Shown: positions 1 to 64,000 of the stretch, piece by piece
Position numbering within the stretch: position 1 is the first letter of the stretch
How the letters are laid out: each line of letters opens with the position of its first letter
Source of the DNA: Chrysomallon squamiferum
Lineage: Eukaryota > Mollusca > Gastropoda > Neomphalida > Peltospiridae
Direction of reading: 5' to 3'
Assembly (NCBI GenBank): GCA_012295275.1
Contig: CM022665.1
Coordinates: 14,601,976-14,665,975, forward strand
DNA: 64,000 bases
Translations under genes and position numbers: made by a program
Notes under the pieces: model-generated
Told to the model about the DNA's origin: nothing
Seen by the model: only the letters and a program-made list of their open reading frames with translations
The model's database searches: none

Positions 1-358
1 TATTATTACAAGTATTATTATTATTAGTAGTAGTAGTAGTAGGAGGAGGTGGCAGAAGAGTTAGCAGTGGTAGTTGTTTTTGCTAATGTAATTTCTCTCT
101 CCATTTGACGTATCTAACTACCCACATACCTAATTACCTACCTATCTGTCTGCCTGTTTCTTCTTATCTCTGTCTATCTGTCTGTCTATCTCTCAATCCA
201 TCCATCCATCCGCCCATTCATCCACCCACCCACCCATCTATCTATCTATCTATCTATCCTCGAGCCCACTCTTTTAAATTATCAAAAAGTCGTAAGTAAA
301 ATAGTGTTATTAAATTACTAATATGCACACGTCTACTGACTGTATGTTTTATACTCAC
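1..358 (-). other. GABBR-like intron, 5' part (runs off window)
   Basis: Intron downstream of exon 4. It holds a (TAG)n tract at about 26-44 and a (ATCT)/(ATCC)/(ACCC) block at 118-258. No coding signal is seen. Confidence 0.7.
118..258. repeat. Compound tetranucleotide microsatellite (ATCT/ATCC/CACC)n
   Basis: Imperfect CTAC, CTGT and CTAT repeats pass into ATCC repeats, CACC repeats and a clean ATCT run just before the last bases. The open frame here is only the repeat read as protein. Confidence 0.9.
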
Positions 359-463
359 CTTTAAATGTCGAATTTGCTGCGACACATCACTTGTTGTGAT
401 AATTTCTGATCTCACTATACTGATTCCCTCTTTCTTCATCAATTTGAACATATCATATATTGG
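359..463 (-). CDS. GABBR1-like: GABBR-like exon 4 (Venus-flytrap domain)
   Basis: 35 codons, phase 0/0, acceptor CTTACAG|CCAATA and donor AAG|GTGAGT. It encodes YDMFKLMKKEGISIV, then RSEIITTSDVSQQIRHLK. This is the family segment between the W-K-K strand and the conserved D-A-R-I-I strand, which would open the next exon. No candidate for that exon exists in 1-358. Confidence 0.83.
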
Positions 464-2619
464 CTGTAAGTAGCAGACGTTATTACATCGGCTATCAATT
501 AAATACTAATCGTAATTTGAAAAACATCAGCTATTGTGTTATACAGGATATGGGAAAATAAAATAAACTGGAACAGAAACAGAGGATAAGATAGATAATC
601 AGACGAAAGACAAAAATGACATAGATACACACATACAAATAGACACACAGACAGATGGATGCACAGTACGATAGATGCTGATGACAATGGCATAGGTAAA
701 GAATGGCAAGTTTGGCACTTTGTGCGCTCTTGAAGGCGGCGCCACTGAGCAATTTCTATTAAACTAGACTGGTATTTTAGAGCTGATTTTATGGTAAAGT
801 TATACGAAAGATAGACGTCGCATGTTTGGAAAAGGTGCACAGTTTCAGTGCTTGTCATAGGCTGGGTTTTCCCTTGACACGCCCTCGTCGATGACTGTGC
901 AAAGCATGTTACCCACTGACGTATTTAGACGCGAGATAAGAACTGTAGCCCCGTAGTTAGGTTTCCGGGTTATATTAGAACTGTTTATGTCTTAAGTTTC
1001 AGTATGTCTTCCCCTACCCGCCAAACAAATCCTAGATACGCTTATGATAACAGGACAAAGAATACATTAAAGTAACATATTGGGATTTCCATGGTTATGA
1101 CGATAACGTATAAATTAAAAATAACGAAATTTACCTCTGAAAAGAGTTCCATTGCTTGGTGTACTGTGGATACTTTTTTCCACTGGAAATACTTGAAGAT
1201 GTCTATACGTGGTGGATTCACATGAGTCGCTGGTGATATTATTCGAAAAAATCTTTTGAAACGATCTTTGTTTGACAATGAAGGTGAAGAGGACAGATGC
1301 GAAATCTAGAATTTACAACAACAACAACAATAATAATTATAATCATGATGATGATGATGACTGTGATGATGAAAATCATAATAAAACTAATGATTTTGGC
1401 TTATTAAAATCGTGTTGCTTCAATAAATAAATAAGTATATATATGGCAAATATACAACATATATCTACCTACCTATGATTATATGTATATGTGAGGGACT
1501 GAACTAAAAGCACAATCTAAAGATACATAAACAACTATTAAAGTATGAGGTTTTTATTTATCCTTGTTTAAACATAAAGTACTTGGGAAATTTCTCCAAA
1601 ACATGTGGGACATTAATATGGTAAACCCTGTCACTGGTGTTTTCTTAAGGAACCCAGGGCAGTAATGGTCAGCCAGTATTGGTCACGGGTGCGAAATGTT
1701 ATCTGTGTGACTGTGGAGAAAGACAGTTCACCCAGCCACATGTGTGTGTGTGTGTGTGTATATATATATACACACACACACATAAACACACACAAACATA
1801 CATATACACACACATAGATACACACATATATACTAACATACATGTATACATACATATATACTTACACACATAGACACACACGTACATACATACATTCCAT
1901 GTATACATAAATACATGTATAGACCAACAGATACACACACACATACACACATACATATACATACATATATACCTACCAAACTTCCTACTTACATATTTAT
2001 ATAAAAAAATGAAAGACACATATACATACATTATTGGTATTACCTGTACAAGATTCCACCTGAACGACACCTGAGCTGTAGCCTCAGATACAGGTGAACA
2101 TGCCCCTCCAATGACCATCAGTTTTTTAGGTGGGGTGTAAAGATGATGATACAAAACATCTAAACTTTCCCCCGCATCACACTAAAAATATAAAAGGCCT
2201 GTCAGTTTCTTTACATCCAAGAGCATTTTCTATTATATATTCTATTACATTATTGTGGTAAACTTTATTTTACTGAATTTTATAATTATTTAAAGTGCAC
2301 CTTTAGAGATACGAAATTCTTTTTATTTCCACGTTATTACTTTATGGTGATAGGCGACTCTTCTTTTCTGATAATAAAATATAACAATAAAATAATACTG
2401 TTATAAATTATACAGACATCGCCGTTTTGTCTTTTCATAACTGTAGTCATGGCGTATTTTTCGGACAAAACCAGAAGAAACTGTAAAGCAAATCGATCCG
2501 CTCTGAATTCGATATCATGACGACTATGGAAAAATAATAATAATAAACACTAATAAATAAATAAATAAGTAAATAAATTAAAAAAAAATAATAATAATAA
2601 TAATAAAAAAAATTTTAAA

Positions 2620-2662
<43 letters not shown>

Positions 2663-3911
2663 AAAAAATAAAAAAATAGAAATGAAATGAAATAAAATAA
2701 ATAAGATTGCGTCTGTATTTCAGACGTTTCTTTTATCTCTTCCTTTCTTTTTTTTCTTTTTCTTTTTTTTTTTGTTCTCCTTTGGCGATTTGAAATAAAA
2801 TTTTGGTGAAAGTCAACATATTGTATCAGCTGAATCTTTTGCTTGACGTGGTGGACAAAATTCCATCATCTTGAATAAATAACGTGGTAATGAACGTCAC
2901 GTCAGAACACCATCAGACCTAAATTATCCTGTTGTTTTATCTTCTGTACGTTTTAATTATATTTATTACTTAACTGAATCAATAGATGTAAGAAAATAGG
3001 AACTGTATTCAGTGATTTCAATGATGTGATGATGCGTAACATCACCAGAAATTAAATCTCATTAATATGCCTCATGGACTATTTCCGTTTCGAGCCAGTG
3101 GGTGGGTTCACTACAGATTCTTTTCTGTTGCTTTCTGCTACTAACTGAAAAAATGTGAGGTTCCTAGATAGACAGTATACCATCTTATTTAGAGAGATGA
3201 TGATAGAAATACAGAGAGTGAATGTAATGGGATTGTTAAAATGAACCTTTGTAACATTGTAGTTTTATTTATTTGCAGTTATTATTACCTTTTGCGATTA
3301 ATTTTATCTATTTAATTGCATTTTAATCTTTAATAGATGCATTTGTATTTTTGTAGTTATTATACTTGTATTTTGTAATTATTGTTATATTTGTATCTTT
3401 GTAATTATTGTTACACTTGTATCTTTGTAATATTATTATATTTGTATCTTTGTAATTATTGTTACACTTGTATTTTGGTAATTATTGTTACACTTGTATC
3501 TTTGTAATTATTGTTACACTTGTATCTTTGTAATATTATTACATTTGTATCTTCGTAGGTAGTATTTCTTTATATTTATTGCTACAGTTGTATCGGTAAT
3601 TACTGTTACACTGGATCTTTATTTAATTGTTACTCTTGTATCGTTGTAATTATTATTACACTTGTATGTTTGTAATTACTGTTACATTTGTATCATACCG
3701 TTACCTTGGTATCATTCCACATTAAGTTAAGTCTGTACCCTGTTAGAATGTCTGATCTTTGATTGATATGTTCCAGGGCCAGTTCCGATGCTGTGAGCAG
3801 GGCCATACCCCCTTTCCAGCTCCCTTGAAACGGCATAAGACCTATCAGGTTAATATCTGTGATACATTCCACACAGAACAGATACACCAGTGAGGTTATG
3901 ATTTGAAACAT
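359..3911 (-). CDS. GABBR1-like: GABA-B receptor-like class C GPCR, N-terminal part (4 exons, partial)
   Basis: Four exons, complement(3705..3911), (2044..2181), (1135..1305) and (359..463), join with all introns in phase 0 into 207 codons. Seen: residues 1-16 start MFQIITSLVYLF and look like a signal peptide; residues 17-207 align with the first half of the Venus-flytrap domain of GABA-B receptors. Landmarks are IGLMPFQGSWKGG, LALEHINQRSDILTGY, the K|C exon junction after NDTK, KKLMVIGGACSPVSEATAQ, RWNLVQ, SSSPSLSNKDRFKRFFR and FQWKKVSTV. Known: GABA-B receptors are plasma-membrane heterodimers in which GABBR1 binds GABA and GABBR2 couples to Gi/o. Features are mixed: the W-x-GG motif and SSSP loop are GABBR1-like, while VIGGACSPVS...WNLVQ and FSE are closer to GABBR2. 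The subunit class, or a lineage-specific paralogue, cannot be fixed. The rest of the ectodomain, the seven-helix domain and the tail lie beyond position 1. Confidence 0.88.
464..1134 (-). other. GABBR-like intron 3
   Basis: 671-bp intron. Part of it (about 640-960) is less AT-rich than its surroundings, but no exon with splice sites and homology was found. Confidence 0.75.
1135..1305 (-). CDS. GABBR1-like: GABBR-like exon 3 (Venus-flytrap domain)
   Basis: 57 codons, phase 0/0, acceptor ATTCTAG|ATTTCG and donor GAG|GTAAAT. It encodes ISHLSSSPSLSNKDRF, FFRIISPATHVNPPRIDIF and FQWKKVSTV...ELFSE. This matches the family pattern of an SSSP-type loop, then FFRT, NP-x-R and W-K-K. The serine-rich loop contributes to the GABA site in GABBR1 and is AATTP in GABBR2, so this exon favours a ligand-binding type of subunit. 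Confidence 0.9.
1306..2043 (-). other. GABBR-like intron 2
   Basis: 738-bp intron. Its middle (1740-1975) is a TG/TA/CA block. Short CAA and GATGAT tracts lie at 1315-1370. Confidence 0.8.
1740..1975. repeat. (TG)n(TA)n(CA)n palindromic microsatellite with CA/TA-rich extension
   Basis: A (TG) run, then (TA), then (CA) makes a near-perfect inverted dinucleotide block at 1740-1796. It is followed by about 180 bp of interrupted ACACATA and ATACAT repeats. Confidence 0.9.
2044..2181 (-). CDS. GABBR1-like: GABBR-like exon 2 (Venus-flytrap domain)
   Basis: 46 codons, phase 0/0, acceptor TTTTTAG|TGTGAT and donor CAG|GTAATA. It encodes CDAGESLDVLYHHLYTPP, then the KKLMVIGGACSPVSE loop, then FRWNLVQ. 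It starts exactly at the conserved Cys that follows the Asp-x-Lys of exon 1 in GABA-B receptors. Confidence 0.88.
2530..2705. repeat. A-rich low-complexity tract with poly(A)
   Basis: AAT and AAAT repeats, a pure A run of about 36 at 2625-2660, then TAAAAAA repeats. Confidence 0.9.
3340..3697. repeat. Degenerate 26-bp minisatellite in GABBR-like intron 1
   Basis: About 13 copies of a unit close to TTGTAATTATTGTTACACTTGTATCT by plus-strand reading (TTGTAATTATTGTTACACTT then GTATCT). Copies are well conserved at 3390-3540 and more decayed towards 3690. The array ends within 10 bp of the exon 1 splice donor. Confidence 0.85.
3705..3911 (-). CDS. GABBR1-like: GABBR-like coding exon 1 (signal peptide and start of Venus-flytrap domain)
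   Basis: 69 codons, phase 0 at its 3' end. On the minus strand a run of T followed by CAG lies directly before the ATG at 3911, so this may be an internal exon whose first codon is the start, with 5' UTR exons further upstream. The donor is AAG|GTAACG. The leader has a hydrophobic core (ITSLVYLFCV) and possible cleavage near C16. The mature part carries SWKGG, the conserved Trp-x-Gly-Gly region of the ligand-binding lobe. Vertebrate GABBR1 has a Cys soon after GG; here the residues are MALL. Confidence 0.85.
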
Positions 3912-4354
3912 CTGAAAAAAAAAAAAAAAAAGATTGATAACAACTGTAATAAACGATACTTTTGTTGAAAAAGAGGTAATTGAAATAGATGTATGGTTAG
4001 ACTGACAGACAGATAGACAGAGATATTGACAGATAAAGACGCAGAAAGATAAAACTTATTTATTTTGAAAGCTAACAACCCCCACACACACATTCTAATT
4101 ATTTAAAATATACGTAATTATATAACACTCGCTAGTTATTTTTAGAGAAAACATTCTGTCCCTGTCACGTTTAAAACTGTTTACAGATAATCAGTGTACT
4201 ATACAAATGATCATTAAGCTTGTTAACGAGTTGTTAGAAACTGGCAGTCAGGTATTATGTACCAGCTTGTCTTCTGTTACGTACACAGATAGCTTATCTT
4301 AACACAAAACAGTAAAGACCACTCCTCTAGCTAGTCTTAATTGTGAAGATTGTG

Positions 4355-4487
4355 TTTGTTTGTGTGTGTGTGTGTGTGTGTATGTGTGTGTGTGTGTTTG
4401 TCTGTCTACATATATATGTGTGTGTGTGTGTGTGTATGTGTGTGTGTGTGTTTGTCTGTCTACATATATATGTGTGTGTGTGGGTGT
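4355..4487. repeat. (TG)n microsatellite with an internal ~64-bp duplication
   Basis: The block (TG)n-TATG-(TG)n-TTTGTCTGTCTACATATATA-(TG)n occurs twice in tandem with near identity. A short (TC)n run follows at 4533-4551. Confidence 0.88.
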
Positions 4488-4849
4488 GTGCGTTATGGAT
4501 TAACTACAGCTAGGGACTTTTCAGGATATAATTCTCTCTCTCTCTCTCTCTCATACTAGTTGTACGTCTTTAAACAATGTATTCATACCGCGGCGAGTTG
4601 ATAATTATATTTGTGATAATAACAACAGTAATGTGGAAATAATGAAGTGAATATTTCCCTATGGAAATTATTTCAGCTGCTTCATCAAGTCGACATTATT
4701 ATTTTTATGAACTGATATTAATGTGTGTACTGAATTATTTATATTATACCATTATGTTATGTTGTTCCTAGTGACATTGTATATAAAAACAAAACTCTTG
4801 TTATTAACAGCCCAGAGCCACATTACATTTTTTAAATAATAATCATAAC

Positions 4850-5320
4850 AATAAATAAATAAATAAATCATCATCATCATCTTCGTCATCATATTATTAT
4901 TATCACCATCAATATTGGCAAATGAATGATGACATCCTTAGCTATCATACCAGTGAAGCATTTATTATAATTGTTATTATTATTATTGCTGTTGTTGTTG
5001 CTGTTGCTATTATTATTATGATTATTATTATTATCATTGTTCCTTTTATTATAGATAACGGTTGGAACTTACACACACACACACACACATACACACACGC
5101 GCGCATGCACACACGCATAAAAACAATGATAAAAACCCAAATAGTTGTTCTATAATCATACCATCATCACAAGCAGCAGAAACAACAACAACAATAATAA
5201 TATTAATATTAATAATAAAAGTAGTAGTTGTATTAATAGCAGAGCAGTAATAGTAGTAGTGGCATTTGCAGTATTAATAATAGTAGCAGTAGTCGTAGTA
5301 GTAATAGTAGTTGTTGTAGT
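4850..5320. repeat. Trinucleotide-rich region (ATT, GTT, CAT, GTA) with (CA)n
   Basis: Interrupted triplet repeats in several registers, plus a CA run at 5072-5098. They produce open frames on both strands with hydrophobic or Asn/Val-rich translations, which are artefacts of the repeat. Confidence 0.85.
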
Positions 5321-5574
5321 TAATGGTAACGACAGCGTGGATGAAGATGACATTAACAATACTTACCTTGCAGAATTTCACTTCACTGTAAATTTATAAA
5401 GAGTTCAGCACAGAATACTTGAAAAACGTATTTGATAGTTGCTGTTTTTAAGACAAATCCACTACGGATTTGTGAAGTATATATTTCAGTTAATCAGAAC
5501 GGCAGTCTTGCACGCCATTGGTCTATCCTACGCCAGTCCGAAATGGTTGTTTGTCGTTACGAAGATATTGATCC

Positions 5575-5730
5575 AAAAAAAAAAAAAAAAAAATTAAATA
5601 AATAAATATAAAATAAAATAAGAAATAATTTAAAAAATTAATAAAATAAAATAAAATGTAAAATATAAATTAAAATTAAAAATAGTAATAATAAAAAAAT
5701 AAAAATAAAAATAAAATAAAAATAAATTGT
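5575..5730. repeat. A-rich low-complexity tract
   Basis: Poly(A) of about 17, then AAAT and AAAAT repeats. Confidence 0.88.
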
Positions 5731-5829
5731 AGTTATTTCTGTGGTAAATCACATTTACGACAAAACCATTATGCGTATATTACTGTATTTTAATTTTTTA
5801 ATTTATTATTCTTGTTTATTTATTGATAC

Positions 5830-6095
5830 AAAACAACAACAACTACTACTACTACTACTACTAATAATAATGTTATTGTTATTGTTATATTATTATGATT
5901 ATTGTTGCCGATTATGTTTAAACAATATTTCGTTATTTAATATTGTTTTGTTGGTTTGTTTTTTATTGTTGTTGTTCTTTTTTCAAAGAGGAAAAAAAAA
6001 AAAAAAAAAAAATAAAAAAAAAACTTCTGCCAGTATATTGTAGATCAAATATTAAAAAAGAAAAGAAAAAAGAAGAAGAAGAAAAAAAGGTTTTG
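5830..6095. repeat. Triplet and poly(A) low-complexity region
   Basis: ACT/ATT/GTT triplets at 5835-5900 and 5955-5975, long A runs at 5990-6022, and AAG repeats at 6055-6090. Confidence 0.85.
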
Positions 6096-6459
6096 ATTGA
6101 ATAGATACCTATTTACTGCAAATAAATTATGAATATTTATAAATATATATTTTATGATTTTTATTTTATGTGTACATTCTCTTTTCGTCTGTAATTACAA
6201 GGATGCCTCTATAGATATATGCGTATTTGTAAGTTTAAGTATCTAATGTACATCTTTATATAACGAATGTACCATCTTGTTAACTGTGTATTACATTTAC
6301 AGTGTACCTCAAAGGCAGCTGAATTATGGCCAGGGTGTAAATATAGTTCAGTTCAGTTTGCGATTTTTTCCCCCTTTCAAACAATGTTAATTAGTGTAAG
6401 AGAAATTAAACAGTGAAATGACACATAATTATTTGAAACACGGACTGATCCTATTAATT

Positions 6460-6770
6460 TATATATATATATATATGTATATACGCAAGTACGTGTGAAT
6501 GTGTGTATATGTAGGTATGTACGTATGTACGTATGTACGTATGTACTTATGTACTTATGTACTTAAGCATTTATGTATATATATGTATTCATGTAAATAT
6601 ATATGTGTATGTTTGTGTGATGTATGCATGGATGGATGGATGGATGGATGGATGGATGTGTATATGAGTATATGCAGATGTGTTTGTGAAAATGTATGTA
6701 TGTATACATGTGTATATATATATATATATATATATTTGTATGCATGCATGTTTGTATGTGTGTGTAGTTT
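6460..6770. repeat. Tetranucleotide block (GTAT/GTAC)n, (GGAT)n and (TA)n
   Basis: GTAC/GTAT repeats at 6511-6566, (GGAT) of about 8 units at 6627-6658, and (TA)n at about 6712-6735. Confidence 0.9.
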
Positions 6771-6973
6771 GTACGTGTGTCTATACATGTGTATCCGTGC
6801 AGACATTATAGAAAGGACCATTCAGCTGACCTCAGGCTGACTAATTTGTTAATATCTCGCTAATTTAGGTGAAAATGACTGTACTAATGACCATGCCAAT
6901 GGCATTAATATTGGATTACTGAAAATGGAAAATGATGCTAGTAAGCAAAAATTTAATCTGTGCGCTTATTTTT

Positions 6974-6978
<5 letters not shown>

Positions 6979-7060
<82 letters not shown>
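6979..7060. repeat. (CT)34 (GT)7 microsatellite
   Basis: Uninterrupted CT from 6979 to 7046, passing directly into GT to 7060. Confidence 0.95.
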
Positions 7061-7061
<1 letters not shown>

Positions 7062-8663
7062 CTGTCAATGAATATTTAGAAATTAACGTACAAAAGTTAT
7101 TTGAACAATCAATAATGGGCTGTTGTTGTGTTTTTGTCGCTAATCAAATGATCCAGAAACCAAAATGATAAAGAAATGGTCAACTAAATTAATAGTCTTT
7201 AAGTGTTAAATAATGGTGGTCAGTGGTCAGTAAACGGTCAAAACAAGACCAGCGAAACTGATTTATAAACAAGTATATACATGCTTGTATCCAAGACACA
7301 TTTCAGAATGAAGTTACTAAAAACAAAAGTCTGTTTTCGTAGTAACAAACATCAACTGTTAATTTGTAACCTGATTCCATGGCTGAATTCTAAGCTGTTG
7401 TAAAAACTCTGTGGTTTGGTCTAAGCATAAAACGACATGTCCGTAAATATTAGACATATTATGTTATTAATTATTGTTACTAATGTATTGCTGCTGTTGT
7501 TGTTTTCTGTCGAACGGCCACAGAAATATTAAAAATAAAATTAGTTATATCATACATCGTTACAAATATTGTTACATGTTGCTGTTGTCGTTGTCAGGGC
7601 TGTTATTATTGTTGTATTTTCTGAGAAAGAAACTTTGCCATCGCATCTCCATAACAATATTTGGTAACTAAATATGTTATATATTATTAAACACAAATAA
7701 TACGTTGTTCTTATTGTTGTTGTCGTCGTCGTCGTCGTTGTTTTCTGAAAGAATTTAGTTACAAATCTCTATAATAAAATGGATCAACTAAATCCATAGT
7801 GTTTTTTATATTTGTCAGATCGATGGGATTATTATTATTATTGTTGTTGTTATTGTTGTTAATCCCTGTAATAATTATATTTAATCCTGTTTATTTATTT
7901 TAGCTAATTTGATGTATTTGTGTTCATAATGAATGTTTCGTAATTATTTTTTTCCTTTGTTTCTGCATGTCTGTTTTTCTTCATTTTTTGTTTTCTTTCT
8001 TTCTACTGACTACTTACCAAATCTGCATTTATTAATACTAATAATACTGTCGTACTAAATATACTGGATACAAGTCGAAATAGTTTTACTTTAATTTTTT
8101 AATCGAATTATTACAGTCAACCAACATTTTTATTATAGTTAGCAATTTTAATTTCAGATGATTATTGTTTCATTTGGTTATTTTGTTTTAGTTTTTTCTA
8201 TTTTGTTTTTGTGGTTTAGATTAATGTCTCTTTTATATGTTTTGTCATGTAATAGTTTTGTTGTTAGGTTGGTATAGGTGGTGGTTTGTTGTTTTTAATT
8301 TTATTTATTTATTTATTTTAAATATTCGTAACAACACCAATAATTTTTAAGTAAACATCCGTACTAAATCATTTTTATATTAATACAGAATATTCCGAGT
8401 GTTAAAAGTGACATTCCGAGTGTTAAAAGAAATCTTGTATAACGCCATAAAGCTATAAACAAAATAAAAAAATAAAAAGTCGGACTTTTACTTGAAAGAT
8501 CATTTATATAAAAACAAAGGCATCTATTCTTAATCGAAATGGATTATACATAAAAGATTTAATTTTTTTTTAAATCTGGGTTTTAAAGACTATTTGCACG
8601 AAGAGGATAAAGGCCATAAAGTTGTTGTAATTTATTTTCTATCAAGACACAGAAGCTTCAAAT

Positions 8664-8738
8664 ATGGCGGCTTACGAAGAGGTGCATGCGTACTGTTCAG
8701 TTTTTAAGACGCATATCAACAGTCTCTGTTCTAAGTGA
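8664..8738 (+). other. Short plus-strand ORF with an ATGGCGGC start context (possible first exon or regulatory site)
   Basis: A 24-residue ORF (MAAYEEVHAYCSV...) begins at AATATGGCGGC in an otherwise AT-rich desert. ATGGCGGC is a common animal start context and also resembles the YY1 core. A TTCAG is followed by T-rich sequence. No downstream partner exon was recognised on the plus strand, so this may be chance, a promoter-proximal element, or the first exon of an unseen transcript. Confidence 0.18.
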
Positions 8739-9097
8739 AATGATTCCAACGGCGATTTAAATGCATTTTGACTATTGCAGCTTAAAAATAATTTAAATAA
8801 TGCAATTTTATGCCTTGTCACAAGTTTTTGCTTTTTTGTTATTTTGTTTATTTATTTATTTATATTAAACTATAATTGATCATGGTTGCATGAAGTTAAA
8901 TTTAAGAAAATGCTCCTTCTACCAAGTATACAAAACAAGCACTGCATCTACAGAAAATACAGTTTTCATAAGAATCGTGTTCAGACAGCGTTCATTGAAA
9001 GCTTTGAGATCTTGTGCAGGTACCGAATAATTTATCGGGCATGCTTGGGACGGGAGGTTGATCGGTTTTGTGGACTTAAAATATAAAATAAGCAATG

Positions 9098-9125
9098 AAA
9101 AAAAAAAAAAAAAAAAAAAAAAAAA
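9098..9125. repeat. Poly(A) run (~28)
   Basis: Pure A run following GCAATG. Confidence 0.92.
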
Positions 9126-9886
9126 TGAAAAAACCTGAATCTTTAATTAACAGATACAAATTATTATACTCTAAAATATGATCTGTTTGGTCTTTATTAA
9201 TCCACTGAGTTCTTAAAATACCTTTACAGAATACCATGCGCTGTTACTATAAACAGGATGAAAATTAAACGAAGAAAAGAAAGAACATAATTTTTATTTA
9301 AAAGATACATGTACAAATAAATACACTTCTTAATACATTTAAATTTCCAATAAATAACCTGTATAAGACGAAAAAAAAAAATGATAATAATAAAGAACAC
9401 CACTACACAGGAACAGTCTCACTTAAACTGCCATTGTTCATCATGCATGTCATAGAAACCACAATTACTGCCAGATTTAAAAGTAGCCAGATAATTAGTT
9501 TGGTACTTGTATTTGATTTAGTATAGTGAATACTGGCATTCAAAATACTTGTTTTTGGAGATCACTAAAATGTATCTATCTATACAGATGTTCATGAGAA
9601 AAACTGACAGCAGAATGTGAGAGAGGGGGAGAAAGAAAGAATTATATAATAAAAAGACAGTCATTATGGAGGTACAGTTTTATTCAATGTTCACAGCAGT
9701 TCAACAAAGTTTTCCTGTACAGTGAATGGTATTTTGTAATAATGTAAAAAAATATAGCATACATCCAACCATTTACACAATTATATTTGAAATATCTTCA
9801 TGTTAAAACTATCCACTCAGTTTATTTGAAATAAAACCAAATCTAAACCCAAAATTTAAAAATAATAATAATAGTATAAATAAAAC

Positions 9887-9928
<42 letters not shown>

Positions 9929-9932
9929 AACA
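9887..9932. repeat. (ATA)n microsatellite
   Basis: About 12 pure AAT triplets followed by AAATA repeats. Confidence 0.92.
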
Positions 9933-10110
9933 CTAAAAAGTCACACTAAACAAATGAGAATAAGAAAACAAATATATTTAAACTATTTATATTCATTTTT
10001 ATTTAAATTATGTTATTTAATAGTAATGCTAATATATGTAATATAGTAAATATAACTCAGCAGTCAAGTGTTATCACAGGCAGAAACTAGTCACAAAAGT
10101 CCTCAATGCA

Positions 10111-10111
<1 letters not shown>

Positions 10112-10151
<40 letters not shown>
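10112..10151. repeat. (TG)n microsatellite
   Basis: About 19 uninterrupted TG units. Confidence 0.93.
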
Positions 10152-10153
<2 letters not shown>

Positions 10154-11899
10154 CTCAATGTGTTTATGCAGATATGTATCCATACATAGATAAGTACATT
10201 TGTTTCAATAAAACCAACCATTTTACCACAAATAGCAAACAATTAATTAACGCGTCCATGAAAATGGAGGGAATCATACCATTTCATTCAGAATGTAATT
10301 CTTAAAACATTTAACGATATATGCCAAACACAAACCAGCTAAGTACAAAACAGTTATTTGAAAAAAAAAAAAAAATAATAATAATATTTACTTCTACCTC
10401 TGTTAAATACACTATTACATCACTAAATTATCTGCTGTCTTGTTATAATCACAACCATCATATTTTTCTGTTCATGAACTATGGCGGTGAGAATATTTAT
10501 AGAATAATTATAAAAAATTAAAATTAAAATTATTACCTGCATTAAAATGATGGTATTAACATAAATGTACAATTTATTTTTAAAATATATTTGTTTGTTA
10601 ATTTATAATTAAATATACTAAGAAAAAAGTTTTAGTGTAAAAGATTAGCTAGATTTAAAACCCAACAATAACTGAAAACAAAACAAAAAAACCCAACAAA
10701 ATTAATCCAAGAAATGCAAAAACAAACCCTCACCCCAACCCCCCTTACAATTTCAAAATATTTAATAAGCAGTCTAAAAAGTATGAAATAAAACTGTTTA
10801 ACAAATCTCTAACTCGCCAACACTGATATATTTTATATTTAGTTGGGAAAATTTTCAGTTACGCCCATTCAGTTTTAATTAAGAAGTATAAAATAAGCAT
10901 ATTACAGCAGAGGCTAAATGAAAGTAATGTAACGAGCAAGGTACAATAATAATAATAACTAACTAAATAAGTAAATAATGTACTGTTTAGTATCAACAGA
11001 GTAATAGGTATATATAATTAAAATAAATAATGATGACAACATACCCATATGTTTCATGTATGATGGCTAATTACAACTTCAATGAATCAATGATTGTTAA
11101 AAATTCAAAGATACATGTTGGTCCTTTTATTTATATATGTATTTAATGTCAACAATTTGTTAACATGATTTAAAAAATATATAAGAATAGTAATAATAGC
11201 ATGCATACCAACAACAGTAACTGCAATATTGAGTAGTATCCAGAATAATATTAACAGCAATAATAATAATAATAATAATAAAACTATAATATGAATCATA
11301 ATAATAATAAGAATGTAAATAATAATAATACTAAATAAATATTTTAATTGATTAATTAATTTAATAAATAAGGAGATTAAACACAACAACAAAGAAAAAA
11401 ACCCCAACTATTAGTTTCTAACAGTTTTGAGTATTTCAACAGACTGAAAAATTATGTATCTTGCTTTTAAAACAGGATTGTAAATATATAAATCAATTGA
11501 TATTAGCATTAAAATGACCTTGGCTTATTTTTTTAATATTTTTATTGTCTGTTCTTGTCCTTACTGTACTTAGTAATCTGAGTTATTACATTGATTTCAC
11601 AAATCTAATAATGACAGCATGTGAAAACAACCATTTTTCTTTAAAACCTTTTTTTTTTCTTCTGTTCTTTTCAATGGTTATTCAGTATCATAAACAGTTA
11701 TTTTCATTAGCATTATTATCAGTATCAATGGAAATATCCAATATTCGGTAAGAACTTATAACTAGATTTTTATTTGTCTTATGTTAAGACATACATAAGT
11801 GTCAATAAATAATAACTGCGCCTAGTTTGGTTTGCCCTTGAACCAGGTAACCATTTGAATATGTAAGCTGAATCATGACTGTCCTTGACAATACATAAA

Positions 11900-11961
11900 C
11901 AAACAAAAATAATAATAAAAATAAATAAATAAAGTAAAATAAAATAAAATAAAATAAAGAA

Positions 11962-12010
<49 letters not shown>

Positions 12011-12090
12011 TTAATAAAGAAATAAATAATTTAATAATAAAAAAGAAAATTATAATAATTAAAACAAAATAAAATAAAATAAATACAGGA
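11900..12090. repeat. Compound (AAAT)(AAAAT)(AAT)n microsatellite
   Basis: AAAT units, then AAAAT pentanucleotides at 11935-11960, about 15 AAT triplets at 11966-12010, then a second AAAAT cluster at 12062-12085. Confidence 0.92.
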
Positions 12091-14412
12091 ACCCATGTTA
12101 TTTCCCAGAAAGGGTTTAATGTGTTAGATGATTTCAAAGAGAAAAAAACATGATGGTTTTTGGATGTACCCTGTTAAATAAAGTTAGAAGTCAGTATCTG
12201 TCTGTCTGGAGCAGAATGACTTAACATCTGCCATATCACAATGTGACTTTGTGCTTTAAATTTGTTATATACAAACACACATAAATCAATGTTGTATTAA
12301 CTGTAACCAGATTTTATTTTTAAATTTAATCTTTCATTCACCTATTTTTATGATTAAATAACATTTCAGAATATAAATGTTGTTTGTGAGAATACATTTA
12401 AGATGGTTTTATTATGAATGATACTGTATTAAATAATGTGATTTGACATAATAATAGAGATTGCATAATAAAATATGTTACAAGATATACAAACAATTCA
12501 GCTGTGAGATATGCTTAAGAACTCTTCTTTTGTGTGTGTGTGTATGAGTGTGTGTGTGTGTGTATTTTTCTTCTGTGTATACAAGTTACTAGCTAGGAGG
12601 AAAACAAAGATATACAATTGTACAATATAATGTGATAATAACAAAAAAATATATAATAAGATACACAAAGCTAGAGTGTTGATAGTTTTAACTTTTCCCC
12701 CAAGTCTACATTTTATATTATAACTTAAATATAATCAAACACAAAATATACCTACTGTATACTATTATATAATTAATAATTTTAAATTTACAAAATCTCC
12801 ATGTAACAAGTAGTTTAAAACCAGAAACATGGTCACTTAACAAAATTTGTAAGGAGAATGAATAAATGGTTTAGCAAGTTGAAGTTTAAAATAATGTTTT
12901 CTACTATTATATTTTAAATAACAGTATTTTATTTTATTATTTTATTTTCTGTGAATGAAAACTAAGATTAAAAACATTTATCAGAAGTACTGATATGCAC
13001 AAATAATGTAAATACATATAACTTAACAGCATTTCTCTTTTGTGCAGAGATGTATGTTTTTCAAACTAACATTCAAAATGCTTATTTTAATTGAATCAAA
13101 AACACAACCTGATATTTTCATACACAAATTATAGACACATATAAATTTTACATAAATCAAAATTCTTACAAGAGATGGTCATTTATTTATTTATTAATTC
13201 ATTCATTCTTTCTTTCAGTCGTTCATGGACAAAAGCAAAAACAGAAAGCAAGAAAAGCAAACAAAATAATTCATTAATGTAATGACAACATGATTAATAA
13301 TAATTATTTTTTAAATATTAACTCTTGATCCAAATAAATGAATCATATTATTTGCATAATTGTATTGGTGGCAAATTACATTAAACAATAAACACATTTT
13401 TCATTTAATTACGTATAAAAATAAAATAAGAAATGCAGTAAACCGTAGCAAAAATATACACCATCTTTTTTAATCATTCAAATAGCTGAACATTGCTAAA
13501 AGCATGGACAAACATGAGCATTTTTTAATTTTTAATTTTTAATTTTGTTTTTACTTTCAGTCAAATTGTTGAATTCTGCAATAAAAACAAAATGAGCAGC
13601 TGTAAAAAGTTTTAAAACTGCTGAACACTGCAAAAAATAGAAATTGTTTGCCATCAAAACATTATTAACAAGAACATCACCAGTTCACTTTAAGTTTTAG
13701 TAAAGAAAATAAACATTAACTATCACATAAAATTCAAGTCAAACTGCTTTATGGAATATACTGGTACTCAGTGACATAGGCACAATCCTAGTATTTGTAT
13801 CTTGTACAAATATTATAAATAAAAATACAAAAATAATAAAACATATTATGAAATAAGTACACATTTAAATGAATGTAACATACCTAAATTATAATATTGA
13901 GGAATAATTTTAACTGTTAATGACTTGTAATCTAATGATTTGTAATATTGCCATTAAAGTATCTTGTTATGATAAAACTAAATATAATATTGTTATATTT
14001 TGCTATAACACAAGTGAATACTCATACATCTTTATATTACAGCTGAATATCATCTTTTTATCATACAACTAAATTATTTGAATTATCTTCTGTATATTAT
14101 TGAATAATTATAATTGTTAAACATATTTTGATTGTAATTATCAAAGACTGATACTGAATATTACAACAGACACATAATTCATTATAAACTTTTGTTAATA
14201 TTGCTAGTCGTCATACAATCCATTACAAACTTGAAATATTAGAAATGTTGTGTAACTTATTGTGAATGTAATAACTGTCAGATGCAATATTACAACATAA
14301 ATGAATATAGTAAGTGTCTTATGACAAGAACAATTATTCCACGTCATATACCCCGATATAAAACATAACCCAATATGATAATCAGCGAATTCATGTTTTC
14401 TGATACAAAAGA

Positions 14413-14418
14413 TTTATT
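14413..14418 (-). terminator. Candidate polyadenylation hexamer AATAAA for TMEM135
   Basis: First minus-strand AATAAA after the TMEM135 stop, about 83 bases downstream. It lies in T/A-rich sequence where such hexamers are frequent, so the true cleavage site is uncertain. Confidence 0.3.
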
Positions 14419-14500
14419 TTATTATTATTACTACTGTTGAGCATGACTCATAAAAACAAAAACAAAAAACCCAACAATTCAGTTGTGACAATGAGCTGGA

Positions 14501-14624
14501 TCAGCTGAAATCAGATGCGTTAAGTTTGGTAAACCGCATATCATAGTCAGGCCAATAATCTGGGTACAGTTTTGATGCGTTTGTGCCAAATGCATCAACC
14601 AGTTTTCTGTTCATCTGGGCAAAC
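14501..14624 (-). CDS. TMEM135: TMEM135 terminal coding exon
   Basis: Acceptor AAATTTAG|GTTTGCC; its first G completes an Arg codon split after AG in the previous exon. It encodes FAQMNRKLVDAFGTNASKLY, then about 20 divergent residues ending in NASDFS and TGA. Vertebrate TMEM135 likewise ends in an FS dipeptide after the MNRK-DVFGTGASK motif. Confidence 0.93.
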
Positions 14625-17600
14625 CTAAATTTCAAAATATAATAATAATAAATGAAGTGATGTGAGGCAAAACAAAGCATTTAATGTTAAATAAAAAAGT
14701 AATATCTTTATTCAAACATTTGTTACAATATATAATTGGCTGCATTTTATTTTCATTTTTACTCTGTCTGCCATACAATTTCTTTTCTTTATTTTCATTT
14801 CATTTTATTTTATTAAATTTTATAAAAATTAAAAAAAAACACGTTTTAGTTTTTTCACATTTTTTTGCATAAAAGCTAAAATGTCAGCCTTCAAACCTTC
14901 TCACAGGTTTATTATTTCATTTTCTTACTTCAATGTTCATAAAGGTTGATTTCTGTATTAAATAAAACAATAACTTGCTGGGATGCAAAATGTAGAAGTT
15001 TGGAGGATAGAGTATTTTCAATATTAATTAAAATACCTGTTGCCAGTTACCCTGAGAAGGAACTTCCAGTAAGCTGGTCTGAGATTGTGAGGCTCTAGAA
15101 CAGCCTGTAAAACAAACAATTAATTTTCTTTCAGGAAAAAAGCTCCTATTTTAAGATATTTATTTTGTAAAATGTTAATAGCAGTGCCAGGTTTTAGCAT
15201 ATATAATTAGTACACATGTATTGGTGAATGTGAGTGTGCTTGCAAATGTGTGTATGTGTGTGGGTGCTTGCATGTGCATGTTTAAGTATATTTCTATGCA
15301 TGATATTATGTGTATTGTTATGTATTTTTTGTGCTGGGTTATTATACATTGTTTCCTTCATTACATTTAGCAGAAAGAATTGTAACACTGTTTTGGATAG
15401 TTTTTCATTTTGTGGGTTTTATCATGATTTTATTTTTCAACTTAATATAAAAACACATATGCTTACATGTGAATAAAAAAAAAAATATATATATATATAT
15501 AAATTTAAAATAATAATAATAATACACTTGTTATTCATACCATTTGCATTATTCAAGCCTCAAATAAGTATCTTTAAAAATATTAATGCATCTGAAAGCA
15601 AAGTTAAGTTAACAAATAACACTACAGTTAGTGTATTTTGTATTTACTTAAATCAACCTGTACTAGTACATTCCTCTACAACAGTTACTAAAACTCTGAA
15701 CGTCTGGTTATGAAGTAATCGTTGTATCTCCCACTTATCCTGTGTTGTTTTAATATTAACTTATCACTGTAGACACAAATACATTAGAAGTAATCATATA
15801 CTCTTGTAATTTTCTTTAAAATCATTTATCAGTTGGAGCGTGATGGTAAATCATGACCCTAATATATAATGAGAATTCTGTTTTGGTTCTAATATGCTGA
15901 AATGTATTTTGATATTAAAAACTCGTAAATAAATGTATCATTTTGCTTAATATCAAAGTTACTTATAAACAGTTGATTTTGATAGTTCAGGATAGAATTT
16001 TTAGAATGACTTATCTGAAATTACATTGATCAGAATATTGTTGTATTCTGCAATAATAATATTAACATTATACACACTCCCACAGAGCTGATGAGAAATC
16101 TATTAAACCAAAATATATCAGATTTTTTTAAACTGTTTTATTTAATGAGATGTTCAACAGATTTTATTTATGGTTAGGACCATGCAGACAATTAGATAGG
16201 AAACCTACAAACACCACTTCACTGGCCACTCTTTCCAATTAGCAGCAGTATTTTTGCTAATTTCAGAAAACATATTAAACAACTAGATTAGTTTAGGATA
16301 ATGACAATATTAACGGAAAAAGGGAATAAATTAGTTTGGTGTGAAATAAGTGAGCAAAAAAAAAAAAAAAGTAATAAATAAAACATTCTGGGATATCATT
16401 ACTGATGAGTTACTATTATTTTAAAAAAAATGAATGTGGGAGGAAATATTTTTAACTAAAGTTTTTAATCATGATCAGTTAATTAGAATCTCTGAATTAA
16501 CTGATGCAAGACTAACTGGGTTTTTGTTTATTTTCAATATTATATTATATTATATTATATTATATTATATTATATTATTATTTATTTATAAGAGTAACAG
16601 AGTAATTTTAAATAAATATCTTAATATAAATCAAACAGACACGAGAATACATAATTTAAAATAGATGAAAAACTGAGATTGACAAGTTGCAATGGAAATG
16701 TGTGTGTGTATGTATGTATATATATGTTCTATGGTACGTCATAATTATGTGTATGGTAGGTATGTGTGTTTTAAAAGCAGTTAAAAGGCAAGAACTCACA
16801 GCATGGAAGGCAAATGCAGTTGAAACGGCATAGATTATGACATCAGCGCATTTGATATAGGGTAAGAATCCAGCCTTTATTCCCTTGAAATACAGAAGCT
16901 GAAATTAAAAGAGACACTGGTATTATGTAAGCTAATTATACACTGAAGTATATTAACTGCACTGTTAGTATTAAAATTCTGTTTTGGTGAAACACAATGT
17001 ATAACCAACAGTCTGCCATGAGATTATACCAAAGTATTTTTGATATCATTAAGCATTTATTTATTCCCAGAATATGATATAAAAACAAGAAAGTGATATG
17101 TTTTATTGTGTATTGTAAAAATGAGGTTAGTATTATAAAAATGAAATGTAACTGAATAGGCCAAGTGTTTAATGTCTTTCTTGGCATTTCTTTTGTCATG
17201 TTACTTGCAGTAAACAATATGTTAACTGTTAAAAAGCAAATGACAGACAGTCTGTTGTAAAAACTATAAGTTACAAATTACAAGTAAATTTACTGATATT
17301 TATAACACCAAATTTAGTTGCTGTTTATATTCATAACAGTCCCTTCTGTTTTACAAACCCAGAACACCACTGTCATAATTTGTATACAAAGTTTGTGACA
17401 TTGTTCTGTTACTTTTATTATATCTTTAGCCACTACTGTATCAACTACATTGTCTTTATCATGTACTATGTTCTTGTTACTTATCTCACCAAGTCTGGTT
17501 GTTTCAGCAAGTCTGGTTGCAGCATACAGTGTGATGACAACAACATCAACATCACTGTTACTTACCTCAGCAAGTCTGGTTGCAGCATACAGTGTGATGA

Positions 17601-19939
17601 CAAAAACATCAGCAGTGTCTACATCACTCACTACGTCACTGTTACTTACCTCAGCAAGTCTGGTTGCCGCATACAGTGTGATGACAAAAACATCAGCAGT
17701 GTCTACATCACTCACTACGTCACTGTTACTTACCTCAGCAAGTCTGGTTGCCGCATACAGTGTGATGACAAAAACATCAGCAGTGTCTACATCACTCACT
17801 ACGTCACTGTTACTTACCTCACAAGTCTGGTTACCTCAGTGTGATGACAAAACATCTGGTTCACGCCACTGTTACTTACCTCAGCAAGTCTGGTTGCCGC
17901 ATACAGTGTGATGACAAAAACATCAGAGTGACATCACTCAACATCAAGTCTGGTTGCCGCATACAGTGTGATGACAACAACATCAGCAGTGTCTACATCA
18001 CTCACTACGTCACTGTTACTTACCTCAGCAAGTCTGGTTGCCGCATACAGTGTGATGACAACAACATCAGCAGTGTCTACATCACTCACTACGTCACTGT
18101 TACTTACCTCAGCAAGTCTGGTTGCAGCATACAGTGTGATGACAAAAACATCAGCAGTGTCTACATCACTCACTCACGCCACTGTTACTTACACAGCAAG
18201 TCTGGTTTGCAGCATACAGTGTGATGACAACAACATCAGCAGTGTCTACATCACTCACTACGTCACTGTTACTTACCTCAGCAAGTCTGGTTGCAGCATA
18301 CAGTGTGATGACAAAAACATCAGCAGTGTCTACATCACTCACTACGTCACTGTTACTTACCTCAGCAAGTCTGGTTGCAGCATACAGTGTGATGACAAAA
18401 CATCAGCAGTGTCTACATCACTCACTACGTCACTGTTACTTACCTCAGCAAGTCTGGTTGCCGCATACAGTGTGATGACAACAACATCAGCAGTGTCTAC
18501 ATCACTCACTACATCACTGTTACTTACCTCAGCAAGTCTGGTTGCCGCATACAGTGTGATGACAACAACATCAGCAGTGTCTACATCACTCACTACGTCA
18601 CTGTTACTTACCTCAGCAAGTCTGGTTGCAGCATACAGTGTGATGACAACAACATCAGCAGTGTCTACATCACTCACTACATCACTGTTACTTACCTCAG
18701 CAAGTCTGGTTGCCGCATACAGTGTGATGACAACAACATCAGCAGTGTCTACATCACTGTTACTTACCTCAGCAAGTCTGGTTGCCGCATACAGTGTGAT
18801 GACACTGCTCTTATACAACATCATGGACCAGCCAGACATGAACCCAGCGATGAGTCCATGTACACAGTCGTCTTTATCCCGAAACCATCGTAATGCACAG
18901 TTTACTGCCTGTAACATTATTTAATATGTGTGAATAACAAGAACAACAATAATAACAATAATAAAATACATCCATATCCATGCCCTTCCTCCAGATTGAG
19001 AAAACTGCCCAAGAAACTCCAAACAAGAAGAAACAAATATATATATAACTTTAGATGCTACAGATTTTCAGTTCATCTAATTTATTAATTTGAAATTTCA
19101 TTTTAATCGTTACTTGACAACTTACAAATAGATGTGGAATGATGTTGATAAATAAAATAAAAAACTGTTTTACATTCTGTAACTTTAATTTTTTTTAATA
19201 TCATTATTATGTAAAACTACAATGAAATAAATGATACATTTCTGCACATTTATCTCATACGAGTTATCTCCCTTTGATCCTTACAAATTTTTTTTCAATC
19301 AAACTATACAGAATAATGGAGAAGAACCAAATATGCAAACAATTTGTTGTATTTTTTTAAATAAAATACATGAAAACATAAAGAACAATATACTTTTTCT
19401 TTTAAACTTATTTTAAAAACAATGGAACAACCTAGAAATTGAGCAAAATAGCAAAATAAGTAACTAGAAATCATGTTTTACTTTTGAACTTACTTTAAAT
19501 ATGGCAGAATAACAACCTAGAAATCCTCCAAGACTAAAACTATCTTTGTTGAAGAATACTCGAAGCAGAACGGATGGCTGTTGATTTATCTTTGGCAACA
19601 CTGACAAGAATTTTACCACAGTCTGAATACCATAGCCTAATCCAAACTGTTGATAGAAACCCTGAAATAAAAATATTTTTAAATAATAAAGGTTATAAAA
19701 ACATAATGATAATAAACAATAATTTCACACAGTTGCTGGAAATAATGCTAACAGATAAAAGTGTAAGTTGTTTTCATTCAGTCAGTTTTCTTCTACATAT
19801 TAAATCAAGTATTTAATAATTAGTAAGGTAGCATTATGCAGAATATTCAAAAATTGCCAGCTGCTACAAATAATTATTGTTCATCTGAAAGTATGCAGGA
19901 TTAATTAATATCAGTGACTGTGAATCAACAAAAAGTTAT

Positions 19940-19971
<32 letters not shown>

Positions 19972-21456
19972 GACCAAATTTATAAATTTATTATTTTTGC
20001 AGATATTACATGTTTTTCTTAAATGCAAAACATCTTCACAGATTAAACTTCTCTAAATAAAACCTATACTGACTGAGTCAACACAAATTCTATACTTTTG
20101 CGTTATAATTGAATTTGATAGGCTCTCTGATAAATGTAATTAATTGATGCAAACCATATAACAGTTTTACATGATAAATTTCATTAAATTAAGCTAGAAG
20201 ACAGTAGAAAACCTACCAAAGAAATTCAAAATCTCAAAATGAATAAATAGATACCACTACTTTTAATGATGATATTGTTGGTCACATTCTGTTTTTAATA
20301 TTAGCACTGGAAAACAAATTCATTTCCAGAACTGTAGTTACTTTTACAAAATACTAACAAGGGATCTTTTTATATACTTTTCCACAGACAGTTACTACTT
20401 ATATACCACAACCAACAACAACACTGGTTGGAATGGGAGATATCCCAATAGTTAGATAGTAAATGTTGGATATCAACATGTTATTATAATAATTATTTCA
20501 GTTTGATGTATAAATATAGCAAGCTCTCAGTCCTGCTGAATAATCATCCAAAGGAGCATTTCAGCTATTTATTAGTGATTATATATACACATATAATTAA
20601 ATAAATACATATATAGAAATAATTAGAAGAAATAGCACTTTCAAAATAAACCTCACAACCTTAGCATGAAAAATAATTTGCACACACACACAGAGAGAAA
20701 TATATAATGATATAGACAGACAGATAGACAGATATAAAATAATCATGGCTACCGTAATAACTCACTAAAACCTTTCATCTAACCTTCATTAACACTAGCA
20801 GTAGGGCCTACATATTATGTAAAAGTGTCAGTTTTTTTTTATACTTTTGTTGTTACCATCAAAGTATTTAAAACAATTTATGTGTCAATATTTCTGTGAC
20901 ATTGCCCTCGTCTTAGTACCACAGAACAATATTCTATTACTGCCCCCTAATGAGTCGTCTGTGATAAATTATCTTTAGGATTGATGCAGTTGGAAATAAT
21001 TCAAGACCTGGGCGTTATAAAATTCTTCACCTCAGTAAACCAGCACAGCAAGACTGCATCATTTCAAACGAGTCATTAATTTTTACAAATTTTGTGACAA
21101 GTGCGATGAAACAGGCATCATGCATAGCTTATGCAATAAATGGAGATATTAACACTGTATGTGGGTCAGCTGGTAAATAATGCATGTTGAGATCATGAAT
21201 GGTGTAACAGAGGTACTGAGTGAACAACATGTAATAAATAAAGCAAACATCACATACAGGCACATACATGCACATACATGTACCACACACACACACACAC
21301 ACACACACCATTCTACCCTATACTACATAATAAATACACATACACAAACAATATTTTAGACTATAACTTAAACACGAGTACATGCTGTTATTCTAACCTG
21401 TTATTATTCATTCTCTTTTATCTCTAGTATTAGATACATTTATTCTTACTCTTCAT

Positions 21457-21520
<64 letters not shown>

Positions 21521-24500
21521 TCACCTATAAAAACAAATTTCCATTTAAAACAAGTAAAATAACAACACTTACATTTAGTTGTCTGATTTATATATGCTAT
21601 AGAAAACCCCAAGAAAATACAATAATTAATTCATAACATACTGTCAAACAACATTTCAAATTATTATCGACTTTCAAGCATAGATGTATTTTGGTGAGTT
21701 TATATTTTCCATGTACAGCCAGAGCCAGGTCTACATTATGGTCAGTTTTACAGGTATCAGTGTTAATACAAATTCTTACTGAAACTTACAAATGATACTC
21801 TATCTCAATTTCAAAACAAAAAACGTGTATAGAGATCCAGTTAGACCCTTGCTTGTACACCATTTCTGTTTTACAGTATTTATTTACTGAGTATTCAGTA
21901 AAATGTTTTTCATAATGTTATTAACCTCTAAACAAAAACTGATAAATGTATTTAAAAATTAGTAACTAATATATATGAAATATACAAAAAAATCTGATAA
22001 AAATAATAGAATATAATAAGTATTTTTTAAAAATGGAAACATTCTAAATGTAGCAGTACAGTTTAATGGTAAAATATTACTCTGTCTTGAATGAAAATGT
22101 TGTTAGAATATTAATACACAAACCAAAAACCTTTCATTTACACTACAGGTTCTAGTTAACTGTGAGAAAAAGAGAAAACATCTTGTATGATCTGATTATT
22201 TTAATATTATTCACAAACCAAGTACTATAAACTTGAAGTGCCAATAAGTTATCTCATCTTAAATAAACAGTTTATTATTATATTATGCAGAAAGCAAGTA
22301 CCTGCAAACCAAACTAAAAGCATTATGACATATTTATCTCTTCCTTGTCAGTTTATGAGGCAGGAAGAAAATAATGGCCAAGTTAATTCATGCCAAACTG
22401 AAGTCAAACAACAATCAACAGGATGTCAGGGAAACCAGACAAAATTATAACTTGTGTATTCTGCACTCCACAGCAGAAAAAGAAAGAAAAGAAAGATAAC
22501 AAGAAGTTAAGGAGTTATCTCCCTTAGACTAGAAATGATCCATTTGGCTTGCCTGTACTGCAGGCTGCCTAGGAAACCACTTGAGATTGGTGTTAAGGCT
22601 GTACAGCTGTGAAAGTGTTAGGGATATTAGCTGTCGGGGCTGGATTGTCAGAAATGATGGATGGGCCGTGATACTCTTATACTTTACAACACAAGTTGAA
22701 CGTTGTTGGGACTGGAAGGCAGATATCATTATATTGTAATCACACAACCACAGCTGACTGTGAGACGAATCCACTGTGTTTTCTCTATCAGCTCGGCTCT
22801 ACACTTCTCTCCAAACTAATTTTTTTTTCTTTCTTTTTTTTTTAAATATTTTTTTATTATTATAATTTTTTTTTTTTTAAAAGAAAGAAAAGAAAAAGGA
22901 ATAACTAAAAAATAAATACTTCCTCTTTATTTTTCTAGAAAAGGCCAAAAGCCAAGACAAAATATTTCTTTTATGATTCTTCATTCTTTCTTAATAAAAT
23001 TCAGTGCTGTTATTTTTATTATAAAGGCAAAGTAATAATAATTTTTCCCCTATTTTTTATTTAATCTTTGGTTAAATCTTAAACCAGATTTTTTCCTTTT
23101 ATTTTTAACAAATGGCAATATGCACACTCACAATATATGCAAAATAAAAAAAATATCTGAAATACATGTTAAATTCTTAATATTTCCATTGATAAACCAA
23201 AGAACACAGATGAACACATACAAACATGCATATATGAACACTGATATATACATATATTCCTGCTCATACATACTCTTGTAAATGAAAGCACTTAAATTAA
23301 TCTTTTTTTTCTCCTTATATCCCTTTCTTTCTCTTGAACCCCCCCCCACACACACACACACACATACATACAAAATCCCTCTAGGTAAAATAAAAAGAAG
23401 TAATCCTTGAAAAGAGATCAGTAAAGAATGAAGGTTTGTGTTGTGTGTGTGAGATGGGAAATGTTTGTAGTGCAGTCTTCCCAGGCATCGCCTCATTACA
23501 CCAGCGATGATTGATTTGCACCAAGTGTGTACACATAATTTGAATATTGTCCAGATTCCACATTCACTCATCTTCTTTGTAAAAACATACTGTTATTTAT
23601 AGATATAGTTTCCTTGATTCTCTCTGTTCCTCCGCCCGAAACAGGCCACCAAGAAAAACTCAGTTTGAAAATTCAAATTCTCAATCATGCCACCATGAAA
23701 ATTTACTATTAAATTTCAGATCTTGAATCATGCAACCAAGAAACCTCACTTAAATTTAATTTCTTGATAATGCCACTATGACTTTTCAAATTCTGAATTG
23801 TGCGACCATTAAAATCCATTCTGAAAATTACCACCATGATAGGTCATTCTGAAAACTCATATTCTGAAACATGCTATCATGATAGGTCATTCTGAAAACT
23901 CAAATTCTGAAACATGCTATCATGATAGCTTATTCTGAACATTCAAATTCTGTCACTGTGAAACTGATAAATATGATAAATACATTTGTCAAAGTCGATG
24001 CATGTGCTGTAAATGCAACTACATTGATAAATGGGAAAATTACTGTTATCAGAAACAGGATTAGGATGAATGCCTGATTTAACAAACAAATACAGAGACT
24101 ATCAAATAGATGAGAAGCAAGGAGAGACTGATGAAATAAGAAAGAAGAAGAAATGCATGTAGAAACAAGTCACCTGTAGTATATAATGAAGGCAGCCATG
24201 GTGATGCTGACACAGTCTGTGTTTTGGTGTCTGCTTAAGATGTTCACTTAACTTCTGAACAAACTTTGGTGTCAGTTGCGTAGACCTTTTAGACTTTGTT
24301 TCCTTTACTCCTTTGGAACAAGATTCTGAAGGAACTTCTGAGCTGCCAACAAAGTATCTGCAATAATAAAAATAATAATAATAACAACAACAATAATAAA
24401 TAATAATAGCAATAGCAATAATAATAACAACAGCCATAATAATCATGATAATGATGATGTCAGTAATAATGAGGATGATGATAATGTTACAACAAGAATA

Positions 24501-24851
24501 ATAAAAACTATAATAGTAACAACAATAGCAATAATAATTGTTAAATAATGGCAACTAATAATATCAAAAATAATATAAAGTCTTACTACTATATGATGGA
24601 TTCAACAACCTATTTCTTAATGTTACAAACCATTTTATAATGCAAAATTATTTTATTATTATTACACTGAAAATATGATTCACACAAAGGATATAAAAGA
24701 TTTTTATAAACTGATCTTTAACTTCAAGTTTTGACAACTGCCTGTTTACATAGTATCCTCTATTTACATATTTAAACATCAAGAATTTTTTTCTTTAGTT
24801 ATTTAGAGTAACAATTAATCGTATCCCAAAAAATAATAAATAAATAAACAT

Positions 24852-24902
<51 letters not shown>

Positions 24903-26449
24903 AAGAAAATGCAGGATAAAAAAAGAAATGAAAACATGTATCTAAACATACATAAATCTTTTTTTTTTAAATTAAAAAAATATGAAAACATTTCTGCCAT
25001 TCATTAACTCATTGCTGACCTTCTTCTTCACAAAACAATGCTTCACCCAATACCCCTCAATTCCTTGTCTCACGCTCATAAAAACAAAATGGAATAAAGA
25101 GCCCATATAAAAATAATATTACCAAAAAAGAAAAAAAAAAGAAAAAGAAGATAAAATAGGGCAATTGTGTGAACAATAACTCGAGATGTAATCACCCCAG
25201 CACTGTGTGGCAGATGGTGTAGGTAGGCAGCACACATGGGAAGATGACAATCTATTGCCTTTAAAAAACCCCAAGTCATAAAAATCAGACAGGCAGTCAT
25301 GAGTTATGTCCACAGTACACAACCACAAGCTTAGAAGCCCAAATATTTGATCTCACTACCAAAATGATGATGTTGATGATGATGTTGATGATGATGATGG
25401 TCATCCCTCCACCAGGATGAAGAAGTTGACTGTTCCATTTCTGGAATGATGAAAATGGATAACCAACTTCTAGAATGATTAAGAATGGTTACCCCACTTC
25501 TGGGATGATGAAGATGATTATAGCATTTACATGAATGATGAAGATTTTTTATATCATTACATGAATGATGCAGATGGTTATTCGGTACCAGGAAAATGAA
25601 AATGGTTATCCAGGACTAGGATGATGAAGATGATTTTCCAATTTCTGGAATGATAAAGATGATTATCATATTTCAGGATTGAGGAAAATGGAGGTCACAT
25701 TTTCAAAATAACCAAAAATAATTATCCCATTTCTGAGATGACAAAGATGATTACGACACTAAAATGATTTTAAAACTGATCCTACTATCAACATGATGAA
25801 GGTGATGATCCCACTGATATCCAAAGAAGAAATCCTGTTATTTCCCAAATGACCATCAAACCATTATCATTTATTCTGACCATAAACATGCCATGTGAAG
25901 CAAAATACTTTTCTTTTTGCTTCTTCTTTTTTTTTTTTTTTTTTTTTTTTTTAGCTGTTTTGCACGTTTGTTTAAACCAAGCACCTTCTGCTGCTTTAAG
26001 CATTGTGATCACAAAAAAAAAAAAAAAAAAAAAACATTTAAAAAAAAATCATAATAAATAAATAAATTAATAAATAAATAAATACAAGTATCATAAAAAA
26101 AGTCCCCCATAACCCCAATAAAGGCTTCTAAACCATATTTCCAGAACAGGTGAAGTTGTTTTTTTAATCATAAGGTTGAAAATAAAACTGTCACGGTTGG
26201 TTTAAATTCATTGTTGTGTGTGATCACCAAACATTAATCTATTGGAAATATTACAGTAATATATCACAGGAATAATGGAAATAGAAATCTTTATAAATTA
26301 TGTAGGTATTAAATGTAATAAAATCTTAACTGCTTTTATACCTGACAGTTGATGTTTGGATTTAGGAGGAGATTAGTTTATGTGTTATAGCTGTTTAAGA
26401 ATACATGATTTAATTTTATTTTTTAGAATATACATTTTTTTAAATTAAA

Positions 26450-26496
<47 letters not shown>

Positions 26497-28908
26497 ACTT
26501 CTACTATTTCTACTGGTACAACAACAATAAAATAATAACTGATAAAATTCTAAAACCAAGCCTCCAGTCTCAAATACAACTGCAAGGAAATTAGACTTAG
26601 AATGAATTTAAAAAAGAATTTTAAAAACAAGTATTAATTATCAATTAATTTTTCTATACCAGAAACTAACAGAAGTTTAACATCCACATTCAAAAACAGT
26701 GCTGTACATTTAGGGGTACAGATGGTGCTGGACCAGGGAAAACAGGACATGATCAATCATAACCATCATAAAAAATTGTTGTAAAGTGAACAACGCACAC
26801 ATCTATTCATTATCTCGCTAGCAGTCTTATTTCCATGCATAATTCAGCAATAAGAAACCCATGAAAGAAAAAAACAATTCCACAGTGCTGCTGAGAGAAA
26901 ACGGTCATTTCTTTGAGTTCGTTTTGTAATCAAGCCTTCTTGATCTTTAGCTCTTCGTTGGGAATGCCCTGATTCTTTTCTCCTTCTCAATTTCTTTGTT
27001 GTGAATTAATATTTCATGAATAGTATCTGATTGAATGCTTGCCCAGTGCATCATGGTTCAAAGGTTAATAAGCAATTCTGATGAATATTACAGGGTAAAG
27101 TGTAAAAATGGAAATCTGGTACTCCTCTTTTTTTTCATTTGTTTTGAGGGTTTTTCTGGGGTTTTTAAAAAAAAAAAATTCTTTCTTTCTATAATTTTTC
27201 TTCTTTAAAATATATATTTATGTACATATATTACTTTATTATTATTATTTTTTAATTAACATAACTTTTGATAAATGCAAATTTGTAATTAAGCAAGATG
27301 AGGGATTTTTTTATTATCTGTTTGTTTATTATTACAAATCAAAATGTGAAAAAGCAGTTATGAATAGTGTTTTCTTTATTTGTAAAATCTGTAAAGAAAA
27401 TTTGCAATAAACTTTAAATAAAACAAATCTATAAATACTTACTTCAGTGCTGACTGTATGGACTTTGGCAATCCACCTTGTTTCCTATAAATATATATAT
27501 AAAAAAGATAATAATAATAAACATTAATTAAAACAACATAATAAATAGAATTACCCAATTTAATGCATAGAATTAACATGATCAAAACCAGTAACGTACT
27601 AGCATGCTCAAATTACAAACTGTCAAAAGCTAAGAAAATAATTCACACATTTTTTTTAATTTTTTTTATAAGGACAGTTAATCATAATATTAAGTACTAC
27701 TGAATATTAAGTATCAATATTTTTATATAATAATACTTGCAACAAAAAAATTGTATGCCACGTCAAGGACAACCCTTGTTAAGTAACAGTAAGGGATCTT
27801 TTAAATGTATTTTCCCATCAACTAAAACACATAACACCATAGGCTACAATAAATTTGTGTGGCAATGGCAAGAAAAGGATAGAACACAATGTGTACAGTA
27901 CACACAAACTTACATATGGGATAAAACATGTTAACAATATGTATTAACAATGAATAAATGACATATTAATTATTCAGCAACACATTTTATTACTAATTAT
28001 TATCATTAATCAAACATAAATTATGGTTTTCTGAATGTAGAGGGAACCTGAATGAATTAATAAATGTTTAATGACACCATAGTATTCAAAACAAAACATA
28101 CATAATACAGGTTAAGGGTCTGTTACTGAAATGCCTCAGACTGGAAGTGTTTCAGCATCTTAGAATTATTCAGATTTTGGATAAAAGGAGACAACTGCTC
28201 AAAAAAAGTTTAGGATTTTGGATTTTTTGATAAGGGATCATTGACCTGTATCAGCTATAGTATATGAATTAAATAATGATTAACAGTGAAGTCAATTAAT
28301 GGTCTATTCTTATCAATTAGTAGCAAAAGAAGTTTTATTAGCATCTTCCATATCAAAGCACAGACTCTGGATAAACTGGTTATGTAATACTTGTTGGAGC
28401 ACAAAATTGCCATTCTTTTTATTTTAACCAGACTTTACATACAGGAGGAGGTTACATGTTTAAAAATACACGTTTAAAGATGATTGTATGTAAACTTGGC
28501 TACAACTGTGGCAGATGAAGGAAATACGGCAGCCAGAAAACTACGTGAAGATTTATAACAGTGATATCTTTCCACAGTTGCATCATGGCAATACATAGTG
28601 CATGGAATGATTTATGTGAGTTTTGTCTATTTAAAACAGAGGTTCCTATCTCTGCTAACACAAGTACACCGATTTTTCAACAAGATGCAAGCAACATTTT
28701 TTTGAATTATTTAGGAATGTTGTTTCTCAATATGGACTTTATTGTTTTTTGTTGTTGTTTTCAAACAGATTTGTTTGTTGCTTTTATTTATTTATTTTAT
28801 TATTATTATTATTATTTTTATTTATTTCTCTTCTTTTCTCTATCTCTCCTTATTTCTGTGAGTTTTTAATTGGTAGTTTTGTTTTACCAGATATATCTCC
28901 ATTTAATT

Positions 28909-28945
<37 letters not shown>

Positions 28946-31839
28946 CTCAATATGTCTGTTTATATGCATCTGAATAATTTAGGATTATTTCTTCTTGTTA
29001 TTCTTATCTTTATAGTGTTTATATTTGCATTCTTCATTTTTGTTTTCTCCCTCCCATTTTCTTACATTCTACCTCATTCCATATTTAATTTGACGTGTCA
29101 GACATGACTTATCTGGGTTTTTGTTTTCTTTTCTTAAATTCTTTGTCATATTTTCACTCCAGACTTTTTTTTTTTTTTTCCATATTTTTCATTCCTTCAA
29201 TATCTCTATTTCACTGTTTACAAAATTATAGTTATTACACATGCCAAACAGTTATATCTATTGAAGATAACAAAAAGTAAAATTTTTAAATCTGTCAGAG
29301 CTAACTAAAATAGACTTCTGGCATTTGTTCAAAGTATTTAAACATTATTATTATTATTATTTTTTTTTTTTTTTTTTGCATTATCTGAATATGTGTATGT
29401 GTTACTTGTGTGTTTATATATGTGTGAATAAATATATAGACTTATTTATTTGTGTGTGTGTGTGTGAACTGTCTTATTTTGGAAACACTTTTGAAATGTT
29501 TGTCCTATTTAATTTAAATATCTAAAAAAAAAGAAAAAAAAGAAGTAGAAGAAGAAAATAAATTAAAAATTAAAGAATATTAAACCACTATAGAAGAAAT
29601 GAAAAAAAAAATTGTTTTGGAGACAGTAAATAGTTTTTAGTCAATTTATGTACTGTGTGGAGAGTTTATTGCACATTAATGACACCTCAGTCTATGTGTG
29701 TGTTCTCAAATTACACCTATACAGAATGAGCTAGTTTTTAACTAATAGTTTTCAATGGGCTGCATTTTCATCATGTTGAATACTCTAAGGCAATGAATCC
29801 ACAGTTTTATTTTCTTTCTTTTTTTCATTTGCAATCTAGAATTGCCTCAACACATAATACATTGTTAACCCTTTTCTGCTTGGTACACAGAAATAATTTT
29901 TTGGGTAGCAGAAGAGCTACAGGGAAAAAGAAAGAGAGAGAAAGAGACAGAAGGAATGAATGAATGGAAAAGAAAGAGACAGAACAAAAGAAGTAACAGA
30001 ATTAGGAAATGAAAGTGAAAAAATCCAGAAGAGTTTTAAGAAAGAAAAAGAGAGACAGAAAATGGAGAGATAAGCTAACAGCCATTCAAAAAATAAAAAG
30101 ATAAGACTAGAACCAGATGGAAAAAAAGAGAAGCAAGCAATGAAAATACAAATGAAAGCAACAAAAGAAAAACATTTTTTTCTCTCCTCTTTTCACCCCT
30201 AAATACTTCAGATTCATTTTCAGCATTACTTTGAAGTAATCATTATCCTTTGGTGCAAAAAGAATAATTATTTTGCCATTACAAATACGAGACCAGTGAA
30301 CATTGCTATGCAAGACATAATAGTGATTTCTGGAGGACATATTCAGCAGGGAGCTGAGGGTCGGTATTCAGAACCAGGCTAGCATAACAGGGATGTCCAG
30401 CAATGAATCAGGGGTCAGCAATGAAAACAAGTGACCATCACTTTGTAGTGACACCATAAAGAGATTTCTGGACAGGCTTCCAGTTTAAATTGATGAATAT
30501 CAGATAGAGGCGGCTTCTACCATAACATCAAAGTCAGCTGAGATAATTAATTAAACAGGTACAATTATGATACCTGGAAGATCAAAGTAAACAGCAGGCA
30601 GGAGAGAAATGCATTATAACGTCAAATTTGTCTACAGCCAATATGTTCAGATATACAACATGTTTTAAATGTAATGCTACTGGTTTGTACATATAATGCA
30701 ATATCTGCAGATGTCTATGGCTGTCAGCAGTGGCTTGGTCTTTGATCATTTGAATCTATTTTAATAATCTTTATGGTTTTGTTGTTGAAGTTAAACTGTG
30801 GAACATAGCTCCCTGACATTTCTTCTAATGTTATCATCATCATCATAATATTGCAATTGTGTTCACTTTAGTTTTTTAACTGTAGGTCTTAGAAATGTAA
30901 TGAGTTTGAGACTATTGAAATGTCATTAATGTAGCATGAATCAACAAGTGATTATGTGAAAACATATGGCATAAAGAAAGAAGAATGAATATCTAAGGTG
31001 TAACACAAGAATAAATCAATAAAACTTGAATAAATAAATGTTTGGTTAAGAACACTTCTTCACATGTTATTATTAATTCTAGTACTGTGTCTATAATTTA
31101 ACTTGTTAATATCAGTAAGGAATGTCTACAGGCACTTTTGTGATAGACAAGAAAGTATATAACCTAGCCTTTTATTGATTCAATGTGGCTGAAAGTAGCC
31201 TAATAAGACAAAATAAATAAATAAGAAGAAGAAAAAGAAGAATTAATATTATTATTGTTGTTATTATCATTGTTATTATGTGAATAAATTAAAAATAATA
31301 TAAAAATCTAAACAGTCTACATTTCTAATAATAGAACTAATAATAATAATAATAATAATATAAGCCACTTAAAAATAAATTCAAATACATTTACAATAAA
31401 ACCAACAAACCCCCACGCCCCCAAAACCCAGCTGTAACATTAAACTTTACAAACATGGATTAGTCATCTTGATAGGCTTGCCAAAAGCAAGGCACCCTAC
31501 ATTACTCAGTGTACACCCTTATTGCCATTCACCACAACTACCGGAATTCTCAGCTGAAAACTTATGGGAGGCCACCACAACTCATCCATCTTGGAAGACA
31601 ATGGAGTGACAGGAGTGACAGCCGTGACGGATTGAGCTGGTGTCCTTACTAGTGGTCTTTCAAATGGAAATAGCCAGTCTGAATAACAGTGAATGGTACA
31701 TCAGACGTCTGAATAACTATGAATGGTGCATGGGACGCCAGAAACAGGACACAGGCAAACAGACAACGTGTCTGGGTGACAGGTTCTAGAGATTTGTTTC
31801 TTGAACAATGTGGATTAGACAATTAGTGATTGATCTAAG

Positions 31840-31870
<31 letters not shown>

Positions 31871-34800
31871 AAAAAAAAGAAAGAAAAAAGAAGAAGAGAA
31901 AAAAAGGCCCTGTTCCCAACCATCTTATTGTAGCTAGCCCACTAGGGTAGTGATAAATGTGTTATTGATAGAGATGACCCTGACTGTTGAGGACATTGAA
32001 CAAAACAAAAAGTTAAGAAAAATACAAGTATTATAAGTAAACAGTAAAATAGGAATGTTTTTAATTTCTATACAGTGAAACATTATTATAGGTACATAAA
32101 TAAATAAATATTGAGAGTAATTAACTTTATTTGGATACCATATTTTTAAAAAAAAAAAACCAACAAACAAAATAAAAAATAAAAAATTATAATAAAACCA
32201 AATTATATAAATATTCTAATTTTTCTTTTATTATTTTTATTTAACTGTATCATTCATTTATAGTCAGCATTGAGACAAAATTATATATAATAAAATTACT
32301 GACTTGGTAACAAATATTTTTGGTATGTTTATTTAAATGTTCAAATTAAACCACATTCAAAGAAGTATTCTTTAAATTCAAAAATATTCTATTAGTGTAT
32401 ATCGTTTAAACCATCATTCAACATGATAGAAATAAGAATCATTTTTTATAAATACCATACATATTTTATGATTTTTAACAAAATTTATTTTTTCAAATTT
32501 AGTTATTTGTAATTAACAAAAATAAAATTAATATAATATTATACCAATTTCTACATCTTTTTTTAAAAAGAAATCCTCAAAAACTAAAATAGTATTAATA
32601 ATATTTTAACTACATTTTTCTTCCTTTTTTTTAAACTAAAAATTCTGAAATCCTTAATTCAGGACAATAAAACAATAATAATAATAATAATTATTATAAT
32701 AATGATTTCCGTATCATTTATTCACCCTCCTCAGAACTCTGATATTCTCAATTCACAGACAGTTGCCTGTTTTTCCCATTCTGCCGGTGCACTTCATATC
32801 AGTGTTGAAATAAATAACTTGCGTGATTTGTCTAAATGCTGAAAAATAGCTTTCTACACATGCAGCCAAGTTTTGTACTGGAACACTGCCTCATGAAGAC
32901 TTCAAAGAGAACCGATGCTAATGTAGCTGCTGATAGACAGTCAGATACCTTTGAAGATGAACAACATCATAGATGTCATTTATCAAATCTTCCTGTTATT
33001 AAAAATAAAAAACAAGGCCTCACCTGAAGAAAAGGGGACAACAAAATTTTGCAGACTTTTCTGCAATCATCTGTTGTTTGAGGCTTTTTGTTTTGGCTTT
33101 GATAAAAAATAATAGTTTAAAAAAACAATAACAATAAAAAGAATGAAGAGATATGTTAAAAATAAAACCAGGTATGAACAATATCTACAAAGGGTGTAGA
33201 TACACAGGCAGAAAAAAAAAGAGTGTAAAATGAAATTGTACACATACAGTTCTATCTTGATATGAAAATTAAAGCTAAAGTTGATTTACCAGTATTACTT
33301 TATCATCAGCTATTGAAAATCAAATGGATTCTTCAGAGAAAATATACTATCAACTGTAAGTTATATTTTGTGTATTTGACTACCAATTGAGGGACCATGT
33401 CTAGAACAGAAAATATACTGTAAGAGAAATAGACCTTTGACCTACAGGTTTGTATTCTTAACACCAAATTACAGCTTGTTTACATCAGTGGAATTAGAAT
33501 ATATTATATACATAAATATACAAAAATAATTTGTGTCTCTATTTGTTGGTTAATATATGCATTATCTGTAACAGGTAAAAACGAGTAGTACATACATTTT
33601 ATTAATCTTGTTATGTTTGTCTGTGTGTGTACTCCTGTGTATTTTTAATTTAGAATACAAATTAAGCGTCTTCAAAAATAAATATCTTGTCATTTTTGTT
33701 GCCTTCATTTTTAGCTATATAAGTAAAATTATTTTTTAACAAAGTGGCTCTCTATTATTATCATAATGCATGTATTAAACTGAAAATTAAAAAGCAATGC
33801 ATTCAAAACATACAAACACAAAAGTGAATATGGGATAAATTATTATTTAACAGGCTTGCCTCTATTTTTATTCAAATATCAATGTAAAAACCTACAGATG
33901 TCTGTACTTAATTTTATTCAACAAAATATATTCCAAACATCTTGGTCACCCAGATATCTAACTCAATTCAATTACAAAATATTTAAAATGAGAAGAAAAA
34001 AAGTTTTAAAAAAGACTGCAGTCCCCACCAAGTGACCCATTCTTTCCTAGCTGAGCATAATCTGTTTATGCAGGGTTGAAATGTCACTGTATGCAAACAT
34101 GGCCCATTGTGTTCTGACATCTATGATTGATGGCACCATGTTGTGTATGACAGGCCTTCATATGAAATTAATTCTCGCTTAATGTAGGTGTGATTAAAGT
34201 TTTGATGTGTAATCTTGTCACATTTGCTAGGCTATTCAGTATATCAATTGGCTGGCGTGGGGCAAGGTAGTGACAATTCAGCAGTGAGAATCACAGTTAG
34301 TTATATTTTTTTCAAAAATCTTTTCTATAGTGTTATTGTCAAAAGTTGTGGCTTAAAACATGGAAGGCCATCATATCATATTTGTATACGAAGTTTCACT
34401 CAAGTGTAAAATGATGTGAGGTTTTATTCTGTCTGATTTCTTGTCTTGTTTACCAAACTGAGAAGTAAATCAACAGATGCAGTCATGCATATAAATACCT
34501 ATCTGTAACATTTAATTTGTAAGTGTAATAAATTGAACGGTTGATGAAATTTGAAAAGCCATGATGTGATTTTGAGCTTATGCAATGCAAAACATTTTTT
34601 AGCTAAGAAATTTATACAGTGGGTTAAAGTAACCTGGTAAAATTTATGTCCGTTTTACTCCATTATAGGAAAATTTAACTGCAATAAAATTTATACCAAT
34701 GGGAAACACTGAATACTGTGACCACATCAGTGATGTAAAATTTCAGATTCAGAGTATGTCTATATCAATATATTTTTAGTGAAAAATACATATTAACTTA

Positions 34801-37500
34801 AGATTAATAAAATGTCATTTGAGTAAATAAATATATATTTTTAGAAGCAAAGCATAGAAAAGTCAGTATGTGTTTCTGACTCCCGTTTACTATATTTGTG
34901 ATGTTGAATTTTTATCTATTAATAAAACTAAAATAAAATGTAAAAAATATGTATAAAAAGTAAAAAAAACACCAAAAACCAAACACAGTATGAGGATTCA
35001 AATTACTTAGCAAACCTGTTTTCTTTTCTCTTTCTATTACATCATTAATAACAATACTATTAATTAATATGATTTTTTTCTTTCTATTTCTTTACTTCAA
35101 AAAATATTTTACTGTTTCATTCTTTTGTTCTTATGTTCTTCAACAATAAAAATAAAAAGTAAAATGTGTTTTACATTAAAGCAACATTGTAATATTACCC
35201 CCCCTATATATAAAAAAAAAAAAAAAAAAAAAAAAAATGACAATGCTACTTCCATGTTATGATTATTTCTAAGGATCACATAACAGCGCTCGCTGAAAAA
35301 TCATCAGTTATTATATTGATACTGACAACTCATCAATAGTATCTGAGCTGGCTGTCAACTTCTCATTACTGCTGACATTTTTCCAATAAAACTTGGTGAG
35401 GTGTAATAATTTCCATGCCGCCATTTCAATGTTGAGTTTATTTTGAGAGCAGCCATCCATGTCCAAACACAAGCATGCTGAAATGTATCTGATGAATAAT
35501 TATATAACACTGACTGAATACTGTTTAGTTTATTTTTTTTTTTTAAAATGCAGTAATTTAAAAATAATATAAATCATGGCTGTAAGTACTATCTGATGAA
35601 TAATCACACAGTATTGATTTTTTTGGTTTTTAAAACAATAATGTAAAAGTTATATTAGTCATGCTGCAGCTACTATATGATGAACAATTATTTAACAGTG
35701 AAAGATGTTGTCTTCTTTTTTTATAAATTTTAGAGCAACACAAAAATAAAAACTGATTCCATTAATTTTATTTATTTACTTATTCATTTTTAATTACATT
35801 ATTGCTGTTGTTAAGGAAGTTTTAAAAAAGAACAATAAGATATACAGTGGCAGAAAGTTTATACAACGAAAAACAGCAAAACCAACAACAAAACATCTTG
35901 TTTCCAAATTACTTCATCAGACTCAGTCTTAAATAGATCATTTCTAAAGAGCAACAAAAATAACTTGGTGTTTTGTTTACCAAAACCCATGGAAAGAAAA
36001 GTCTGAAAAGGCCTCCATTAAAATCTAATATTGTATTTGAATTTAATCTTCAAGAATGGGTGTATGGGTAATAAATCATCCACGCTTCGCTGGCTGCCCT
36101 CATGCTGTTCCAGTGCCTTTCCACTGGTCACACCCCAGTGATTTGGGCTACTACATGACACACTGTATTTAACGAGAACGACGGCTCTAAAAAGAAGTTC
36201 AATTCTGCTCATAATTATTTTCCTGCCAGCAAATGATTGCAATTTGAGAACATGTCATTGAGAGAAAGAGATAGTCTCTGCTTCAGCAAAATGGGGCACA
36301 ACAATAAAACAGCATTTTCATTTTTTATTATTTATTATTTTTAAACCTTTCCTTTTGAAAACCATTGCTCACCATTAAACTACTATTTGTAAAAAAAAAA
36401 AAAAATAATAATAATAACAATAATAAAAAGGAAAAAAAAAAGAAAAGTAAAGAAAGGATTTTTACATTCTAAATATTGGCCCCACAGGTGTGCATGAAAT
36501 GTGAGTTTGATCTGAGTTATGAGCTGTTCAGTAGCTAGAGATAATATGTTAGAAGTAAAACAAGCAATCACTCGGCAATATGACATTCAGGTGGTCATAA
36601 AACATAACTGTCTGCAAACAGGCAGGTGTGGTGTAAGCATTATTCTCTGTGAACTTGGTGTGCTGCAGTAATGAAAGGAAAGGAATCTTGGTTAGTAACA
36701 CACAAGAACAGATGTTAAAATCAGTGGCTGTTTTGTGTTACTATAAAACCGTTTTCCAAGTTTTGACAGTATGCGTACATAGATAGAAGCAGAAAAGGCA
36801 TACATAATATATATGTATTGCTTACACACACAAACACATACACATACATGCACACATTCAAACATACATACATACATGTATGTATGTAGATTCACACAAC
36901 AACAAAATGGACAGATGACTGAAGACTCAAAGGATACATGAGAATAGCTTATTTTCACATATAAAAATATAGAAAAATTATTAAATTAAAATATAACAGC
37001 AATATAATATATCTGTAATTTATGACACCTGGTACAGTATGATGTTAATAATAAAAAATGCTGTTATTCTGTTGAAGAATCATTATTTATTTTCACTGCT
37101 GTGGGTCTGCCCATCTCAGAAAGAAAGTATTTCCAAATTAAAGGTCACCACAGTGGAAGCTTCAAGTGTTACCATGTGGCAACTCACACACTTTTTGGCT
37201 TGTATTTATTTGATTAATCTCCATGTTTACAGAGGTTCAAGCTATTATAAAAAGATTGGAAGAATCCTTTAAGCATTCCATCTGAAAACCTAAATCACAG
37301 AGCAAAGAGATGTACATAAAGAAATAACAGGAAAGAAAAGAACAAAGTAAGAAAGAAGGAAAAAAAGGAAACAAAAAAGAAAAAAAAAAAGAAAAGAAGA
37401 TTGCTTTAACAAAACCTCCCTAAAATTTAATGTTAAAAGTTTTTAATTTTACAAGAATAAACTGGTCAGGCATTTTATTTTATTATTCTTTTATCCGATA

Positions 37501-37541
<41 letters not shown>

Positions 37542-38229
37542 AGTATTACAATACAAAAAAAAAGGCTCCTAACAATTATATTCAGTCTAGTTTTATGGAG
37601 AATACATGGTACAAATGACATGTAGGCCTATTTAACATATTTGTCAGTTTCTATGGTCAGTGTAGATTTGTTCAGTCACAAACTGCTAATCCCCCCAAAA
37701 AGACTAACAAACACTAATCCCTTCAGCTTACCACTTCTCACAACTTATCCCTAAAGCAATCATTATGACTGACATTTCAACAATTTGTGTTTTGTTGAAC
37801 AGGTGCATTGTGGGATTGGTTAATCTTCCTTTTTTCTTTTTTTTTTAATATCCACTTTCTCTACTCAATTATTTAACAAAAAAGAAAGAAAGAAAAGATA
37901 ACAAAACAAAAATAAAATGAAATGATGTGAAACAGCTTGGGTGATGATGATTTATTTCTTTGTATTTGGTATTCATAACAAATTAATCTTATAAAAGATG
38001 TACATTATAAGTAATCAAATATATGGACACTGGTAAGCCAAGAACTGAACAGGAATACCTGTTTAATGAAACCTGGAACCATTTTTATAATAAGTATTAC
38101 CTGCTATGTTTTTTTTTTTTTATAATTACAGCTGTCAGTTGTGAGGCACTGGCTGGATTGGGAAATAACCCACTGAATATTCCAAATTGATTAAATCTTA
38201 CATATTTATATATATAAATAAAATAATAA

Positions 38230-38264
<35 letters not shown>

Positions 38265-41200
38265 GTAAATGTTATGAATGAGACACATGCATATACCCAC
38301 ACTCATACAAACACACAAATACAAATGAACACATACACACACACACCTGAAACTTAATATAAAATACAACTTGAAGATAAGTTTGTTCTCCATTTAAATG
38401 CAGTACCTTTATATGTCAGCATAACTGTAACTCTAATCAGCCCATGACTACAGCACTTGACGGGTTAATGCAATGATAATTCAAGAGTTAACAACACCAC
38501 CAGATGACTCTCAAAATTAGGAGCAGGCCACACCAACGATTAACCTAAGATGGAGAAAAATGCTGGAGTGCATGGCTAAGATGCATTCCAAGGAATTATC
38601 CAGTGACAAGTATAATCTTAACATAGTACCTAATTGTGTACTTTAAACTACTGCTATTTTAAATATGTCCTCCTCAGATTTATGTGTAGGTGAGGCAATT
38701 CAGCTGCAGTATTGTATTAATGCTCACAGAATATTTAACATTACAAATTAATTACTTAAACCTATTACAGCTGTTTCAAAAAAAAATCCTTCTCGGAATT
38801 AGCTGGATGTCAGGCCATGTATTTGCCAGTATTATATTAATGCATAGAAAATGTTTAATATTAAAAGTTAATTAAAATATAAATTACAAACAGTAAAGCA
38901 ATCTTATACCAAAGCAATTTTTTTTTTTAAATGTCAGCGTAACATTAAGCTGTATTGGATTTACCAGTATTAAGGCTCAGAATATATTTAGTATTGACAA
39001 TTACTTTTTAATTTTTTTTTATTAGTCTTTTCTATGTAAAAAATATGCATAAACTTGACATTGTATAACTAATAACAATGCAATTTATAATCAAAACAGT
39101 TTTTTTTAAATGTCAGTCTCAGTTAAACCATATTTATTAATATTAATGTATTTATTCAGCTGAATTAATCACAGTGAGTTTGAAATCTATAACTGGCAGA
39201 ACTAATCATAATATTATTTAACATTAAAAGTAACAAGGAAGACTTTTAGTTCTGTACCATTCTTTTTTTTTCCCTGTTAAATATGAAATGTCCAAAAAAA
39301 TGTTATGTTAGTGATTTATAATAATAATAATAATAAAACAATGATGGAGAAAATCAGCAATGACAATATTTTTAATATCAGAGAGAAAATTCTAAAAAAA
39401 CACCTTGGTAAATTCATAAATTAGCAGCATGGAAAATTTTATGTACACCTACTCGAAGACAGGGAAGTATATACCATGACTCTGATAATGTAATTGTTGG
39501 AGCTCTGGTTAGAGTGGGATACAAACCCATAAGGTTGAATCTGTGGCAAAGAATTCCTCAGGCCAGTGCTATACCATTGAGCTCTCCCATGTCAAGAACA
39601 ATAGAAAGCAATCTGTTAAATGTGTTTTTAATTTCCCTAACCAGACTGGAAGCATATTTTTCACGTTAATGGATTAACCTATCAGGGGCTGCATGTTTTC
39701 ATAACCTTGTGTTAACAAGGGTTTATTCATTCAGGTTAAACTTGTACACATGACAAATTAACATCATTTTTCATTTACCATATTATTTTTTTTTTCTCAG
39801 TCTGGGTTATTCTAGTCACACACAACCTTCCCCTCAACTAAAAAAAAAAAAAAAGTAACTCTGAGATGAGAAGTAGTAAAAGAAACAGACTAGAGAGTAA
39901 GACAGAGAGAGACTGACTGAGTGGTAGTGAGAGAAAGTGACAGAATAACTAAAACAAAAGCACCCACAAATCCAAGGTATCACCTGAAATTTACTGACTA
40001 TTCACATACCATAAAAAATATAAAAAAATAAAAATTGTTATAAGAATTTTCTAATCATTTGTTAGAAAAAGAAAGGAAAATCACTATTTTAAAGAAAATG
40101 AATGAATCAATGAAATGAGTTCAAAAAAAAAAAAAAAAAGCTTCTAACAAAAATAATAATAAAAAAAATAAAATGATTTCTTCAACTCCAGATATAAAAA
40201 AATAATAAAAATTTAGAAACCGAAAATAATTTAAATTATGCTACCACAAATATTACAGAATTTGTTCTGACTGCAAAAAGTAAAATGTTAAAAAAAAAAA
40301 AATTTAAATTTAATTTTTAATTTACCATTATCCTAAAAATTAAATAAATAAAAACAGAAATAATAATTAAAAAAAAAAGAAAAGAAAAAAGCTTAATTTT
40401 TCAAAACTGTGTGGACTTTCTCACCACCAGTGTACCTGTCCATATGTCAAAACAATTAACTTAATTCTAAATCTCTTAGAGTTTCTGTTAGTGCAAACTT
40501 TAACCCTTTCACTGACAATTAAGATTAAAGTCTACCTATGATATGTGTGGGAACATGTTATCTTAGCCTAAATAAAGTCACAAATTATTAGCTTTCAAGC
40601 TTTACTACTAATAAAGTAATGTCAAAATGTCCTTACAGATTTACAATAACAACACTTTTAATGTTTCCTCAACTGTATGTTCAGTTTTTTTCTTTAGTTT
40701 GTGATAACGTATTTTACATAGAAATATAAGAACATTTTTAAAAATTTAACAGACTGGGTAAGCTAACAAAAATTTCTTTATTAATAATGAAGGTTAAAAA
40801 AGAAGTGTGAGTTAATAATAATTATGTTCATACTTGCATGGTATCTTAAAACATTATTTCATAAATTAATATTTTAAAATTTATTTCATGATCTGTGCTT
40901 GAAGGAAAATTTATTTATTTATTTATTTATTTATTACCTTACTTGATTGGAGAGGCAAAGGTTGGAAGATAGTAATAAATACATTATCATGTAATTTAAT
41001 TTAAAATTTATTTCCAGGATTGTTAAAAAAAAGTGTTTTTAACTTTCTTTTTTACTATTTCTTGTTAATTATACTTACTGCCACCTCACCTACAAAACTT
41101 ATTTGTTTTATGTTATGTTCTTTTCAGCTATTACCATCTATTTATTTTTATAATGCTGTTTTATTATGATCTTGACCAGTAAATTCATCTACAGATTTAA

Positions 41201-44194
41201 AATTTATTTATTTCCCCTGGAGGGGACAGAGTACACTGCGAGTCTCAGAGGGTGGTCCCATCAGACATCACCTGTCTTTTTTTATCCAATGTCCATTAAA
41301 ACCACACAACCACTTTCATTAACCTCTTCTAACCTACTGAATTAATTCTGAAAATTAACTTTGTGTGGGAGGTCTTGTATGTCATACATAATCATGGCAA
41401 AATGCACCACATGATTTATGAAGCAGGAAATGATAAATGTGATTTCTTGTGTTGATTTCTGACACATTTTTTTTAATTTTTAATATTTTTTCTTCAGGTA
41501 TTAACATTAATAATTATCATTAAAAAAAAAAGAGGAAAAATTACAAATTAAAAAATAAAATATAAAATATAAATTCATAATAACAATAAATTAGTTATGT
41601 ATATGTGGTCCAGTGCATTTCATTAAATCTGAAATATTAATCATGCCATCATTTGTTGTTTTGTTGTTTTTTTCTTTTGTTTTCTTTTTAAAAAATTACT
41701 GGCTACTTTAGATTCTGTAATATTCAAAACAAAGAAATGAAGTGTATAACAAACAAAATAACAATGATTTATCTTATATAGCTGTAATAAAATAGATTTA
41801 AAATTCACCATTACAGTTATTAAATAGCTTCTTTTTTCTTATTTTAATTTAAAATGTAAAGCTGATGTATGTTTACGTCACAAACTTTTATAATCATTTA
41901 AAGTACACTGATACACAGAAACATCATACATACCTGCACAAGTGTGCACGCACATGCGTGAGTGTGTGTGTGTGTGTGTGTACATGTGTGTACATGTGTG
42001 TAAAAACATAATTAGATCAATCTAATGAGAAAAAGTAGATGTGCATAAAATATTAGGACATTTCATGCAAGGCCTACTACACATAAACAGATTAATTAAG
42101 ATTTATTTTTTGTGGCACATAGAGCTTAAAATGTGTTTTGTGTATTTTCTAATTATTGTTTTGTTGATCTTTCCTAATATTATAATAAAATAAGACTGCA
42201 CATTTAAAAAAATAAAAAAATTAATGATAAATAAATAAGTATAAAAATTTAAAAGATCAATATATGGATATAAATGAAAACAAATTACAACAGATGAATC
42301 TTTGTATAACTATTAACATATTAACAGAAAAACAATAAACAGGAAATAAAATATATATATATATTTTTTTCAATTATAACTTTTTTATTTTTTTTATTTT
42401 TTATTTTATTTTTTTTATTATTATTGTACATGAATATGGAATACAATTATGAAGTACAGATTTATAGTTATACACTTTAAATAATGTATCAGTGTGTTTA
42501 TTTATTTATTAATACAATTATTATTAACATTCTTATTTTTATTCTTCTTATTATTATTATTATTATGATTCATATTACAGTTTCATGGCAACACTGCAAA
42601 CACACAAAATACTCGAAGGCTTATCGCAGATCAAACTCTAGGAATATTATTTAATTACTTTAAACTTGATATCGAGGATATGTTCTGAACTGAGAATTAC
42701 ACAGACTGTGATTCATCTCACACATTAATTGAACTGTCTCCTGGAAACCACTTCTCCTGATTCTCTTATCTTCACAGCCAAAGTTATTCAAGCTGAGACA
42801 AATTGCTTCTTCATCTCCACTGATAAACAAAAGTGACTCTGCCCACAGACAGAGTAAAGAGATTTTCATTTAACTGCTACAATAATAACCTGACAGTTAT
42901 TTCATCGAGGTAACAGAACCAGACTTATGTACAAAGCTTCAATAACGAGTTTATCTTGGTTTTAATATAAAAGGTGGCTCGTGTATTTTTCATTTCCTAT
43001 CAGGGTGTGTTTGGGATACTTCCAGGCAGGACTTTGACAAAATGCTGTTTGAGAGTGCGGATCTTTGTGTAAAATATGATTAATTGTGACAGCAGGGTTT
43101 CCCTGTCTTTACCCTGATTAACACAAATGTTAGTCTAACACTTCTGATAAAAGCAGCAACCTTTGATGATAAAACATTTTAGATTCAGCATAGATTGACA
43201 GAATGATTTTAAATGATGCTCTAAAACCAAAATGAAACAGCCAGAAAACAATGTTTTCTTCATGCAAAATATTCATACTGTTACAAAATCAGTGTCCAGA
43301 GCTACTGCTGAACATTCATTTATCTGTTCATCCAAATACTTTTAACTGTTCACATACTGCTATTAAATATTAAAGTATGTATTATTTTATTCAGTCATTT
43401 AAAAAATCACTAAATGTAACAAACATACATATCAAACAAGGTATTTTATCACTTATCAGTTATTTCATTCTTTTATTCATTTGTTAATTAACATCTGTAA
43501 GCTGTAAAAGTAACAAAAACAAAACAAAACAAATACTTCTTGCCCCCTTCCCCAAAAAAATATTTTTAAAAAATAATAATAATAAACATAGTGCAACATC
43601 AGAAGAAGATGCTTTAATTATATATCATATATATAACAATTTGCTAACCAACTCAAGTGAAAAGTGAAAAACTCCATCAGTGTCATTAGGCTTTGTCTAC
43701 TTTCATCAAACTTCCATTCTGACACATACTTTACAGTAACACAACAAAGTGGACAGCTAAACAGACAGACATATCAAACTGTCACTGGACTGAAGAGACC
43801 ACTGTAAAATATCATGATGACTGGCATAGTACAAGTTGAAGTGGATTCACCAAGCTTAAACACAAACAAGTAGTAATTGTCGTTTGGTATCCTGATGTTA
43901 CACAGAGCAAGGTTGAGTACAATCTAGGATAAATAACTATATTGTTTTCTACTTGATAATGTTTTTTCATTTCAGATAATGTGTAAATACACACACAAAT
44001 ATAAGTACAAACACAAACATGCACACAGACAGCACACACAAACACTCATAAACACACATGCACACACATACATACAAACAACCTAGCATTATTTATTATA
44101 TTGTTCTGGGCAGACCAAGTTCTATCTATGACTGCCTATCTCTCTCTCTCTGTGTGTGTGTGTGTGTGTGTCTGTCTGTCTGCGTCTGTCTGTC

Positions 44195-44272
<78 letters not shown>

Positions 44273-47200
44273 TGTGTGTGTGTGTGTGTTAAAATGATTT
44301 ATTAGCAGATGCTCCAAATAAGTCAAAACATAGATTCCATTAAATCTTTTTCAGGATTTCACAAAAGCTGTTTGGATCTTCATCTGCCCAACATGTTCAC
44401 ACATTATCCAAAAGTAAAATCAGAGGAGGAAACTGCAAATGACTTCCGGCCTATTTTAACAAAATTACTTATAGCACGTGTATTTTTTCTCTTCACTTCC
44501 AATGATTATTTCAGACCCTGAGGTTCCATATGCTGCTTATGTGCATTGTCCAGACTTGCTTCAGATCTATTAGCTGATCTTTCTGGATGATGACAGATAC
44601 ACAGTAAAGTTAATTAAGCGAAGAACATGTAACCAGGCCTATATTTAAAATAACAAACAGTTACAGCACATCTGGATAATGTTAGGCAATGCTGAGCTCA
44701 GATGATAAGAGATCCAAACACAAAGCCTTCAGTAACATAGCTGTTTAGATCCCAGCCTCAGGTCTTGAAGGCACCTGGATCAAATACAGGTATCGACTAG
44801 AACCCAGTAAATAACAGGGGTATTAATAAAATACCTTCCAAACAGAACCTAATTGTAATAGAAAGAGAATTAAAAAAATAAATAAAAATAAAATCAATAT
44901 TAATTTCTATTTCAATCAGTTATGTTAAAACCTAATTATCATTGATATCCTGTAACATACCAAAAACATTACAATTAATTATGTTGAGAGATACGTTCAT
45001 ATAACACACTATTTACTGTATTTAACAAAGATATCATCATTAATTACTTTGATGGTTAATTGACACAAATATATTATATCACATTATTGTGACATTTAAC
45101 ATTATAATATTCATATATAATAACATACTACTATGTTATAATATAAACATATTATAATTAATTATGATGACAGTTAATTAACATAGATATATAATGCTCT
45201 TATGTTTTATGACACTTAACATAAATGTATGCTAATTAATTACACTGACAGTTAATTAACGTAGATATATTATATTAGCTGCATGGAAAGATTTAGTGTT
45301 GTGCACTGTAAACAATAGGTGTTGATAAAATGAATAAATAACCTTCTACCTGGTTACTGATTAATCAAGGTGTCACTGAACAAATGAACCAGGTATTGAA
45401 GACATAATTAAATTTCTGTTATAAAAACATAACAGTGAGTGCATTTCAATTAATTTATGTTCTACCTGACCCTCACATCTGGTATTCCTTGCTATTGTTA
45501 TCTTGCTTACCTTTCATTACAAAATAAATAATCATTTTTTTAAATCTGTATTATTAACATTACCAGACTCACAATATTATGTTCAGCTATTCAGTACAAT
45601 CATTACAGACAGATCAGAAATTTTGTTTTTTGAATTTATTTTTGCTTCTTATTTTTTATTATAATTATTTTCTTTGAAATATTTTGTAATAGTCAAAATC
45701 TGACAACTTTCTAACAGCAATACTAGACTATTTTATGTGCTTTTATCTAATTAAAGTTCAGGTATGTATTTGGGTCCAGCATATGGTATAGACAAACCTC
45801 AAGCTGGGGATAACAGGGTTTAACAAGGCAATTAAGATAATTAAGCAATTTTCTAAATACTATAAACCACATTTATTTCCTTTTAGTAAAGCTGCATCCT
45901 GGATAATGATCCTTATCTGTTCTACACTCTCTCACTCACTCTCACACATTCTCTCTCTATCTCTCTTTCTCTCTCTCTCAGAATTAAAATGAATTCGAAT
46001 TTTCACTTAAATGCCACCCATTATATTTCAACAGTTTGAAAGTTCTGATTTTCCTTAATACAAACCACAAAATGTTTTGCTTGCAAATTACTGCAAATGC
46101 TCTGTTAAGAAGGGTGATAATTGCTGCATTATTGCTGCTAAGCAAATAAGTAAACACCAGGGGCATCTGCCGGTGGGCTGCACAATAAACAAGTCTCAAT
46201 TTAATTACCACTAGTCTCCCTGTCTTCACTAAAGTAATCCACTCAGTGGATCTGGCTGCAGCTCAGGTAAAGTTCTAATATGAAGAGCTACTGGATCAAA
46301 CCTCCTCTGTGAACTACCACCCAATCCAGACTTTATTCAAACACTGATCTGTGAAGAAGCTTAGTATGTGTTTTTGTTTCTTGAGTAGGAAAATGTGAAT
46401 AATACCTTGAGATAACTGTTAACTTGGTTACAGTATTAAGACTGACAGCTAAAAACTAATTTCAAACATGATGAAATATCTATGGTATTATGATTTTTTG
46501 TCAATTTCCACTTTTTTTTTTAACAGCCATAAAATCCATACCACAGTCATGACAATGAAATTATTAATCATAACACAAATTATCAAAAACAACGGTTATT
46601 AATTACATATTTGAAATTTAACGTCAAACTAAATGATTAATGTATGTGAATTTGATAGGACCTCTTTCAAAACTTTCAAAAGTTGTTTCTGTATCTTAAG
46701 ACCCTGTTATCATCACAGACCATCCCCTTGTTTTTGTCAGTTAACAGTTGAGAGGTGTGAGATGTCAAAACACTTGAGTATCCACCTCAGTCTCTACCTC
46801 ATTACCTGGATTACCATCAAACATCTGATAATCTGGACTCAGGGGCTGGGATGGGTCAGCTGAGTACGGACTCCAGATGAACCTATCTTTTCTCAGACTG
46901 AAGAGATCAGAAGTTGACAGGTTTTTGCTTTTGCAGTTAGGAAGAAATAATCTGGACAAAATCTAGCTTTCTGCACATTTGCAGAGGCATGTGAGTTATC
47001 TGTGATGCACTGCACCTTCTGGGGGCAAAATATTATCTAGACAAACCGAAAAATGTTTGTTAGTGTAGATAGTTGTAATGTATAGAATCAACTGTCTTTT
47101 TAGATATATTCTTCTGACACTCCATATTACAGACAGTATCATCAGCTAACCAGATTGTTTTCAACTTTTTACTTTCTGTTACTGCAGTAGTAAAGATAGA

Positions 47201-47831
47201 TACACTGCCAAAATCAAATATATCAGTTATATATAAACAAACAAATTAAATATTTAAGTATTTTGAAAAACAATTTAAAGACAAAAGAAGAACATATCAC
47301 TCATGATAAACCTGAATAATTATAATAAATAAATACATTTCTTTCATTCTTTAACTTTTTTTTTTTTTTTTTTTTAAATTTACTATTTTTTTAATTTTCT
47401 TTTTTTCTTTTTTTTTAAATTGAATAGAAATGAAGAATATATCTCTCATGATCTCATACACATTTCTCCTCTTTTAAAAAGTACTTAACTAAATCAAACA
47501 GAACAAGTGGGATCCCCAGAGCTGATCTGTCATATTTATCAGCTGAAGAGGACCACAGGACAGTTAATGTCAAAACACATTAGCACAAGACAAAATATGT
47601 GAAGAGGTCTCAAGCCACAGATTGATGACAAATATTATTACTAGGCAACTAGGTTCTACCTGAGAAAAGACAAATATACTATAGAGTATACCTAAAAAAA
47701 ATCAATGTTTTTGAAAACAGTTGTTAACATTAAAGAAAGTGTCAGGAGAAAAAAATGGATTGCAAGATATTGTATCTGAAAGAGAAAGCAATGCTTTACT
47801 GATAAAAAATTATTATTATTTTTTTTAAGAA

Positions 47832-47892
<61 letters not shown>

Positions 47893-49235
47893 GTGAGTGA
47901 GTGAAAGACAGACAGGGGAAAAAATACATAAAAAGAAAGAAAGGCAAAACTAAAAAGCAAGAGAGAAAGAAATCAAGAAAGAATGATAGAGAAAGGGAAA
48001 AAGATAGAGAAAAGGGAAAAAAAATCCTATTACAATAATAATAATCTCTCATCTCGAACCAAACTCAGCATAACTGAGATTTTCTAGATATTCATACAAG
48101 AAGACATTTGTAGTTAATTTATCACTTGGTGTGTTCATGAGACAGGTATTCCTCTGACAGTGTTTGATATGCTGGGAGATGTCTGGCTCTTGTTAGTCAC
48201 ATCAATAATATTGGGCTCTTTGATTCCCTGGCCTGCCTTTACTGAAGATTTCCACCACACTAGCTGACATGATGCTGCATTTCAGGTATTCCAGGTATTC
48301 AAGATGAACCAAATACATAAAGCTGTCTCCCAGGTGATCAAATGTTAACAAAAAAGAAAAGTTTTTTCTCTGGTCGAATACCCCTCTGGGATCTACCAGT
48401 ATTAACAGTAAGTGTTTTATAGTTCATCTGTATGTGAGCTCTTTCATATCTAACAAACAAGTTGTATTCTACTCACAGAATTGTTATTAAAATAAAATAA
48501 AATAACAATGACAATAAAAATCAATCCTCCAATACTTAAAACTGTCATTATGATAAATTTCCTTTATCTTTTCATTATTACACAGGAAAAACATGATCAG
48601 AACCTTATAACATAAATTTTAACAATTAATTCTTCAATTTCAAACAATATGCTGAGATGACATAAAATAAACTTTTACACTTTCATGTATAACAAAATCT
48701 GTACAAAACTAAATTCTAATTTATTATTTTCTAACAACCTTGGAGATTTGTGCAAGCAGCCACCACTGACAACACAGCCCAAGATGGTAAAAAAAAAAAA
48801 TTGCATTGAGTGAAAGGCGATGCCTATCTATAATAACAACTGTGCAGCAAGGGAAATGAGTAATTAACTTGAAGTTCAAACATCAGCCAGTTCTTATCAA
48901 CACTGACAAATTAAATCTATAGCTGTTATCAAGATGAGTGTAATGTTTATTGGCCAGGTATTTACAGGTGGGCTCGGGTGAGGTGACGTGTTGTGCTGCT
49001 GTTGCTCATGTTGTTTACACACATACCAGATTCTCCAATACCACGTTACTCTTATCTGGACCTGAAATTCACTGTGGTGTTTCATCAGTGTGTTAATATG
49101 GAGGTTGTTAATAGTTCTACTATAGAAACTGAAATATATATTTTATTTAAAAGGTTGTGGTTTGAAAGTACATTGAAGTGTGTCTGTGTGCATGTGCATG
49201 CATGTGCATCTGTGTGTGTGTGCATGCATGTGTGC

Positions 49236-49266
<31 letters not shown>

Positions 49267-52200
49267 TCTTTCTGTGTGTGCATGTGTGTGTGCAAGCGTG
49301 TGAGAGAGAAAGTGTGGTGTTTGTGCAAAGCAGCAAGTGACAGAAACTAAAAAGAGAAAGAAAGCTTCCTGAAGGATTCAGAGCATGTAAATAACTATTA
49401 TGAAGAAGAAAAAAAAGAAAGAAAAAAGCATTAAAACATATATCTAGATTTATAAAACCAAACAAGTTTAAAGAGATATTATACTATTTCTTCAACGACC
49501 TTTCATTCATATGCTTCTGATTTACAGTGCTTACTAACTCGCTCTCTGTCTAGCAATTTCTTCTTTTTCTTTTTGTTGGGTTGTTTTATTCCTATAATTT
49601 AAAACATTTTTTTCTTTATTTGCTGACATCCTTTCCCTTTCAGAACAGAAACTTTCCACATTACCCAACACACTGACAGACTAACAACACAAACTACATA
49701 GCATCACAATGACAAAAATCATTTCACACATCATCTCTTATCAACAAACACAAATCTACGCCTTTCCCAATCAAAACATCTTCTTCACAATTCTCCACCA
49801 GAATAACCTTCATCTCCACCTCTGAACCCAACCTCATCATTTCCCTGTGCTAATTCTTTCACTCCATTAACAAACCCATCAATCTCTCTCTCCCCATCAA
49901 CAAACAAAACAAAAAAACCCAATCCTCTTAACAAATCATAGTCCAATTTAGACTCTGAAAACACATTATGCAATAGCCTTTTGGCACCTCTCTACATCAT
50001 CAATATTTCAAGTACCATGGGCTGCAAGAAGCTTTTTTTTTCTAAAGCAGTTGTTGTTGAAAATTTAAGAAATGAAGCAAAACATGTTTGCTAAAACATC
50101 TCTTCAAATTACAGCTTAAATCTTAAGTTCTATCATTCTTTGAATCTTTTTTTAAATCTTGGGGTTTTGTTTCTTGTTTGGTTTTTTTTGCCCCTCTTTC
50201 CTTTCTAGTTTTTCTTTTACCCGTAATAGTGCCTTAAAGCTTGCAAACACAGCACAGATTAGAGAACAATGGTCCACTGACAGGCCTGAAATGTCTGTGA
50301 TTAATGGTTGGCCCCTGAGTCCAATTATGAAATTCATGTTAGATGATGTAACTACTGTTGTATGATGTTACCATATGACCTCTTTGTATTCCTACTTTTT
50401 TCGTTTTTCCTTCTTTTTTTTAAAATTTTTATTTTTTCTATTATTTATTATTAAATAAATAAATAAATAAATAAATAACCAAGACTATACATAGATACAA
50501 AATAACTATTTAGTTCATTTACAATACAAAATCCTGTATCATAATTTTTTCTTTTATTTATTTATCCATTCATTTAGTTATGATTTATTTATTTATTTAT
50601 TGATTTATATTAACATTTGGCAATTTAATGGCAAATATTCATAAATAATTACCATGAAAACATAATTATCATATTTTTCACAGATATTTAAAACATAAAA
50701 TGTATTTCAGAAATCCTGGATTTAAAACATGAAAGCACCTAGCACAACCTTTATTTAGTCAAAGAGAACTGGCCAGAATGGAAATTATTTGAATGGATAC
50801 ACCAAAGAGGACTGTTCCTGATACCCATAATATGTCAAATGTACTTTAACACAGAGGAACAGCCTGATTTTTGTAAAAGGGTAACATTTTCAAAACAAAA
50901 TGCAAAGTGGCAGTCTTGCTTCAGTAATCAACAAAAAAAAAAAAAAAAGCTGAAAAAAGAAAGCTGAAACATTTTTTTCATTCCACTAACAAAAACCAAG
51001 ACAATCAACAGAACATTTCTTGACAGTAATTTTTTTTTTTTTTTTTGACAAAACCTAAAGAAAAAATAATTCCATACATCCTGCATAATTTGAACTTTCC
51101 TTTTTTTTCTCAATGGCAGGAAGTTGCAAGAGAAATGAAAGGAAAAAAATCTGGATTATTCAACTTCATTATTTCGTACACAGCAACCGATCACAATTCC
51201 TGTCACTCAAACATTCTTTACAGCAGCCGCAAAGGTCAGCCATCTTGAAATTGAGACAGAGCAGAAAAGGGAATAAAAAAGACCACTGGGAGAAAACCTG
51301 ATTGAATGGTTTATTTCAAAAGTCTTATCAACTCCACTGGATTCTTCTAAAGATAATTATAAAACATTCTAATCCAATTAATTAACTGCAAGGAGACTGA
51401 TATTTCTACTGATATCCTGTAGAAAGTTGATTGTATTCTGTCTTTTCAAAATGTACAGTAACAAGCAACAATGGGTGACAAATTACAAATTCAGGAGCAT
51501 CTTTCCTGTTGGCAGGGAAAATTTCTGTGAAACTGGACACCAATGATATCATGTGTTTCAAAGGTTTCGTTAATTCCTTAATGACAATGACAGTAGTGAG
51601 ACAATGAAAAGACAGGGATAAAGACAGATGTTTGAGGTCATCATAGTAACAATGATATAATGTCAGTTTAAGATTAAATCTTTCAAAGCTGTCTACACTT
51701 TTAAGTCAGTACAATGATTGCATCACCATGAAGGCATAGTATGAGTGATCCATATTGGGCAGTTAGATTGAAGGATTGATTGATCAACTGACTGGTCCAT
51801 CAATCAATCAACAAGGAAACAAAAATAATTTTAAAATGACTTATTATCTTCATGAAGACATATTTTTTTTGGGGGGGTGATCTGTAATGGACCACTGACC
51901 AGTTAGTAAATCAAGGAACAATGATGCAAGGATGTTCAGATTTAAATTTCTGTCAAAGATGTCTACACTTAAAGTAGATTGTGCATGTTTTGCATGTTTC
52001 TATCACAGACGTGTTATAATGGGCATGATCTCTGACAGTGCAACAGAGTTCTACAGATATTTCTTTATATACAGACATTACTGAACAATCAATCAATCTG
52101 AGAGTTTGTTATAGAAAAATTAAAATCAGCCAAAAGCTAAAAGTATAAACACAAAAAGCATGTTTTTGAGAAAATAAAATGTTACAAATCTGCATTTGAA

Positions 52201-52431
52201 TAAAATATACTGTACCATGTACTAAAATAAATTAAAATAAATAAACAAATAAAAGACAATGATTTTTTATTTTTTATAATTTTAAAGAATAAAACTGAAG
52301 TACAAAACTTAATGTCATAATTTTTATTCTTTACTTTTTTTTTCTTTTTTTCCCACTAACATTTATAAAACACAGAACATTCACCAAAGAGACATTTGGC
52401 ATGGGATCTAAAGAGGTCTTTAAGATGAGAG

Positions 52432-52483
<52 letters not shown>

Positions 52484-53107
52484 AATAAGAAAAAAAAAAT
52501 GTTTTTACTTAAACAGACCAATACTATCACTGTCAGACTGCAGTGCTTACACATGATTGCTTTTGATAAAACAAAAATGTTTTCTCTTAGGCCATTATTA
52601 AATAAATCCTAGATTTTCATACCCTATACATCCCAAGAATGGGGATCTCCCCTTGTCATTTTCAGTGAAAGAAAAATAATAATAATAAAAATGAATTAAT
52701 TAATTTAAACATATATGACAATAAATAATATTTCTAATGTGCGTATTTATTATATACATAGACACACACACACTGTTTAGAAAAACAAAATATGAAAAAA
52801 GCTGAAAATCTATAAATTCATTTGCAATGGCCGTAGGAAAAAGAAAGAAAGAAAAAAGAAGAACATTTGTATTGGTATCTCTTGCTGTACAAAGATCTCA
52901 TTTACCAGCAGAGTAAACCATCTCTGTTCTGTTGTTTTATCTCAAGTGTTTTCTGTGTTTTTTAATCCTGTCTATTGTTTGGGTTTCTCACAGATGTGTA
53001 TGACTTTTATTTTCTGCTGGAAAGTGTGAATCTCTAAGACTGTGTAAAAATCTTACTAACCTGAACAAGTACAAGTAGGCTGCTGAAGTAACACTGAACA
53101 GAAGAAC
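14501..53107 (-). CDS. TMEM135: Transmembrane protein 135, C-terminal two thirds (8 exons, 5' partial)
   Basis: Eight exons, complement(53061..53107), (27443..27484), (24174..24357), (19494..19661), (18768..18908), (16800..16898), (15037..15104) and (14501..14624), join into 290 codons plus TGA. The translation aligns without large gaps with vertebrate TMEM135 from about residue 153 to the C-terminus. Landmarks: VLLFSVTSAAYLYLFR, YFVGSSEVPSE, the basic Cys/His stretch PKHRLCQHHHGCLHY, RVFFNKDSFSLGGFLG, DDCVHGLIAGFMSGWSMM, YFKGIKAG, LRPAYWKFLLR, and the end MNRKLVDAFGTNASKLY. Known: TMEM135 is a multi-pass membrane protein of peroxisomes and mitochondria linked to mitochondrial dynamics and lipid metabolism; its biochemical activity is not settled. 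Intron sizes are very uneven (412 bp to 25.6 kb). The N-terminal ~150 residues were not found in 53.1-64 kb. The donor of exon 18768..18908 is amplified in a tandem array. Confidence 0.95.
14625..15036 (-). other. TMEM135 intron (412 bp)
   Basis: AT-rich intron with nothing notable. Confidence 0.85.
15037..15104 (-). CDS. TMEM135: TMEM135 exon encoding LRPAYWKFLLR
   Basis: 68 bp, acceptor TTTTACAG|GCTGTT and donor CAACAG|GTATTT, starting in phase 0 and ending after two bases of a codon. It encodes AVLEPHNLRPAYWKFLLR then VTGN. The LRPxYWKFLLR motif is nearly identical in vertebrates. Confidence 0.95.
16150..16255 (-). mobile_element. Decayed tRNA-derived SINE fragment (5' part of the plus-strand reading)
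   Basis: It contains GGAAACC...CACTTCACTGGC, CACTCTTTCCAATTAGCAGC, which I recall as the upstream part of a gastropod SINE body that continues with an AAGGGATCTTTTATATG-like stretch. Assignment is from memory; orientation is inferred from copies that retain the tRNA-like head. Confidence 0.5.
16538..16576. repeat. (ATTAT)n pentanucleotide microsatellite
   Basis: About seven tandem TATAT/ATTAT units. Confidence 0.92.
16800..16898 (-). CDS. TMEM135: TMEM135 exon encoding LLYFKGIKAG
   Basis: 99 bp, phase 0/0, acceptor TTTCAG|CTTCTG and donor GCT|GTGAGT. It encodes LLYFKGIKAGFLPYIKCADV and a following hydrophobic stretch (IIYAVSTAFAFHA), matching the vertebrate YFKGIEAGKVPYFPHAD segment and the membrane span after it. 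Because it starts in phase 0, any phase-0 donor of the upstream array can join to it in frame. Confidence 0.94.
16899..18767 (-). other. TMEM135 intron carrying the exon-derived minisatellite (1869 bp)
   Basis: The upstream two thirds (about 17480-18767) consist almost wholly of tandem copies of the preceding exon's end and donor. The remaining ~580 bp up to the acceptor is ordinary AT-rich intron. Confidence 0.85.
17480..18803 (-). repeat. 84-bp minisatellite built from a TMEM135 exon 3' end plus its 5' splice site (~17 copies)
   Basis: Reading the minus strand, each unit holds 36 bases encoding VITLYAATRLAE, the donor GAG|GTAAGTAAC, about 35 bases of intron start and a short run encoding TADVV or TADVF in the open frame. 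Unit length is 84 bp (28 codons); the copy next to the exon is 72 bp. The genuine exon end (18768-18803) is the first copy. Intact donors end the exonic part at 18768, 18696, 18612, 18528, 18444, 18361, 18277, 18108, 18024, 17880, 17818, 17734, 17650 and 17566. Copies near 18193, 17830, 17945 and 17490 have altered or missing donors. Units differ in a synonymous Ala codon (GCG or GCT) and a Val/Phe codon. High identity suggests recent expansion. Confidence 0.95.
18768..18908 (-). CDS. TMEM135: TMEM135 exon whose 3' end founded the array
   Basis: 141 bp, phase 0/0, acceptor TTACAG|GCAGTA and donor GAG|GTAAGT. It encodes AVNCALRWFRDKDD, then CVHGLIAGFMSGWSMM, LYKSS and VITLYAATRLAE. The vertebrate counterpart reads WIRNLDDELHAIIAGFLAG, SMMFYKS and ISMYLASKLVE. 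Only the last 12 codons are amplified downstream; LYKSS and everything before it is single copy, which identifies this copy as the parent. Confidence 0.96.
18909..19493 (-). other. TMEM135 intron (585 bp)
   Basis: AT-rich. It includes the motif GAGTTATCTCCCTT at about 19260-19274, a phrase also found at 22510-22524 and familiar from molluscan repeats. Confidence 0.8.
19494..19661 (-). CDS. TMEM135: TMEM135 exon encoding GFYQQFGLGYGIQ
   Basis: 168 bp, phase 0/0, acceptor ATTTCAG|GGTTTC and donor AAA|GTAAGT. It encodes GFYQQFGLGYGIQTVVKFLS, a basic and polar loop, and then VFFNKDSFSLGGFLGCYSAI. It matches the vertebrate GFIRMFSVGYLIQ and FYNKENFQLGAFLG segments. Confidence 0.95.
20355..20452 (-). 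mobile_element. Decayed SINE fragment
   Basis: It reads AACAAGGGATCTTTTTATAT, CCACAGACAG, ATATACCACAACC, then ACTGGTTGGAATGGGAGATA and CCCAATAG. This matches the body of the same gastropod-type SINE in the order seen at 39419-39594. Confidence 0.6.
21456..21518. repeat. (TC)n(AC)n compound microsatellite
   Basis: About 12 TC units passing into 19 AC units. Confidence 0.94.
23640..23955. repeat. Degenerate ~40-43-bp minisatellite
   Basis: About seven copies with the theme CATTCTGAAAACTCAAATTC then TGAAACATGCTATCATGAT. The last three copies (from about 23840) are nearly identical at 43 bp; earlier ones vary from 29 to 44 bp. Confidence 0.85.
24174..24357 (-). CDS. TMEM135: TMEM135 exon encoding the Cys/His-rich basic region
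   Basis: 184 bp, acceptor TTGCAG|ATACTT and donor CAG|GTGACT. Its first base completes a Lys codon. It encodes YFVGSSEVPSESC, a Lys/Ser-rich linker, LTPKFVQKLSEHL, then TPKHRLCQHHHGCLHYILQ. The vertebrate protein has FIVGKEEIP, a variable linker, and PRHRCCKHYEDNCISY here, so the variable linker flanked by conserved blocks is as expected. Confidence 0.95.
24361..24545. repeat. (AAT/AAC/ATG)n triplet tract abutting a TMEM135 acceptor
   Basis: Interrupted triplets that, on the minus strand, form the pyrimidine-rich approach to the 24357 acceptor. Confidence 0.85.
24854..24895. repeat. (CA)n microsatellite
   Basis: About 20 uninterrupted CA units. Confidence 0.94.
25411..25818. repeat. Degenerate 29-bp minisatellite (~14 copies)
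   Basis: Period 29 with the theme TTCTGGAATGATGAAGATGG then TTATCCCAC. Copies have diverged substantially but keep phase. A GATGAT tract precedes it at 25360-25400. Confidence 0.88.
25926..26034. repeat. Poly(T) and poly(A) pair
   Basis: T run of about 26 at 25926-25953 and A run of about 22 at 26012-26034, separated by 58 bp. They could form a snapback structure. Confidence 0.85.
26452..26493. repeat. (TTA)n microsatellite
   Basis: About 14 pure triplets. Confidence 0.95.
27443..27484 (-). CDS. TMEM135: TMEM135 42-bp microexon
   Basis: Acceptor TATAG|GAAACA and donor CTGAA|GTAAGT. It begins with one base completing an Arg codon and ends after two bases of a Lys codon; between are KQGGLPKSIQSAL. 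It matches vertebrate CKDGLKGFTFSAL. Small, but phase, splice sites and homology all agree. Confidence 0.9.
27785..27890 (-). mobile_element. Decayed SINE fragment
   Basis: It contains ACAGTAAGGGATCTTTTAAA, TTTTCCCATC and ACACATAACACCATAGGCTA, in the order of the SINE body seen elsewhere in this window. Decay is heavy. Confidence 0.4.
28108..28248. mobile_element. Non-autonomous TA-flanked DNA transposon (MITE, Tc1/mariner-type)
   Basis: A 141-bp element flanked by TA on both sides. The left end is CAGGTTAAGGGTCTGTTACT and the inverted right end is CAGGTCAATGATCCCTTATC, with CAGGT shared and the rest imperfect. The interior has AT-rich TTTGGAT repeats on both arms and no ORF. TA target duplications and short TIRs fit Tc1/mariner/pogo-type elements. 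Confidence 0.65.
28795..28943. repeat. TTA/T-rich tract with poly(T)
   Basis: ATT triplets at 28797-28818 and a T run of about 31 at 28911-28942. Confidence 0.9.
31836..31905. repeat. Poly(A) and A/G-rich tract
   Basis: A run of about 26 followed by AAAG and AAGAAG repeats. Confidence 0.9.
35211..35237. repeat. Poly(A) run (~26)
   Basis: Pure A run after CCCCCCTATATAT. Confidence 0.93.
35477..35710. repeat. Diverged ~85-100-bp tandem repeat (3 copies)
   Basis: The phrase CTATCTGATGAATAATTA followed by ACA(C/G)T(A/G)TTGA recurs at about 35485, 35590 and 35672, each preceded by a GCTG(A/T)AA-type stretch and followed by T-rich DNA. Confidence 0.7.
37499..37542. repeat. (ATT)n microsatellite
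   Basis: About 14 pure triplets. Confidence 0.95.
38130..38180 (-). mobile_element. Short SINE fragment
   Basis: It contains GTCAGTTGTGAGGCACTGGC, TGGATTGGGAAATAACCCAC, matching the GGTGCACTGGCTGGAACGAG-like core of the SINE body. Confidence 0.55.
38226..38264. repeat. (ACT)n microsatellite
   Basis: About 12 ACT triplets after a short AAT run. Confidence 0.94.
38700..39180. repeat. Diverged ~120-140-bp tandem repeat (about 4 copies)
   Basis: The phrase CAGTATTATATTAATGC followed by AGAATATTTAA recurs at about 38706, 38828 and 38965 with a weaker copy near 39130. AAATGTCAG recurs about 20-30 bp before the phrase in the later copies. Confidence 0.7.
39419..39594 (-). mobile_element. tRNA-derived SINE, most complete copy
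   Basis: On the minus strand the element begins with a tRNA-like head: box A-like GAGCTCAATGGTATAG (39569-39584) and box B-like GGGTTTGTATCCCAC (39514-39528). These are spaced about 41 bp apart, as in tRNA promoters. A body follows (plus strand, right to left) with ACTCTAACCAGAGC, a diverged ACCA/TGGTATAT stretch, CCCTGTCTTCGAG and ATGCTGCTAA. The order matches the shorter fragments in the window. Confidence 0.7.
40906..40937. repeat. (TTTA)n microsatellite
   Basis: About seven to eight TTTA units. Confidence 0.93.
41950..42001. repeat. (TG)n microsatellite
   Basis: TG run followed by two TACATGTGTG units. Confidence 0.92.
44136..44290. repeat. (CT)n(TG)n(TCTG)n(TG)n compound microsatellite
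   Basis: About 155 bp, with a TG run of about 36 units at 44200-44271 as its longest part. One of the longest microsatellites in the window. Confidence 0.95.
45040..45275. repeat. Diverged ~80-110-bp tandem repeat (3 copies)
   Basis: The phrase GACAGTTAATTAACATAGAT followed by ATAT(A/T) recurs at about 45052, 45165 and 45244, with an intervening GACA(C/T)TTAACAT motif. Confidence 0.7.
47835..47891. repeat. (GT)n microsatellite
   Basis: About 28 uninterrupted GT units. Confidence 0.95.
49168..49310. repeat. (TG)/(CT) compound microsatellite
   Basis: Interrupted TGTGCATG units, then CTCT(T)CTCT, TG and a short GA run. Confidence 0.9.
50451..50478. repeat. (AAAT)n microsatellite
   Basis: About seven AAAT units. 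Confidence 0.93.
50725..50825 (-). mobile_element. Decayed SINE fragment
   Basis: It reads GAAAGCACCTAGCACAACCT, GAACTGGCCAGAATGGAAAT, then GGATACACCAAAGAGGACTG and TTCCTGATACC, matching SINE-body order with the start of the box B region at its right end. Confidence 0.6.
52437..52479. repeat. Poly(A) run (43)
   Basis: Longest homopolymer in the window. It ends in G followed by more A-rich DNA. Confidence 0.96.
53061..53107 (-). CDS. TMEM135: TMEM135 exon encoding VLLFSVTSAAYLYLFR
   Basis: 47 bp, acceptor TAAACAG|GTTCTT and donor TTCAG|GTTAGT, ending after two bases of an Arg codon. VLLFSVTSAAYLYLF matches vertebrate VLLFCITAAMYMFFF, a predicted membrane span. Identification rests on a short exon, but phase and homology agree with the next exon 25.6 kb away. 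Confidence 0.88.
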
Positions 53108-56100
53108 CTGTTTAAAAACAAAAAGAAAAAGAATTAGCTGATAATAATTAGTTTGTATAATTCATTCAAAGGTACATATGTATGTATATCTGTGTGTGTA
53201 TGTGTTAGAGTATGTGTCTCAGTGTATGTACACAATACTTTCAGATGAGAAAATCAGATCAGCAAGCAAAAGCATCACACAAAAATGTAAGTAACAACAG
53301 TTAATATATACATCTATTATTTCCTAAATTTCAGTTACAGTGTAATTAAAATATCATTTTAAAAAGCTAAAGGATTAACTGTGGTATTTTTCTTATTTCA
53401 GTAATTGTTTACTATTTATTTTCCAAGAGTAGTATCCCTTTGACAAGTCATTCTAGATCTTCAAAAACAATTTTTTTCTGTTATTTCTACTTACAAAATT
53501 TCTGTCAGGTGTATGAAGATGAACAAATGAATGTGAAAGTGCCGGCATTTGTTAATGTTTCTTTGCGTGGTTTTTATTTTAAATCATTTTTAATAGTCCC
53601 TATAATGTTACTTATTTATGAACTTATGTTTGCTTTCTTTCTCTCTTGCTACACACACACACACACACACATACGAATCATTACAGAAGATGTATGACTG
53701 ACATCTCTTAACTGTTAATACAAAAATGCAATGTCATCAGTAGTCTGTTAATGTTGCATGTATTACTAATTCTTTCTTCTCTAAGTCTCATTCTCTTTCT
53801 CTGTCATTCTGTCTCTCCTCTTCTTCTCTTTCCATCTGTTTATCTAAACATATACCAAAACTGCACATTGTTGTGTGTTAGTTTTGTTTTTGTTTGTTTT
53901 TTCAACATCCCATTTTCCGCACGACTAATTAACAGTGATATTTTTCCACTGTTATGAAACATCTGCAGGTATTATTAGATGTAATCTGCTGGATCATTCA
54001 TTTACCCATATATCACTTTCCACAATGTCACATCATGCAGTGATATCTGTATAATAACAGTGTGTTTTCATTTTTTTTAAGAACAGGCCTGTGTAACATA
54101 CACTTGTGATGTCACACTCTGTAACATATGGAGATAACGGTTTCACACCCAGCTAGTGAAAAATACAGTTTACAACATGTCACAGACCACTGTGTACTGA
54201 ATTGGTTATATGTACTGATGATCTACAGAAACAAATAATAACAAAATATTTACTGTATAATTTTATTTATTTATTTATTTTTGTATGTTACAAACAGTTT
54301 AATATATATATATTCTTTTAAAATACAAACTACATTAATCAAGGAAGTCATTATAAAGCTGGGATAACAAGCAGTAGTTGTGGACTTCTTACATATGTGT
54401 AATGTATTTCTTTATATACTGTTTTTATTTTTTGTACTACTGCTTCTTCTTCTACTATCACCACTACCACCAACACTATTATTATTATTACTTCTGTAAC
54501 AACTACTAATATTGCTACCACCACTTAACAACTGACATACCACTACTATTGCTGTATAAACAACTACTAACACAGCAAAACAATAATGCCATTACATTCT
54601 GATGTATTCAGAGACTTTTTTCCCACAAAATTCAATAAATACGATTAACCATATCTTTTCAATCACCTCGCCTACCAGTTCTACCCATGATGATTCCTAA
54701 AGACATAACTATCAGCTCAATTGTTTTCATTTGTTATTTTAAGACTCTTTTTTTCAAAACACTGCTGAATGCATAATACCTGCAACTATGACTTCAGTAA
54801 AATGCCTGGTCCCTGTTTTATTTAATACTCCATAAAGCTGCTTTATAGCCCCATGAAACTGTCCCAAACAAACAAACTGCCACGAGGAAAGAATATTTCA
54901 CAAATTAACCTTTCTATTTTTATGATGGACAATTGCTATTGTGGAGTTTGAAAAACACCATAGTGCCCTGCGTAATGATGATGAGTTTGGAAATCATCAC
55001 ATAAAGACATGAAGAGAAAAATTAATTTGTGTTTTAATCTCATCTAAATGTGAACCAAAAGAGCTAGAGTTTCCTGAGGAGGGCAGAGGAGATTTCAAAT
55101 TGAAAAATAAAATGTGACAAAAATATTAAAAAGAAAAGAAATGAATTGTGAAATAAATATGTTATATTTAAGTCATTCGTATTCTTAAATTATTCATTTA
55201 TGCTTTTATTTGACACATTTTAAATTTATTTAAATGATCAGAATTTACCCTTTAAGATAATGTTTTCTTAATAACCACCGAGTATTGTTTGCCATGAACC
55301 ACTGGAAACAAACAGGAATATTGTGAAATATGGGAGGAGCCTAAATCAGCCAATTATTGACAGGTGGTGTGGTTTATTATAGCAATCGGCCACACCTCCA
55401 GAACATAAATACATGAATGCTTCAAGCCAAGAGCTATAGTTGACAATTTGACCGAAAATACACATTTTTATTCATTTCTAATAAAACCAAAAGATCAGGG
55501 TATGTTTTAAGAGACATTTTGATTATCTAGAATAAAATATTCTGTTTCACAAAGCATTAAGTTATATTTTCTAAACTGAAAAAGGAAATATTGGTACCAG
55601 CAGAAAAACTGAAATAAAGAAGAAAACATTTTCTTTTCTTTTTAAATGTAATACATTATAGAGATTTTGTTATTTCTTCCTTGCTGCAGTTACAATGAAA
55701 TTAATATACTAATAACATGCCAACAGACATCTTGAACCCAGCAAAATATATCAGTGTCTATTCTTCCCTTATTAAAATATAGCAAAAAATCTTTCTAACC
55801 CTGTGTCAGTATAAAACATTAATGAAAAGTTTAAATCTGACAGGAGGCCATTGCTGATAAATTCTGACACTGTGTATTAATTAAAAATTAATCTTATCAA
55901 CAGAATGTTAATTGCGAGCTTGTGGATGCTTTCTCAAAATAGATATAGAAAACAAACAAACAAACAAAAAAAACCACCCAGGAATGTTACATGTTCAGGT
56001 TATGAGTTTTACAAATTTTGTTAAAGGCTGGTTGAGTGATTATGTATTTCTTATCTTTAGACAGGAATAAATAAATATTTATTTCCTCAGTCTTCAATTT

Positions 56101-56199
56101 ATTTAAATATTAACAGTATCTAACTGCCCCCTATCAAACATAAGTTTTTGTAGAAGAAATGAAACCTGATGTCTATATTCTGTGGGCTTGCTTTAAAAT

Positions 56200-56320
56200 T
56201 AACAGCATGCGATCTTTTGTATATGTTTTATTTTAGACATGAAAGCACATACCACATACTTTTGAAATCATGGAACACTGGCTAGAATCTGAAATAGCCA
56301 GTGAGAGCATAATCTCCAAT
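56200..56320 (-). mobile_element. SINE fragment, well preserved body
   Basis: It reads TTAACAGCATGCGATCTTTT, then GTATATG, GAAAGCACATACCACATACT, ATGGAACACTGGCTAGAATC and TGAAATAGCC. This is the clearest copy of the SINE body. Confidence 0.7.
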
Positions 56321-56404
56321 TAGAAAAGATCACAGAGAGAGTGAAAAAGAGGGTATGTGAGAAACTGGGAAAGATAGTAAGAATGAAAAAGTTTAAATAA
56401 TGTC

Positions 56405-56406
<2 letters not shown>

Positions 56407-56484
<78 letters not shown>
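56407..56484. repeat. (GA)39 microsatellite
   Basis: Uninterrupted GA run of about 78 bp. Confidence 0.96.
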
Positions 56485-56487
<3 letters not shown>

Positions 56488-58097
56488 ATATGTGTATTTG
56501 TGTCAGTGAAAGAAAGGCAACACTAATAATTAATTAATTAATAAAAATATATAGATAACATATATATAATGTATAAACAGTTTCACTGAATTTTTATGTA
56601 TTTATTTGTATTTAGCCAAACTTTTAGAAATAATACTGTTACTACTACTACTACCACTACTACTACTACTAATAATAATAACATTAACAAAAACAACAAC
56701 AACAACAATAAAATGTAAAGAATTAATAAAAATACACAAAGGATAAAATATGTTAATATTTCCAACTCTAAACAAATAAGTAATATATAAAAATACATAA
56801 AAATTAAAACACAGAGTAATTTAAATACACCAGACTGGTATAAGTAAATAACTAAATAAATCCATTGATCCACTTAATAACAAAAGTAAAACTGAGATGA
56901 TTATTACAAACAGAATGAACATAACAGCCTATCATTTTAGATAGTGCTTTTCTTCGGACAGATCTAAACAAATGCTCAACATTCAAAAGCCTATAGTTAT
57001 TGTTTGACACTCAAACTTACTTCAGACTTGGGAATAAAGCCAGACATTTTGAGAATGCAGTCTTAATGTGCACTTACTAGAAACAGATATATTTTCAAAG
57101 AGAAAGAAGTAAACTGGCTTTTTATAATCTATTAGTAATTAATGTGAAGGTGACTGAGCTCTGCTTAGATTATCAATAACTTTCAAAGCCAATGTTTATT
57201 ATCTAGTATGATTCAGAATAAATATAAGAATTTATGAATAAGTAAGTGAGAGAAAGGAAATAAAAGAGGAAGTGAAAGTGGGAGAAAGAATGAAAAAATA
57301 AATGCAAAGAGAAAGTGAAAAATAAAACTCCAGAAAGTCAGAGTGTTTATTATTTTGTGTGTATGACAGAGGTAGTCTGCTATAGAAAATTAGAAAGAGA
57401 AAGTGTATATGTGTATGTGCACACTGTGTGAGAGAGGTCATGCATGTGTGTGTGTGTGTGAATGAAATTTAAAAAAAAATATATGAAATGCTTGGGTATC
57501 TGAACATCTGGAAGAATGGATAGAATGAATTTAATGAAAGTTATATAAACCTTCAACACTGCCTGTTATAACCTTTACACAGTCTTACAGCAGCACCTAT
57601 TTCTAATGGTCCGCAATCCAAGAAATCAGAATTAAGTCATATGGGGTCAATGTTAGAACAACACTGCAGTAAATTATCACCAACGGAGAGGTCAATAATG
57701 GAATGACAGATGGACAGTGGATGAAATTGATCCTAAGTGCTCACTGATCAGCTGGCCACTTAATAATGCTAATTTCCAGTAGTGCCAATAGCTGTGACAG
57801 GTAGCCAGCATCAATCTTCAATAATTACTGCAGAGTTCCGATATCAGCAACTGCTCCAAGCCAGTTCACATGCTGTGGAAATAATGACATGACTTGATAC
57901 AATATACTGTTAATATTGCAGAAACATGTAAGTCCTGCTGTGAGGAAATAAGATATAATTACTGCTGTTATTGTTGTTGCCGCTGTTGTTATAGCAAACA
58001 GTGTTAACTGGCTGATGCAGTGTTGAGATAGGTGAATGTGTAATGAATGGTCAGGCTATCAGTGTTAAGATTCTGGACTCAGTGATAAAAAGATACG

Positions 58098-58114
58098 TGT
58101 GTCTGTGTGTGTGT

Positions 58115-58188
<74 letters not shown>
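58098..58188. repeat. (GT)n(GA)n compound microsatellite
   Basis: GT run of about 36 units with one CT interruption near the start, then about 9 GA units. Confidence 0.95.
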
Positions 58189-58189
<1 letters not shown>

Positions 58190-58741
58190 TGAGTCTGGTG
58201 AATTCTTTGTTGTTATTAAAAATGTTCAATCATATCTGACACGAGTTGTGTAAGAAAGCTGTGTGAAATACAGGTTTTTAAATATTACTGTTTATTATCA
58301 TAACAACAATGTTGAGAATAACAGGCAGAAAGAGAGAAAGGCAGAGAGAGAGGTGCAGAGTGGGAAAGAAAGAGAACGAGAACACAGAGAAAAAGCAACA
58401 CCAAGTCAGACCAGACACAGAGAGAAGATGAAAGAGAAAGACAAAAATGGAAGCAGGAGAGATTAAACCCATAAACTCAAAATTTAAAATATTAAATAGC
58501 ACATAACTTTAATTCTTCTTTCTGTATAATAAACTGGTCATTTGTGAGTCAGCACTCCAGTACAAAAAAAATAATAATAATAATAAAATAAATAAATAAA
58601 AAAATGAAAACAAATTCATATATAAAAAAACCCTACAATTTAGAAAGGATATTAAAATAGAAAAAGTTTCGACAAAATAAATAAGGTATGAGAGATCACC
58701 ATTAATGAATTTTTATAATTTTCATGTAATTTTTATGTCTC

Positions 58742-58767
58742 AAAAAAAAAAAAAAAAAAAAAAAAAG
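58742..58767. repeat. Poly(A) run (~25)
   Basis: Pure A run after TGTCTC. Confidence 0.94.
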
Positions 58768-60394
58768 ATAGAAAGAGAAAAAATGAAAAATAGGAAAGAA
58801 CCAAATGAACATGAAATGGAATGGCAAAACTGCCCTAAGATGTGAAACTCAGTTATATTTCATACAAGATGCAGATATTAATGTGACAGAGGGGCTGGCT
58901 GAACTAATAACTGTATGCACAAGTAAGCAAACAGGGCACTCATCAATATCTGCTGCTGACAAGATGGATTATTGGCAGGCCATGCAGTCAGGAAAATTCA
59001 TCCCCAGTGACTGAATCTATCACAGCTTGGATATTAAACCATTATCAGAAAGGAAAAAAAACAACCTAGAAAGTTCTATGCTTTTACTGTTAATGGCTTG
59101 AGAGAGAGAAAGAAAAAAAAATGATGTGAAAAAATTGAAAAAACAAAAAAACCAAAAAAAAAAAACCTTACAAATTGTTACTGACTGGACTTAGGAAAGT
59201 GAATAAGTGTTATGTTTACTTAGCAGTATTCACTTCTTCATGAATATTCTGTCTGTCTCTCTCTTCTTTTTTAATTCTTTCTCTCTTTCTTTTTATCTAT
59301 TTTTCTAAAATTAGTTTTTCTATCTTGTTAAAAACTACAACAATCCACAAATTATCATGGCAAATGAAAGGCGAGTACCTTTACAAAGCAAAATAACAAT
59401 AAAACCCATTTTTATACACACATTCCCATTACACAAATATTACTATCATGTAAAACAATAAAACCAAATGATATGACAAAAATATGACAACCCAATGAAT
59501 AAAAAAATTTACATAAACAATGACTATATTCAAGCACATAATATTATATGTGTTTTGCATGCACCAGTGTATCTGTGAATGTTCTTTCCAATACTCTTAA
59601 TCATGATAAACTCTAGTACAGATCTATTTCTCAATGTGTGTGTTTACAAAAAGGTAAATTACAGTGGGAGACACTAAGACTGAGTCGATACTTGACTTCA
59701 ATAAATGAATGACATGGGCTGATAACACTGAAATGCATACACACTCACATCCTTCTAGTATTTAACCACTTAAAATAATTTATATCATTATGACTTTGTG
59801 CTCCTATATTTTGTTATGGCTTTAAGAAATGACAGTATATGCGTGGGTGAGAAAGCATTTTGTGTGTGTGTGCGTGTGCATGTGCATGTGTGTGAAATTA
59901 TACTCATTCCCCAGCAAATACTGGTTGTTTTTTATTCCAAATACACAGTCCACAATTGACATCACTCTACTTTATTGGTGATTTTTTTAATTTTTTAAAA
60001 ATATATATGCATTTTTTATTTTGTGTGTGCATGTGTGTTTGTGTATCTCTGTCTGTCCATTTCTTTCTGTGTGCCTGTGTCTCTTTTTTGTTTGTTTTTG
60101 TATTTGATTTTCTTTTTCTTTTTCTCTCTTTCTATGTGTGTGTCTTTTGTCCTCCGTCTAGAAGAGATTAAATTGCTAAATTACTACATGTCATATTACA
60201 AATAAATATATGACTAACATATATTTTGCTTACCAATTTACATTCAATACACATACACAATTCAGATCCATTACCAGTATCATCTTCATGTATAATGAAA
60301 AATGTCTTTGCATTTATGTATTTGTGAAAACAACAATAAACAAACAAAAAACTTAAATGAATTTAATAAACTCTACCTTTTATAATATTTACAA

Positions 60395-61150
60395 AAACCC
60401 AAATTTTAATTTTAATTTTCAAATTAATATTTTGTGTAATGACATTATTAATGCAGTCGTTTATTTTTATACATAAAATAAACTCCACAGTAATAGAAAT
60501 GTAAAACATTTGCATTTATTACAATTTAAAAAATTGGGTATTACAAATTAATCATCTCAGCTTTCAATTTTATATATTTTCTAAACTAAAAACATTTCTA
60601 TTGAAATTCCACATTAATAAAAAGATTTTTTTTAAAAAAAGGATGTTAAAAAAGAAATCAAATGCAATTGAAACTGAAATTCACAATTTTTAAAAAAATA
60701 GCAAATATATTGTATCAGCTTTCAAATTTATACATTTGTACAAAAAAACCCATTACTGCTGTAATCTTCCACTGATAAAAAATAAAAATAAATCAAATGT
60801 AATTAAAATTTACATATTTTTTTATATTCCAAACATATGGCATAACAACAAATTTATTTATGCATTTTCTATACATAAAACATATCAACAGCAATCCTAC
60901 AAAAAAAAAAAAAAAAAAAAAAAGACGAATGTAATTGAAATTCACACTCCATCTTTAGAACAAGTTGAGTATCAACAAATATAAAACATCACTTTTAAAA
61001 TTAATATATTTTATGAAATATATTTAACATCACATCCTTCTGTTTATCATTGTTCTTTTTTTTTTTTCTCTTTTTCTTTTTTTGTAGAGCAATAAAATTA
61101 TAACTGAAATTTTATAAGTGTAATACAAAAGCAATTTGATGATATCAACT
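60395..61150. repeat. Diverged ~130-160-bp tandem repeat (about 4-5 copies)
   Basis: The phrase CAAATGTAATTGAAATTCACA recurs in diverged form at about 60658, 60795 and 60926 with a weak copy near 61091. ATATCAGCTTTCAAATTTAT recurs at about 60557, 60713 and 61140. A poly(A) of about 24 lies inside at 60900-60923. Confidence 0.65.
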
Positions 61151-61282
61151 TTCAGAATAAAATATTTTGTTTCATATGTATGTTTAGTGTGGTAAAATCA
61201 CACACACACACACACACTAATTCAGTACAGATGCACACAGAACTGAAATAATTTTTTAAAACATTAATAAATCATTACATGT

Positions 61283-61286
61283 GTTT

Positions 61287-61356
<70 letters not shown>

Positions 61357-61363
61357 CGAGAGT
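61283..61363. repeat. (GT)n(GA)n compound microsatellite
   Basis: GT of about 9 units, then GA of about 22 units with two GAGC interruptions. Confidence 0.95.
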
Positions 61364-61532
61364 CTATACATGCCTGTATTTACATAATCTCATAATTTAA
61401 TAAATACATAATCCACTTCTATTTCTAATGACAGATTTAATATTCAAAAGTGAGTCTACTTTTCTTTTTTTTTACATCAAATGACAAAATATGTAACATC
61501 AATTCTTAAACAATATATATCTTTTTTTTTTC

Positions 61533-61536
<4 letters not shown>

Positions 61537-61580
<44 letters not shown>
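61537..61580. repeat. (AC)n microsatellite
   Basis: About 21 AC units. Confidence 0.95.
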
Positions 61581-61581
<1 letters not shown>

Positions 61582-61818
61582 CTCAAACACCACAGAGACA
61601 CACACAAACACACCTTTCTTAAAAACATTAACTTAACATTATACTGAAAACAGATACCTCAATGCCAGCGTCACCGTCTGACAGCTAACATTCTGACAGT
61701 TTAATCTCAATTAAACACAGTAATTTCCTCTACACACCAAACTTGTTTTAAATCCTCATTAGTGCCCTGACACATTCCAAACATTTACAACCAGGCTATA
61801 TTGATCGATATTTTAATT

Positions 61819-61915
61819 TATTTTTTTTTTTTTTTTTTTTTTATTTTTTTGTTACACTTATTTATTTTATTTTATTTCAATTCTTTTTTTTATTTTTTTT
61901 TTTTTACATCAGAGA
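61819..61915. repeat. Poly(T) and T-rich tract
   Basis: T run of about 24, then TTTAT repeats and further T runs. Confidence 0.92.
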
Positions 61916-62562
61916 AAAATAAGTATACAGATTATATTTTGTTCATAAAGACAGTTTCAGCATAATTTATTTCAAGTTATTTATTTGTCAAACCTAATAA
62001 CGCAAATCCACAGTGTTTTATTATTTTCATTATCTACTTTAAAAATGCTTAAATTTTTTAAAAATGTATTTTAACTTGTATCTTGTTCAAACATAATAAT
62101 TTAAATACCTCTTTTTCTTTCTTTTTTTTTCTTTTTTTAAATTATTTCAAAAATGATTAAAACAATGACTTCATTACATTTAAAAATATTTATAAATGCA
62201 AAAACAACACTGCATTTATTTCATAAACATGTTTCAAGTTATTTACTGCAGAAAACTAACAACTTAAAAGTTTTATTTATTTTAATTTGACCCAAGTACC
62301 ATGCCAATTTTGTTATAATTTATTAAATATTAAAAAAACAATTGATAAAGAACAAGATATATTTTTAATTACAACATTTTCTTTTTCAGTGGGCATGCTG
62401 TCATCAGAGTGTGGGATCACTATCAATCATTAGGGCACAGTAATCACTTTCTCATTTTGTTTCTACAACTCTGCCATCACTGGCACAATCAGACAAACAG
62501 TAATATCAGTTGCTCAGCCATTTTTATTATTCTTATTTTTTTTTAATATTCAGTTTTTTATC

Positions 62563-62563
62563 T

Positions 62564-62602
<39 letters not shown>

Positions 62603-62605
62603 TTT
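62563..62605. repeat. (TTTA)n microsatellite
   Basis: About ten TTTA units. Confidence 0.95.
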
Positions 62606-63107
62606 TCATTGCAACAATCAGACAACAGTAATAAGAGTTATTATTATTTTTTTATTTTTTTTAATGTATACTTGCCATATTTATTTATTTACACTACTAC
62701 TTCATATGTTGGTAAATTCAACCTTTTAAACTATAACATTCACGTATCTCCATTCAGTTTTATTTATTTGTGTATATCTGCTTACAAAATATTAACAACA
62801 ACAAGAACAACAAAACCCATGAAAGAAAACAATTTTGCAAATGATTTATTCAGCTTTTACTTGTTAACTTTCATTATCTGCATGTAATCTCAGAGAATAC
62901 AGCACCAGTTATAAGTTTGTCAAGTTATTTTTTTTTCAACTTTCAACATAAGACATGATGTCACAATTGTACAGGAAGAAAAAAGGAATAGTGGCCGCAT
63001 ACATTATTTATGGTGGATATTATATTATTGTCAGCCATTGTTGTTTTTCAAATATTGCTCTCTGGAACAAATAACATAATAAGTAAGTAAAACAAAATGT
63101 TTTATAC

Positions 63108-63133
63108 CTTTTTTTTTTTTTTTTTTTTTTTAA
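63108..63133. repeat. Poly(T) run (~25)
   Basis: Pure T run after TATACC. Confidence 0.94.
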
Positions 63134-63225
63134 TAATATTGATTATAATGTGGGCAAATTCTTGACTTTAATTTTTGTTTCAGCTCCATAGCAGAACTGA
63201 TAAGGAAGATGTATGATAATTAACT

Positions 63226-63271
63226 AGAAAAAAAAAAAAAAAAATAATAATAATAATAATAATAATAATAA
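63226..63271. repeat. Poly(A) and (AAT)n tract
   Basis: A run of about 17 followed by nine AAT triplets. Confidence 0.94.
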
Positions 63272-63549
63272 AGCACTGTCTGGGAATCAAAACAGGCCAG
63301 AGCTTAAACCAGTGTATTAACTTCAACATTTTTTTTAAAAGATAAAATAATAATAATAATAATAGTAAATAAATAATCATACTAATAAAATAAAAATAAA
63401 AATACTAAACCAAGGCATGGATTGAAGAGGAGTGATTATGAGTACAAGGATATTAAAACTGTAAGCTCAAACCTTCTTTTAAAATCTGAAATGTACTTTT
63501 CTTGCCACCAAAAAAGACCACAACAACTTTTTTTTTTTTCTCTTTTTTT

Positions 63550-63826
63550 AGAGAGTATTACCAGAAAAATAGTGACTGTAAGTCTGAGATCTATAACTAT
63601 GAAGAAATTTTACTCCAAGGTATAATAAAAATATGAGAAAAATAAAATACTGAACTATGAGGTTCCTGAGTAATAAGAATTACAAGTCTGAGATTTATGT
63701 GCAAGTTCACTCTAATTTATAACTAAAAATATGAGAAAAATAAAATACTGAACAATGAGATTCCTACACTGAGTAACAGTGACTACAAGTTTCAGATCTA
63801 TGAAGCAATTTACTCCAAGTTATAAC
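63550..63826. repeat. Three-copy ~105-115-bp tandem repeat
   Basis: Copy starts are near 63555, 63668 and 63770. Shared phrases are AAGTCTGAGATCTATAA, TTTACTCCAAG(G)TATAA, AAATATGAGAAAAATAAAAT and ACTGAAC(A/T)ATGAG(G/A)TTCCT. The third copy stops after the second phrase. Confidence 0.88.
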
Positions 63827-63900
63827 AGGTCACGAAGAACTAATCCATCTTCTCCCTTTTGTTTCTTAATGCTTGTACTGCTTGTGTTTGCAGTGATTAG

Positions 63901-64000
63901 AAAACCTTCTACCTGCCACTGAAGTTTCCTTTGGTGGATATCAACAAGATGAATCCCAAGGAGCTATCGGGCAATTCCATCAGCCAAGCTTTCACACCAG
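63901..64000. other. Unidentified exon-like stretch at the window edge
   Basis: The last 100 bases are GC-richer and lack the surrounding repeats. On the plus strand they follow a good pyrimidine tract ending GTGTTTGCAG (about 63892) and, if the later ATTAG is used as acceptor, are open in frame: KTFYLPLKFPLVDINKMN and so on, with no stop to the edge. The minus strand is also open in one frame until a TAG at about 63911, ending LLISTKGNFSGR. Neither product was recognised, and neither matches the missing TMEM135 N-terminus. Confidence 0.25.

Follow-up and report, generated by a model that had tools for sequence, protein, structure and literature searches.

A minisatellite built on an exon end and its splice donor in the TMEM135 gene of Chrysomallon squamiferum

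In the gastropod Chrysomallon squamiferum the end of an exon assigned by homology to TMEM135 recurs, together with its splice donor, as a minisatellite of 17 copies. Within the window, the whole 64-kb stretch of DNA analysed here, the last 36 nt of the exon are repeated 17 times on the minus strand (18803..17501), and most copies bring with them the donor and as much as 48 nt of the adjoining intron. We interpret the array as a mirage-type minisatellite of an exon–intron border, and consider it likely that the donor of the exon proper (donor 1) does most of the work and that the array leaves with the intron.

Results

The gene and its homologues

The array-bearing gene, coded on the minus strand of the window, is on homology TMEM135, because the Pfam domain Tim17 matches a stitched 136-residue piece (E 4.5e-10) and the stitched protein is 84% identical over 199 aa to the TMEM135-like protein of Gigantopelta aegis, a peltospirid gastropod. 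Searched with this reference by tblastn, the window yields seven stretches, all on the minus strand and in the order of the protein, at about 53.1 (weak, E 0.001), 24.3, 19.6, 18.9, 16.9, 15.1 and 14.6 kb; with the Tim17 domain they make up homology in TMEM135 exon order. Residues 1-14 and 32-47 of the reference find no tblastn match in the window. From tblastn, boundaries and frame, the parent exon is placed at 18908..18768 (minus strand, 141 bp), with phase 0 at each end. The terminal 36 nt encode VITLYAATRLAE and are followed by the donor GTAAGTAAC. The intron that holds the array runs over 1869 bp (18767..16899, minus strand), from the donor GAG|GTAAGTAAC at 18767 to the acceptor TTTTAATTTCAG ending at 16899, and the next exon (16898..16800, minus strand, 99 bp, LLYFKGIKAG...FHA) joins the parent exon at a phase 0 junction.

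A homologue search scored 8000 candidates and gave 25 homologues, the best being that of Gigantopelta aegis. Twenty-three of them are named, those 23 all from molluscs; several are isoforms of one gene, and most are gene predictions by name. All 25 are contiguous at the junction of the parent and next exons, reading E|xxYxKGI with no insert. Peptide fragments derived from the intron part of the array occur in none of the 25, though 108 residues of the 302-residue query came from reading through the array.

Anatomy of the array

Tandem Repeats Finder reports a period of 84 at 17552-17930 and 17945-18804, with a score of up to 1527, and a further row, of period 168, at 17717-18758. Anchors drawn from two separate parts of the unit agree on the copies: GTCATCACACTG has 17 matches and AACCAGACTTG has 18, the additional one in a copy at the distal edge. 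The original prediction, that a TMEM135 exon end and its donor had become a minisatellite of about 17 copies, is thus borne out by the repeat finder, the anchors and the protein matches, at a copy number given by one assembly. It had also made every unit 84 bp long. Nine of the 16 copy-to-copy intervals are indeed 84 bp, and the remainder range from 60 to 85; along the array they read 72, 84, 84, 84, 83, 84, 84, 85, 84, 84, 60, 67, 79, 84, 84 and 63. The content foreseen for the unit, 12 exon codons, a donor and some 40 intron bases, needs a similar adjustment: the 36-nt exon end and, in most copies, the GTAAGT donor are present, and the intron part is 48 nt long in units of the 84-nt form, that of the first copy being 36 nt. 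By comparison, the donor minisatellite of human IFI6 reportedly has a unit of 12 bp.

The exact donor GAG|GTAAGT is kept in 14 of the 17 copies, precisely the fourteen originally claimed, and GTAAGT occurs 15 times in total. Copy 8 is altered on its exon side, copy 11 has lost its donor, and copy 17 is cut short and donorless. As had been proposed, the parent copy can be recognised, since in translation LYKSS precedes solely the copy at 18803. Twelve GTGAGT hexamers also lie inside the array (18677-17631, minus strand), mostly in a near-duplicated 12-nt stretch of the unit.

Within the window the unit appears to be confined to this place. The best match to it elsewhere in the 64-kb window has an E of only 0.23, and we reject a dispersed repeat on that ground. 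No array of the kind was seen at any of the six remaining TMEM135 exons in the window; an exon-flank comparison gave 42 matches elsewhere, of which 39 fall in the simple AAT-type sequence flanking the 24.3-kb exon and the other three are isolated matches of 17-25 nt. Other tandem repeats are present in the window. Diverged repeats of 28-30 bp, in overlapping Tandem Repeats Finder rows, occupy 25435-25682 between the 53.1-kb and 24.3-kb TMEM135 matches, with no recognised exon adjoining, and a 26-bp minisatellite with higher-order periods of 51, 77 and 103 bp lies at 3340-3694. Ten long open reading frames of the window, four of them within 1-14400, gave no Pfam match above the curated cut-off.

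Homogeneous centre and decayed edge

The nine 84-nt copies, the only ones counted here, have a mean identity of 98.3% and a minimum of 96.4%. Variation is limited to three of their 84 columns; one lies in the exon part and the other two in the intron part, and each has two states that combine in mixed fashion along the array. Beyond the last full copy stands a decayed 18th copy (17500..17452, minus strand), which keeps 16 nt of the exon end and reads GAG|ATAAGT, its donor carrying A at +1. The next 33 nt match the intron part of the unit at 23 positions, a level reached by none of 5000 shuffles; after removal of the first 10 nt the match is 14/23, reached by 17 of 5000. This edge copy aligns with a score of 40 to the 84-nt form (0/500 shuffles reach it) and of 26 to the 72-nt form (20/500), and the alignment contains 12 nt that the 72-nt first copy does not have. 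A more decayed 19th copy is weakly suggested at 17451..17403 (minus strand), where the global alignment score is reached by 3 of 1000 shuffles. No deeper copy was found in the intron past 17424, the best score of 25 being reached by 46 of 300 shuffles. Such a drop in similarity away from the exon is expected of an array that is anchored at the exon, homogenised in its middle and decaying at its free end.

The exon end differs from that of Gigantopelta in three residues, T, R and A here against A, K and G there. Fourteen of the 17 copies read exactly as the parent exon at those residues, and copies 8, 11 and 13 are altered there; the T codon falls within a search anchor, and T is therefore no independent test of the agreement between copies and exon. 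The R site is K in 21 of the 25 homologues. The edge copy (17500-17485) reads ATRLGE, retaining R but carrying Gly (GGT) at the Ala site, a residue that it shares with Gigantopelta aegis; this Gly may preserve an older state of the exon or may be due to chance.

Donors, frame and acceptors

Modelled as a duplex with the 5′ end of U1, the array donor has nine consecutive paired positions and an energy of -12.3 kcal/mol. The three other TMEM135 donors that were modelled, at about 19.5, 16.8 and 15.0 kb, gave -5.6, -5.5 and -7.7 kcal/mol, and the GTGAGT site of a typical copy pairs more weakly than the array donor, at -6.5 kcal/mol. Across the 64-kb window the pattern [ACG]AG|GTAAGT occurs 15 times on the minus strand, 14 of them in the array with donor 1 included, and nowhere on the plus strand. 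U1 may bind the copied donors, and the cell may use them.

Which of the donors would the cell use? From the parent exon, read-through is open and ends in phase 0 at donors 1-5 (18767, 18695, 18611, 18527 and 18443, minus strand; region 18767..18355). Use of donors 2-5 would extend the exon to 213, 297, 381 or 465 nt with an unbroken reading frame that keeps phase, and the predicted in-frame insertions are of 24, 52, 80 and 108 aa. Copy 5 has lost 1 nt, which puts donor 6 (18360) out of phase; from there the shifted frame meets a stop in the next exon. Donors 7-15 come only after codon 184 of the extended exon, which is a stop. When the intron part was shuffled 20000 times, 17.6% of shuffles of the 84-nt form and 31.7% of the 72-nt form were also open. 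Since the open read-through is within chance of these shuffles, it is not evidence of donor use. Selection on the frame of the unit is rejected as well: 12 of the 16 intervals are multiples of three, but nine of these are the same 84-nt form and four intervals are not multiples.

Judged by a simple and crude pyrimidine count, most copies of the array look like poor exons. The array contains 96 AGs, of which 90 are preceded by no more than 50% pyrimidine; the other six all have G before the AG, and the consensus unit has no AG above 50%; on this crude count we reject the units as exons. The real acceptor has 69% pyrimidine upstream, a value equalled by the AG at 17835 in the array and exceeded by the AG at 17226 further down the intron (75%).

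Discussion

Based on these observations, we propose that a tandem duplication across the TMEM135 exon–intron border placed in the intron a segment made up of 36 nt of exon, the strong donor and some 48 nt of intron sequence, and that slippage or unequal exchange then raised the number of copies to about 17 while keeping those in the centre uniform. At the distal edge one copy would have escaped homogenisation and subsequently decayed, while the parent copy would have been held fixed by coding selection. Donor 1 (18767) is most likely the main one, being the only donor that adjoins a full exon with an acceptor of its own, 141 nt upstream; the downstream copies would act as decoy donors lacking good acceptors. 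We infer both the manner of growth and the choice of donor. The array is most likely removed with the intron by splicing from donor 1, a reading favoured because all 25 homologues are contiguous at the junction and none contains a repeat peptide. It is weakened because those are predicted proteins of other species that possibly have no array. In classical competition between 5′ splice sites the site nearer the acceptor is often favoured, which counts against donor 1, and the donor sequence of the copies is identical to that of donor 1. Minor use of donors 2-5 is possible.

A working multi-donor array, as in human IFI6, would produce isoforms with zero to four inserted units of 24 or 28 residues, and frameshifted, probably decayed mRNA from the later donors. 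The identity of donors 1-5, their open phase and a predicted U1 duplex stronger than those of the three other TMEM135 donors modelled speak for it, as does IFI6 itself, in which two downstream repeat units serve as donors and three mRNA species arise (PMC4526556). We nevertheless hold it to be unlikely, as open frames are unremarkable among the shuffles, the insert would double a membrane-protein segment beside a conserved junction, and that insert is found in 0/25 homologues. It is considerably less probable that the array has been kept because many downstream U1 sites help to define the exon, or because it gives U1 a landing platform that would counter premature polyadenylation or serve intron retention. 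The concentration in the array of 14 of the 15 minus-strand sites would suit such a role, and exon skipping can be corrected with a modified U1 that binds downstream of the donor (PMC4822034); the title of PMC5933811 links PAH splicing with U1 binding downstream of a donor. Against it, homogenisation alone keeps donors equal, with 3/84 columns varying in the nine clean copies, and donors are absent from copies 11 and 17 and the edge copy and changed in copy 8, so that selection on the donors is not demonstrable. A structured RNA is rejected: no Rfam match reached the gathering threshold in the window, and the fold of the unit is no stronger than that of its shuffles (z 0.78, 0.58).

Two further readings carry less weight still. 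That one or a few copies were inflated or scrambled in assembly strikes us as very improbable. The indels in copies 5, 8 and 11-13 are of the kind that long-read consensus can leave in repeats, and could be consensus errors in part; one amphioxus mirage, moreover, appears aberrantly assembled in the draft genome, according to PMC3087553. Duplicated reads would not be expected to give shared variants, a decayed edge copy and a distinct 72-nt first copy. The variant GGCGTGA, common to copies 8 and 12, points to descent rather than random read error, and shared variants, mixed two-state columns and a decayed edge together argue for a real history. Least credible of all, and rejected, is a retained intron translated as a repeat protein: the exon frame is open through copies 2-5, but it breaks in copy 5 and terminates at codon 184 of the extended exon, and the repeat peptide is missing from every homologue despite its large share of the query.

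The reading that we prefer, of a border minisatellite spliced out from donor 1, has precedents, and the structure, held to be unusual in the original prediction, is unusual without being unique. PMC3087553 describes amphioxus mirages as tandem repeats of exon–intron borders with units of 10-72 and 150-160 bp and AG/GT in many copies, which evolve in concert with their edges excluded, are unstable in length and, judged by RT-PCR, leave regular splicing undisturbed. They were found there in Adh3 and in the globins BflGb6 and BflGb9, to which PMC3902484 adds PGBD5 and TnC. We assign the TMEM135 array to this class because three features looked for in its anatomy are all present: a unit lying across the exon–intron border of a real gene, splice signals kept in many copies (14/17 with exact GAG|GTAAGT), and a concerted centre with an excluded edge (98.3% mean identity in nine 84-nt copies; 23/33 and a lost donor at the edge), the last judged from copy identities. 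As in amphioxus, minisatellite-size repeats cross the border and the genuine exon is intact, and as in BflGb6, where concerted evolution operates, the cluster is homogeneous within and its boundaries are excluded. BflGb6 repeats the acceptor side, whereas BflGb9 repeats the 3′ border of the exon, as the present array does. The array differs from the amphioxus cases in phylum (a mollusc) and in gene, and its copies number about 17, where the two BflGb6 haplotypes have 6 and 3. Length instability and normal splicing are reported for amphioxus mirages, whereas the TMEM135 array is known from the DNA of one assembly.

The human IFI6 (6-16/G1P3) donor minisatellite (Turri, Cuin and Porter 1995, cited in PMC4526556) is a second precedent; use of downstream donors is stated for IFI6, whereas use of those in TMEM135 is hypothetical. 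Likewise, internal tandem repeats at exon–intron borders in human segmental duplications, and the gain of introns through tandem duplication, change exon–intron structure through duplication across splice signals (PMC2812944, PMC4974935); new introns are inferred in those cases, whereas in TMEM135 the intron is longer and no new one is evident. A shallow literature search, weak as evidence of novelty, found no mollusc example of a splice-site array at an exon border, and no paper came up for TMEM135 together with minisatellites. For minisatellites, splicing and molluscs the only similar array among the papers looked at was that of PMC3902484, in the lancelet. In the parts consulted, neither the study of C. 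elegans minisatellites near alternative splicing (PMC4039745) nor that of earthworm intron repeats (PMC12783039) describes the same structure.

What are the implications of such an array? We think it quite unlikely that an array of variable length, holding 14 near-perfect U1 sites, acts as a heritable splicing dial, set between donor 1, in-frame extension at donors 2-5, and frameshifted, decayed mRNA; if it did, a change in copy number between animals would alter the amount and form of TMEM135 protein. Part of the history of array growth can be read from the graded decay that runs from the parent exon to the edge. The array is a natural test of donor choice, in which the cell meets fourteen identical donors told apart by position alone. 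It is also a mirage case outside the chordates, of a kind proposed as raw material for new introns (PMC3087553).
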